From: Ilex aquifolium
Lineage: Eukaryota > Streptophyta > Magnoliopsida > Aquifoliales > Aquifoliaceae
Direction: 5' to 3'
Assembly: GCA_951799425.1 (NCBI GenBank)
Contig: OX637394.1
Span: 6,459,501-6,523,500, forward strand
DNA: 64,000 bases
Translations under genes and position numbers: made by a program
Notes under the pieces: model-generated
Seen by the model: only the letters and a program-made list of their open reading frames with translations
What the model was told of the DNA's origin: nothing
Databases searched by the model: none
Shown: positions 1-64,000 of the stretch, piece after piece
How the letters are laid out: each line of letters begins with the position of its first letter
Numbering within the stretch: the stretch's first letter is position 1

Positions 1-335
1 ACAGTAAATATCAGACCATGACAAGTGTCACTATGATATAGAGTGAAGGATATCCGATTTGAATTTGTTATTACACTTGAAGGTTTCCTCAAATGTCAAT
101 CCTGTCAAATTCTAATAGTTTGAGATTCTAAATTACCCTGCTTCTAGTAAATGACCCCTTCCTAGCATTTTTGTTGGCAGCTTGCATTTTTTTAGATATT
201 TCTACGCCTTTTAAGTTTTGTGTTTTTACAACTGTGCTCCTTTTATTGAAAACCCTGCCACTTTTGAGCTTCTATGTCAGTTGGCTACATTTTTTATCAG
301 TTGCAACATTGTGAATTCAGGGTAAGCCAAATAGG
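1..335 (+). other. 5' flank / probable 5'UTR intron of the NET4 gene
   Basis: AT-rich non-coding sequence with no protein-coding signal. It ends in a pyrimidine-rich tract and an AG about 15-20 bases before the NET4 start codon, so it is probably the end of a leader intron. The promoter would lie outside the window. Confidence 0.4.
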
Positions 336-2915
336 ATGAAGAGGACAGAATCAAAAAAGTCACATTCATGGTGGTGGGACAGCCACATCAGTCCCAAAAA
401 CTCGAAGTGGCTTCAAGAAAATCTAGAAGGTAAGCAACTAATATTGCAATTGTTTCTGTTGAATCTTGGTGTTGATAATCACTACACACTTTAGTTTTGC
501 ATAATATAAGTAGTACCAGATGCCAGGTCTTTAAAAAACACGATATGTGAAGTTTAGGAGATTTTGAGAGAACATTATTTTGTACCAACTCACTCAGCTA
601 GACAACTTCAGATAATGATTCTTGGAGTTTGGACCATCATATGATTGATATCTAAATTGATCAAAACTGGGCCTTTTAGTTGCAAATGGACTAATAATGA
701 ATTCTGTATTGACCAATGTATATTGCGTTTTAAGCGATTCTGGATGATCATGTTTGTTGTGTCCGCCCCTCCCCTCTTCTCCCTTCTTCCCTTTTTGTAT
801 GTAGTAGTCCTATTATAATTTTTGCGTTCCCCACACGCATAAAGGTAGCTGGCTTATTTTTGTCAGGATACATTATACCTTCTACGGTCATAGAGTAATT
901 AATGTAAAAGTTTCTTTACCTGAACTGGCCATCACCTGTGTCTGAGATTCAGGCTATAATATTTTTTTCATTTGGTCAGCCTAAAGATCTGCATTAGACT
1001 GTGTCTCAAAGGGGCAAGTGATGTCTGAGTAGTTAAATTATGATTAGACAAACTTAGCGCAAATATGTCCCCTCTAATACGGGATGCTGGGAGGGTTGGA
1101 CTGCATATAGACCTAAATTGTGTGTTGAGAATTACGAAATCATTTCATACTACAGTAATCTGTACTGCCAAAATGTCTTTAAGAAAATGGCAAAAACTTT
1201 TGTTAATCTCAGAGATGGATCAGAGAGTAAAACAGATGTTGAAACTTATCGAAGAGGATGCGGATACATTTTCTAAGAAGGCTGAGATGTATTATCAGAA
1301 AAGGCCAGAATTGATTAAGCTCGTTGAGGAATTCTACCGAATGTACCGGTCGCTAGCTGAGCGTTATGATAATGTGACTGGTGAACTGCGGAAGAACATT
1401 CCCTCTGATCTCCAATCCCAGGGCTCAGGCATGTCTGATACTGGTTCTGAACCTCCCTCCACATGGACCACTCCTGATCAGGGATTGAGTCGTCGTAGAT
1501 CTGGTCCTCGACCTGCTGGTTTTGAATTCTTCCTTGGAACTGGTGGAAGTAGCTCAGATTTGAATACCAAAGAAGGAGATGAATCGTCTACATTGGACTC
1601 GGAATCAGAATCAGATGACGACTCTGTCAACAATTACTCAGGCATGACAGGAAATGGTGATGACAAAGGCATGCGGCAGAAGATTATTGAAACGGGAGTT
1701 GAGCTTCAGGATGCGAAGGAAAAGCTACGAATGCAACAGAAAAATAATTCAGATGGCGTTTCGAGGGGAATTGAAAGTGGGAATTCTGAAGTTCTACTAC
1801 TAAGAATTGCAGGATACGAGGAAGAGCTGAGAGTTGCAGAGGAAAAGATTCGCCTTTCGGAAGAAGAGATTGCTAGGTTGAAGATTGAGCTCCACAAGTG
1901 TGAAACCTTGGAATCCACCAACAATGTACAGGTTGAGCGTGAATCAATGCATAAAGATGACAAAAATTTGGGAGGTGGTTTGGAAGAGGAGAAAAATCAG
2001 GTTACACAGCTTCAAGGAAGAATTGGTGGGCTGGAAGCAGAAGGTTCAGACTCAGAACACAAGATTCAAACACTCGAGAAGGAGCTAAAAATAACCAAAG
2101 CAGCACTGAACGGCACAGAAAAAGAAGTTGCAAGTTTGAGACATGAACTTGGTTCAGCTCAGAGAGATATTGCAACATGGAAGACCAAGGTAGATAGGAA
2201 GGAAAAAGAGGTTTCAAAGATGCAGGATAGAATTGAGAGGTATAAAGCCAATTTGTCGGGTCGTGATCAAGAGATCAGGGCCTTAAGAGAGACGATTTCC
2301 AATGCCAACCAGAGCTTATCTGAAGAAAACTCGCAGCTTCAGGCTGAAGTAACTAGGCTGTTGAAGGAACGAGCCTATTTGGAGGACAATCTTAAAGAAT
2401 GGGATCTGCGTTGCCAATCTTTGGAGGAGGAAGCCAGACGAGTAAAGGCTGGAAAATCAGAGATGGAAGCTCTGCTTGGAGCTGAGATTGAGCAGTTGGA
2501 GGCAGGCATTGCTGAGAGAGCTGATCGGATGGAAGAGTTGAACAAAAGCCTTGATGCGTTAAAATTAAAAAACGACATGCTGATTGCCGAGAGAGATAAT
2601 CTGAATGCAGAGAGTTGTTCTAAGGACGATCGGATTAATCAAATGGACAAGCATTTGCATCAGTTACACATGGAACATGTTGAACTGACTGCTGCAGCTG
2701 AAGTGGCGAGTAAACAGGTTGAGGAACTGAGATCAAGAGGTAGAGAACTGGAGGAGGAGATTGAGAGGCAAAGAGAAGTGATTTTGGAAGGAGCGGAGGA
2801 GAAACGGGAGGCAATAAGGCAGCTTTGTTTCTCGCTTGAGCATTACAGGAATGGGTATCAACAGCTTCGACAGGCATTTATGGGGCACAAGCGACTTCCA
2901 GTTATGGCATCCTAA
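336..2915 (+). CDS. NET4: NETWORKED 4-type (NAB domain) actin-binding protein, 2 exons
   Basis: Exons read as 336..429 and 1213..2915 (donor gtaag, acceptor ctcag), joined in phase 1 to give 598 aa. Exon 1 supplies the start of the NAB actin-binding domain ([20 protein letters not shown]), and exon 2 continues it from MDQRVKQM through [23 protein letters not shown] (about residues 10-90 overall). A low-complexity acidic/Ser linker follows, then a long heptad-rich coiled coil from about residue 200 to the C-terminus, which ends in the conserved [12 protein letters not shown] block seen in NET2/NET4 proteins. NET4 proteins link actin filaments to membranes, the vacuole in Arabidopsis NET4A. An in-frame ATG at 1065 lies in the intron and would lose the NAB tryptophans, so the start at 336 is preferred. 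The bases before it (gaattcag) look like the acceptor of a 5'UTR intron. The gene converges on the helicase gene at its 3' side. Confidence 0.9.
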
Positions 2916-3838
2916 GTTATTATGTGCTGTTGGATAATCTTCTTCTTGGAGCTTTTCATTACTTTTCTTACTGCTTTTTTTTTCATTTTTTTTTTTTTTT
3001 GAAATTTCCTTCCGAGAGTTTCTGGGGATTTCCTCTTCGTAATTATGGCCTAATTGGCCTTCTGGTGGTTCTGTTTCTGTAAGTACCGGAAGCATCCATC
3101 TGCCTTCTGTCCTGACTGCTCAGGTTATGTTTGCTTCTGTTAGAAATTGGATCCAGTTTGACCAGATACCCGACCCTTCATATGTTCACATGGGTTATGA
3201 GACCTGTAAGCTGCTTGGGAAATTGACTGTCAAACAACACTATTAAGTGTTCAGTTTATTCCCACAGCTTATGGGGATGCGTCGAGGTCATCTAGGGAGT
3301 TTCAGGGGAATATGGTGCCTGTATTACACTTGTTTTCCATGGATGTAATGCCAATATTGATCGACAGAGCCAAAGATTTTCCAGTTTGAGAGAGAGAGTC
3401 CAGCTAAACTACATCTTTCCAATGCAACAAAGTTCTTAAGCCGACGGATACAAATATGCATATCGACAAACCTTACAAAGTCTGAAAACACCGACAATTG
3501 TCTCAACATCATCAGATGGTATAAAGAAACAATAGAAAGTGGAATGTGTATTTACAAAGTCAGCTTCAACATGTTTTGCACTTCGTGCCCTAAGTCTTAG
3601 GCAGCATGTATATATATATATATGATTTCTTCGTCAGTGACTGCAAAACAAACGAATCGGGGGATGAGGTTTGCCATTTCATTTCTAACTTCCCCACATA
3701 TTGCCAGACTATGAGGAAGTTAAACAGAGCCCACTTACACTCAAAAAGAGTTGCAAAAGCTACCATACCTTAGCAACCTTGAGTTCTTGGGGACTTCACT
3801 GTCAAGTGCACCAAAGTTCCATGCGATAAAAATATATA
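2916..3838. other. Convergent 3' regions between NET4 and the helicase
   Basis: No coding signal. A T-rich run (about 2978-3000) follows the NET4 stop, and a short (TA)n run lies near 3610. It probably holds the two 3'UTRs and polyadenylation regions of the convergent genes. Confidence 0.45.
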
Positions 3839-6800
3839 TCAATCATCCCAAGCACCATCTGCTACACCCTCTTTCTTGAACATAGAAGGGGCAATCATGT
3901 ACTTGTACTTGTCCTCCACACTTATTGACGTGGGTCCCATCATTGAGAGTTTGGACAGTGCAATCTGAGAGTCTTTTTGGGCAGCCGCTGCTTCTCTCTC
4001 CTTCCTTCTAGCAACCTGAAAGTCAGTAGTAGCACCAGCACTTAGGAAACAAGAAGAACGAGAGATAGAGAAAAGTGAAAACTTTTCTGACAATGAAAAA
4101 TCCAGTATATCCTAAAAGCAATTCCTCTGGATCATAGTGAAAACTGAAACGGAATATAGCACCATTTTCTAATATGCATATAACAGTGAACCATACCTTC
4201 CCAGTGGCAAAAGCCACAGTGTTGCCAGATTCCACATCTGCTATTGCTTTCCTTATTTGGGTGACAAGGAACTGCAATGTGCCATTACGCCGACCAAGGA
4301 TAGAGAAAAAAAATCAATGAACATGAACAAACAGAGGACAAGAGTAAGAAAGGTAAAAGAGGAGGAGGGAGAAACCGTATCACGGTCAGTGCAAAATGAA
4401 GTAGCTCGGCCTGTTGATCCAGCACGGCCTGTCCTACCGATACGGTGTACATAATCTTCCATGGTCTATAATTGAGGCAGCCAGAACAGAAGTTCAAGTT
4501 TCACTATCGTGAAGTATATTAACAGTTACTGAAATTTCAGCTAACAATAGCTGACAGATTAGTTATAGAAATTCATAAAGAACGGCTTACAATTACTTAC
4601 ATCACAGGAAAAACCATATTTAAAAAATTTCTTACAGACGACACTCGCTCCAACTAAGATACATCAATAAATTGCTAGAATGGCAATCCAGGAACCAACC
4701 ATAACTCCAAAAATAAAATTCAAAGTATAGTTCCAAAAAATAGTTCAGGTCTCAAATGAGACTCAGTCACCACGAAGCTGTAACTTGCAGCAAGATATAC
4801 CTTTGGAAGATCTAGATTAACTACATGAGCAACCCCAGAAACGTCTAGACCACGAGATGCAACATCAGTGGCAACCTGCAAAGCAAAGTCCAAAAAAGAA
4901 ACTACATATAAATGGTGTCTAAGAACTCCTAAATTAAATTAAGTACAATTCAGAAAAATGTGAATAAACATACAATGCACAAGTGCAGGAAAAAGATAAG
5001 AAGTTGCCTATGAAGAATCCAGATATGGCGATGACACCAAACTCATGGCCTCGGATTGTATACATATGGTCACACTGACTGGGAAACTCACATGTAGTTA
5101 CAAATTACACCTCTTGAAAGGCTCCCCCTAGGTGTATATATCCCAAACAGCATTTAGAGGTTCTCCAAACTAATAACTCCAAAAGAAAAATTCAAACCTA
5201 TTAAGCATTAAGGGTCCAATGCATTGTCAAGATGTTGCATGGAAATCTTCAAGAATCCATTGTATTGCAGAATGCTAAGAAGAAAACCTTTAACATTTCA
5301 CAATTATTTTACACCATATATCCCAATTTATTCAACAGCCTCAGTATAGATTAGAGAAAATATATGGGACATCCAGTCAACTCAATGCCATAGGCAGGGT
5401 AAGTATAAGCTCATAAGTAGTACAAGCATCATTACTTTCTGACATACCAAGATATTAGTATGAGCACGCCTAAAATCATGAAGGGCAGCCTCTCTTTCGC
5501 TTTGACTACGGCCACCATGAAGAGCAACAGCTTGCAAACCTTGTGCTATCAGTGCTTCTGCAACTTCATCACACCTAGTCTGCATGCAGAACCAGATTTA
5601 AGTGCTAAAACTTCAGGCAAAGAAAATCCTAAAAAGCACAACGGCTCCAGCAGCTACTAGGCATCCTGTTGGAAAGAAATGGTCTTCACAAATGATGGAA
5701 ACAAGATAAAGGAGATTGATTGTCCAGCATCAAGATCAAGTGCCACATTTGCAAAGCATGATCCACAAGCTGAGCGGCTATAGTTTATATCAAAAACTCG
5801 TCAAAAGGGAAAAAAACCCATAAATGAATAGAGTTTGCACCACATTTAGCACCACTTTCTGCTCCTAGCAAGCAAACCACTGATTTTGATAGCAACTCCA
5901 ATCTAAAAATGCAAAACTATTTCACTACAGGTGCATACTGAATCAATTTCAGTAAATCAACACCTCTAATCCTGTGTTTGCCTTAATCAGAATCTCACAA
6001 TGTTGGTAAATACCAGAATAATTTTTGCCATACAAGAACAGCCTTGTGCTCATTATGACCATTTCATATGTTTTTCCCATGTCTACATGTTGTGTTCATG
6101 TCTGCTACTCAGCTTTCCATTTTCTTTTTCTTTCTTTTTTTTTATGGGTGGGGGGCAAGAGTGTTGGTTGGTTGGGAAAGGGCAAAAAGAATAAATCAAT
6201 TGAATATTCGAATCAGCAATACCTTCCGCTCAACAAATACAATGGTCAAAGGAAATGGATGGCCAGATCTTTCAGCCTGAGTATCCTCCTCAACAAGCAA
6301 AGCTAGAAGTCGATCAATCTGCGATACATTAAACACAGTTCCAACATTAATATCAAACCGTGAACTTTGACAATCAAATGGACATACATTTATAACATGC
6401 ACAGAAATTGGGTGCCACGGTTGACTCTAACTGGAAGAAATTCACATGTGATTGTTTGGATAGTGGGCTAAAGGGGCATAACACTAGTAGGATAGGAGAA
6501 AAAAACAGGTGGGACCCATTTATCCCGTGTTTGTCAAGTAAAAAAGTGCACCGGAAATTCCACTCGGGTTTATCCCGATCTAATTTGAAAAGTCAACTTT
6601 AACTTGCCTATGTGGATTACATGAGGGGGCTGGGATAATTTTGCCACCGATAGGATATCTCAGTATAATGACTATTCTACCCGTTTTCATTTATTAACCC
6701 TCATATTGGCTTGTCTCATTCATCAGCTGCTGCAATGACGAATGAATTCGCCGAAGAAGGTTGCTGATTCATAACCTGCCTTGTCTCATTCTCCATTCGC

Positions 6801-9800
6801 ACATGTTGCTCTTTAATTTAATTTATTGTTTTGTATTCAGTTGTCCCCCATGCACCACCATAATAAAATTAATTTAATTTATTATTTTGCTCTTTAATTT
6901 AATCATATTGTTTTGCTCTTAAATATTATTTATTGTTAGGGGCATATCAGTCAAAGACACCATATTACATCACCCTTCTCCATGGGCTCCACAAAAGTGT
7001 ATGTGTTACCCAAACACCAGGAATCTCCATTCCAGTCCAACCCTGCCATCCAAACACACCCAGATGGTATTATTTCCTTGATTGCCGGGGTTGGCTCTAA
7101 TTGGGAGACGATTCACATATGACATAGATGCCGCTCTAGACTGCCAAAGAATGGATAATAGATCAAAAATACAAAGGCAACCATTTACAGGAGGCAGCAA
7201 GAAGTAAGGTGAAGTACCACAATCAATGTTCTAAAGCTCTTCAATTCATTAGTGTTTCATTAATAAATCACCTTAAATTTGATCAATGAATAATGACAAC
7301 ATAGAATGCAAGAAAAAAACACATCACTAAGAGAGATGATGAGAAAACGGAAAAACATGTCCAAGAATAAGTCACCCCCTCTCCCAATAAAAGAAAAAAG
7401 TCCAAAAAGATAAAACTAACATCACATGCCTTACACAAAATAGTAATTACTGATAAGTCAAAACTAAGATTGCGACATCACGTATATAAATAAAAATCCA
7501 CGCCTAAATTCCAAGACATGCATACCTTCTCATTATCAGAAACCTTCTCCAAAATTTGGGATACATTTGCTGCTGGGCTACTCACTTTTCCCACCTTCAC
7601 TTGCACCGGATTAGTCAGGTACTCCTTAAAATTTAGTACGACAAAAAAAGAAGATTTATTCGGGAGAGGTTCTTTTTGATACCATCAATCGAGTAAAAAG
7701 CATATGAATATATCAATTTCAAAGTAATTCCAAAAGCTGTATAGGGAAACCACAGATGCATTCGAGCGAGGTGCATTGATGCTAACACAGAAAAAAATGT
7801 AATTCAAAATCAAACCGTCAAAATCCATTTCTGTAACATCTAGCAAAAAGATCTATAGTTCAGCCCTCGAAATACCTAGAATGACATGAGGTACTTCCAA
7901 ATTTTGACAAAGTATTAAAACCAAAAGAAATGATTAAAGATATTCTACATTCTGAAATATGGGTGGGTTAGTTTAGATGTATCATTTCAAATGCTCAAAA
8001 TCCAAAAACATCAGCATAAGAATTAAAAAAGAACTTAAAAATGAAATTTTAACCACTCAGATCTCACCTGTGCTAGTGCTTCAATCTCTACTGGCATGGT
8101 CGCACTAAACAGTAAAGTTTGATGCTTTTCCGGAAGATTCTGCATGATCTGAAAGAAAATCAAACAGCATGTGAATGTTTTCTTTCATGAAGTCAAAGGA
8201 CCACATGCAAGGAATGGGATGAGCATCCTTTGCAGCCTACATGAGTAAACTCATTGTATGCTTTCTCTTTCTATAGCAGGTGATACACAGGAATAGCAAG
8301 GCAAAGCTAGCAACCATATTGGATACAAGTAGCAGAAAAATACATAAAGCCAACATTATTGTGCTAAGAAAAATTAGAACAAAACTTCTTCAAATTTTCA
8401 TTTGTTTCCTTTTTGGACAATTACTCTACACAGAGAAATGTAAGAGAAATTGGCCAAATGGAAATATGTTCTGCTGGGCGATTGGGCAGAAAACCTAGTG
8501 CTATTGTGCATCATCATATAGTTTTAAATAATAATCAGAAGTGCTTTACAGATAATAACAGTTGTAATTTATAGAACTGTAAGGTGAGTACTCAATATGT
8601 GGTCCAGCCTTATATAAGAGCCAAAAGTTGAGGTGTATGCTTTGGAAACCTAAAACTGAAATTTAATAAATGGATATCTGAAATCCATGGAAAAACCAAA
8701 GTAAAACACAAGAATGTCAGGGTATTCTACAACAACTATGCTGGTAATTCAGCCGGACAGTGGAAGATAAAATTTGGGGAACTATCAAATTCTCGTACAA
8801 CAGATAATAAAGTTGAGGGAACTACCATATTGACCACAACTTACACGAGTTGCACATGCTATTTTTAGTCATTCAGTCGTCGGCATATTGTTCTTTGCAC
8901 ACTGGCATATATAGCACTCGAGGAAGGAAAGGGTAAAAAAGTATTTGAAATAGAATGAGGGAGACACAATAGGGAAAAGCATACTATAAACTACAGGCCC
9001 TTTAGGTTTTATGAACAAGCTGACAAAATCTGAATATATCATTTTGTGGAAACAGTTCATTATGACTACTGAGATGCTATTTACCTCTCTTATCTTGGGT
9101 TCAAACCCCATGTCAAGCATTCTATCAGCTTCATCCAAAATAACAAATGAAATTCTAGAGAGAGATGTGTTTCCTTGTTGTAAATGATCAATAAATCTTC
9201 CAGGAGTAGCAACCACCACATTCACCCCTGCTCGTAACTCAGACCTCTATCATGGAATCCAAAAACAAAAGCCAATCGAGAATATATGAGATAACAATTT
9301 AAACTTTCATGATTGCGCAATACAATGCGGTAGTATAAAATGACACAAATGGCATCAAGGGAAAGAGAGAATTGACGAAAAGAAGATCAAGAAAAGTTTC
9401 TTTCATTCACCACCATTATGCCCACTTGAAAGAAGACATCTATAGCCATTAACATACAGGGGGTTTCAAGAACCAATGAAATAGAATTACTTAGGGAAAT
9501 TAAGTCACCTGCTCAGCAATGTTGGTCCCACCCACAACTATGGCAGTTTTGAAAGACTCCAAAGATTGGCTGAAAGCCTTAACCTGGAAAAAGAAAATGT
9601 GATTGCTCAACATGATGAGTTTGAACAATTTCGATCTGATTGGTAGCTTAACAAATACAACACCTGATTCATATAAAAATTCACCTTGTCTAAACCAAGT
9701 CTAATAAGAATTTATCAATCTCTAGTAGACAAAGGCTCCAAAGATGGAAAATACAGGAAACAATAGAATGCACAGCATTCTGTGCTTGTACACGGAATTT

Positions 9801-12800
9801 CAAAGAAAAACACAAGGAAAAAATATATTTTATTGATTTATCCAAACATCCTTAATTGTATATGATTTATCGAATATGGAACAAGAATCTGTTAAACAGG
9901 ATAGGCAAAAATCTCAATTCCAAGAAATGGACATGTTCATACCGTGTTTGTTTTCCTTGAGAAATAGGGAGGAGACATATTCTATCCTAGGAAATTAGTT
10001 TCTAGAAATATTGAGATATAGTAAAATTTGAATCTTTATGCACTATTTATCAAATAAAACAAATGCCTGCATTAGCTCCATGCAATCCGAAAGTGAGGAA
10101 AATTTATGTGGTGAATGGTAGGATTTATAATTTTCAAAAAGGGGAAGAATACTTTAATAAAACATCAGTAACACTGGAGAATTAACAACATTGTGACATC
10201 CTATAATGCCTTTTCTCATATTAAAAGTATGTTCTCATTAGTTATGTCTGGGAGGCAGTGGCGGATTTAGTATGGGGGCAGCTGCCCCCACTGAAATTTT
10301 AAAAAAATTTGGGACTTAGGTGTAATTTTAAAAATTTCAAGAATTTCTTAAACTTGCCCCCACTGAAATTTTCTTAAAGTATAGGGTATATTAATATAAT
10401 TCTCAACCCTTAAAAGCTAACTTTTGGCAATGCTTCCTCATTGTTCAGGCCTAGCTACTGCCCCCACTGAAATTTTAAAAAATTTTGGGATTTAGGTGTG
10501 ATTTTAAAATTTTGAAGAATTTATTAAACTTGCCCCACTGAAATTTTCTTAAAGTATAGGGTATATTAATATAATTTTCAACCCTTAAAAGTAACTTTTG
10601 GCAGCCCTTATCATGCCTCCTCTTTTTTTTTCCTTTTCCCATAAGCTTTGTCTTCTTCATCCAGATTTGCAGTTCAGTCCTGGCGTCCAGGTCCAACCCC
10701 TCTTCTTTCTTTTATTTAGTTTCTTTGTTAGTTTCTTTGATGTATTCATCAACAAATCAGCCTATTGGATTCAATCAATGTGCAAATCAAATTTGAAGAA
10801 ACCCTAGAAGATTATGTTAAAGCTAAGGAGAGGTAATCCATTAACCAAATTTTTTGATAGTAGTATTAGCATTAATCTAAAATCAGATTTTTTATATTAG
10901 AAAATTAATTTAGTTCTTGTAGAATTGATGGTTGTTTGGTGTATTATTTATGTATTTATGTAGGTTTTTTTTGTTTCGTCTTGGGTCACCACTCAACTAT
11001 TTTGGATTTTTATTGAAGCCCTATTCAGATTGGCTATCTGAAATTCTTGGTTAGTGCTATTTTTATTCCATATGATTACATTGCTTTAATTGATTTCTTG
11101 AAATTCTAGTTTGGATTATATTTTGGATTTATGGATTATATTTTGATTATGTGTAGTCCATTATCTCATTTGTTACGAACTTAATGACGAACTCTTAAAC
11201 TTGAATCTAATTAGACAAATTTATTTTTCAATCAGTTATGAATAGGTTTCTTATAAGAAAATCAACATTGGAACAACCGTCTCCTAGTCAAGAAATAGAT
11301 GATCGTGGTGGTGACATACGACATTATTCTAATCAAAGTCGTAAATGATATTTTTGATTTGAAGCTTTTTTTTGTTGTCTTTTTTTGTATATCACTCATA
11401 TACATGAGTTACGCCTCTAAATGGTATTTTTTGATGTAACTATGTTTATAAACAATTTATCGAGAATACATATTTTGATGAAAACAATGTTACAATTATA
11501 CTTCGAAAAATTTAGGTTGCCCTCACTGAGGCAAAATCCTGGCTCCGCCCCTGCTGGGAGGAGTTGATTGGGCACAAACTTAACCTTTTGCACAAAGGTA
11601 TTGTTCTCATATTTGAATTCATAACGTTAAGGCTCTTGTGCCAAATTTTAACCACTTCCAAACACCACAAAAAAAAATTAAGAAAAAATATTTCCCTCAT
11701 TTGAATGGAAACAATGAGAACGCAAGTGTGTCAGCAATTTGTACAAACATTCAGCATCATTTCTTATGACAACACATCCTAAGAAAAACAGTATCTGTTA
11801 TTGTCCAATGTCAAGACTCAATAGTTGTAACGAGAATTTCATTCATCCAAACATATATATACCATATACCTCACCTCTTTCTCTATTTGTTGTGCAAGCT
11901 CCCTTGTGGGAGCTAATACCAATGCCAGAGGCCCATCACCACGTTGTACAGGAGGCTGAGCAAGGCAATGCTGCAAATCAGAAGGTAAAAAGATGACAAG
12001 ATAAAGTTGAATAGTAGAAGTCATAAATATTCAATGTGTAATATATGTACATATATGATGGAGGACCTGTATCATAGGAATGGTGAATGCTGCAGTTTTG
12101 CCACTTCCTGTCTCAGCGCAACCTAAAAGATCCCTTCCGCTCAAAGCAACTGGCATGGACTGAGCTTGAATAGAAGTAGGAGTAGTGTATTCGTGAAAGG
12201 CAATATCCTTGATGATGCTAGCGTGCAAGCACTGGATATATAGTGAATCCATAGAGAAAGTTATACAAACTAAGTCATTTTCATTGCATCCCAATGATAA
12301 AGTTTAGCTTACCATATCTGTGAATGATTCTATTGGAGCAGGAGCAGGAGGAGAGTCCTGAGCAACAGTAACATCAACACTAAGCCGTAGACGTACCTCT
12401 TCTATCTGTATATAAGTCCCGCACAACAAGATAATTTCAACATCTTAACTACAGAGAAGCCCTAAAATTACACTGAACACCAACAGAGGCTTAATTCACC
12501 AATAAAACACCAACAACGATAGCATTTTCAGTTCAAGAACAAGCATTAATCGAAATCAATACCTTTCTTGACAAAAAAATTCTAGAGAATTCGAACGGAA
12601 CAGTGAAAATCATCGAACCTGTTCAGGTTTAAGACGGAGAACTCGTTCGGATGGCTTCCATTGAGGGAAGACGGGGTAGAGGGCGTTGCCTGAGCTCCGA
12701 CGAGATGCATTGGAGGACGCCGACGAGAAATTGTTGCAGTTAATGTTGCTAATGCTAGTGTTGTTGTGATTGCTGTTGGAATGGTTGGAGTGAGAGAAAG

Positions 12801-12903
12801 GAGAGGTGAGGTTCGAATAATAATCAGTGTTACAGTCTAGGGCTGTTGTTGATGTGGCTTTGGGGGTAATGGAATTCCGAAGATGAGGAGGCACATAAGA
12901 CAT
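3839..12903 (-). CDS. DEAD-box ATP-dependent RNA helicase, 14 exons
   Basis: Reads from [10 protein letters not shown] at 12903 to a TGA at 3839. Exons: 12619-12903, 12313-12405, 12067-12231, 11875-11970, 9509-9583, 9085-9246, 8068-8148, 7526-7624, 6223-6318, 5448-5579, 4801-4875, 4376-4465, 4197-4271, 3839-4015; total 566 aa. Motifs in order: Q motif TSIQAQ; motif I AETGSGKT (165-172); Ia PTRELA; Ib TPGRF; II DEAD (276-279); III SAT (307-309); [29 protein letters not shown] (460-467). It should unwind RNA using ATP. The N-terminus resembles the DED1/DDX3 group (YVPPHLR), but the Gly-rich tails of that group are absent and the C-terminus is a short basic/Ala-rich tail ending in WDD. I do not assign an RH number. 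Every exon is a multiple of three. A hAT element sits in intron 4. Confidence 0.93.
6319..7525. other. Large helicase intron 8 with direct duplicates
   Basis: Between exons 8 and 9. An approximately 45-bp segment occurs twice in the same orientation (about 6412-6456 and 7083-7127; shared words include GGTTG, CTCTAA, TTCACAT). The stretch between begins TGTTTGGATAG and ends CCATCCAAACAC, an inverted-end pattern like a Tourist/Harbinger insert. Boundaries and target duplication are not convincing, so I leave the family open. Confidence 0.35.
10256..11553 (+). mobile_element. hAT-superfamily DNA transposon (defective) in helicase intron 4
   Basis: Flanked by a perfect 8-bp direct repeat CTGGGAGG (10248-10255 and 11554-11561). 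The ends are inverted: CAGTGGCGGATTTAG at the left, and CAGGGGCGGAGCCAGGATTT when the right end is read on the other strand. Both the 8-bp duplication and the CAGnGGCGGA ends are typical of plant hAT elements. The left part holds an imperfect direct duplication of roughly 150 bp (about 10281-10430 and 10459-10606). A transposase remnant is at 11238. No full transposase remains, so it is non-autonomous. Confidence 0.9.
11238..11347 (+). pseudogene. hAT transposase N-terminal remnant
   Basis: A 36-codon stretch starting MNRFLIRKS and ending in a TGA. It resembles the N-terminus of plant TTF-type zinc-finger hAT transposases, which begin M-x-R-F-(F/L)-x-(R)-K followed by a Ser/Pro-rich segment. 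Nothing of the zinc finger, RNase H-like core or dimerisation domain follows before the element ends. It is a truncated leftover inside the intronic hAT element. Confidence 0.55.
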
Positions 12904-13033
12904 TCTGGAGAGAGGGAGAGAGAGAGAGAGGGGGATTGGAGTGAGGAGTGATAAGAGTTGATTGATGGTTTTGTAAACCAAGGAGTGGTATGACTGATGG
13001 CAGTATTTGAAACCTTGTTAATGGGCCCATCAA

Positions 13034-15612
13034 TAGGCCACTTCTGTTTTTGTTGTTGCTATCATGCGGGCTAACGAAATGGGCCTAGCATAATTCACTT
13101 TTACGGGCTCATAAGTCTGTTCTTGTAAGGCCTTAGGCTAATAATCCTGGAGAAATATCACATAAAAGTTTGTTGGCCCAGCTTCAGCAACAAGCAATTT
13201 AGTCCAGCAAGATGACGGGCTAGGCCCATTCAATGAATTCTTCAGGTCTATCTTTACTATCCTATACATATTGTAATAATTTTTGACACGACACGTCACA
13301 AAAAGTTAGAGTCAATCAGTTCTCCATAAAAAATCAGAATGTGACACAAGTTGCTAAAATGAATAATAGACCAATGATATTATTATCAAATGCAAATAAC
13401 AGAATTGCAACATAACAATTTTTTAAACTAACATTGCATGAATTAAAATATTTTATTTTTCATATGTTCATCATTTCTTGAAATAGCATTACACAAATCC
13501 ATGTAAAAATAGAGATTTCATCAAACATTAAAATTTGATGTTAATTTAATATAGTTACAATAAAATTCTATTATTAAGTCAATAAATTCGATCAAATTTT
13601 TAAATTTAAATAACATTATTCTTTTTATTAAAAAAAACTAACAAGATGATAAGTGTCAACTATTAATTATATATGTATAATTTTTTATGCAAATCATATT
13701 ACAATGCCACGTGTTGCGTTGAACCTATTGAAAAATTTATTCTTTTAACATGATCTGTCCATGTGGTTTTGATCATTTGGTGCCAGACTACCATTCTCAC
13801 CGAATTGCAAAACAAAGTCCAATGCCCCTTCCCTTGGGATTCCCAACTCAAAAGTTGCATCCACTTGCCGCCATGTTTATAAGACCACAACTGCTGCCCG
13901 TGGCAAGCACGTTTGTTTTTAATGTATGGATTAAAATTTTTGTACACATACAAAAATTTCTCCCCCCATATACACTCTGTTTTGTCTGCCCCCTCCCATG
14001 GGATTCCCAACTCAAAAGTTGCCTCAACTTGCCGCTATGTTTATAAGAGCACTGGTCGTGCCGGTGGCAAGCACGTTTGTTTTTAACGTATAAATTGTGT
14101 TTATTGTGGTTAAAAAATTAAAATTTAAATAAGTTATTGTAATTAAATGTTAAAATTTAAATGAGTTATCGTAATTAAAAAGTTAAAAATTCAAATTCAA
14201 ATGAGTTATCGTGATAAAAAGATTAAAATATATAAATCGTCGGATCGAAATAATTTAGACCTGATGGTACCACAAAAATACCTAAGGTTGAGTTATCGTA
14301 ATTAAAAAGTTACACTTATGGCTAGATGCCTCTGATCAAGTAAGACCCAAGAATAACTATAAATAGAAGGCAAAACTCTCGAAAGAAGAATAACAAATCA
14401 TTATAGCCTCACAAAAAACATTATCTGTAAACTTCACACAATAATCAATATACTCGTGAGCAAGAGACTCTCTTGAGAGTGGATTAGCCGAGCTCTCGAG
14501 CTGGTAAACCACTATAAACATTCTGTGTAATCACCCATTTATCCCCAAATCCTATTCCCTAGAATTTTGGAGCTCAGACTGAACTATATATAACTGTTCA
14601 GTACATTTTATATTTACATCACTGCTCAATCGTGTTAAGAACATCATCAAGGCCATTGTTGTACTTTTCTAACTGAAGAATTTAAGTAACTCAAACAGGA
14701 GGAGGCTCTGTTTTATTAATATAGATCTCTAAAAATGTTTTATATTTTAGTTATTAAAAATTACATTTTTTTTATTTTAATTACTCACTTTTTTAATACA
14801 CACTCTAACAATTTTTTATATTTTAACTATTATTTTTAAATATTATTTCACATATTTTGTACCTTTATTGTGACAATTGAAGGGGGAGAGAGAGAGAGAT
14901 TGGAGGAAAAAGCCGGGAGTGGATAAAAGATGTGAGAAAGGACATGAGGAGAGAGAAAAATTTATAAAATATTTATACAAATTACTACAGTGATGCTCTA
15001 AAACAAAAAAATATTTTAGAACATTTAAACATATTATGTTGAAGCATAATTTTTGTCATTGATTTGCTAAATTTTATATATTCTATTGGAAATGCTCTAA
15101 CAAATCAAATTTTGATGGAGCATGGTATCTCGAGGTGCTGGAATTAAGAAGTCTTTATGTGAAGATTTTTATGAAACAAACGTCGTCGTTTGCTTTTTGT
15201 TTCTCACAACTGTTATTCCTTTTTTTTTGGGTTCAACGATACCTCATTTCAACATACTCAATTAAATTAGTGGGTCCATAAAAAATATCAAGCGTTCAAT
15301 GGCTATAATTTTTTGCTAGATCGTGAGAAATTTATTCCTAATAAATCACCTTAATTTTAGTGCAAATAACTTGAATTTGACCGAATCGAAAAAAAAATTA
15401 ATAAAGATGCACGTATATTAATCTAAACATCCCTAATCATTAAAAAAAAAAACATTGTTTTCCTAGGCGGAGCCGAGCGTCTTAAATGATTTGAATTGAT
15501 TCCACGTTAAAAATTCATGGGATCTACATCCAAAAAGTAATTTATAAAGTTAACAATGTTTGGACGTATACTCCTCTTAACCCTTTACAACCCCCGGAAA
15601 AAACAGACCTTA
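13034..15612. other. Intergenic, AT-rich, with a tandem duplication
   Basis: No gene seen. A segment of about 100 bp is duplicated directly at about 13830-13930 and 14000-14090 (shared words GGGATTCCCAACTCAAAAG and GGCAAGCACGTTTGTTTTTAA). The stretch 14700-15100 is AT-rich with a GA-repeat and ends in TTGGAAATGCTC then TAA near 15100, which looks like one eroded end of the Harbinger-type MITE family annotated at 15616. Confidence 0.6.
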
Positions 15613-15615
15613 TAA

Positions 15616-16002
15616 GAGCATCTCCAACAGATGCTCTAAATGCCCAAAATAGCTAAAATTTAGCTAATCCAAGCCAAAATTCATCTCCAACAGATGTTGT
15701 TCAGATTATGTAAAATACATTTTTGCTACAGTGACACTCTAAATATAGAGTGTCACTGTAGCAATATGTAAACATTTTATATATTAATTTCTCTCTCTTG
15801 CTCTCTCTTTCTCTCATTCTCTCTCATTCTCCCTTTCACTATTCCCAAAAAATATAATACAAAAAGGATGATAAATAATATTTAAAAGGAGTAGTTAAAA
15901 ATATAGAGAATCTGTTGGAGTGTGTATTGAAAAAGTGAGTAGCTAAAATAGAAAAAGTTGTTTTTTGGGTAGCTAAAATAGCTACTATTGTTGGAGATGC
16001 TC
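15616..16002. mobile_element. PIF/Harbinger-like MITE, copy 1
   Basis: A 387-bp element with inverted ends GAGCATCTCCAACA (left) and its mirror TGTTGGAGATGCTC (right), flanked by a 3-bp TAA duplication (15613-15615 and 16003-16005). Inside are TAGCTAAAATA motifs and a CT-rich tract, and no ORF. TAA/TTA duplications are the hallmark of PIF/Harbinger. A second copy with the same structure is at 46063. Confidence 0.85.
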
Positions 16003-16005
16003 TAA

Positions 16006-18000
16006 CAAAGTAGCTTCACAAATAGAAAAAAGTGATTTTGGGGGTTGGTGGGGGGAGTGGTGGTTATGAATTTGGAGTAAAATGCACTTAAATACCTACA
16101 TTTTCTAATTTTTTTTTCTTAACAAATTTCCTGTCATAAATTGAAGTAAGACTCCCCTCCAAATACAATTATCATGGTAATCCGCACCATTTATCAATGG
16201 TCACTCTAATAATTACTACAAAATTATGTTTATATAGTAATTGATATTTTTGTTTTTATATACAATTATTGATTTAGTTTCCTCTCCAAAACCATTGATT
16301 TTTTTTGAGACACTCATTTATGGAGTTGTCTATGGTATCAAAAAAAAAAAATATTGGTATTGTTCTGATATTTATTATATTTATTGGTATTTTTATCAGT
16401 GTTTTGGTACCAAATAAAAGTGATAAAAATAATTACCATAATAATGATAAAAATACCTATAAAAATAATAAATCACATACAAAAGAAATATATTATAAAA
16501 AAAATAAAATATCTATAAAAATAATAAATTTAAAAAATATGATATAAATTTTTTTTTTTTATTCGGGACCCTACTAAAGTCCCCCATTGCTTGAACCTCT
16601 CGGTTCATAGTGAAAAATCCCTCATTTTCGTACCACATGTGATGATGGCATTTATGTTATTTGCCGACATATAAGTGACGTGGCAAAATTGCTCAATCAA
16701 AGCAACAATGGAGGTGGTAGGTGGTAATCACTAGTTAGGTTATGGACGTTGTCGTCCTTTGTTTGGGAGTTAGGTTGGGTGTAGCACAGATCCACGTCTC
16801 TATCCGTGGTAGTAGGTGAACTTTAGAAAAATATTCTCATTCCACCTGATTTATTAACTCAAATAATTAGGTGATTTGTATAATTCCACCATGAATTGAG
16901 TACCCTCCACGAACTTCGTTTTCTTTATAGTTTCTTTCATCATGCATCACAAAGTTTGACATAGGAAACAAATAAATTGATAGGATCAACCTTTTCTCAA
17001 CTGATTTGTCGATGCTCATCCATACAAGTTTAAACTAATCAAATCAAAGAATATTAATATTTATGAGTACGTAAAAATCAAATTAGAGACGGGAGCAGGG
17101 GGACATTGAGCTTGTTTGAAGCTAATTTTTTTAGAAAGAGTTGCGATTTGAAAAGTTTCACAAAAAATGAAGAATAATTTTTTTGCGATTTTTTAATTTT
17201 TTTGTGTCAAAATAAAAATAAAAATAATAATAATTACATATATGTATAGATTGTGGATAATAGTTTCCAAAATATGAATTCTAATTTTTTTACGTCATTA
17301 ATAATATTTTATGAATATAATAAACTAAAAAGTTACGTGAAACTTTGACAAAACTCCAAAAAATCGAAAGAAAAACTCATAAAATCAATTTCTTGAATTA
17401 GCTTAAATAAATCTTTTTGAGTCCAAAAAATTACTGTATAAACTGGTAAAAAAAACAAAAGTCCAAACGGACCTGACTTATTTTACTTCAAAACCCTAAA
17501 AAACTACTTATTTAAATTAGTTTCAAACATGCCCATTAAGAAATTAATAATTTTCATAAACATCTTAATGAGTGATTTTATCACGTCATTAATACAATAA
17601 TTCGAGTGCACATATATTCCCCGAGTATTATTATAAAAATAATTATGATCAATGCTAGATACGATATGCGGGTCGATAGCATGTGATAGCTATCCCCTTG
17701 TGGGGGCTCCAACAAAAAATTGTATTGTCTAGAAACGGCGTCATCTCTAGCGGACGTTTAGCCATTTGGCACTCATGTTTTTATGTTTCCATTCCTCGTA
17801 TTCATTTTTTTGTAGCCTTTAGATTTAATACAGAGAAAATTGACTAGACAGCCACATGGAGGAGCATAGATTGTCAACTGTATGTCAACAAAGGCTGTTT
17901 TCAAAATGATGTGTACTGAAGACAAAAATGATGGGTGAAGATCATATGCTGCATATCAGAAATGAAAAAATGATGTTCTTTTTGTACATATTAAAAAATA
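16006..18000. other. Intergenic AT-rich DNA
   Basis: No coding signal. About 16305-16547 is an AT-rich run of AAAAATAATA-type simple sequence whose open frame is compositional. No target duplication or terminal repeats were recognised. Confidence 0.6.
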
Positions 18001-18082
18001 GAGAGAATTACACTCAGACTTTTTAAAGTTTGTCACTTAATCACTCATATTCTCTTGACATTTAAAATTTTACCAAAAAATA
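18001..18082. repeat. Terminal-repeat fragment of the MULE family seen at 20306
   Basis: Matches the outer ~75 bp of the terminal repeats of the 20306 element (shared words GAGAATTA, TTTGTCACTTAATCACTCA, CTCTTGACATTT). It stops where the 18083 MITE begins, and the rest of the terminal repeat does not resume beyond it, so this is a truncated solo end. Confidence 0.7.
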
Positions 18083-18254
18083 GAGCAATGTTTTATATCC
18101 CAAATTTGTATTCCAAATGTGCATCCCAAATGAATGGGAACCATTGGATGAGTGGATTCCACCAACTTTTTTAATTGGGACCCGCTGATCTAACCATCCT
18201 TATTGATTTGAGATGCACATTTGAGATATAAATTTGAGATATATAACATTGCTC
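18083..18254. mobile_element. MULE-type MITE, GAGCAATG family, copy 1
   Basis: A 172-bp inverted-repeat element with termini GAGCAATGTTTTATATC and its imperfect mirror GATATATAACATTGCTC, flanked by a 9-bp direct repeat CAAAAAATA (18074-18082 and 18255-18263). A 9-bp duplication points to the Mutator superfamily. No coding capacity. Related copies are at 31485, 29793 and, as a fragment, 30824. Confidence 0.85.
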
Positions 18255-18593
18255 CAAAAAATATTGTTTATATGTGAAGCGGGTATTGTTTTGATGGTCA
18301 ACACCGCTGCGTGAATAGCGGAGGAGTTCACCCCAAAATGACAGTGTAAAATGTTGAATTTTTTGAGGTATATGAACAGAGCACTACTAGTTCATTTCCA
18401 AGCCGAGGAACTTTCACTAATGATACTTTGTACCCCATAAAATCTTCGTATTAGGAAATCTTCGAAGTATTTCTCGCTGAAGTTATTGATTAAAAGATGC
18501 AAACCTGCTGTTTACCTGTTCATGTTTGTGTGTGAATTTTTTTTCTCTGAACATGTTGCTCAGCGTAAAGTACTGTATTATCTAGTGTTCGCG

Positions 18594-18748
18594 TAAAAAA
18601 AAAAAGACAGTGAACTATAAAATATTTTAATTAATTTTATAAGGAATAAATCTCTCATAACCTAGTCCAAGAGATTGTCAAGATTCAAACTCAAGACGTT
18701 TAGGTTTACTGTTCGTCTCTGTTACCACTTGAGCTACCTTTGTTAATA
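18594..18748 (-). mobile_element. tRNA-derived SINE (probable)
   Basis: Read on the minus strand it starts AGGTAGCTCAAGTGGTAAC, which fits a pol III A box (TAGCTCAAGTGG). About 35 bases later comes GAGTTTGAATCTTG, a degenerate B box. A body follows, then a 3' T-rich tail at 18595-18605. Spacing and order fit a tRNA-related plant SINE. Flanking duplication was not found. Confidence 0.6.
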
Positions 18749-19209
18749 TCTACAGATTGTGGTGCAAAAATAAGTGATTCGGTTCAATAGAGTTGTATTA
18801 TTTGGTAATTGAGCGACACATTGACAATAAAATTTATACAATAAATATTCTAAAAGGAAAAATTTGAGGTGAACATTGTGGTTGGTAGAATACAGTAGTT
18901 TAGTGTCCAAATTTGATAGTGAAATACATAGTTCATTGTCATTTTGACATTCTTGTCATTAGTAATTGCATTCTATTAAAGTTTACTATTTATAAAAAAA
19001 TTAGACAGTAAATTAGAAGTTTCTTCTTGCTGTGTAGATTAAAATTATTAAATGTTATTTCAATTTTTTGAGCTCATTGTTTTTGGACAATGAACTAAAA
19101 GATATTTGGATTTTGAAATATTTATTTCACTATTTTGTTTTAGAAATTTGATTTTTATTTTATTGTCTTTCACTAATTTCACTGCAAAAAAAAAATAGGA
19201 CAGTGAATT

Positions 19210-19710
19210 CAAGGCCGACCCAACAGTATGGAAAAAAAACATTGGTTTTAGGCCCTAAATTTTTAAAATGTCCCATAATTTTAGGTACATCACTAGCCTA
19301 CAAAAAAATAAATTAAATCCATTAAATTTTAAGCCCTACAAAAAAGCCCCAAAAAAATTAAATCCAATCAAAATGTTTATTGCAATAATTTGGGTCTATA
19401 ATCCAATCTATAACATTAAAAACTTAGAAATTTAAAAAATAAAAAAAGATACTCAAAAGTTAACTCATATTTACTCTCACTGACTCTCTTTCTCTCTCCG
19501 GTAAAAAAAAATAAAAGTTGAAATTAAACACTCTATCTCCCTCTCTGTTGCAAAAAAACAAAAACAAAAATTAAAATATCTTTCTCGACAATATTAACTC
19601 ATCATTCTTTTGTATCCCTCTCACATAAAAAATTAGAAATAAATTAATTTTTTAAAAAACCTCCATTTAATATTTTCGCTCTAAGCCTAAATTGGTTTGA
19701 ACCACCACTG
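19210..19710. mobile_element. hAT-like non-autonomous element
   Basis: 501 bp flanked by an exact 8-bp direct repeat AGTGAATT (19202-19209 and 19711-19718). The left end is CAAGGCCGACCCAAC followed by AGGCCCTAAATTTT; the right end read in reverse is CAGTGGTGGTTCAAACC. Short imperfect termini with an 8-bp duplication fit hAT. No ORF. Confidence 0.75.
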
Positions 19711-19839
19711 AGTGAATTATGAAAAATATTACAATCAATTATGTTAATTAAACCCAATTTATTTGTGTTTACTATTTTTAGAGTGCGTATTGAAAGACAA
19801 AAAATATATGAGAAATAAAAGAATTTAAATACTGATATC

Positions 19840-20062
19840 ATCATAGTAATGATGGTGGGCGGTGAATGTGGTGGTGGTAATAATGATTGTAGATGATGAT
19901 GATGATTGTGGCAGGTGACGGTGTTTTGTGGCATTGGTGGATTGGGGGGGGGGGGGGCTATGTTTGGGTGGGGGTCGTGGTTTTGTGGCGGCGATGGGTG
20001 AGGGTGATTTGTGACTATGGCTGTTGGCGGTGATGGGTGGTGGTGGTTGTTTGTGGCCGTGG
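19840..20062. repeat. GGTGGT/GGCGGT-rich low-complexity tract
   Basis: A degenerate trinucleotide-like run of GGTGGTG, GATGAT and GGGTGG with a G12-type homopolymer near 19950. The opposite strand carries CCA/ATC runs of the kind found at 40800-41345 and 47236-47410. The strand bias suggests one dispersed repeat class. Confidence 0.7.
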
Positions 20063-20305
20063 TATTAAAATTTATATGCGTATATTATTATTCTCTATTT
20101 TAAAATTTTATCAAATATGTTCTTTGTTTTAAATAATATATTCTCTAAAATAGGCAATACTATTAGCGATGTTCTTTATATTTCGTTAGTAAGTCCAATC
20201 ATTTTATGCCATCGATTGCGAAAAATAAATTAGATTATTTTGAACCTAATTCAATCTGTAGTAGACTTGTTGTGTATCATTTATGCTTGTTAATCATATA
20301 AATAA

Positions 20306-21317
20306 GGGAGAATTATGGTCAGACCTTCTGAGATTTGTCACTTAATCACTCAGACTCTTGACATTTGAAATATTACACACAGATCTCTTGAGGTTTGTAC
20401 GTATGTAATACTTAGATTTCTGTCGTCAATGTGCGTTAATATATCCGTTAGTAAATTATATCTAAACCCCTTAAAGTTTATAGTCGTATTACTTAGACCC
20501 CTCAAGTTTAAAATATTATACTTATATTAAAAATATTTCAATCAAAGATAGAATATCAAATATTTTAAATTTTACAATTAAAATTAATGTTCTATTATGA
20601 CATTTATTGAAATAAAATCAAAAAAAAAATCTATTTTTTTTCTTAAAAAATTATAATTAGTATACAATTATATTATCTATTGGAATTTAATTAGGTCGTT
20701 TAAATGACCAAATTAAACTATCAAATTATCCCAATTAAAATTAAAAGATATTGTATCTATTATAGTTTGTCCCCTTATTTGATTTTTTAGTTTTATTCCA
20801 ATAGATAGAATAATTGTATATTAATTATGATTTTTTAAGAAAAAATTATATTTATATTTTTAATTTTATTTCAATAAATGACATAATATAATAGAACATG
20901 AATTTTATAAAAATTCATGTTCTATTATGAATAACTTAGACCTCTTGTTTGATTTTTTAGTTTTATTTCAATAAATAGTATAATTGTATAGTAATTACGA
21001 ATTTTTTTTAAAAAAAATTAAAATTAAAATTTTAATTTTATTTCAATAAGTGATACAATAGAACATGAATTTTGATTGAAGTATTTTTGGTTTAAGTATA
21101 ACATTTTAAACTTGATAGCTCTAAGTGTTATACGTCTATAAACTTCAAAGGATTTGAGTGTAATTTACTAACGAATATACTAACGGACATTGATAGAATG
21201 GGTCTAAGTGTTACACTCTTATAAATCTTAGAGGAACTGTGTATAATATTTCAAATGTCAAGAGACTGAATGATTAAATGACAAATCTCAAAAAGAGAGT
21301 TTGAATGTAATTCGCTC
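20306..21317. mobile_element. Long-TIR MULE-like element, non-autonomous
   Basis: 1,012 bp with long imperfect inverted arms of about 230 bp: the left arm starts GGGAGAATTATGGTCAGACC and the right end reads GAGCGAATTACATTCAAAC in reverse. It is flanked by a perfect 9-bp duplication TATAAATAA (20297-20305 and 21318-21326). The centre is AT-rich with repeats of a TTTGATTTTTTAGTTTTATT-like unit and a palindrome around 20915. No ORF. The 9-bp duplication and long arms fit Mutator-like elements. Confidence 0.85.
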
Positions 21318-21586
21318 TATAAATAATAAAACTTTCTAATCATTTGATCGAGATAAAATAAGAGTTACCCAAAGCATAATTTAATCACTATTTGGCCACT
21401 CTTGCCGTCCCTTCTTACATATTCATTTTCAGTTCCAAAAATAAGTAATATTGTAAGACAAGTTACGACCAACCATCATTTTTGCCAGCGAATATGCAGT
21501 ATAAAAACTTCTTACTTCGAACATCCTTGGATTTTAATCAGTTTTTTGATCAGTTGAGTTTGACATATTGGTTCACCAAACATCCC

Positions 21587-21593
21587 ACCTACC
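21587..21593 (+). promoter_or_regulatory. AC-I element (ACCTACC) upstream of C4H
   Basis: Exact ACCTACC, the AC-I site bound by R2R3-MYB factors that drive phenylpropanoid and lignin genes. It lies about 245 bp before the C4H start codon. Confidence 0.65.
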
Positions 21594-21706
21594 CTTCCAC
21601 CACTATCTCCTAATTTCTAAACCATAACCATCAAATCCACTTGCCCAAAAAAAAAAAAAAAAACCATCAAATCCATCGTCTAATTTAACGCCGTCAATTG
21701 CCCCCA

Positions 21707-21713
21707 ACCTAAC
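21707..21713 (+). promoter_or_regulatory. AC-III-type element (ACCTAAC) upstream of C4H
   Basis: Exact ACCTAAC, a second MYB-binding AC variant, about 40 bp before the TATA box. Two AC elements close to the TATA box are usual for phenylpropanoid promoters. Confidence 0.65.
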
Positions 21714-21745
21714 TCTTATTCCGTTACATGGCCGCCACACCCATC

Positions 21746-21751
21746 TATAAA
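21746..21751 (+). promoter_or_regulatory. TATA box of C4H
   Basis: TATAAA within CTATAAATCC, 81-86 bp upstream of the ATG, leaving a leader of about 50 bp rich in CCACC. Confidence 0.75.
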
Positions 21752-21831
21752 TCCACACCCACTCCAATTCTCCCACCAACACCCACCACGATTCTCCTCT
21801 CTCATCCGCCCCACCACCACCAGCCTCCGCC

Positions 21832-24612
21832 ATGGATTTTGTTCTCCTAGAGAAGACCCTTTTAGGTCTCTTCTTTGCCATTATAGTTGCCACCGTTGTC
21901 TCTAAATTCCGAGGGAAGCGCTTCAAACTCCCTCCTGGACCCATCCCAATCCCTGTATTCGGAAACTGGCTCCAAGTCGGCGATGACTTAAACCACCGAA
22001 ACCTCACAGATTTAGCGAAGAAATTCGGAGAAATCTTGTTACTCCGGATGGGACAACGCAATCTGGTGGTGGTCTCATCTCCTGAGCTCTCCAAAGAAGT
22101 TCTTCACACCCAAGGGGTCGAGTTCGGCTCAAGAACACGAAACGTCGTGTTCGATATCTTCACCGGAAAAGGTCAAGACATGGTGTTTACCGTTTACGGG
22201 GAACATTGGAGGAAGATGAGAAGGATTATGACTGTTCCATTCTTCACCAACAAGGTGGTTCAGCAATATAGGCAAGGGTGGGAAGAAGAGGCGGCGCGTG
22301 TGGTTGAAGATGTAAAGAACAACCCAGAAGCGGCGAATAATGGGATTGTTTTGAGGAGGAGGTTGCAATTGATGATGTATAATAATATGTATAGGATAAT
22401 GTTTGATCGGAGGTTTGAGAGTGAGGAAGATCCGTTGTTTGTAAAGCTCAAGGCTTTGAATGGAGAGAGAAGTAGGTTGGCGCAGAGCTTTGAGTACAAC
22501 TATGGTGATTTTATTCCCATTTTGAGGCCTTTCTTGAGGGGTTATTTGAGGATCTGCAAGGAAGTGAAGGAGAGAAGGTTGCAGTTGTTCAAAGACTATT
22601 TCCTTGATGAGAGAAAGTAAGTTTATAAATTTTCTTTTCTTCTTTCAATTTTTCAAGTTTTTATATTCATTTTTTCTCTAATCTTCTGTGTTTTTTAAGG
22701 TATTTCTAATTTTTTTTTCTATTTAATAATATTATTTATACCTAATTTATTTTTTTGTGAATCATCTATTACTAATAATGAGTAAGCGACATATTTATAT
22801 ATTTAATAAATCTCAATTAAATATAATTGATTGGTGAAGGAAAACTTAAAAAGAATATGTGTGGGATAGTATAAGCATGTATGGTCTTCAAATGTGCCAG
22901 CAAACTATTTGTAACGTGAGTGTTCATGTTCGAATGTGACACTTCCTGTCGTTAGAAAATGTCTTCTGTAGGAGAAATATTTAGTATTTGAAATAAATAT
23001 TTTTATTTCATTTCTTTTTTGAAATGGTCTGTATGGTCGGGTTCATTCAAATCATGCATTTAATTGAATTCTTACTAAACAATTTTAATAGGACAAGTTG
23101 ATTGGGGTCCCAATTATCAAAATAAAATATGATGTTATTAATTATTGTAATTGATTTAATTGTGGGTCTTAGTATTTATTATGTTATCAATTTAATAGTT
23201 ATAATTAATTAGATCAATAAATTAGATCAGCATTTTAGCTACAAATAACCTTTTTCAAACAAAATTAAAACTTTAGTCTTTTTGTGGATGGTCTGTGACT
23301 GAACCAAAGAGGGATTAGTCAAAATGTGTATAAATTAGTCTGAACACTGTTGAACAAAAATACAAAATTAAAACCTTATTTCTGATGACTGTCTAGATTA
23401 CACTTTTCCGACTTGTAATTATATATTATATATTTGTATAATAATTGGTAATAATTATTATTTTGTATATTACAGGAAGCTTGCAAGCACAAAGCCAATG
23501 GACAACAATGGGCTAAAATGCGCTATTGATCATATCCTCGAAGCCGAACAGAAGGGAGAGATCAACGAGGACAACGTCCTTTATATCGTTGAGAACATTA
23601 ACGTTGCGGGTACGCTTTTACTTTCTCACCATGCATCATCTTTTTTTTTTTTTTATAATTTTACTGGTTATCTGTTATAAAAAAAATAGTTAATTTTGTC
23701 ATTATATTTATGAGAATAATTTTTCACCTTAAATATAGTACCTTAAACTTTGCACTATAGTAGACCAAACGGGCTTTAATTGTATGGAATTTACTTCACG
23801 AATAAAAGTCTCATTTGAATAGATGATGAGACGTGTGATTTATCAGTCTCCCTAAGATTTATAAGTAATTAAACAACTGGAAAATGACACGATCCTGATG
23901 ATTAGTTAGTGTTATTATCTAATTCAAATGCTCTCATACTATGCATTTTTATGGGCAAATGTTATAGTAACGGTTAAATTAATGAGCTAAATATGTTTGT
24001 TGTCATGAAACAGCAATCGAAACCACACTATGGTCAATCGAATGGGGCATTGCAGAACTTGTTAACCACCCCGAAACCCAGAAGAAACTGCGACATGAGC
24101 TTGACACTATGCTTGGACCCGGACACCAGATCACCGAGCCTGACACCCACAAACTCCCATACCTTCAGGCTGTGATCAAAGAGACCCTTCGCCTTCGTAT
24201 GGCAATTCCTCTTCTGGTGCCACACATGAACCTACACGACGCAAAACTTGGGGGTTATGACATCCCTGCTGAGAGCAAAGTCTTGGTGAATGCTTGGTGG
24301 CTTGCCAATAACCCAGCACATTGGAAGAATCCGGAGGAGTTCAGGCCAGAGAGGTTCTTGGAAGAGGAGGCCAAGGTTGAGGCGAGTGGCAATGACTTCC
24401 GATACCTTCCATTTGGCGTTGGCAGAAGGAGCTGCCCTGGAATTATTCTTGCATTGCCTTTACTTGGTATCACTTTAGGGCGTTTGGTGCAGAATTTTGA
24501 GCTGTTGCCTCCTCCAGGACAGTCAAAGATAGATACTGCAGAGAAGGGTGGGCAGTTCAGTTTGCACATTCTGAAGCATTCCACCATTGTTGCAAAACCA
24601 AGATCATTTTGA
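21832..24612 (+). CDS. C4H: Cinnamate 4-hydroxylase (CYP73A), 3 exons, complete
   Basis: Exons 21832-22616, 23476-23609 and 24014-24612 join to exactly 505 aa, the standard CYP73A length. The enzyme 4-hydroxylates trans-cinnamate to p-coumarate in the ER, the second step of the phenylpropanoid pathway, with NADPH-P450 reductase. Visible: N-terminal membrane anchor (about residues 1-25), hinge [13 protein letters not shown], the CYP73 block [20 protein letters not shown]-helix [13 protein letters not shown] (split by intron 2), the ExxR helix KETLR, RPERF, and haem loop [10 protein letters not shown]. Sequence is almost invariant with poplar and tea C4H from memory. No defect seen. Two AC elements and a TATA box precede it, so it should respond to MYB lignin regulators. 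Confidence 0.98.
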
Positions 24613-26063
24613 GTTTGTTTCTATTTTGTACTCCAAAACTTAGTGTTGAGAAGGAAATTCTTCATGTCATCCAGAGTGGTCTTAAAATCTATGGATTTGT
24701 AATACTAATTTAAAATTCAAGCTAAGTACTATATGGGTGTGGTATTGCGAAGCAGATGCTTAAGCAAACAAGATGGCACAGCTTGGATGTAATTTAAATT
24801 GAGAATTTTTTTTTTTGGGTGGTACAATTAGATGCCTGCTTACATTAATGAACAACTTTAGGCTGATGTAAAGATAGGATGAAATACCCACCATTGTAAT
24901 TTAAATCAATAAATCTACCTTTTTCCAACCAAAAATAAAAGAAAGAACAAATTACATTAAACCTCCCAAATTGTACACTTTCTCATATTACACCTTAAAC
25001 GATCATTTGAGTTTCACATTGATCAAATTATTAACTTTAATCTAATTTTTCACAATAAACAATAACAAAAATGCAAATGAGGGGAAAAAAAAGAGTCAAT
25101 CCCCACTAATCAACTCAATCAACAAACTCTTCAATTTTAGAGAATCCCTACTAATCTACACTTACTTCTCCCCTCTTTTTCCCCTACAACGAAAGATGTC
25201 TTTTGGACTTTGAAATACACCTGTCACTTTTGGAAGATGTATGCTAAGTATTTTCAGCAAATATTGGGAATATGACAATTTTTTTTTATGATCCTTTACA
25301 TGTTTTGCTTCGATTATTCTTCTATTTTAGAATTGTGAAACTATAAATTTTGATATATATAATATATGTGTGTTGAGCAATTTTAATAGACTGTTCTTTC
25401 CTATAATCTTTTTGATAAAATACCTCTTAAAAATTTGAATTTGATTTGTGTGTTATTCCAATCCCTTTCTTCTTTATTTCTTGTGGATTTCACAGTACCA
25501 CAAAAAGAGGAACCAGTGATCAGCGCTCTCCGCTGCTTGCATTAGCGTTTGAGTGATAGGGCTCTCCGACACTCTTTATAATTATCTTTCAATGATGTGT
25601 GTGATGCAATAAATAATTTATATGATGACTTGTTTAATCTTACTAAGAGATATAAGGATCTTATAAAAAATTAATTGTTTATTTTAATTTTAAATTACAC
25701 AATTAAAAAAAATATTATTATTTAAAATATAAATATTGCGTGCTTACTCATATACCTTGTGACCACTTGCAATGAACTAACTAGATAATTGAAATTGACT
25801 GAAAAATTCTCAAAATTGTTAGGGGAATGCTTATGCCAATAGGATTCTAGTTACACTTATAAACTCTAGAAAGAATAATATTATTTACACTTAATTTATT
25901 TCCATAATTTATTAATTTAATAATAAATCCTATTAAACGTCATAATTTAGTATCAATTAAACAGTTGCAACAAAACTACGCTATTAACAGATTAGGTAAG
26001 ATTCTTTACTTAGACCTAAAATAATGATATAATTTGTCACTATCATTCGTTTAATATTATTTA
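24613..26063. other. C4H 3' region and AT-rich intergenic DNA
   Basis: The C4H 3'UTR should lie in the first few hundred bases. No other gene or clean terminal-repeat structure was seen in the rest. Confidence 0.6.
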
Positions 26064-27315
26064 AGAAAAATTTCATCAACAACCTCTGTAATTACGTGTA
26101 AATTCAAAGGCACACTCTCTCGATTCTAAAACTTCATTGCATCCCTTTTTGATTTATACTTTCAAATCAACAACACCCCATTACCAGTGACTTCTGCTTT
26201 TGTCAGTAGATAAAGTAGTGATTTCACTACATATTCTGTAAAAATGCCAAAATTACCCTTTATTATATAAATAAACTAAAATGTCATCAACTCTTTCTCC
26301 ATTATATATGCCCAAGCCAACCAACTAACAAGCGTGATTTCCATCATCATGTTATCCCAATGAATTTTTATCATTAAAGAGTTCCACCATACATTTGTTA
26401 TAATATTATTACTTATTTGGTTACATAATCGAGTTTTTACAATTTTTATAGTTAAAAATATTTTTTCTATGATAAAATTTATAATCGATAAAATCAATGT
26501 CAAAATCTCATCAATTTCTAACTGCTCTGCTACCGTCTATTCTCCACAACATCACCCGACCACTCTTTACACATCACCCTTTATATATAAATACAAAATT
26601 TAAATATTATTTGATAAAATTTAATATTAATTGTATAAATTTGGTCTTAATTTGATAAATTTAAATATTAATTTAGAGTTAATTTGATAAAATTTAATGT
26701 TAGTTAAAAAAATTTGAATATTACTTTAATGAAATTAAATGTTCATTTGGTGTTAAATTAAAATAGGTTAAATGTTAAATTAATATAATTTAATATATTA
26801 AATTTTAATTTAATAAAATTAAATATCAATTTAGTATTGATTTGACAAAATTAAATAATAATTTAATGTTAAATTAAATAAATAATATTAACCTGATGAA
26901 ATGAAATATTAAATTAATATAAGTAAATGTTAATTTGATAAAATTAAATATCAATTTTGTGTTGATTAATGAGAAAAAATGTTAATTTAGTTTAAATTAA
27001 ATAAAAAATATTTATTTAATAAAATTAAATATTAAATAGATAAACCTAAAAACTAATATAATAAAACTAAAAAAGAGTGCATTAAAATTTCAAAATCGGA
27101 TAAGAGTGTTATTAGAGTTAAGTCTATTAACATGGTGTTGTTAATGTTAAGTTTATTTACAAGGAATGCGGATAAAACTTATCCTATAAAATACTCAAAA
27201 GTATTTTTGTAAATCGACCATCACAATGACAGGAAATTGCAGTGAAATTTTAAAATCGAAAAAGAATGTCATTGGATTTAAACCTAATTATAAAAGGTAT
27301 GAATGAAATTTTTCC
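26064..27315. mobile_element. Long-TIR MULE-like element with internal AT repeats
   Basis: About 1,252 bp. The left arm starts AGAAAAATTTCATCAACAACC and includes TCTAAAACTTCATTGCATCC; the right end mirrors these (GTGAAATTTTAAAATCG, then GAATGAAATTTTTCC). Flanks are TATTATTTA and TACTATTTA, a 9-bp duplication with one mismatch. The interior (about 26585-27060) is a degenerate tandem array of short TTAATTTGATAAAATTAAAT-like units. A second arm of this family, split by a Helitron, is at 48633. Confidence 0.75.
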
Positions 27316-27458
27316 TACTATTTATTGAAATTTACTACTAATTTAATAATTGTGATAGATTAAATATTTTTACAAATAACATTTTCCAAAGTTTAGATAG
27401 TATTACTCATCTTGGAATCTCACACAAAGCTATTGCTAATTTGCTGCAAAGCTTGTAA

Positions 27459-27700
27459 GAGCAACTCTAATTCATTCTCTATTTCCTTTTTTTTTTTAGT
27501 TATTTGGCCTCTACAAATTCTCTATCTCTCTCTCTCTCTCCATATATATATATATATTGCAATCCCTTTTAATTATTAGAAATTAGTAAAAATTAGGTGA
27601 AGTAATTAGTAATTAATTAAAATAGAGAGAAAGCGTGATTGAAATAAACTTGTAAAAAACTTGTAAAAATGACTCTCTAAAATAAATAATGTAATATTTA
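27459..27700. repeat. Eroded Harbinger-type MITE relative
   Basis: Starts TAA then GAGCAACTCTAATTCATTCTCTATTTCC, which matches one end of the 46063 MITE, then a (CT)n/(TA)n tract. The other end is not recognisable, so it is a truncated or diverged relative. Confidence 0.45.
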
Positions 27701-27999
27701 AATATATTTTCAAGAAAAAACCCTCTCATGTTCATCAATCTATCAGATTTGCAACCATTTTAAACATTTTTAAAACCTTTCAAAACACAAAAAATAACAA
27801 AGTAATTGAGCTTTAGGAAAAATTTCACCTAACCCATGAAAAATACATTTTCTTTTCAGAAAATAAAAAGTGAAAAACACATATGCAAAAGATTACATAC
27901 AGTATTATATACTTTGAATATATACAATCAGAAAAATACATGGTTGCATATATATTTAAATATACAAACCCGAGAAAGATAGAGAAAATAAAGATGTGG

Positions 28000-28420
28000 G
28001 TATAATCCAGGCCCTCTCATCAGGAGAAAGGAATCAGAGAGGGCAGACATGATGACCCGTTTCAAATTCAATTTCTGTGCACATTACCATGCTTCCTTCA
28101 TTCTCAAAACAATCCAGAGCATCGGCTTATTGTACACAGATCTAATCTTTCTTCTTTTTTTTCGATTCTACGAAAAAAAACAAAAAAAAAAAACAGATCG
28201 GCAACATGAGTACGACACTTGATACAACACAAAACTCTCATATATTTCTCAACAATTTTGGGAAAAAATTAGACTAAAAGCAAAACGAGAGGTTACTCAC
28301 GCTCACCAAAATAGATGATGGAGAAGAGAGATTCAGAGGGCTGGACACTGCGGGGGTTGTAATGCATCTCCATCTCCTACTCGGGTTTTATAGTGGCTTA
28401 GTGGAGATGTTAGGGTTTTC
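28000..28420 (-). promoter_or_regulatory. Promoter-like block with telo-box and TATA, minus strand; possible unannotated transcript
   Basis: On the minus strand AAACCCTAA (telo-box, 28410-28418) is followed about 20 bp on by TATAAAAC (28385-28392). A leader comes next, then a plausible donor GTGAGC at 28306. No conserved ORF follows: the longest frames are very short (one starts MLWIVLRMKEAW then stops). The segment 28000-28420 is clearly less AT-rich than its surroundings. It could be a non-coding RNA gene, or the detached 5' end of a ribosomal-protein-like gene. I cannot name a product. Confidence 0.35.
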
Positions 28421-29792
28421 GCCTCTCCATTACCAAAAGACTTAAGAGCCCCCATCCCTTTATTGTGAAATGACGATATTGCCCAACCAGCCCCGTCCCT
28501 TTTCGTGAGTCCACATGTCTTAGGGCTTTTCCCCTTCCTATGGGCTATGGCACCGCGTTTTGGATCTACCCTAATTCTTGGCAGTTGGGATTGTAATTAG
28601 CAGTGAGTCCACTTGTCCTTGGGCTTAACCGGGGCCTATGAGACTACTTGACTGATCAGGCAATGTAAACGGGGTTATTTTTGACGGAACTAGTAACAGA
28701 AATTAACAAAAATATTACCTTGTATCACTTTTAATACATTAAGAGTACAATATACAAAATTTAATTTTTTAGGGTGCAACACTTCTCAATTCAAGTCACA
28801 TATTTCTCTTAGATACTATGTTTATATGGTGACGTGGTGTTCTACGGGTGTAAAATGTAATTCTCCCTAAAACTTTAGTATCAATCCTTTGAATTTGGTT
28901 GAAATTAAGAGAATCATATTATTGATTTTGGGCCAAAATCTTTCTTTTCCATGTTTGCCCGGAGTTCTCTTGAAATTTTCAAATACTGGGGCCAAAATCT
29001 TCATCTCATTATTTGTTCTATAGAATTGGCCCACAAGGAGTACCACAATTTTATGAGCGAAACAAGCGCCTACATGGCTTCGATTCTACCATACATGCGC
29101 GCGCCGTCTGCTCGCCACGACCCGACGGGGCCAGGTACAGGTGTGGTTTAGACCAAGCCCTATCATTTTGGAGAAAATTCGTTTAATTAATTAGGTGTAA
29201 ATTTCTTAATCTGGAATTTAATTTTTGACATCCATTGGATCAGTCCGTTGAATGTCTGTTCATAGATTTCTGGATGCATGTGTCTACTGGGTTGCATTCG
29301 TTCATATGGTGACTATCCGGATTAGTCACCATTCTCTCTATAAATAACTCAGTCACATAATCATTTTGCATCCAATACATTTGTAGTCATTTAAGGTAGT
29401 CTCATACATCATTAAGACAGTCTACATTTAGAAAGTACACAACACAATTTCTGGTTCGCTGAACGGGTAGATTGGAGTACTACTTCTACTCGTGTGGGGC
29501 CGAAATATGTCTTAAGGACATAGTGTCAAATATTAACCTTCATCTACTTAAAGTTCAATAACAATTCATGTTCTGCAAACGGGTTAGTATTTATATTGGT
29601 TTGACAAACAGTTACGTGTAACTGTTTTTTTAAAACTATTATAAATGTTTCGTTAATTCTTCTGTATAACTGTTTCGCACTTGATTGTTACTGTTTTATT
29701 CTAAGTTACACAATATCAGAAATTTCAATAAGTGATTTTACTATATTTGGAATACCACAAACAACAATTTCAACATACATAATTAACTTGTC
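28421..29792. other. Intergenic DNA, no gene seen
   Basis: No coding signal. The part 29300-29480 has a CTCTATAAATAACTCAG TATA-like block and leader-like sequence that could belong to an eroded repeat, but no paired end was found. Confidence 0.5.
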
Positions 29793-29973
29793 GGGAAATG
29801 CTATTTGAACCTAATTTGGGGACCTTATTTAGAAACCTAATGATGTACAACCATTGGATTGGTTGTGGGCTCCATCTAACATTGGAACTCACAACTAATC
29901 CAATGGTTGCATTCAAGCCACATCATTAGGTCCCCAAATAAGGTCCCAAAATAAGGTCCCTGTAGCATTGCTC
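29793..29973. mobile_element. MULE-type MITE, GAGCAATG family, copy 3
   Basis: A long imperfect palindrome. The left end is GGGAAATGCTA and the right end read in reverse is GAGCAATGCTA, with arms sharing GGGGACCTTATTT and CCTAATGATGT. No clear flanking duplication, because the right flank is a T-run. Confidence 0.7.
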
Positions 29974-30315
29974 TTTTTTTTTTCCTTCTTATTTTCCTTC
30001 TTTACTAAATATGATGTTTTATTTATCCTTCAAATTTTTCATTTTTTCAATTTTTCATCTATCTATTTTTCTATCATACCAAACAAAGAATTAGGTTGAC
30101 TCAAGTAGTGGATTATGTTAGCAAAGAGAGAAATGAAAACACAGTCAACAAACGTTTAGGATGAGTTCATGAAGGGTTAATCCTAATTCCTACCAATGAT
30201 TTAAAAAAAGGTTTGACATGTTGATGGAACAACTTTCTGGTCACTTTGTCTTCATTGTTGCTCCTTTAGCTTTTCTGATCAGTATCTTTCTGTGGTGTTG
30301 TGGGTTTTGCTTCGT

Positions 30316-31924
30316 TTACCTTCCCATGCAAAGCATCCCATTACAAGGATGGCCAAATCGCATCATGTAACATCTCAGTTTCTTAACATCCGATTGCTTG
30401 AGAGGTTTTAGCATGAACTCTTGAGCTCCTTCTTCCAAACACCTATTTGAGTCCAAAAAAGAAAAAAGTAGGGAAAAAAGGAAGAACATAAATAAATATG
30501 GATCAACATCACCATGTTATTCATAAATTTCATATAAAAGAAAGATTGAAGTTTATAATATAAGCGAGTGATTTACTTGTTGATTCGGGTTGGAACGTTT
30601 TCAGATGACACAATTACTACAGGTATCTCTCTCAAGTTAGATGATTCCTGTTAGCCAAAAAGACAAAAAAAAGATTAATTACATTCATCAATCCTCATGA
30701 AATGCAATTGTACTCATCAGGTTTAAATTACCTTAACTTTTTTAAGTAGCTCATATCCCGTCATTCCTGGCATACAATAGTCGGTAATTATCAAGTTTAC
30801 CTTCAAGTCCAGCAAGAAAGTGAGTTTCGTTTAATATTGGAATTCGCAACTAATCAAATGAATACATTAAATTAGGTCTCTATAGTCTTGCTAAAACAAA
30901 CACACGATATCCATGTGGTTGCCAGGATGACAAGAGAAATTAAAGTTGCATATCTTAGAATAACACTGAGATTGATAAATTTTCATTTTTGGTCTGAGCT
31001 GCAAGGAAAGGATCAACACTTACACTGTTGGCAATGGTGTGTTGTCCATCTCCCAAACCCAGAAACTCCAATGCTCTCTGCCCGTTCTCTGCTGTAGTCA
31101 CTGCCACAACGATGCGCCATCGATAGATAATTTTGTGTTAACATCGAGAAATATAGTTAGTAATTCAATAATTATATCAAAATGATTTAAAATAATAAAT
31201 GGTTCGTATTCATTATGCCCAAAAAAATAATGGGCCAATAAGCGATTGACCAAGATTAAGTTATAACCACATCGGGATCCGCATATATGTTAAAACCCCT
31301 CCGGTGGAAATAGGTACAATTTCTATCGAGCCACATAAATCTCGTATTCGCTGTTTTTTTTTTTAAAATGTTAATATTAAATGTTAATATTAATTGTTCA
31401 CCATGGCACATTTGGCAACAAAATTATGTATGGAAGAGAAGTATGTAGAGCACATCAAGTCTATGAGTAGTGGGTTAGCATTAACACTAATGCTATTGAG
31501 ACATAATTGAAGAACATAATTTGGGGACATAATGAGTTGTCACCAATGAAATGATAGTGAAATATATTTAATGATGGGTCCCATTGTAGCATTAAATGAA
31601 TTCATTATCATTTTATTGATGACAACTCATTATGTCCCCATGTCCATAAATTATGTCCCCATAGCATTGCTCTAGCATTAAAACTCTAGCATTAACATGA
31701 AGACAGCAAATGAAAATAAATAAATAAAGATGGAGAAGAATGTATTTATGAAAGGTAAAAGATGAGACTTGAGAGGAGAAATTAAGGGAAATACCTTTGC
31801 ATGCGCAGTTGGTGAGAAGCCTCTCAATCAATTTGCGGTCCACTAAACTGTCATCAACAGCTAAAACATGAGGTCTCTCTTCTTCAACCAAACCCTTTGA
31901 AGACGATGAAGAAGAAGAAGCCAT
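30316..31924 (-). CDS. ARR17: Type-A response regulator, ARR16/17 clade, 5 exons
   Basis: Exons 31795-31924, 31024-31100, 30732-30800, 30577-30647, 30316-30442; 157 aa starting [11 protein letters not shown]. It is a single receiver domain with a short tail. Acidic pocket D24/D25 (VDDSLVDR), phosphoacceptor D76 ([13 protein letters not shown]), Ser/Thr switch at VSSENVP, and conserved Lys K128 (FMLKP) are all present. Type-A regulators take phosphate from His-phosphotransfer proteins and damp cytokinin signalling. The match to ARR17 (CKVTTAENG, KVKESSNL, PTRINKCL) is close from memory. No DNA-binding Myb domain, so not type B. Intron 1 carries a MITE at 31485 and a MITE fragment lies in intron 2. 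In Populus and Salix the ARR17 orthologue controls sex, which is only family knowledge here. Confidence 0.92.
30824..30892. repeat. Fragment of the GAGCAATG MITE family in intron 2 of the response regulator
   Basis: About 65 bp matching the right half of the 29793 element (AATATTGGAATTCGCAACTAAT, then TTAGGTC and TAGTCTTGCT). It abuts exon 3 of the response regulator and may contribute the polypyrimidine side of that intron. Confidence 0.55.
31485..31672. mobile_element. MULE-type MITE, GAGCAATG family, copy 2, in ARR17 intron 1
   Basis: 188 bp, strongly palindromic. Left end CACTAATGCTATTGAGACATAA; right end in reverse GAGCAATGCTATGGGGACATAA. It is flanked by a perfect 9-bp duplication TAGCATTAA (31476-31484 and 31673-31681). 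No ORF. It lies in the first intron of the response regulator. Confidence 0.88.
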
Positions 31925-34900
31925 TTTTCTTCTTCTCCTCTCCCAATAACCAAACAACCCACAAATCCTTTGAAGAAGAAAACAAAGGACTGCCTATTGT
32001 AAACCAGACACAAAAACAAAACGTATTCTGAGTTTCTGACAAAACCACACCACCCAAAGGTACAACTGTGAACTCTGCTTTGGAGAGAGAGAGAGAGGGT
32101 TGGGGGGGCCTGTAATATATAGTGAACAAAGAGAGCACACATATGCATTCGTGTATGACTATGAAGAATGGGAAAGAGTAAGAAATCGTAATAATATCGG
32201 GTCACAGATATTTCGTGATCTTTTTGGGTCATTGGGATACGATTGCAGACGCAGAAACAGAGGAGAGAGAGAGAGAGAGACCCTTTCTTCTTTATATCTC
32301 TAACCCTTCTTCCTCCTAATCCTTTCCACTTCCAACATATCCTCTGAGAATCAGATCGCTCTACAGAGATCCATCCAGATCAGTACTGAATCCACCCTTT
32401 TCTGACTTTTTTTGAACTTGTACTTTCCCCACACACACACAAAAACGGTCCTTACTACAAAATATGTCTTCACTTTTATATGGATCCGGATTATCTTGGT
32501 TTGTCATTATACTACTGATAGCTATAAAATATGGGCCTGTTTGTACCCGACTGAAAACTTCAGTGTCTTTTGACTTATAGAGGAAAAAAAGTTTGATTCC
32601 TTTTAATTTGGATTTGAACTTATTTGGCATTTGGGTGATTTTTTTATTAATCTTTTGGATAAAAATAATTTTTATCGGTATCAAGGAAAAACCAACTAAA
32701 AAAAAAAAAAATCAAGGAAAAGCTGAAAATAGAGTTTAAGACTTTCAAGGAAAAATCGATTTTTTTTGGAAAACTCTAAACGCTCTGACTTTTTTATTTT
32801 ATTTTTTAAACCATTTGTTTGGCAGCCAAAGAATCCAGCTCCAAACGGGCTATGCCTCTTTTTGCTGTCTCCGCAGTTCATTGGAACAGTGAGGAACCAT
32901 AACTGAAACTGATCCCATGACTTGCTCATGTCAAGATTGCCATCCCTCACAAACTTACCAATCTTAGTTAAGCATGTTATCTTTCCTACTTATAATAATC
33001 TATTAACACCTAATTTATTAGTTTTAATAAATTAAGTCAAAAAATTTAGTATAAATTGTATTACTCTTCTAGTTATAGTGTTTTGGGGTGGAATTTATGT
33101 GTATCAATCAAAATTCGTTTCTAGTTCAACTCAGAATTATTAATATTTGGCAAAGATTTTCAATATTCTTTTTCTTTTTGAAAAAAAAATACACATAAAC
33201 AACACAAAATATCATTAATTTGCATGATTTTTCATGGTTTAAACACATGTTTGGTTTGGAAATAATACAAGATAGGATTGAACAATTCATTCCGCTCCAA
33301 TCCGTATTAGTAATAATAATTGATCCTCTTTTTATTCTATCCATATTATTCTAATATCAATATCATATTTAGATGAGGTATTAAGTTCAAAAGAATTAAA
33401 AAAAAAACCCTTAAACTAATACATAATTCTTTGGCCTCTAAGAATAGTATTCTCATTTTGGATGTTAATATCAATCATGTTCACTTAATATCACCTATTA
33501 TATCAGCTCCTCTGTCATGCGTTAGCATGGTGGTTTAAAACGGTTTGGATCTTTGGGGCCAGGTTCCAGTTCGAAGGAGTAATCTATATAAGTGTAGACA
33601 CTCTGCACAAAAAAAAAAAATTTTTTTTTTACCTATTATATGACATTGATTTATATCAAGTATTAAGTGTGTTATATGACACTTTAGCATTCGATCAGTA
33701 CTAAAATATCTTTAATATCGGGACTATAACTTGATATTAAATGACGAAAAGATTAATTTAGTCAAATCTCATCTTTTAATACCCCCAACAAACATTGTAA
33801 AGTGAAGGATCTTGGGCGGGGCAGGGGCAGGGTGGAGCGGGACAATAACCATTAAGATATGATAAATTGATTGTGTTAAATTTGAGAACGACTACAATAC
33901 CGAAAGTGATTATATTAAAAATTAAAATAGACTTAATTTAATGTCATCATTAATCTAACTGTAAATTTTAATATTAAATGGAACTCATTTTCAATCTAAC
34001 AATTATAGTTGATTTGATCCCCTGATTAAATGGAAAATATTATCGCTTCGCTTCGCTTCCCTAAATACAACAAGTAGTTTGCAATAACCTCAGAATTAGT
34101 AAAGATGAATCGTTAGTTTTGAGGGAGAGATGTTTATAGGTTAATGATGTGGTAAACAAGATTATTTACTATAATTTAATATTTTGAGTAGGGGACAACT
34201 TTCGTGCCAAACATAGGACAAGTAGGGCCAAAAATGTATTTAGTCCAAGTCCAACCCTCCAATTTTGTACCAGCCTTAATGTGCATGTTGGGTCAAAGGG
34301 CTTTAATATAAGAAAACCGTAGCCCACATTTCAAATGCCCATCGACTCGATGAAGAACACATAATGGGCTATGGCCTCGGATCCTCTTTAGCATCAATTT
34401 AAATTTTTTTGATGAGCTCAAATCATTCCAATCAACCTTTGCATATGTGACTATAATTAAATTCCGACTACACACAATCGAATTTAACAGTCAAACTAAG
34501 AACATCAAAATATTAGGAATGGATATGAGACACTCGGATTTCAATTAACATAGTAGTCTCATATTTAGTGTTTAATCTAATGTGAAAATCAATGTCATTT
34601 TCTTATGTTTTTAGGAAAGAAGTTATATTTAGAAAGGAAATTAATTTTAAGAAAATAACTTGATTTTGGAATAAACTTAAATTTTAAGAATGAGCTTCAT
34701 TTTGAGATTTTGTATTTTTAAAAAAAAAAAAAAATACCTAAGCAATATAGATATGAAATTACTAACATTAGTCATGGTTTAGAGAACCCACCATCTATGA
34801 AAATTTGATTACGATAGTAATCTTACTAATAACAGTTCTGAATGATCAACGAAATTTGTAATATCATTTCATTACCATTGCCACACCTATTCCCCCCCTC

Positions 34901-35592
34901 CTCCACCTCGTTCTAACATTATTAAAAAATTCTTTACTAATAAGCTAAATAAATAATTTATAAAAATTTAAATATAAAGTAGTTAATAAAGATGGTGATA
35001 AATTAAAATATGTCATAGTTGTCAAAAAGTTTGAAGTGATTACATAAGCCACATGTCAAAATCCAATCAAAGGATGGCAATTAAATAATTCAAAATTAAA
35101 AAAAAAAAAAATTTGAGGAGAGAAGACTTCTCAAAGACTCTCCAATTGATTATTTTAGTATATAATATATATTCACAACTGATAATCTAGAATTTAAAAA
35201 TGAAAATCCCATTCCTAATCAAAATTACTATCCGATAAGTATTGGGTATTCCCCATTCCCAATTTGCCTTAATGATGCCGTTGATGACTTCCACGTGGCA
35301 TCTCCTAATTTTTAAGAGATCTTGCCAACCCATGAAAGTCTCTTAATCCGGGTTAATAACGGATTAACTCTTTTATCAATCGAATCCCTAAATATACCGA
35401 GTTTTTGTTGGATATATCGCCACAAGAGTTTTTGTCATTCAAGGGTTTTGTTTTTTTACAATCTCTTCGCTTATAAGTTTCCTTCTATATACTAAGGTCT
35501 TCGTCTACCAATTCTTTTTGTTGCCGGCTTTGTTTTGGCTATTACCTATCCGGCCACAGAGTCCAGAGTCATCTTTCTTTTTGTATTTTTCC
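31925..35592. other. Intergenic between ARR17-like and ARI genes
   Basis: The first few hundred bases are the promoter and leader of the response regulator, with a GA-repeat at 32079-32098 and another at 32262-32280. The block 33510-33615 ends in a long A-run and could be a SINE-like remnant. The rest is AT-rich with no gene seen. The last ~150 bases before 35593 would be the ARI leader. Confidence 0.5.
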
Positions 35593-37146
35593 ATGGATTC
35601 GGAGGATGATATGTTCCCTGTGATCGACGCCAAATCTCTCAGCGATGACTCCAGCGGCAACAACATCGGCGGCTGCGGTGACTACACCGACAATTACGAC
35701 TCCGATGACAACTCGGCCAGTTGCGATCAGCAGCCCTATAAAGTCCTGAACGAAGACGATATACGCCAGCGTCAAGATGATGATATTGTAAGTATTTCTC
35801 TTGTTCTTTCTGTAACAAGAACAGCTTCATCCATACTATTGCGTCACTATAACTGGAGTGTGAGTGCCGTGCACGAGGCATGGTTTGCCGATGAAGATGG
35901 CGTCCGCGAAGCTGTTGGTTTGTTGAAAAACCCGATTGTTCGATTTCGGAACAAGAGAAAACTGACCTGTGGGATCTGTTTAGAGAAACATCCTGTTGAT
36001 TTGATGAAAACTGCGGGTTGTGGGCACCTTTTTTGCAGTACATGCTGGGGAACGTACATCAGTATATCCATTGGTGATGGCCCTGGTTGCTTGATGCTGA
36101 CATGTCCCGATCCATCGTGTGTTGCTGCTGTGGGGCAAGATATGATTGATATGATGGTTTCTGATGAAGACAAGAGGAAGTATTCTAGGTATCTTCTTCG
36201 ATCTTATGTTGAAGGCAGCAGAAAGATCAAGTGGTGTCCTGGCCCGGGATGTGACTATGCCGTTGAATATGATCTTGGAAGTGGAAACTACGACGTTTCA
36301 TGCCTCTGCTCCTACAGCTTTTGTTGGAATTGCATAGAGGAAGCCCATCGCCCGCTGGACTGTGATACTGTGGCCAAGTGGATAGCTAAGAACAATTCTG
36401 AAGCTGAAAACACCAACTGGATCCTGGCTTTTACTAAGCCTTGTCCGAAGTGCAAGAGACCAATTGAGAAAAATCATGGTTGTATGCACATGACATGCAG
36501 GGCACCTTGTGGCTTTGAATTTTGCTGGGTATGCCTCCGGAAATATCCAACCTGTCAGACTTCATGTAATCAGTATAGGGAAAACAAGGAAGATAATGAT
36601 GAAGCTGCAACGAGAATGAAGGCAAAGAATTATATACAGAGATATACTCATTATTATGAACGCTGGGCAACCAACAAATCGTCAAGGCAGAAAGCTCTAG
36701 CGGATTTACATCTGACGGAAACTCTGCATATTGACAAACTTGGTATAAAACAGGCTCAAAGTAGAGCTGAATTGAAATTCCTCATAGAAGCGTGGTTACA
36801 GATAGTTGAATGTAGGCGGGTTCTATCATGGAGCTACGCATATGGATACTACATACCTGAGCATGAACATGCCAAGAGGCAGTTATTTGAGTATTTGCAA
36901 GGTGATGCTGAGGCTGGCTTAGAAAGGCTTCATCAATGCGCAGAGAAGGAACTACAACCTTTCCTTGATGCTGAGGGCCCTTCTGATGACTTTAACAATT
37001 TCCGCAAAAAGCTAGCTGCACTGACATCAGTGACCCGAAATTTCTTTGAGAACTTGGTTAGGGCATTCGAGAATGGTCTTTCTGATGTGGATTCTCAAGG
37101 AGCTTGCAGCAAACCACAAGATCAAAAGGCGAAGCACCACCAATGA
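35593..37146 (+). CDS. ARI: ARIADNE-type RBR E3 ubiquitin ligase, intronless, C-terminally truncated
   Basis: 517 aa in one exon, starting MDSEDDMF. Acidic N-terminus (1-60), UBA-like segment with LLRHYNWSV (about 60-110), RING1 C126-C171 (CGICLEKH...[10 protein letters not shown]), IBR about 200-265 (CPGPGCDY...CSYSFCWNC), RING2/Rcat about 284-315 with the catalytic Cys at C302 (GCMHMTC), then the Ariadne helical domain ([31 protein letters not shown]). It should pass ubiquitin from E2 to RING2 Cys to substrate. Closest by memory to ARI5/7/8, whose genes have many introns; the absence of introns suggests a retrocopy. The usual RanBP2 zinc finger is missing, and its decayed sequence lies just downstream of the stop. 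The core is intact, so it may still be made. An upstream in-frame TTG at 35518 is not used as start. Confidence 0.88.
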
Positions 37147-37156
37147 TATAGGCAGT

Positions 37157-37305
37157 TGGGCATGTGATCAGTGAACTTTATTTGAACTTCAGGTCTCGGA
37201 CCATCTGTCAAACATGCCATCAGCATCACAACCTGGATAGTTTTACCCAGTTGGTAATGGGCATGCGATCACTGCACCTATTTAAATTTCAAGTCACAAG
37301 TGTAG
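37157..37305 (+). pseudogene. Two decayed RanBP2-type zinc-finger repeats, former C-terminus of the ARI gene
   Basis: Copy 1 at about 37157-37236: TGG GCA TGT GAT CAG begins the W-x-C-x-x finger, then TGA stands where the second Cys (TGT) should be. The frame then shifts to a readable SRTICQTCHQHHNL. Copy 2 at 37258-37302 reads WACDHCTYLNFKSQV then TAG, so it holds the first half of a finger. The two copies are about 100 bp apart and alike. They lie beyond, and out of frame with, the ARI stop at 37146. This is loss of the ubiquitin/RNA-binding finger that ends ARI7/8-type proteins. Confidence 0.75.
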
Positions 37306-37376
37306 ATGAAGTAATAATTATATATCCTCTTTGCTTTGATAGAACTCCCAGGAGTGGTATTCAGGGATTTTTATAG

Positions 37377-39420
37377 CTAAGAAAAAAACAACATATTTTA
37401 ATGTATGATTAGTGCTAAATTAGTGAATAATTTGGAGTTTTATATTTTCAATTCAACCTGTAATGATCATTGGTTTGGTGTCTCTCCCTCCCCCAACACA
37501 ATATTGGCAGGGCTTAGTCAAACCAGGTTAGATATAAGGTCTCTTTCTAATATGGTATTACTAGTCAATATTTTGGGATAAAAAGTATAAAACTATCTCT
37601 ATATTGTTTGTTGGATATTATATAGTATATATATTATTAGTATCATATACTAATCTTTTAGATAAATATCATTGACATTTGGCAAATTTGAAAGAGTGAA
37701 GAAGTGATCTCATGTTCATGTCAATGGTGATCTAGAGACATCTTATTCTCAATATTATGGTTCAGCTGAGATGAAATAGTGAAGATATCACTAAGACATC
37801 TATATATTATGTAATCATAATTAGAAAACCTCACAGAATCCATTTATTCCAATAGGAAAAAAACTTCTTAGTTTTAGAATTGAGCATTTTAAGATTTTGC
37901 TGCTCAAGTATTGTTGGATGAAACTACATTGAAGATCTCAGCAAGCTTGAATACCGTCCCAAAGGTCAATGTCTAGGCAAACACAGAACTCCTAGGGTAA
38001 GAGGATTCATACACACTAGACTAGTTCACACATAGTAGACTCTAAGTGCAGCAGATATGAGATAAAGGAAGAGCATTCTAGGTGACTGCATTTCACATTT
38101 CAAATTAAAGCCGAGAGAATCTACCCGTTATAAAACTCAGTCTAAAAATATCCACATCACCATGAACCTCAAGTGTTTTGTGAGAAAATATGTGTCCAGA
38201 TCCAACATTTGGTCCAATGGACAAACCAAGTCTATATGTACTCCCTCTGTAAGTGGTAGTTCTAGAGTTTAAAAATACATTTATCTGCTCACATCTCACA
38301 CACTACATAACTTAGGACTTGTGTCACCGGCTTTAAATTGAAGCTGTGACATTTAAGATGATGTGTTAGTGAAAGGGTTTGTGGTTAGTGGTGAACCAAC
38401 TGAAAACCATGTGTGATTCTTATAAATCTTGGTGTTCTTGTGGTTGACTTAATTTCTTCTTTCATGCTATATACTGCTGAACCAATAGCTTCCTAATATT
38501 TATATTACTGTTTTTTTTTTCTTAAATGCATATTACTGTTGAATGTGAGAAAATCTCATTTCGATATGAATCCTTTTTTCTATGCCTGCTAACTCTTTGA
38601 CAAAATGCTTATATGAAATTAGTTAGCTCCAATATCACCAACAAAAAAAAAACACCTCATTATTAGTTGAAACTGAAAAGAGACCGTATGTCATATTGTC
38701 ATTAGTCATCTGGTATAAAAGAATAAAAAGAGTAATAGATGTAATTCGATTAACACTAAAATCTTGGAAGTGTCCTTTTCAATGCCCCCCACCCCCTTAA
38801 AACACAAAAAAAGGGGAGTACAACGCGTAAAATATTTTGTATGTTGAATTATTTTTGGAGGCATTGAGACAACTCTCGAAGAGACAGGCATCCATACATA
38901 CTCGATGTAGAACAAAAACACTTGGTTTGTTTTTATGCTTGAAGTGGTGTACATGTGCTTTCCAACTTTGAGAGGTACCGTGGTTTGAATCCTTTGCTGT
39001 ATATCATTACTCTTCTTTATGTATTAAGCCCTAAGGCGTGCAAGTTCAATCTCTATAGAACAGGGCCAGACTTCTGGGGAATGTGGTACTTAAATGCAAG
39101 ATACTTTCTGCACCTGAAGCCTACTTTGTATTGTGTTTAAGAGGTCACTGTAACAAAGTGATGTTAGTCAATTTGTTTTAAAGTCTGTTAAAAAGAATCA
39201 GTCTAAAGTGAGAAAAAAAAAGAGAGGAAGTAGCCAACTAATTTCTGCACAAGATTTCCATGTGAGCAATGTTCTTCAGATGTTTATCTTTATTAAATAA
39301 ATCAGAAGAAGAAAAAGAGAATCATATCCAGAAAAGAGTGCAGACATTGAAATAATTGAGATTATTTTAAGAAATCATTAATCTTACAAGGACATTAACA
39401 CATCAAATCGTAAGTCTTGG
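37377..39420. other. Intergenic DNA 3' of ARI
   Basis: AT-rich, no supported gene. No paired terminal repeats or flanking duplication recognised. Confidence 0.55.
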
Positions 39421-39424
39421 ATAC

Positions 39425-40075
39425 ATTACCTGGCCTTCTTAGTTCTTAGTTGTATGGCACCTGCTTCTGTTTCTACCACTGCATGCAGTTCCTCTGCAGC
39501 CAAATATGTATCCAACTAAAGAGATCAAAAACATTGAAAAACACAATCAAATCAACAAAATTGAACTGAACATAGGAATGTCAGTGTATAGTTAAAACCT
39601 GCAAGGAAGTGCAGCATATCATCAGCATCGAAGCAAATTTACAGGAGAGCCTATAAATTTGACATGAGGTAAGCAAAGAAGGTTGTACTGATCGTCTTGG
39701 TAACCAATGAAATCTGCTGACACCCCTGCTGCCTTCAGACATCATACAAAACCTATAACCCAGGAGTCCCTGCTTTGCTGCCATACATTAAAAATTTCCC
39801 ATCCCCAAAGCTCCTGCTGACTAGGTAAAACAAACTCCACTTATTTATGCAATCCAGTGTATGCCATTTTATGCTCAAAGAAACAATCTCTCCAAGGATG
39901 AATCATGTTGCTTTGAGGGAGTTTCAGATAATGCCTGGCAATGGGGTTAGCAACAGACAGACCTTTCCTGTTTGGAATTGTTTCCCTGTGCAGTGAGGCT
40001 TGAATTTGGGACTATCGGCTCATCGTTCCTCAACATTGTAAATGATGTCACTTTACTGTTTTTGTAGTCTGTCAT
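39425..40075 (-). pseudogene. Unidentified gene remnant
   Basis: On the minus strand 39430-39516 reads LDTYLAAEELHAVVETEAG and onward to TKKAR with a clean acceptor (ctctttag) before it and a GTAATG donor after, as an internal exon would. Further up, 39700-40060 has frame fragments such as DEPIVPNSSLTAQGNN interrupted by stops. I do not recognise the family. Composition is less AT-rich than the flanks. It is probably a decayed multi-exon gene or a displaced gene piece. Confidence 0.35.
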
Positions 40076-40790
40076 CTTCCTCAACACCAAGAAATACATG
40101 ACATCAACACTTAAGGTAATCAGACCAAAAAAACACTTAAGGTAATATGTCTCTTTTGTTGTGATTAACCCAGGCCAAGACCAATTTTACCTAGATTGTG
40201 GGTCGTTGTAGTACATGGTACATGTACATGGTACGACAGTTTTTTAGGTACGCAATATGATGGGGTTAGACTTAGTTGGTACGATATTTTTTGTCGCAAT
40301 TGATTTTGGAACTCGACATTCATAAACACTATCAGTTACCATTTATCTTACATTTCTACTCGATTTTCTATTATTTAAAACAATATATAATTATAAATTT
40401 ATAAACACGTAATCGATTAATATGTATTTTATATTTGTGCATCATATTCCAAAGTAAATCGATTAAGGGTTAATATTATAGTTTAGGGTCGTACATTTTG
40501 GTGATCTGAATTGCAAATCCACCTAATTTGGAATTAATGTACCTAGATCGTTGGTCGTCAGGAGTGTAGTGAATTCTGGTAACTATGATTGAGACGCAAA
40601 GAGGTATGCGTCTATGAAATCATAAAAAGTGCTTTTAATAACTAAAATTCACATTAAATATCTTGTAAAAATAGGCTAAAATCTTTAGCAAGCTACCCAC
40701 TTACCACTTAGTGTTGAAAATGCTAGTTAACATGGATTTTATAAACTTCTCATCATGGACAAGGTTGTCTTCAAGTAATTTAATCTAAAT
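40076..40790. other. Intergenic DNA, no gene seen
   Basis: No coding or terminal-repeat signal recognised. Confidence 0.5.
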
Positions 40791-40799
40791 CCATTTTAC

Positions 40800-41345
40800 A
40801 CTCCAACTTTCCAACAACCACCATCCTACTGCCACCGCCACCTCCATCCCCACCCCATCGTCGCTACCACTACCACCATCACAATCACTATGACCGCCAC
40901 CACTCCCCCATATCCACCACCAACCACGACCCCCACTACTACTACTACCACCCCTACCATTGTCATCGTTACTACTACCAGCACCTCAAACCCCCATCGC
41001 TGCCATTACTACCGTCACCACCACCCACCTCCATTCCCAAAATCACTACCATTCCACCATAACTACTAGTAGATCACCCTCCCTCACCACCTACTTGCCA
41101 CCATTATTGCCTTCAATATGCCTACCTGCCACTTCATCACCTTGTTGTCATCACCATCATCACTTCGCCTTACCACAATTATTGCCACCATCATCTCCCA
41201 TTATTACTCTTCATCGTTGTCAATATTCCACCACAACAACTCCACTACTGCCACCACCACCACCAATTATTATATCATCACTAGTTTTTCCCTTATCATC
41301 ATCACCATCAATTTAACCAATACTACCATAACCCAACCACCATAA
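40800..41345. repeat. CCA/CAC/ATC-rich arm (left)
   Basis: Degenerate trinucleotide-like run of CCACCA, ACTACTACC and CATCATCA. A complementary TGG/GATGG-rich run occurs at 42300-42560, so the two form inverted low-complexity arms around 41346-42299. Open frames here are compositional. Confidence 0.75.
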
Positions 41346-41414
41346 TGGTGGTGATAAGATGGTGGCATAAAGATGGTAAGTTGTAAGCATAGTAGTAGTG
41401 GTGGTTATAGTTGA

Positions 41415-42298
41415 CATAGTTGTCAAATCGCGATTCGTATCGTGAATCGGAATCTTAAATTTGAGACTCGTGAATCGTATCGAATCGTGAATCGTAAGAT
41501 TCAACACAAAATATGAACAAAAATAAAAAATAATATTTACATATTTAAAATAGGCAAAATATTGAATATTGAACATTATTGTATTATAAAAAAATCAATT
41601 GACATAATCACGTCGTTTAAATGGAAAGATGCAAGCATTTTGCTTCATTTTCATCTTTTGCCTAACCATTTTCAAATTCAACAACTTGACGAAAAAAAAA
41701 TTCATTAAAAAACTACGACTATCCAAGAACCAAAATAGTGATACCCAGTACAGATTAGGTTACAAACATGAATGGAAAAAGAACAAATAAAAAAATTGAT
41801 TAGGAGAAAATACACGAGCCAACATTTTGAAACAAAAAATTAGAACCTAACAAATTATCCATGAAAGAATTGAAAGCAAAAATCAAAATTTATTCTAAAA
41901 TATGGTGACAGGAGATAGAAAAATCTAATATAAAAAAAAAAGGGCATGCTAGGACTTGGTTACTGTTAAGAAGAAGAAAAAGAAGAACAGGAGCTTTAGC
42001 TGTGACCTTCAACTTCAGACGACACGAGGTGAGCTTAAACAAAAGAGGCTGAGTTTTTATGAGGGTGTGGGTTCCTCTGTAAACAAAATGACGTCGTTTT
42101 ACTATTTGGCGGACAAAATGACGTCGTTTGGCAAAAAAATTAGATTTTAAAAAAGTGACTAAATCGTGCGATTCGTGCGATACGAATCGTATGATTCAGA
42201 TACGATTCAATTCTAAAAACGATTCTCATATAAGATACGAATCATTTTGTGCCTGTATCGAATCGAATCGCGAATCGTACAATTTTGATAACTATTGT
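41415..42298. mobile_element. Inverted-repeat element with CGATTCG-rich ends
   Basis: Left end AGTTGTCAAATCGCGATTCG followed by several CGAATCGTATCG words; right end mirrors these (CGAATCGCGAATCGTACAATTTTGATAACT). Subterminal GAATCGTATCGAATCG motifs repeat in both arms. A short direct repeat around ACAAAATGACGTCGTTT occurs twice at 42087-42130. No ORF and no clean target duplication, so superfamily is open; termini look like a MULE or hAT-like non-autonomous element. Confidence 0.6.
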
Positions 42299-42299
42299 G

Positions 42300-42560
42300 A
42301 TTAGGTTTGATAAAAGTGATGGTGGGGGTGGTTGTCATTGTAATGATGGTGGAGGGATTGTGGTAGTTATGGTAGCAAATTAAGTGACAATAGATGATGG
42401 TGATAGTGGTGTCAAATAAGAAATTGACAATAACAAGGGGGTGGTGGTGGGATGGTGGAAAAGGTGATGGGGTGATGTAGTGACAATAATGTGTGGGGCG
42501 ATGTTGGTAATTGGGAATGGTAAAGATGGTGGTGATAAGCATAATGTAATGGCAGTGAGA
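42300..42560. repeat. TGG/GATGG-rich arm (right)
   Basis: Run of GGTGGT, GATGGTGG and TGATGG, the reverse-complement composition of 40800-41345. It ends near 42560. Confidence 0.7.
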
Positions 42561-42778
42561 TGGTAAAATAAAATGGCAAAATTGGAAAAGAATAATAATT
42601 ATGAGACTACACCTCCTTGTATTAGTCAAACAATTTAATGCAATTCACTACTTAAATTTCAATAAATACCAAACAGTTTACTAATTAAAAAAATTGAGTA
42701 TTCAACACTTAAAATTCAGTTTTCAGTTCTTAATTTTCAGTTTTATCAAACATCTCCTTAATAGGAACCCTAAGTAAT

Positions 42779-42961
42779 TATTGAAGATCCCATGAATATG
42801 GATCACCACAATGAAATATCATGATTATTGGAATCATAATTTATGGAATTTGATCACAATTGCATCAATCATGCGATTTGATAACTAAAACATCACAAAT
42901 GATAACCCCACCAATTATGGAATTCCATTGTATTGATCCATAATCGTGAGATCTTCAATTA
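42779..42961. mobile_element. Short hairpin MITE
   Basis: About 183 bp. The left end ATTGAAGATCCCATGAATATGGATCA mirrors the right end, which reads ATTGAAGATCTCACGATTATGGATCA in reverse; the arms continue with CACAATG/TACAATG. No ORF. The superfamily is unclear because the target duplication cannot be separated from the palindrome. Confidence 0.65.
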
Positions 42962-43766
42962 TTCAATAGATAAAATGGAAGACAAAGAAACACACGCATG
43001 GAAAGTGGTTTGGTCCGAAGACCTATTTCCATGACACATAAGAGCCCAAAAGACTACAACTCAACAAAGCCATGAAATGAATGTCGTGCAAATACGAAAT
43101 GAATGTCGTGCAAATACAAAATGAAATGGTGCACGGAATAAACATTGTGCAAATATGAAGAGTACGCGAACCAAAAGATCCCATGAACCAAAAAATAAGT
43201 CAAACCACCATCTCATTTAAAAACTTAAGCTTAAGCTAATAAACATAAATATTTATCTAATATGTTAAGCATTCATTGCATCGAAAAACTTAAATTTAAG
43301 TTGATAGAGAAAATTGTAACATAAACATAAGTTTTTATTTAATATTACTCCTCATGTATGGCCTTTTTGTGTGGTTTGTCCACACCATAGTAATGTGTAG
43401 TCAGAAAGTTGGTGTTGTATGATATAAACTCAGGACCTTCGAACTCTACCACCACGTTAAACCAACTAACTACTCTAAAAATTTAAGTTGTAATTGATAT
43501 AGAGGGATGTAACATACATATTTATCTAACATAACAAAAAAATGATATCAGAGTTCATATCAAAACCCCAATATAATACATACAATAGTTTTGGAATTTT
43601 CTATGCATGGTGGGCTGCAACCTATTTTTTTGGAAACATGCTACACACTTGTCATTGTACGTCTATAAGGAGATGATCATTCCCCGATTGCGATTTGTCT
43701 AAACTAGATTCGATCACGTGACAAAATTTGTAATTTTGGGGTTAAAAATTTCCTAAAGAGAGATTC
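42962..43766. other. Intergenic DNA with a possible SINE remnant
   Basis: No gene. The minus-strand segment near 43395-43490 holds GTTGGTTTAACGTGGTGGTAG and GAGTTCGAAGG, weakly like pol III A and B boxes; boundaries are not found. Confidence 0.4.
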
Positions 43767-44460
43767 ATGAAAGCATATGATCAACGTGTGAGAGTGTATA
43801 TAAGTTTTCACATTGTTAATCAATTTATCTCAGCTCCTCGTACTACTCATTGGGATACCTTACTTCATATTTTGCAGTATGTACATGACACCATATTTCA
43901 GAACTTATTATTGTCGTCAAACTCTTTTCTGATTTTACATGCCTATGTTGATGCTAATTAAGCTGTGGAAATTACTGATCGCAAGTCTATTACTAGTTTC
44001 TGTGTTTTTCTTGGCAATTCTCTTATCTCTTGCAAAAGTAAAAAATAATCAATTATTGCTCGTTCTACTGCTGAGGCCGAGTATCGTGCTAGGGCACGCA
44101 CTATTGCAGAGATAGTTTGGCTCAGTTGGCTTTTGGCTAATATGGGTGTTGTTCTCTCCTCTCATACTTCTCTGTACTGTGACCATAAATGTGCCTATCC
44201 AAATTGCTCACAATTCAGGATTTCATGAGTGCACGAAGCATATTGAAATTGATTATTATTTTGTTCATCAACATCTTCATCTGGGCACTATTATTTTGTC
44301 GTCGTTTGTATCTTCTTCGCTATAGCTTGCAGATTTTTTTACCAAGTCTCACACTTCAACTCGTTTTTGATTCTCATTATTCTTTTGGGTGGTCTAAGAT
44401 TTTTCTAATTTTCTTAGGCTACATATATTCTTGTAATCTAGTTTATTGACTTGAGATAAA
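43767..44460 (+). mobile_element. Ty1/Copia retrotransposon fossil (3' pol part)
   Basis: Translated fragments match the end of Copia pol: reverse-transcriptase tail and the RNase H region (RSTAEAEYRA and the WLSWLL block). It is a broken fragment with several breaks and no recognised LTRs or gag. Not recent by the level of decay. Confidence 0.8.
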
Positions 44461-46062
44461 ATATTATTAAACTTTCACAAGGGAGACCTCAACTGCTAAA
44501 ATTAGCAGACCATGTTGTAGTGCAAATGTAGTTTTATAGAAAAAATATACATGTTGTATAAGAATATAATACATACTCATAAAAACTCAATAATGATAAT
44601 ATAGAGTCCAAAAGAACAAGCTTCTTACGATCAAGCATTCATATATATTCTCCTATCAACAAAAAAATACCCACATATCTCTTTCATGTGTTCAAGAATC
44701 AATTCTACACCACTCCTCAAACATACTGCAACAGGGTACAAATCTATTTAAAATAAGGAAACCTTTAGTAAATGAAAGGATTCCACTCCATTCAGTTTTA
44801 TAAATTAATAGATTATGTATGTAAGTAGGAATCAAAGCTTCCTAGATTTGAACACTAACAACAAACAACAGAGAACAACATGTTTTGAGAAAAATAGTAT
44901 GCAATGGAAAATTTGAAGACATAAAAGTTCCCCATGATTAGGTCAAGTATAACACCCATGTTGATCAAAACCAATTCAAGATGTTGTCAGTGTAACCTGA
45001 AAGGAATCTTTGTGTTGGTGTCAGTGGCACAGTGTTGATGGTATCAGAAAAACAATTGTGAAAATCACCCTAGCCCATGATAGAGGTGAAGAAGAATTTG
45101 CAACAGACTTAGTCGTGTACACACATATAAACAACCCCCACTGTCTCAGCCGTTACCAGTGCCACAAATTTTACAGAAAGAAAAAATTTTGGCCGCAAGG
45201 GATATCCATCCATATGTTCAATTATGTATAACAACCAAAAACGTATAACAAACACGCAGCACACATACAGTATTGGCAACAAGAGACTTGGAATCAAGCT
45301 TGAAACAAGTAAGACATAGGCAACTGGCCATTCACCACCATGTGCAACTAGTTAACATGACGATGGCACAAGACTACAACTGAAGTGCATATTCCAGGCA
45401 ATTGATAAAACAATATATTCAACCATATAATCTCAACGTTACATACAAACTCGACCTCAATGTATACACCAAAATGCTAGCAAGAAAATGAAAAACAAAG
45501 TTGAAGTGCAATAATCGCAAGCAAATCGGACTTGTATGAATTTAATCGGACAGATTAGGAATTAACACCTAACATCAGCAAACAAATCCCAAAAAACACT
45601 TACATACAAAACGGAAAAATGGTAAGACAAAGTGTTCTTCATTAAACAAAACTACCTGTAAAAAAATTGGCTGTTTGAACATACTCCGATTTTTCTGCAA
45701 GCAAACAAAATTGTGCCCCTAGTCCAATGAATCGATGATCGAAGCAAATTTTGGAGTTTTTCGAGATCAGAGGAGAGAGAAAAGGGGATCTATGTTTTGA
45801 GCATTGGGTTTATGTTTGGGGGCAAATCGATTTTCAAATACGCAGAAGCGCGAACAAGGGTTTCCTTGCTGGGCAAATTAGGGAAAGTATACCCGTACTC
45901 CTCCCCCTTCTTACAAGTAAATATCGGAGGTAACGGTTACATCTCATTGTTATATAATTATTTAATAAAAAAATCATAAAATAGATAAAATAAGACTCTT
46001 TTTCTAATAGTTATTAAGTATTACATAATTAGGTGGTTATGAATTTTGATGAGGTTCGCTTA
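44461..46062. other. Intergenic DNA; leader-like block near 45730-45860
   Basis: No supported coding gene. The minus strand at 45660-45860 has a CT-rich, less AT-rich block that resembles a 5' leader (TTTTCTCTCTCCTCTGATCTCG) but no ORF with family signal follows, so it may be an orphan promoter or gene scrap. Confidence 0.4.
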
Positions 46063-46430
46063 GAACATCTTCAATCACACTCAACAAAATAGCTACTCAA
46101 AATATATTTAAATATTCAATTCACTACTTTAGCTAGCAACTTTTTAAAATTCACTTCAACCACACTCTCTATTTTAGCTAACTACTACACCCAACTTTCA
46201 CTAACTTCTAATAATTTTAAAAAAGTAAAACATATATATAGAGAGAGATAGAGAGAAAAAAAGGTAGAGAGAGAATTTAGAGAGTTCAAATGGCTCACCA
46301 CATTTGGTGAGCCATTTGGGTTAATTAGGAAATAGAGAGTAGAATAGAGAGTGAGTTTGAGAGAATTTTTTGTGTTTGGCTAGCTAAAGTAGCTAAAAGA
46401 GAAGAAATAGAGAGTGAGTTGGAGATGCTC
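46063..46430. mobile_element. PIF/Harbinger-like MITE, copy 2
   Basis: 368 bp. Right end GTTGGAGATGCTC and left end GAACATCTTCAATCA are imperfect mirrors, flanked by TTA on both sides (46060-46062 and 46431-46433). Internal perfect hairpin AAATGGCTCACCA / TGGTGAGCCATTT around 46289-46317. Shares termini and TAGCTA motifs with the 15616 element. Confidence 0.82.
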
Positions 46431-46433
46431 TTA

Positions 46434-48632
46434 CAAACTTATTTATTTATTAGTGAACAATTACACCACGTGACACTACTGACATGAGGTAACAATTATA
46501 CCCAATATATTTTTGTTAGTTACACAATTGGGAGAAATTACATCATATACCTTCACATTTATTTCTCATTTTCTATTTGGTCCCGTGATAATTTTTTTAA
46601 GCAGCCCCTAAATTATTAATTGAAACTACCAAGTATCAATTTTCCAAGTTTTAGGTTGTATTTCAATTAAATTTATTTATCAAATCTAAAAGAATTTAGC
46701 TTTACAATTCCTAAATTTTTGAATACGAGACAACAACCCAAATTAACTAGTGGAGCAAGTTTAAAAAATACGTTAAATTAGAAATAATAAAAATCTTCTT
46801 ACGACAGTATATCCCTTCTTTTTTTTTTCGTTTCTTTTGATATGCAATAGTACAAGGGAGGAGAGAGGGCATGCGAGGGAGGAGATTTAAAAAAATAACT
46901 TGTCAGTGTGCAACGTGGGTAGTTAGCAATTCGGGTAAACTCTAAGGTCCAACTGTCTACCTCTTAGACTCATCATTATTTGAAATTCAACAATTTAATG
47001 ACCAAAATATTTATATAATAAAATAGTTTATAATTCAAATTTTAAAAGATAAACAAAATAATTTTTGTTTTTCGCGATTCAGATCGCTTTAAATTTTACT
47101 TTAAAGTTAATCTAACAGTTAATATTAACACCCTAAATTTAATAGGAAAAATAGGCACCTAAGGGTGTGTTTTGGAGTGACTTTTTAAAAGTATTTCTAA
47201 AAATTATTTCTCATAAGTACTTTAAAAAAAAAAATAGTGTTTGAAACAGCTCTACCACCACCCCATCACCACCACTACTTCTACCATCGCCGCCGTCACC
47301 ACCATCTCTGTCGCCGCCGCCGTCACCTCCACCATCGCCACCGTCGCCGTCGCCACCACCACCACAGTCATTGCCACTCACCATAACCATCACAATCTCC
47401 TACCACCACCACCTTTTACTCTCACTATAACCGATACTTAAATTCATTTATCTCTACTCTATGTTTGTGATTTGATTTTAGATATGAATACAAATATGTT
47501 GATTATTTACCATTTTTTATAATTATATGCCTTCAGACACAGACAATAACTAGTATATATATATGTCTGATGAATTTTTATTTTTCTTTCTATTTTTTCT
47601 GTTGGTAATCTGCTTGATTCCTTCAATTGCCGACTCAGGTGACTTGTCATTGTTTTTGCACTAAGTCCCAGTCAAAGCCACCATTTGGGGTGTGAAGCCA
47701 ACGGCCGGCAAATTCTCTTTTTATAATTGCAAATGCCCAAGTTTTCATCAGCAAATGTCCATGCATGCAACCAATGTCACAGTGCTACCTGTGATGTGTC
47801 CATACCAAGGGCACCGCTGTCATTTTGACAAATAAATATAATATATCAGTAATTGACTTTTTTTTTTCCCCGGGTCATGGACATGCATGTCTAAAAAGAT
47901 TAATCCTTTTGACGTGGAATTAACCTACATGACATGAGCTAATTTGAAATAAATTGAATTTACAAATTTAGACATGTCATGTAGGTTTTTTCTACTCTAT
48001 CAATCAAATGCTTTATTTCAATTTTAATCAATCTCATGAAATTCAATAACCCTTTACACTAATAAGCTTTTAAATAATTATAATTTTGCTAAAAAACAAA
48101 ATTAGAAAATAGAAAGATTGCCACCACATGTATATGATTTAATAAAATTTCATAATTATATAAATCATCGTTTTAAGATAAAAATGTATATCATCTAAGC
48201 TTATAACAAAAATTTATAGCACACCACGTCGTATTGTTATTTATTTGAGAATATTTACTTAGTTGTTAGATTTATATATTTATTTCTCATTCTAACAAAA
48301 AATTCATACAATGACATTTTTTATAAACAAAATATAATAGGTAAAAAGTAGAATATTAATAGAATTACAAGATGATATATTTTTTTTTAACAAATATAGG
48401 CCTTATCTGTTATTTTCCTTTTCTGTTTTGCTCCCTAGAGGGCATTATTATGTAAACAATTTGACGAGTAATTCAATAATAGTTTGAGTTAATTTATTGA
48501 CCAATTTTATGGATCTGGTTAAATTAACAATAAATCTCATCTAATATTCAATCTCATTAGTCACTATTAGGTTTGCCAATCGTATCGGGTGAAATGGGAT
48601 GTATTGGGTCTTAACAAGTTCGTATTAAAAAA
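46434..48632. other. Intergenic DNA with a CCA-rich tract
   Basis: No gene. 47250-47415 is a CCACCA/GCCGCC-rich low-complexity tract of the same class as 40800. The rest is AT-rich. Confidence 0.55.
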
Positions 48633-48809
48633 TAGGGAAAATTTCATCCACACCCCCTCTAGTTAGGCCTAAATTCAATGACACCCCCTCTGGATTCTGA
48701 AACTTCACTGCACTCCATTCTAGTTTATACTTTTAAATCAAAGACACCTCCGTTATTTAACTGTACTAAATTTTTTTAAAAATGTCAAAACTACCCTTCT
48801 TTATATAAA
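48633..48809. repeat. Arm of the 26064 MULE family, left of the Helitron
   Basis: Matches the left arm of the 26064 element (GGGAAAATTTCATCCACACC, TCTGAAACTTCACTGCA, CTTTTAAATCAAAGACACC, ACTACCCTTCTTTATATAAA). The match resumes on the far side of the Helitron (TGTACTAAAATGTCC at 50328), so the Helitron split it. The other arm is absent. Confidence 0.75.
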
Positions 48810-49157
48810 TCTATACTACTAATAAAAGTACCTTAAGTGAAAAACTTTTGATTCTCTATTTTACCCTTATATAGAATTTTAATTACCACATTATCTTTCC
48901 ATAGTTAAATATCTAAATTATAATCACGTTCTTATGTATTTAAATCTCTAATTTACCCACTAACATTTCTTTTACTTCTCTATTATCTTTGTATAAATAT
49001 CAATATCTATAAAAAAAAATTAATTGACTACGTTACTCTTAAAAAAATATGTGCATCATTATAGTTTTCAATAAAGTGTTCAAAAACTTCATCAATAAAT
49101 CATACTTTTTTCAAATATATAGATAACATTATGACTATATATATGTATTTTTTTTCA

Positions 49158-49200
49158 TCTATATTACTAATAAATAATGAAATTTTTGTCTTAACATGAA
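49158..49200 (+). repeat. Second Helitron 5' terminus
   Basis: TCTATATTACTAATAAATAATG, preceded by A, closely matches the 5' end at 48810, and the following ~230 bp parallel the following part of the outer copy (TTGATTCACTATTTTACTC, TTAATTGACTACGTTAC). There is only one 3' end, so either a Helitron inserted at or replaced part of another, or the 5' half was duplicated. Confidence 0.6.
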
Positions 49201-49679
49201 ATTTTTTTGATTCACTATTTTACTCTTATAAAAAATTTTAAATACCACACTATCCTTCAATATTTGAATACTAAATTGCCATCATATACTTATATGTTTA
49301 AATCTTCAAATTACCCTTAACATCTCTTTTAATTCTTTATTTACTATGTATAAATATCAGTATCAGTATCTATGAAACTTTTTAATTGACTACGTTACTT
49401 TTAAAACATATATGCATTACTATAATTTTTAATAAAACGTTCAATTTTAAAAAAAAAATTATCAATTTAATATTACTCATTTTAAATATAAAGATAACAT
49501 TATTCTTACATATGTCTTAAAATAATTTATATTAAATCAACATAATTCTTCAATCACAGTAAACTTTTCATATTTTATTAAGAGTTTATATAAAAAAATT
49601 ATATTGTATTTTTAAGTAATACTTGAATTTTAGAATTTTAATATTCTATTAAAATATATATTATAGATATTATATTTTA

Positions 49680-50015
49680 AGATTAATAGCACTTTTAGTC
49701 CCTAAAATATGCATATTTTGTTAGTTTGGTATTCATTATATTTATTCTGTTCAATTTGGTCATTAAAATATTTAGTTCTTGTTTAAATGATCCATATACA
49801 GACAATCTGTTAAGTTTTTTTATATAAGTGATTACGTGATACTATTTGACGAAATAACATGTGGTTATTTTCGTCAAAAAGTTTAATGGACCATCTGGTT
49901 AGGGACCATTTAAACAAAAATTAAATATTTTAGGGATCAAATTGACAAAATTTATATACTGAGGACTAAATTAATAAAAAATGCAAACTTTAGAGAACCA
50001 AATTGTTATTAATCC
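49680..50015. mobile_element. MULE-type MITE nested in the Helitron
   Basis: 336 bp with inverted ends AGATTAATAGCACTTTTAGTCC and (reverse) GGATTAATAACAATTTGGTTC, flanked by a perfect 9-bp duplication TATATTTTA (49671-49679 and 50016-50024). No ORF. It is younger than the Helitron copy it sits in. Confidence 0.85.
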
Positions 50016-50352
50016 TATATTTTATCCCTATCAACCTAACTAATTATAGTAAGCATTGATTAGAATATTAAAAATTATTTTTATTTTATTCAATGAATTA
50101 TAAGTTGAAACGTAATCAAATGAATTTCAAATAAATTATTTTTATCTTTTTTTTTATACTTAAAACAATGAATCGTTGAGAACAAACAATATTTTCAAAT
50201 TATATAATATAATACGAGCAATAAAAATATAATGATATTTAATGTAGATACACATATACCTAATACTTTTTATTAATATTTTGTATATGAAAATTATTCA
50301 CGTGCAACGCACGTGGTGCATTACTAGTGTACTAAAATGTCCTTAACCCTAA

Positions 50353-50404
50353 AAGTAAGGGCTTGGCTTTTTGGCATGGTTAGACGTATCCCTTCTGTCA
50401 TGGC
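50353..50404 (-). pseudogene. CYP81-like P450 pseudogene, C-terminal piece (left of the MULE)
   Basis: Minus strand reads AMTEGIRLTMPKSQAL, the C-terminal block of CYP81-type P450s (typically DMTEGxGLTMPKAxPL). It continues the fragment at 63569-63691 across the 13-kb transposon, with the target duplication in between. Confidence 0.75.
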
Positions 50405-50405
50405 A

Positions 50406-50607
50406 GATCTATTACCAAAGTAGGGCAGTTTTTGAACTTTATTACCGAAGTACAGCCGTTTTTAACTTATTTACCAAACTACGGTTGTTTTTAAAAGCGG
50501 TATCAACAATTCCGATTTCAATTGAAAGCGGATTTACTAATTACGACTTCTCATAGAAAGCGGCATCAACAAGTACGACTTCTCATAGAAAGCGGCATCA
50601 ACAAGTA
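50406..50607 (+). repeat. MULE left terminal inverted repeat
   Basis: 202 bp matching the reverse complement of 63366-63567 with one mismatch (GCGG here, GTGG in the mirror). Three blocks of TTACCAAAGTA/TTACCGAAGTA/TTACCAAACTA spaced about 33 bp apart sit at the outer edge, a likely transposase-binding series. Confidence 0.93.
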
Positions 50608-50775
50608 TGCTTTCTACGGTGATCAGGTGAGGTGTGATATTAAAGGAAAACGGGTTTGCAAAATACGCTTTCAATAGAAAGCGGTCTTGCCAAATACGAT
50701 TTCACATAAAGCGGAATCAGTAAAGCCGCTTTCAAGTGAAAGCGGATTTGGTGACACCGACTACTTCGTTAAATT
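50500..50775. repeat. Left subterminal GCGG/GAAAGC array
   Basis: About nine spaced copies of GAAAGCGG or its mirror CCGCTTTC, separated by 15-25 bases such as CATCAACAAGTACGACTTCT. Overlaps the inner part of the terminal repeat and extends beyond it. Confidence 0.8.
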
Positions 50776-51733
50776 GATAGCCAAATTAAATGAAGCATAT
50801 TCTATAAACACGCTTTATATATGTATATATTTCTGTTATTTGAAGTTTCCCTCTCTCTCCTATCTGCTATCTCTCATTCGAACGCAGAGATTCCATCTCT
50901 CTGTGCTTCCATCTCCAAGTGCTGTGATTCCCATCTCCATATGTTCTCCCACCAGGCCCCCTCATTTCCTCTGATTTTTGCTTTGGCCTCCCCTACGCTC
51001 ACCTATTAAACCCTAACTGACCCGTGCCCTAAGGTGCTACGAAGAAGACAACTGCTCTGCTGCAAGATTCGAAGCGTGAGATTCGCCTGACTTGCTTTTG
51101 ACCCCTAATTGCAGTGTGTCTTCTTCTTAATAGGCCTAGCTTACTTTCCTCTTTTGTCAAATCTTGCAGTGGACTGGTGGACATCCGTTGGCCTAGGCCT
51201 GCAGCAAGGAGAAGAGAGGCTTCACGTGGTGAACAGAAGGCATTCTATATAAGCAGGTATGCTTCAATTGACTCTCTAATTCAGGAAAGTAGTAAGTGTA
51301 GAAACATATCCACATTGCCCAATCTCAATCCCCATCTCGCTTGAATTCAGAAATCCCCAAGTCTAACTCAAAAAATCTCCCCAACTGTAACTCAATAACA
51401 GATCCCCATTGCCCAATCTCAATCAGTGTTGAATGCAGACATCCTGACTGCATCCTGAATTCAGACATCCTAACTGCATCATTACTGCATCAGAAATCCC
51501 CAAGTGTTACTGCATCAGAAATCTGCAAGTGCATTCTTACTTCTGTAATTTTCTGTGTGAAGGTATTTTGAGGATTGAATTTTATTCAGAAATATAATTT
51601 GAACTGCATCCATGCAATATATTTACTGATCTGTTCTGTTTTTGTATTAAATTTATGGATTAAATTCATTTTTTATGCATTAGGAATACTGATCTGTTTT
51701 TGTATTACATTGTCTTTGCTTCAATTAATATTG
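50776..51733 (+). other. Promoter- and leader-like DNA inside the MULE
   Basis: A TATA-like stretch (50812-50830) is followed by CT-rich, less AT-rich sequence with several intron-like AG and GT sites (for example acceptor cttgcag before 51173 and donor gtatgc after 51256). Degenerate direct repeats of ATCCCCAAGT and CATCCTGACTGCATC fill 51340-51530. No ORF with family signal. It may be the transposase leader or another captured piece. Confidence 0.4.
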
Positions 51734-51761
51734 ACAGTCACATATAGTGAGAAATACATTG
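51734..51761 (+). repeat. 28-bp direct repeat, left copy, bracketing the captured kinase exon
   Basis: An exact 28-bp sequence (starts ACAGTCACATATAGTG) is repeated at 52247-52274. The RLCK fragment lies between the copies. Confidence 0.85.
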
Positions 51762-52115
51762 GTACTCAGTGAATGTGTGTGCACAAAGTGACATGAAACA
51801 AACAACTCAGTTTTGCTCAAGGATGACAGCAAAATATTTTAACCAAACAGAATATTGTCATAGATATAATATCCATAAATATATGCCAACAGCAGTGTAG
51901 AATGACTTTGTATGGGGAACACAGGTACATGCACAGCATGTCTACACATGAATAGACACTAGTGTTTGTACAATTAAAAAAAACAGATTGTGAAAATGAT
52001 TTTCGTCTGGAAATAATCTTCATTTTAGTAACTTCCTTGTTCTGAATGTTGGCTCTGGTCTGATTGAGATTATAGCTTCCTTTGTAAATTAATGAATGGA
52101 CCATACCAGTCATAC

Positions 52116-52224
52116 CAGTCATTACATATTCAGGGGCTGCATAACCATAGGTACCCATTACTCGAGTTGATACATGAGTTTCATAAACTTGCGGCCCAGC
52201 TTTGGCAAGCCCAAAATCAGAAAG
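52116..52224 (-). pseudogene. Captured receptor-like cytoplasmic kinase exon fragment
   Basis: Minus strand reads [12 protein letters not shown], then [19 protein letters not shown] and MTG: the DFG activation-loop and APE segment of an RLCK-VII (PBL-type) kinase. After ATGACTG comes GTATGAC, where PBL genes have an intron donor, so exon and adjoining intron were taken together. A 9-bp ATGACTGGT doubling follows. No catalytic lysine or remaining lobes nearby, so it cannot be an active kinase. This is a typical Pack-MULE-style capture. Confidence 0.8.
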
Positions 52225-52506
52225 CTACTGCTTCAGAGTTTTATTTACAGTCACATATAGTGAGAAATACATTGCTACTGCTTAAGAATATTATTGTGTT
52301 TGCTTTTCTTGCTTTGTGACTCTAATTGAAGCATCAATGTTTGCACCTACAATAATCTGTGTTTGGTGAAGTAAGGGTTAGGAAGGATTAAGTACATTAT
52401 ACCATATGACTTGGATCTAAGGGTTAGGAGGTATTAAGTACACATAATTTTTTATAAACCAACACCTAACATTTTATAAAGCAACACCTACCATTATTTA
52501 CTGAGA

Positions 52507-52954
52507 TTAGTCTTTACTACTCCATTTCCCAGTTGACTGAGCTGCCTGCAACACTTTTTTGGCTTCAACGTACCCTGTTACTGTGGCTTTTTGTTGCTTC
52601 AAGTCCACATCCACAGATATCACTCCTGCAACCCCAATGATATAGACAAGTTTACTAACAAAGTATGTCAACTATGCACCTGTACATACATACATATTAC
52701 ATAGATGGAAAATACTATGCATACCAAAATTTTTACTAAAAAATGTGTATATAAGTAACTTTACTTTGGTGTAAATTCACCGTATCGAGTCATAGATTCA
52801 CCTTTACATATACAAAAGATAACCAACAGAAGTAGGTTAACTATATGTATATCCAAATCCATATGCATGTATATGCATATATATTACCCAGACTATGAGA
52901 AATGAAGGCATGAGAGAGAAGGAACAAGTACTCCAAGGTGCCAGCAACTCCCAT
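52507..52954 (-). CDS. Captured HIPP (HMA-domain) gene piece, 2-exon 61-aa ORF
   Basis: Exon 1 52888-52954 reads MGVAGTLEYL, the N-terminus of HIPP20/21/22-type heavy-metal-associated isoprenylated proteins. Exon 2 52507-52625 reads GVISVDVDLKQQKATVTGYV then EAKKVL, the second half of the HMA domain, and stops at TAA. Donor GTAAT and acceptor TTGCAG join them in phase 1 with no stop, giving 61 aa. The metal-binding CxxC half of the domain (normally the middle exon) and the C-terminal CaaX box are missing, so metal binding and prenylation are unlikely. Upstream (to about 53290) is TATATATTG-bearing sequence that looks like the gene's own promoter. It was probably captured by the transposon. 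Confidence 0.7.
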
Positions 52955-53977
52955 TTTTCTCTCTCAGGTCTTGTACTTGATGATTCTAATGAACACAACA
53001 CTAGCTAGATTTCTAACACTAAGATTGCAGAAAAGAGCTATAGAGAAACTCTTTACTGGTTTGGAATGCAAGAGAGTTACAGAAGTGTAGAGAGAAGAGA
53101 AGCTGATTGGTGAGAAGAGAAGGTTTTGATGGTTGGTTTGCATGGATACACATCAATATATAGACAGAATGGGGGGTAATGTAGAAAATATGAAAGGGTA
53201 AGATCTAGCCTACATAAATTAATAAGGTGGGGCTCACCTAGAAACTGCAGAAAACTTCTCTTCAACTTGATGGATTCTTCCTTCCTTCCTTAGTAAAGGC
53301 AACATATATAAATTAAAGAGAGAAAGAGATAAGAGGCATACAGCTCTATTAACACAGTCAAGATGTTTTGAGTAATCTTTTTTTTAACAACCACCCTTCT
53401 TAAGTAGGCATTGCGTGTTGCTAGAAAAAAGGTATTAAATAAATCAAACCACCACCACCACCCAAAAAAAAAAAGAGACCTCCTATTCTCTCTCCTCTCC
53501 TCCCTCATTTATCCAAATTATCCCGATTTGCAAATTATTTCTTGCAATAATATTGTTTTTAAAATTATTATTGAGTCTTAAAAATTTAACCTAATTTGTT
53601 ATAATGGGATAGAGTCTCAATAAAAGTTTAACAGTTAGAGCTATAATAATTTTATTGGATAATCTCACTGACACATCTTCATGTAAAAATTAATCAACGA
53701 CCTGTCTTATTGAAACAAAAATAATATAAATAATTTTAATTTTTTCAGCCTAAATTTATTGTTTTTGATCTCTATATTGTCCCGCTCTATAATGTGATCT
53801 GATTTGCTCTATCTCTCTCTACATCTGAACTAAACTTGCATAGTCGACAAAATAATGATGAATTTATCGCGGACTATTTCAGATTGTGCATTGAAAAATT
53901 AAACTTTAGAAATTTAGGATATAGTAAATCAAATATATTCAATTATTTGATAGTATATTGTATATTGAAGGTATAAA
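52955..53977. other. Promoter side of the captured HIPP piece and transposase upstream region
   Basis: 52955-53290 appears to be the captured HIPP leader and promoter (TATATATTG near 53155 on the minus strand, AGAGAAGAGAAG repeats). 53300-53977 is AT-rich and should contain the transposase promoter; no clear TATA is singled out. Confidence 0.45.
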
Positions 53978-54001
53978 ATGTCGAGGAGACGGCCACAGTA
54001 A
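53978..54001 (+). other. Short upstream ORF overlapping the transposase start
   Basis: ATG TCG AGG AGA CGG CCA CAG TAA (MSRRRPQ) ends in TAA whose last A is the first base of the transposase ATG (TAATG). Such stop-start overlap can limit or permit reinitiation. Confidence 0.55.
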
Positions 54002-56660
54002 TGTGCTATTGGGGAGGTTATATTATCTACGATGAAGGTTGTTTATCGTACAACGGAAATCCTCAAGATTGTATAAAGTTAAAACAAGGAACAACATATG
54101 AAGAATTATGCACCAAGTTGTACACAATAATGCAGCTGGACAGTACAACGTCACGACTACAACTAATATGTCGGTTTCCAACATTTTTGGGGGATCGAAT
54201 GCAACAGTATATGCAATTTGAAATTAAAAATGATGCCGGTGTCGCAGCGATGGTAGATGCTGTACTTGAGAACCCAGCACTGACTAGTATTGCCTTGTAC
54301 ATACAGGCAGACCCCATCCAACCGTTTCTGCAGCCACTGATGAATGAGTATGGCTCGTATATCGAATTGCTTACACAGGAGAGTATCAATCCGTGTCCCA
54401 CAGTTACAGGGGTTGATAACTCTTACTATGTTGCTGGGAGTAGTCATGTTGCGGACGGCGTTATGGTGGACGATACTTGTACAACAGAGTATAATTCGGG
54501 CCATGGAATTCTGCCGGCTGAGCCTTATGTGCCAGAAATGCACATAGGCCCTAGTACGCATACGTCCATGTATTTGGGATACACCACATCTTCTTCCAAT
54601 GTTGGTATCCCATGTCAAGGTCAATCAAGGACTGAAATAATTCAAAATTTGGTTCATTCAGACGCTGATTTGTTGGCAAGCAATGCAATGCGTGCGGTTG
54701 ATCGTCCGGAAGTCACAGACGACGAGGTCGAAGAGATTACATTGATGGACGATGTGGAAAACCATAATGATGAGGCTGACGAAAGTAGCCCATCACTCAT
54801 ACCGGAAGACATGCGTCCTATGCATGAGCCATCGTCAGCCTTCTTCACCAATGATGAACTTCCCCATATCTCTGCCCCCAACAGTCAAACAAGAGCTCCA
54901 TTGTGGGATCCTGATCGGCCTGAGTTATCCATCGGTCTAATCTTTAAGGGTAAACCGGAATTGCAAGATGCAGTGAAGATTTATTCAATCAACAATCATG
55001 TTCAATTCGAGGTTGTTGAGAGCGAAAAAAAGTTATTGGCTGTGCGGTGTAAAAAGTATCATTCTGGGTGCAAGTGGAGGCTTCGAGCTATTCAAAAGAA
55101 AACGCACGGGCTTTTCCAAATTACCAAATATGAAGGGCCACACACTTGTGTGCATGTATCAGCAACGCTGGACCATCTGCAATTAGATTCCCAATTCGTT
55201 GCACGTAGAATACAAGACCTCGTCAAGGCAGATGCATCTCTGAATGTTGTTTTGATAATAAAACACATTGCCATTGTGTATAAGTACGATATATCGTATC
55301 GTAAAGCATGGAAAGCAAAACAAACTGCCCTAGCAATGATTTTTGGTGATTGGGATGAATCATATAGTCTTTTGCTGAAATTCCTTGCTGCACTGCAAAA
55401 GTTTAATGAAGGGACAATAGTCAGATGGCAGGCGGCCGACCTTGGAAATGGGACTGCCGTATTTGACAGAGTATTTTGGGCATTTAAACCGTGTATTGAC
55501 GGTTTTCGACACTGTCGTCCACTGATAAGTATCGATGCCACATTCTTGTATGGGAAATATAAGGGCAAGTTGTTAATTACTACGAGCCTCGATGGAAATC
55601 ATCAGATTTTTCCTCTTGCCTTTGCAATCGTCGATGAGGAAAGCATAGATACATGGGGTTGGTTTCTTTGGAGACTTAGACAGGATGTTGTCGGTGACCG
55701 TCCAAGCATATGTCTTCTATCTGACCGTCATCAAGGTATAATTCAATCAGTGTCTGCTCATGGTTCCGGATGGCAAGCACTGTATGCATACCATCGATAT
55801 TGCTTACGCCATATCCAAAGTAACTTCAACAGTAAGTTTCATAACTCCCATCTTAAACGGCTAGTATGGGATGCTGGCTCTGCTCATCAAATCCGCAAGT
55901 ATGACAAGATTAAAGCGAAAATCCAACAAATCAACCCATCGGCCGTTCATTGGCTTGATCAGATACCAAAAGAGAAGTGGGCACTTGCACATGACGGTGG
56001 AAGACGTTATGGAGTCATGACAACCAACATTTCTGAGGTGTTCAACTTTGTGTTAAAAAAGGCAAGACATTTACCGATCACGGCATGCGTTGAAACAATA
56101 TTTTATAAGGTTGTTCAATATTTTAATGATAGGCGTGGATCGGCATCAGATAGCGGGTGTTCTTTTACACCTCACGCGGTGGAGAAGATGACGTATGTTT
56201 CAATGAAAAAAGCTGGTCAAAATGTTACCACATTCAGCCGTACCACCGGTGAGGCATATGTTGTTACAAAAAAAGGGAATGCACAGGTACTAAACATTAA
56301 AGACCGCACATGTTCGTGTGGTAAGTGGAATACCTATAAAATGCCATGCTCTCATGCAATGATGCTTTTTTCAAAGAGGCATTTAGACCGTGGCAGTACG
56401 TTGATGAGATATACACAGTTGCTTCCCATGATGCCGTTTGGGCCAGTGAATTTCATCCACTACATCATGTAGACTATTGGGATGCGGTAAGTGGTCCAAA
56501 AATCTGTCCTAATCAAAATCTACTACGGACGAAGGGTCGTCCCCAATCAACTCGGATCCGAAATGAAATGGACGTACGACAGGGTCGTAGTACGTATCAA
56601 TGCAGATTGTGTGGTCAACCTGGGCACGATCGACGCACATGCCCATCAAAAATTGCATAA
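54001..56660 (+). CDS. MULE transposase (MuDR type), one frameshift near the C-terminus
   Basis: Reading frame 54001-56472 (823 aa), then the frame shifts and continues to a stop at 56660. N-terminal PB1-like region (about 1-110), acidic linker, MuDR N-terminal zinc-binding domain about 300-385 (LIFKGKPELQDAVKIYS, CKWRLRA, HTC), catalytic core with D512 (SIDATFLYG), D575 (LLSDRHQG) and E679 (NISEVFN), a CxxH pair (YCLRHIQ), SWIM finger C771-x-C773...C783-x-H785. The frame changes in a T6 run near 56366: FKEAFRPWQYVDEIYTVA and a CCHC knuckle C-RL-C-GQPG-H-DRRT-C lie in the other frame. Without that shift the protein loses only the knuckle and tail. No introns. Confidence 0.92.
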
Positions 56661-56849
56661 GATGTGCACAATTGAAAATGAATGTGGATGTGTATGTAAT
56701 GTGCGGCAGTATTAAATGAACAATGTTCATGTAATTCAACTATGTTCACATTGTTATGTATTTATGTTTATGTCATTACATGAATCAATGTTTCATTCAT
56801 TGAGTATTCACAATGTGTACTTGTTGCAGATACATAATTCAACTGCAAT

Positions 56850-57289
56850 ATGTCTACATCCCGAGGTCCAATAGTTGCGCACAATCGCAGAAATCATAGG
56901 GTTTGGATTTTGACAGAGCGAAAGGATGATTACAAATCAGAGAAATGTACTGATCCAAAGAGTATTATGTAGGATTAAGACGAGAATGGGCATTTCGTTA
57001 TACTGAATCAAACGAATTAAGCAACGAATTAAGAGTACTTGGTATACCGGTGCCACGCCGAAGATCTCTAATGATGCAAAGGAAGAACATACAAGATTAC
57101 GAACTAGTAGTTACTCAAGTTCGCAATGAGAATAATCTAATGTTGGTTCGTAGGCAGCGCTATTATATGGTTCAAATTGCAAACGACATGGTGAAAAATG
57201 CATATGGACGCGATTTATCTGATGTAGAGCGTAATAATGTGTTAAATAATGAACAATACATATCAGATGGTTATATGTCTAACGAATAA
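56850..57289 (+). CDS. MULE small ORF A, unknown function, one frameshift
   Basis: Starts MSTSRGPIVAHNRRNHRV and runs to about 56958; then the coding sense passes to another frame (YYVGLRREWAFRYTESNELS) and ends VRRQRYYMVQIAND...MSNE at 57289. Basic and helical in the second half. It aligns without gaps to small ORF B at 60932-61369 over at least 63 positions (shared REW, LS-x-x-L, P-R, ENN-x-M-x-VR, RY, IA-x-D). No family recognised. It sits between transposase and PMD gene in the same direction. Confidence 0.6.
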
Positions 57290-57460
57290 TAATCAGTGTA
57301 CTTTTGACGCAGCACGTGTATTCTACTATTGACATGTATTACATAATGTCCAATACAGATTAATCGAATGTATGAATTGTTATTTTACAAGTGAAATTAT
57401 TTTTTTTTATTACTGTAACAACAACAATTTACGTGCAATGTCATTTAATGGTATTAAGGT

Positions 57461-60206
57461 ATGGAGCGTCAGCAGGCGCGTGACTTAGTACATCCGGGCC
57501 CAGTTGACCCGGCAGTATTATACTTGCAGCCACGACATCGGTCCACTCAGATATGGGATGGACAGGCACGTAATTTAATGCGTACACTACATATGTAGAT
57601 ACTTAGAACCCATTGTATGTACATTATAATTATTTTTTTTTTGGTAATTCATTAAAGGAATTAGCACCATTGAAGTGCTGTCGGGCAGAGGCTACTATGC
57701 GTCGTTTACGACGACCAGATCATAGGGTATTGAGCCGTGTTATGACTGCCGGATTTTATGGGATCGCCTCTCTTGGGTTTATACAGCTGGACCACCATTT
57801 GGTCACTGCACTAGTGGAGCGGTGGAGAGTGGAGACACATACTTTTCATTTGCCCATAGGAGAGGCGATAGTTACACTGCAGGACATGGCACTACTTTCC
57901 GGACTACCCATTGACGGTGATGCAGTGACCGGTGTTGACACACAGCGCACAGTGCATGAGTGGCAGGATTACTGTGAGCATCATCTAGGCATTAGACCAC
58001 TGGACACAGCATTCACTGGATCTCGACTTAAGATGACCACTCTTGCTACTATATGTGCTGAGCCACTCCGAGATGATGCTGATGCGATCACCATTGATTG
58101 ATATGCTCGTGCCTATATTATGCTGCTCATCGGGGCATACATTTTTCCAGACAAGTCGAAGAACAAGGTCGGACTTATATACTTACAGCATCTTGAGGAC
58201 CTAGATGCATCTGGGAGATTGAGCTGGGGTAGTGCAGCTCTTGCGTGCTTGTACCGTGAGATGTGTCGCGCTACAGCACCAGACGGATCCGACATTGGTG
58301 GACCGCTAGTTATTTTACAGGTAGTGTTTCATTAAAATATAATTGTAAAGTACGTTCATATGAATTACTACTAATTAATAGTTACGTTTAATGTAATAGT
58401 TGTGGGCTTGGGAGCGGCTTACACATATCCGTCTTGATAGAGTACTACCTCATCATGCACCAGAGGTAGATAGACCCGATGTGATTCACGTGCCAGAGGG
58501 ACATCATGCTGGGGTTGCTGCAGAGGTACCCGCTGATGCGGAGGAGATGCCTGACCAGCATGACCTATTACCTAGGGGTCCGTTGGGGTGCAGGTGTGTA
58601 ACCATCAATGAATATTAAATTTTTTCACAAATGATCAAAATGATTAATATAATGAGTTGCAGGTGGAATGTTCGTATGACATCGTATGTACACAGCCCCA
58701 GACACGTGCTCAGACATTACAGGGATCAGCTAGACCAGATGCGCGATGAGCAGGTTCAATTTGTACATCAACGTACACTATGTTAAAAAGTCATACTGTT
58801 TTTACACTTACATGTTAATTGAGTAGTTGTTTTGTTGTAGATGGTTTGGATGCCATATAGTGCTGAGGTCATAGCAGCCTTACCGACGTATTGCACTATT
58901 GGGAGCGACTTGTGGATGACACGTGCACCACTTATATGTTTTGCATTAGTAGAGTGGCATCTTCCTGATCGAGTGATGCGCCAGTTCGGATTTAGACAGG
59001 ATATCCCCCAGCCATGCGACACTGGGTCGGATCTTCATGCTACTGATCGACGCGGTAGAGGTGGTTATGACTGGAGTGTTGTACATCAGTCGTCTGTAGA
59101 TCTATGGACCCACCAGCGAGATCATGTTATTGCGGGGGAGGCACCTGCAGCAGTTACCGATATGAGTGTTCATGCGTATATGGTGTGGTATAGCCGTATC
59201 ACTCGACGGTTGATCGGCCCTCCAGTACATACTCCACCTATTGGATTTCAGCCGATGGGTAGCATATTCGACATTTTTGTAAGATAATCGCTAAGTGCAT
59301 TTGTTATTATAATCAGTATTTACTAATACATAAATTATATCATCCTAATGTTTGTGCGTTTTACATTTACAGGGTCATACACTTGTTCAGATTCACCAGA
59401 TAGCAGATGCTGCCCTTGCGGATGGTACGGACGCAGCCCATAGACAGGCACTACAGACAGCCCGTTTGCTGACATCCACTTGCCTAGAGGCGGTTGGATA
59501 GGACCATCGTCTACATCGTGCGGTCCACACCGACCGGCTACATATACCACCCACTGCACCACGTGCACCGACGGATTTACCACCCCGGCCTCATGGTATT
59601 GTTGTACGACGACAGAGACCTCCACGCCACCGACCAGATATTCGGGTAGATGACAGTGGCGACACAGTACCAGAGACGAGTGTAGCAGAGAGGACATCAG
59701 CACCTACTGAGCCTCAGCAGACACCATCCGTAGTACGTGGAGATACACCATCCACATCGAGTCCGCAGCAGACATCACCACATACTACACCCCGTCCATC
59801 ACCATTGACCGAGACCTTCATACCTACTGATCACCATGCATCGCCTGTTTCACCCATGGCAGGACTATCCACTTTTACATCACCTACTTCAGCAGTCACA
59901 TTACCCAGCCTGCGTCCATCACCTCCCACAGATGTTCATATATCCCAGCCTTTAGATGCTGTGACGCATGGTCATGGTATAGGACTTCATACTACGCCCC
60001 CAGTTGTACATAGGTCACAGCACGGTGCTACGACTCCCCTGGCCCAGCTGATATCATTAGTACGAGGTCGAGGTCGAGGGCGAGGTCGAGGCGGCAGATA
60101 TGGAGGTGTTAGAGGCCGCAGTGGTAGAGTACGGGGTGGTCGAGGCAGAGGCAGCGACACAAGCAGAGGGGTAGATAGTATTCCAGTCGGAGATCCGGTG
60201 TCATAG
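57461..60206 (+). CDS. Plant mobile domain (PMD, aminotransferase-like) protein, 5 exons, two nonsense codons
   Basis: Exons 57461-57565 (probable GC donor), 57658-58320, 58400-58593 joined to 58663-58753, 58841-59278, 59373-60206; 774 codons. PMD core: HPGPVDPAVLYLQPRHRS, LRRPDHRVLSRVMTAGFYG, LITALVERWRxETHTFHLPxGE-type block, LLSGLPIDGDAVTG, YARAYIMLLIGAYIFPDKS, GPLVILQLWAWERL. Then a Pro/Thr/Ser-rich linker and an RG-rich tail (VRGRGRGRGRGGRYGG). In-frame TGA at 58099 replaces the R of DRYARAY (CGA to TGA), and TAG at 59499. PMD proteins (MAIN, MAIL1) affect silencing and splicing in plants, and PMD genes occur in MULEs. Six-exon counting if the 58593/58663 junction is taken separately. 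Confidence 0.88.
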
Positions 60207-60931
60207 GTGTGCGATGGCGAGCCATCACAGTTACAGGATGGGCGTCCGACACGGCTCAGGAAGAAGCCGTCTTGTGGCACGTAGACTTATCATGTTTTAT
60301 CATTTTTAGACATTTATTGTTACATGTATATTTAACACTACTTGGTATGTATTATTGTTGGTTGTGTGGTGGGGTTTTTGTGATTTGGTGGTTGGTTGTT
60401 GTTGGTTGTAGTCGTGGTTTGGGTGATGGTGGTGGTATTTGTGGTTGGGTGTTGGTGGTGGTATTTGTGGTTGGGTGTTTGTGGTGGTATTTGTGGTTGG
60501 GTGTTGCTATGGTAGTTTTTTTTGGGATTGTTACAGTTTTGATATTGTGCATACAGGGAAAAATAATTTTGGTATTACAAAGTTTTAAAGGAAACTCTGC
60601 CGAAATTTTTTAAAATTCATTATGTTTAAAGTCAGGATTTACAATACATACTTTAATCAATTCTGCTCCACTACAATGAGTAATATAAAATAAGACAACA
60701 AACGGTACATTATATTTAAGCACTGCATACTGACAATACAGATAAAGATAACCTAATGACAATGCATTATGACAATGCATACTGTCAATACAGATAAACT
60801 ACAACAACACAGTAGTACAAACATATTATAAAAAACATTTAAGCATGATTATAACAAACGACACACAATAATAAAACACGTTGCGGATAAACCATTGTAT
60901 TCTTAAATGTTTAATCATCACTAAATCTTCA
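60207..60931. other. Gap with TGG-rich tandem repeat
   Basis: Contains a roughly 26-27-bp unit built on GGTGGTATTTGTGGTTGGG repeated about three times at 60428-60507, inside a wider TGG-rich tract 60350-60530. The rest is the convergent 3' space of the PMD gene and ORF B. Confidence 0.65.
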
Positions 60932-61369
60932 TTATGAGAAATTTTCTTCGTCCGACATTTCAACGTCAGAAACACATCCGCCTTCCATAAACAATTGTAA
61001 ACACATACGTGCTTCATCTACCAAACCTTCTGCAGCACGGTCGCCAGCAATTCGCCGTAGGTTGTAACGAGTTTGCCGTACTGCCATACGGTTGTTTTCA
61101 GCACGAATACGCCACTATGCGCCTTCCAACTCTTGTGGTGTTTCAATAGGCATGTTAATGGCAATTTGTCGAGGCCTGCGTATGTTACAAATGTGTAAAT
61201 CTTCACTCAGAACTTCTCTCTCATTCAAACGATATTGCCATTCCTCCCTCATCCTATTTACTGACCTTTGTGCGAAACGTAAACGAGGATTTAGAGGATA
61301 GAAAAATTCATCCTCTAACGCCCAATGATATCCCATAGTTTCAAACACTGCGCGTGGACTGTAACTCAT
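60932..61369 (-). CDS. MULE small ORF B, paralogue of ORF A, one in-frame TAG
   Basis: Minus strand, 145 codons plus stop: MSYSPRAVFETMGYHWALED...MREEWQYRLNEREVLSEDL...PRQIAINMPIE...EGA, TAG, WRIRAENNRMAVRQTRYNLR...SDVEMSDEENFS. The part from MREEW aligns gap-free with LRREW of ORF A. The acidic tail is specific to B. The TAG could be a C-to-T change of CAG. Function unknown; it is transcribed against the other MULE genes. Confidence 0.65.
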
Positions 61370-61845
61370 TTTTGTAGATGATAGGTATGGTAAAAGAAGC
61401 AACACATCCAATCAATTTATAGTGATATTGTAGAGGTAATCGTAGTAACTGTTTAGACAACTGTGCCTATAATGTTTTTAAATATGTTGATTTGACTACA
61501 CCTGCAACACTTCTGATTTAACTCAACACTGCACGCAACACATAACTAGCAGTGATAAGTCGTCCATGGTGATGTAAAACTACACTGTTTGTACATACTT
61601 GTCAGTGTTATGTCAATATCATCATATTAATCACAATAATTTATGGTTGTGTTGTCGCTATCATTGTTCAATCGTCACTTTATCATTGTCATGTCACTAT
61701 CATTGTTCACTCATCACTTTATCACTGTATCAATGTGTAGTCAATTTCATTGTTCACACGTTACTATATCACAGTCTACTAATTATCATTGTTGCTGTTT
61801 ACATACAGTAACATCAGCTGCAGTGAAAATCATACATACAATATA

Positions 61846-62505
61846 ATGTCAACAACGTCATCAAATGGGTCTTCAAGCCAACCAAACAATGACTCATTCC
61901 CAACCTACCATAACCATCATGAAACATTTTCTTCATTCAGTTCACCAGAACCCGGTAATTACACAGATCCCACTGGAGTAACATGGTATGGAAAATTACG
62001 TTCCTTTAAAAATGAGCCAATCAACATTCATAACCCTTTCACCGAAGTCGGCCATGTTATGATTGGACCTGCAACCTTTGTTCCGCCTCTAGAGTTTTAT
62101 TATCACCTACCGGGACCAAGTTGGTTGAAATCTTATTTCAAGCGCTGTGAACTTGAAGTTTATTGTCGTTGGCATGGATTGCGAGTGCCACAGACACGTT
62201 CAGCTGAAATGTATGTGGAATGGTGTACGGATAACTACCATGATATCATTGCAACACTGGCTCTTGAGAATGATCAGATGGAACGACGACTAAATCGATT
62301 CCACCTTATTACAAAGGCTACGATTGAACATTCTAACCCTGTACAGCCTATTAATGCAATACTGTCCGATCCATCATTGACTTCTGACAATGAACTTTCT
62401 GATTTTGAAGAATCTAGTGATTATGATTATTGTGCAAAATTTCTACCAGCTACTCTTTGCTTACATGGCACTCCCCTATGCTGCTGGAAATATGGTCTTC
62501 ATTAG
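61846..62505 (+). CDS. MULE ORF C, 219 aa, unknown
   Basis: Starts MSTTSSNGSSSQPNNDSF with a Ser/Asn/His-rich N-terminus, then a folded-looking segment about 60-170 with GVTWYGKLRSF, GPATFVPPLEFYYHLPGPSW, CELEVYCRWHGLRVP and MYVEWCTDNYHDIIATL, and an acidic tail. Intact over its length. No family recognised. It is the last gene before the right terminal array. Confidence 0.6.
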   Translation: MSTTSSNGSSSQPNNDSFPTYHNHHETFSSFSSPEPGNYTDPTGVTWYGKLRSFKNEPINIHNPFTEVGHVMIGPATFVPPLEFYYHLPGPSWLKSYFKRCELEVYCRWHGLRVPQTRSAEMYVEWCTDNYHDIIATLALENDQMERRLNRFHLITKATIEHSNPVQPINAILSDPSLTSDNELSDFEESSDYDYCAKFLPATLCLHGTPLCCWKYGLH

Positions 62506-63114
62506 AAATATTATGACTACCATTAATGTATTATGTCGTTTAAAATAAAATCTTATTGTCCTATTCCAACAAAAGACTTAAAATCAAATCTTTTTATATA
62601 TGTTTAGGGTTTGTTGCTAGGAATTGGGTGGTTAGATTGCAATTCTCTTTTTGGATAATATTAGTTTGAGCAGATAGGGTTTCATAATTTTTATGATTTA
62701 AGGTTTTGTTTGAATGGGTAGTATTTATGGAAATTAAATATGGTGAAACTTATTTTTATTATTTATTGTTTAATAGAACTAACTATGTTTTATTATTTAT
62801 TATTTATATTGTTTATGAAATGGGATATCATACTTTATTTTTCCAATATGCTAAATAAAATGGGATTGTAAAACGTTTTGGTTGGGATATATCACTTACA
62901 AAGCGGAATTGATAAAACTGTTTTAACTAAGTATGTTTTCTTATTTATTATTTTATGCAATGGGATATCATAAATTAATTTTCCAATATGTTAAATAAAA
63001 TGGGATTGTATAATGTTTTGACCTAATAAGTATGTTAAATTATTTTAATAAATTACTGAAAGTGGAATCTGATTTAATAATATTACACCAAGAGGATAAA
63101 AAAAACAAAAAACT
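62506..63114. repeat. AT-rich spacer with a direct duplication
   Basis: A ~62-bp segment (ATGGGATATCATA...AAATAAAATGGGATTGTA) occurs at 62819-62880 and, diverged, at 62958-63018. No gene. Confidence 0.6.
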
Positions 63115-63460
63115 TAGAAGGCGGCTTTGCCAATTCCGCTTTCAATATAAGGCGGCTTTGCCAATTCCGCTTTCATTAAAAGCGGATTTTCCAAATACGC
63201 TTTCATTAGAAAGCGGACTTATTGATTCCGCCTTCTAATGAAAGCGGATTTGGTATCACCGCTTTTAATGAAAGCGGAATTGGCAAAGCCGCCTTCCTAC
63301 AATTTCAAACAGAACTGAATCCAATAGAAAGCGTATTTGTTAATTCCGCTTTCCCTGAGAAGTCGTACTTGTTGATGCCACTTTCTATGAGAAGTCGTAC
63401 TTGTTGATGCCGCTTTCTATGAGAAGTCGTAATTAGTAAATCCGCTTTCAATTGAAATCG
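63115..63460. repeat. Right subterminal GCGG/GAAAGC array
   Basis: About a dozen GAAAGCGG / CCGCTTTC half-sites in palindromic pairs, with spacers GCCAATT, TTGGCAAAG, TGATACC and the like. Denser than the left array. Confidence 0.8.
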
Positions 63461-63567
63461 GAATTGTTGATACCGCTTTTAAAAACAACCGTAGTTTGGT
63501 AAATAAGTTAAAAACGGCTGTACTTCGGTAATAAAGTTCAAAAACTGCCCTACTTTGGTAATAGATC
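63366..63567 (-). repeat. MULE right terminal inverted repeat
   Basis: Reverse complement matches 50406-50607 with one mismatch. The element ends GGTAATAGATC(C) and the host duplication CTGTCATGGCA follows. Confidence 0.93.
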
Positions 63568-63568
63568 C

Positions 63569-63691
63569 CTGTCATGGCAATCTCCTCTTTGCCGACCTTT
63601 TCTCATTCAAAGGCTGAATCAAGGCTCTTAAAGTAGCCCCAGGACAAGCCCGTCTCCCAGCACCAAATGGAATCATCTTATACCCTTCAGC
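63569..63691 (-). pseudogene. CYP81-like P450 pseudogene, haem-loop piece (right of the MULE)
   Basis: Minus strand reads AEGYKMIPFGAGRRACPG followed by ATLRALIQ, the haem-binding Cys loop of CYP81-type P450s. After ALIQ the family sequence (FEWExVGxEEI) is reachable only with a frame change, and its Trp codon is TGA. About ten residues after the CPG are deleted. Upstream it stops in an A-run at 63692. So this was a truncated, dead gene scrap that the MULE hit. Confidence 0.82.
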
Positions 63692-64000
63692 TTTTTTTTT
63701 TTTTTTTAAAAAGAAATATTTTATTCAGACAAACTCCAAAAAATGTAGTTTGATTTTGATGGTACACATTAGCTCATTTACATCTTCAGCCATAGAACCA
63801 GAAGAGTGGTGGTAAACATTTTTCAAAACTTTTGTTCAATCTCAAGATCCAAACAAATTTATCCAAACACATTGAACGATTGAACTAAGCAAAGTTTGTG
63901 CACTTTCCCCTGGTAAAACGAACACATTGTCACGGACGGATTTTATTCAGACAAACTCCAAAAAGATTTTTAAGAAAGAAAGATTTTATTCAGAAAAAAC
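63692..64000. repeat. Short direct repeats at the window end
   Basis: TTTTATTCAGACAAACTCCAAAAA occurs at about 63719-63742 and 63942-63965, and its first half again at 63983-63994. A poly(A/T) run opens the region. No gene seen. Confidence 0.5.

Follow-up and report, generated by a model that had tools for sequence, protein, structure and literature searches.

A PMD-bearing MULE with probable small accessory genes and palindromic end arrays in Ilex aquifolium

In a 64,000-nt stretch of the Ilex aquifolium genome (the window; GCA_951799425.1, contig OX637394.1), we identified one copy of a genuine PMD-bearing MULE of 13.16 kb (50406-63567) that also carries small ORFs and has arrays of palindromes at both ends. 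On balance, it is likely that the PMD gene and the small ORFs A, B, and C are the element's own accessory genes, acting on the element ends, and that the element inserted at the end of a P450 gene or pseudogene. The presence of PMD in MULEs and the idea of an anti-silencing role have both already been published and are hence ordinary; the new points here include the palindromic end arrays, the host sequences captured in the left interior of the element (a kinase exon and a metal-binding fragment), and an apparent, sub-threshold resemblance of PMD to DUF1985, and the small A/B/C gene family may be new as well. PMD is a domain without assigned function found in transposons as well as in host silencing proteins; together with a selected small-protein family and regular candidate sites, it provides concrete pieces for testing binding and silencing relief.

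Comparison of the two ends delimits TIRs of 202 bp (50406-50607, plus strand; 63366-63567, minus strand) that are identical at 201 of 202 positions, and the 202-bp end given in the initial annotation is correct and free of mismatches except at base 188, counted from the termini. Inverted repetition continues at 98% identity over 210 nt (50406-50615 and 63358-63567). The TIRs are flanked by an 11-bp target-site duplication (50395-50405 and 63569-63579) whose copies are identical, with one extra base (63568) preceding the right copy; its length fits the range of 8 to 11 bp used for MULEs (PMC6446971). The initial annotation had correctly placed a MULE with both ends here, but its starting base, 50405, still belongs to the left copy of the duplication, as its final base. 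Cutting at the termini with duplication of the target is the general mechanism of MULEs, and the transposase, now frameshifted, would have cut at the 202-bp ends and left the observed 11-bp duplication. Rejoining the flanks at one duplication copy reconstructs an empty site spanned by a 34-codon open stretch on the minus strand. A heme-loop piece in the right flank matches Pfam p450 (E value of 1.1e-4; 21.6 bits, just below the cutoff of 22.8), and the site-spanning piece matches no Pfam family at an E value of 1. On the heme-loop match, we take the flank to be a probable P450 remnant, such that the element would have landed at the end of a P450 gene, or of a P450 pseudogene, in a flowering plant.

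The transposase gene (53977-56660, plus strand) encodes DBD_Tnp_Mut, MULE, and SWIM domains in one frame (53977-56472), followed by a zinc knuckle in another (56340-56660). Its Pfam matches are PF10551 (E value of 3.8e-15), PF03108 (2.3e-13), and PF04434 (6.5e-6); the HMM searches proposed in the initial annotation, for PF10536 and the MULE and SWIM domains, returned all three. Because the zinc knuckle lies in a different frame from SWIM, we count one frameshift here, and the intact transposase frame expected of an autonomous MULE is interrupted between these two domains. Comparison of the transposase with solved structures gave no credible match (best E value of 0.23).

Downstream lies the PMD gene (57461-60206, plus strand), for which our own model gives six exons (57461-57569, 57665-58320, 58400-58593, 58663-58753, 58841-59278, and 59373-60206) separated by GT..AG introns and ending in an RG-rich tail. 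The spliced product of 538 residues matches PF10536 over model positions 1 to 346 of 347 (E value of 1.6e-86; 291.1 bits against a gathering score of 34.9) and is interrupted by in-frame stops at 58099-58101 and 59499-59501; a PMD exon compared with solved structures found no credible match (best E value of 0.66). PMD is named in at least seven MULE rows of a table by Dupeyron et al. 2019 (PMC6446971). The PMD-bearing clades described there (MULE-Monocots, MDR, MUDRAVI2, MUDR, and others) likewise combine PMD with a MULE transposase containing SWIM and/or CCHC and have TIRs of tens to hundreds of base pairs, as here; in their rows, however, PMD is often antisense, while in this element it shares the transposase strand, and the passages describing these clades make no mention of a small-ORF family or palindromic end arrays. 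The Arabidopsis host PMD-C proteins MAIN and MAIL1 share PF10536 with a product that is here element encoded and carries the RG-rich tail. Since Gypsy elements can also carry PMD (Ikeda et al. 2017, PMC5418596), PMD and its neighbors might have arrived with another element nested within the MULE. We disfavor such a nested retroelement and consider it extremely improbable: the repeats listed for this region include no LTR-like direct pair flanking PMD, and a six-frame search of 56400-63570 yielded no retroelement domain at an E value of 0.1.

Three further small ORFs accompany the PMD gene, as initially annotated. ORF A (56850-57289, plus strand) has a head from 56850, which we infer belongs to it, and a tail (56954-57289) in a different frame; its paralogue B (60935-61369, minus strand) contains one in-frame TAG (61115-61117); and C (61846-62505, plus strand) is open over 219 amino acids. 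A aligns to B with a score of 119 (shuffle mean, 29.3; standard deviation, 5.3) and to C with a score of 57 (26.1; 4.0), and none of 20,000 shuffles scored as high in either case, while B and C show no similarity on their own (score of 30, equaled in 5,308 of 20,000 shuffles). When A is compared with the 232 stop-to-stop ORFs of at least 60 amino acids in the window, it scores highest, apart from itself, with the two pieces of B (67 and 59), followed by C (57); the next ORF reaches 37. C in turn matches A best (57), with another ORF close behind at 48, and hhalign of A plus B against C gives an E value of 0.006 at a probability of just 6.2%. We regard C as a probable, diverged relative of A and B. 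Identity between A and B at the first, second, and third codon positions is 0.61, 0.54, and 0.34, respectively, against codon-shuffle means of 0.27, values reached by 0, 0, and 603 of 5,000 codon shuffles; third positions are near random, yet the same protein has been kept. This pattern indicates protein-level selection after A and B separated, and both are very probably selected genes of the element. A search of the PDB by Foldseek with a model of A listed 18 matches with E values up to 10, none at or below 0.001 (best, 4.3); the model of C was too poor for use (mean pLDDT, 42.6), and C matched no solved structure. A text search of the literature, which cannot match sequences and mostly excludes subscription papers, found no description of a family like A/B/C.

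Whether the PMD gene and small ORFs are instead passive cargo, that is, transduplicated host sequences of no use to the element, must be weighed against the captures that the element does contain. One is an exon of a receptor-like cytoplasmic kinase of the RIPK/PBL type (52114-52224, minus strand), preceded by AG and with GT at its last codon; its matches among PDB sequences are 8hoa_A (a hypothetical protein, best at 8.2e-15), ScRIPK (8.4e-15), PBL2 (6.6e-13), and BIK1 (1.6e-10), and its match to Pfam Pkinase (E value of 0.0074) is below the cutoff. The other is a fragment of a heavy-metal-associated protein (52525-52635, minus strand), presumably HIPP-like, that matches the PDB sequence of the Os01g0507700 protein (8r7a; E value of 3.5e-7) and, below the cutoff, Pfam HMA (E value of 0.0011). 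Pack-MULEs resemble this element in capturing pieces of host genes, but the element has kept its own transposase gene and so falls outside their definition. Passive cargo would also accommodate the stops or frame changes in PMD, A, and B and the host-gene origin that Ikeda et al. infer for MULE PMDs (PMC5418596). However, the captures are short fragments, while PMD covers 346 of 347 model positions; the codon pattern of A and B bespeaks selection; and passive cargo does not predict the presence of PMD in most members of four MULE clades (Dupeyron et al. 2019, PMC6446971). We consider passive cargo unlikely and favor the reading that PMD and the A/B/C family are accessory genes belonging to the element, whose most likely task would be to act on its own ends.

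Motif counts and spacing define a left array of 8 palindromic units of the AAAGCGG...CCGCTTT type (50494-50764), lying partly within the TIR and partly beyond it, and a right array of 11 units (63118-63480). The units, chosen with a self-made motif list, are approximately 26 bp each and spaced about 31 bp apart, with 15 of the 17 spacings within the ends, including most of those on the left, measuring 30 to 32 bp. Exact AAAGCGG/CCGCTTT motifs occur 8 times in the 395-bp left end and 11 times in the 467-bp right end, compared with once in 12,300 bp of element interior and never in the preceding 50,405 bp of the window. With one mismatch allowed, half-sites in the interior occur at the background rate (1.14 per kb versus 1.19 outside), against 33 and 49 in the ends. 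The high CpG ratios of the arrays (1.50 and 1.39) are not unique, as 31 of 1,003 other 281-nt windows reach 1.39. Tandem-TIR MULEs, found in dicots among others, likewise show repetition at both ends, but there whole TIRs are repeated (PMC3310237), whereas the repeated units here are the short palindromes. The arrays could serve the transposase and/or accessory proteins as a docking platform; once docked, these proteins would keep the ends open to transposition as well as to transcription. Binding by a protein that the element encodes is probable, and the transposase is a likelier candidate than an accessory protein.

These arrays also fit another account, in which A/B/C (and PMD) are transposition factors that aid cutting and integration, the arrays are transposase-binding sites, and no counter-silencing is involved. 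Maize MuDR (mudrA/mudrB) similarly pairs a transposase with an accessory gene; its TIRs are about 200 bp, as here, and it is not known to carry PMD. The arrays sit at both ends, where a transposase must bind, and their 31-bp period, close to three helical turns, would suit cooperative assembly; moreover, mudrB is apparently required for integration (PMC6446971). Against this account, the arrays exceed the TIR and differ in unit number (8 versus 11), perhaps going beyond what a transposase needs, and host relatives of PMD act in silencing (PMC7156037). A role restricted to transposition is quite possible, if short of probable.

An anti-silencing role has been suggested for MULE-captured PMDs by Ikeda et al. 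2017 (PMC5418596), and the ORF family, the palindromic arrays at both ends, and the DUF1985 resemblance lean toward such a role, which the initial annotation also raised; for the accessory genes, we put counter-silencing forward only tentatively over a role in transposition proper. One form of it is a VANC-like cassette: PMD, the small proteins, or both would act in trans, attaching to the arrays of copies of the same family and removing their silent marks. Short motifs within non-coding tandem repeats are the binding sites of VANC proteins (PMC5735166; PMC10398659), and the VANDAL clade is listed with SWIM and CCHC, half of its members also having PMD and/or a DUF (PMC6446971). The Arabidopsis VANDALs (VANA, VANB, VANC) are, like this element, large MULEs with a transposase, accessory genes, and non-coding motif repeats. 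SWIM and CCHC are both present here, in two frames, although other clades have this pairing too (PMC6446971). VANDAL TIRs are degenerate (PMC10398659) and span 46 to 174 bp (PMC6446971), in contrast to the near-identical 202-bp TIRs found here, and the arrays resemble VANDAL repeats in layout but not in motif. The exact motif is also nearly confined to the ends, whereas VANC motifs occupy introns, intergenic regions, and terminal non-coding parts (PMC5735166).

The resemblance itself links a PMD fragment to DUF1985, which the anti-silencing VANC proteins contain, over model positions 25 to 139 of 141 with an E value of 0.0047, but at 17.3 bits it is below the Pfam cutoff of 35.1, the fragment was picked after the first hit, and the whole 538-residue product gives an E value of 0.09. 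One reversed and six shuffled controls listed nothing, which is a weak control given that HMMER filters drop most matches above an E value of 0.1. DUF287, the other VANC domain, was not listed among the PMD matches, and neither domain has a confident match here. In view of this evidence, a VANC-like cassette appears somewhat doubtful. Bolder still, and unlikely, is the proposal that MULE PMD and VANC DUF1985 are branches of one family and that this element has a fuller form of the counter-silencing cassette, with A, B, and C as small helical partners of the PMD protein, seated on helically phased palindromes at both ends and keeping these free of silent chromatin. If the link held, PMD would be tied to well-studied plant transposon anti-silencers and its role would be directly testable, while the host proteins MAIN and MAIL1 would be family members working in the opposite direction.

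Within the window, blastn for a second copy gave one 40-bp match (85%) only. Further searches for relatives covered plant-free collections, so that their misses say little: the transposase and one PMD exon matched nothing in a viral contig collection, which also lacked the TIR string, and a transposase pattern had 4 matches in a genome contig collection but no relatives. A degenerate PMD pattern was absent from the viral contigs and present in 10 bacterial contigs of the genome collection, 4 of which gave weak pieces in a tblastn search with PMD (best E value of 0.045 over 19 residues).

Both ends, the target duplication, the MULE transposase domains, and the PMD gene were all found in this copy, and its description as complete-looking holds for the structure but not for the coding regions, which bear at least five lesions: a frameshift in the transposase, two in-frame stops within PMD, a change of frame in A, and a stop in B. 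Breakage before the copy jumped and breakage afterward would both fit the stop counts: assuming that 4.5% of substitutions create a stop, the single TIR difference in 202 bp predicts 0.7 stops since insertion, compared with the 3 seen (P = 0.038), while the upper-bound divergence predicts 4.1 (P = 0.77).

The Mutator-like element (MULE) spans positions 50406 to 63567 and is well delimited. Its terminal inverted repeats (TIRs) are identical at 201 of 202 positions counted from the termini (98% over 210), and an 11-bp target duplication lies on both flanks, with one extra base (63568) preceding the right copy. The ends and duplication described in the initial annotation are therefore real; the complete-looking copy between them is broken, with a frameshift in the transposase and two stops in the PMD (PF10536) gene. 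When the flanks are joined at one duplication copy, a minus-strand stretch of 34 codons is open across the insertion site; this insertion-spanning piece had no Pfam match at an E value of 1. Because a P450 heme loop adjoins the element on the right (Pfam p450, E = 1.1e-4, just under the cutoff), we take the element to lie in the presumed end of a P450 gene, which is itself broken by one stop and one frame change. Next to the minus-strand remnant (63580-64000) are a tract rich in T and a pair of 25-bp direct repeats (63718-63742 and 63940-63964). Host genes elsewhere in the window are KIP1-like (1044-2912), a P450 gene in two pieces that is presumably C4H-like (21751-24609), and an Ariadne-type IBR ubiquitin ligase (35392-37143).

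The first frame of the transposase (53977-56472) contains the Pfam domains DBD_Tnp_Mut, MULE, and SWIM, and a zinc knuckle follows from 56340 in a second frame; owing to this one frameshift, the whole protein is not encoded in a single frame in this copy. The motifs DATF, SDRHQG, and NISEVFN occur in that order, and we assume that they supply the catalytic D, D, and E.

As initially proposed, the element also holds a PMD gene (57461-60206, plus strand). Its six exons, separated by GT..AG introns, form a single reading frame apart from two internal stops, and the 538-residue product upstream of the second stop matches PF10536 from 1 to 346 of 347 (291 bits). Since the same frame is open again for 234 codons past that stop (59502-60203) and is RG-rich at its end, the protein probably once had an RG-rich tail, for which a role in RNA binding is conceivable. 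Just downstream lie overlapping G/T-rich repeats with a period of about 26 bp (60358-60506).

PMD is described as occurring only in angiosperms (PMC8616336), which makes the host a flowering plant, and its presence within a MULE is already known from cases described by Ikeda et al. (PMC5418596) and Dupeyron et al. (PMC6446971). The former report MULE PMDs of several grasses and Amborella as transposase fusions, whereas here PMD is a separate gene. The table of the latter names PMD in at least seven rows, one of them also with an "unknown ORF," and the VANDAL clade is annotated "PMD and/or DUF in half the members"; PMD is often antisense in those rows but lies on the transposase strand here.

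Three further ORFs predicted within the element are present, but only ORF C (61846-62505, plus strand) is open. The tail of ORF A (56954-57289, plus strand) and ORF B (61369-60935, minus strand) form an ungapped alignment of 71 residues, 26 of them identical. The A-B score (119) and the A-C score (57) each exceeded those of all 20,000 shuffles; B and C on their own did not match, with 5,308 of 20,000 shuffles scoring as high. Among the 232 ORFs of at least 60 amino acids in the window, the sole strong partners of A were two pieces of B, and C; A is likewise the top partner of C (57), but the next ORF is close (48). A profile comparison with C gave an E value of 0.006 and a probability of 6.2%. 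Agreement between A and B by codon position is 0.61, 0.54, and 0.34 (shuffles, 0.27). This pattern is the mark of long protein-level selection on two genes within one element. For A and C, the values over 66 codons are 0.35, 0.50, and 0.30, figures that carry no null. From a three-row alignment, AlphaFold models the A tail as two long helices (residues 2 to 28 and 46 to 84; mean pLDDT, 84; pTM, 0.71); C is modeled at low confidence (mean pLDDT, 42.6), with helices in the region matching A. A PDB search with the A model returned no match at an E value of ≤0.001, and the A tail and C matched no Pfam family at an E value of 1. A piece of B gave only DUF3915 (E = 0.13, under its cutoff), and six-frame Pfam scans of 56400-63570 found nothing at an E value of 0.1 apart from the zinc knuckle and PMD.

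Both ends of the element carry arrays (50494-50764 and 63118-63480) of a palindromic 26-bp unit with the consensus AAAGCGG..CCGCTTTC. With an author-chosen motif set, we count 8 units on the left and 11 on the right, spaced within each end by 30 to 32 bp in 15 of 17 cases (57 and 58 bp in the remaining two). Exact half-sites number 19 in the 862 bp of both ends, 1 in the 12,300-bp interior, and none in the 50,405 bp preceding the element; at one mismatch, the ends hold 33 and 49 per kb versus 1.14 inside and 1.19 outside. At each end, three units lie fully and one partly within the TIR, and the remainder reach inward, differing between ends. The two arrays have CpG ratios of 1.50 and 1.39, versus 0.55 in the window preceding the element; 31 of 1,003 same-size windows before the element and 7 of 241 in its interior reach 1.39.

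Most plainly, the arrays would serve the transposase and the accessory genes would aid transposition or expression. Counter-silencing by the accessory genes, an idea previously voiced for MULE PMDs (PMC8616336; PMC5418596), is a viable though unproven competing hypothesis. In VANDAL elements, the VANC proteins recognize short motifs within tandemly repeated noncoding DNA, to which they bind, and strip methylation sequence specifically (PMC5735166; PMC10398659); this element, likewise a large MULE, combines accessory genes with a repeated motif. Both DUF1985 and DUF287 are present in VANC proteins (Fig. 5 legend), and a PMD fragment matched nearly the whole DUF1985 model at an E value of 0.0047, a below-threshold and partly post hoc resemblance that we treat as a lead; the 538-residue product gave 0.09. 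One reversed and six shuffled controls listed nothing, a weak control because HMMER filters discard most matches above 0.1. With PMD in MULEs already known, the small ORFs as a family and the phased arrays merit follow-up.

We detected no element gene in the left interior (50771-53960); a six-frame Pfam scan there gave only two host-type domains, both on the minus strand. One is a kinase exon bordered on both sides by splice-type signals (17 PDB sequences matched, including ScRIPK, 8.4e-15; PBL2, 6.6e-13; and BIK1, 1.6e-10), and the other is a metal-binding fragment (E = 3.5e-7). The CpG ratio of this block is 0.25, as low as in only 2 of 237 same-size windows elsewhere in the window, versus 1.37 in A and 1.22 in B, and this depletion suggests a long methylated past. 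Direct repeats of 38 bp (95%; 51729-51766 and 52242-52279) lie on either side of the segment that contains this captured exon and may be left over from its acquisition.
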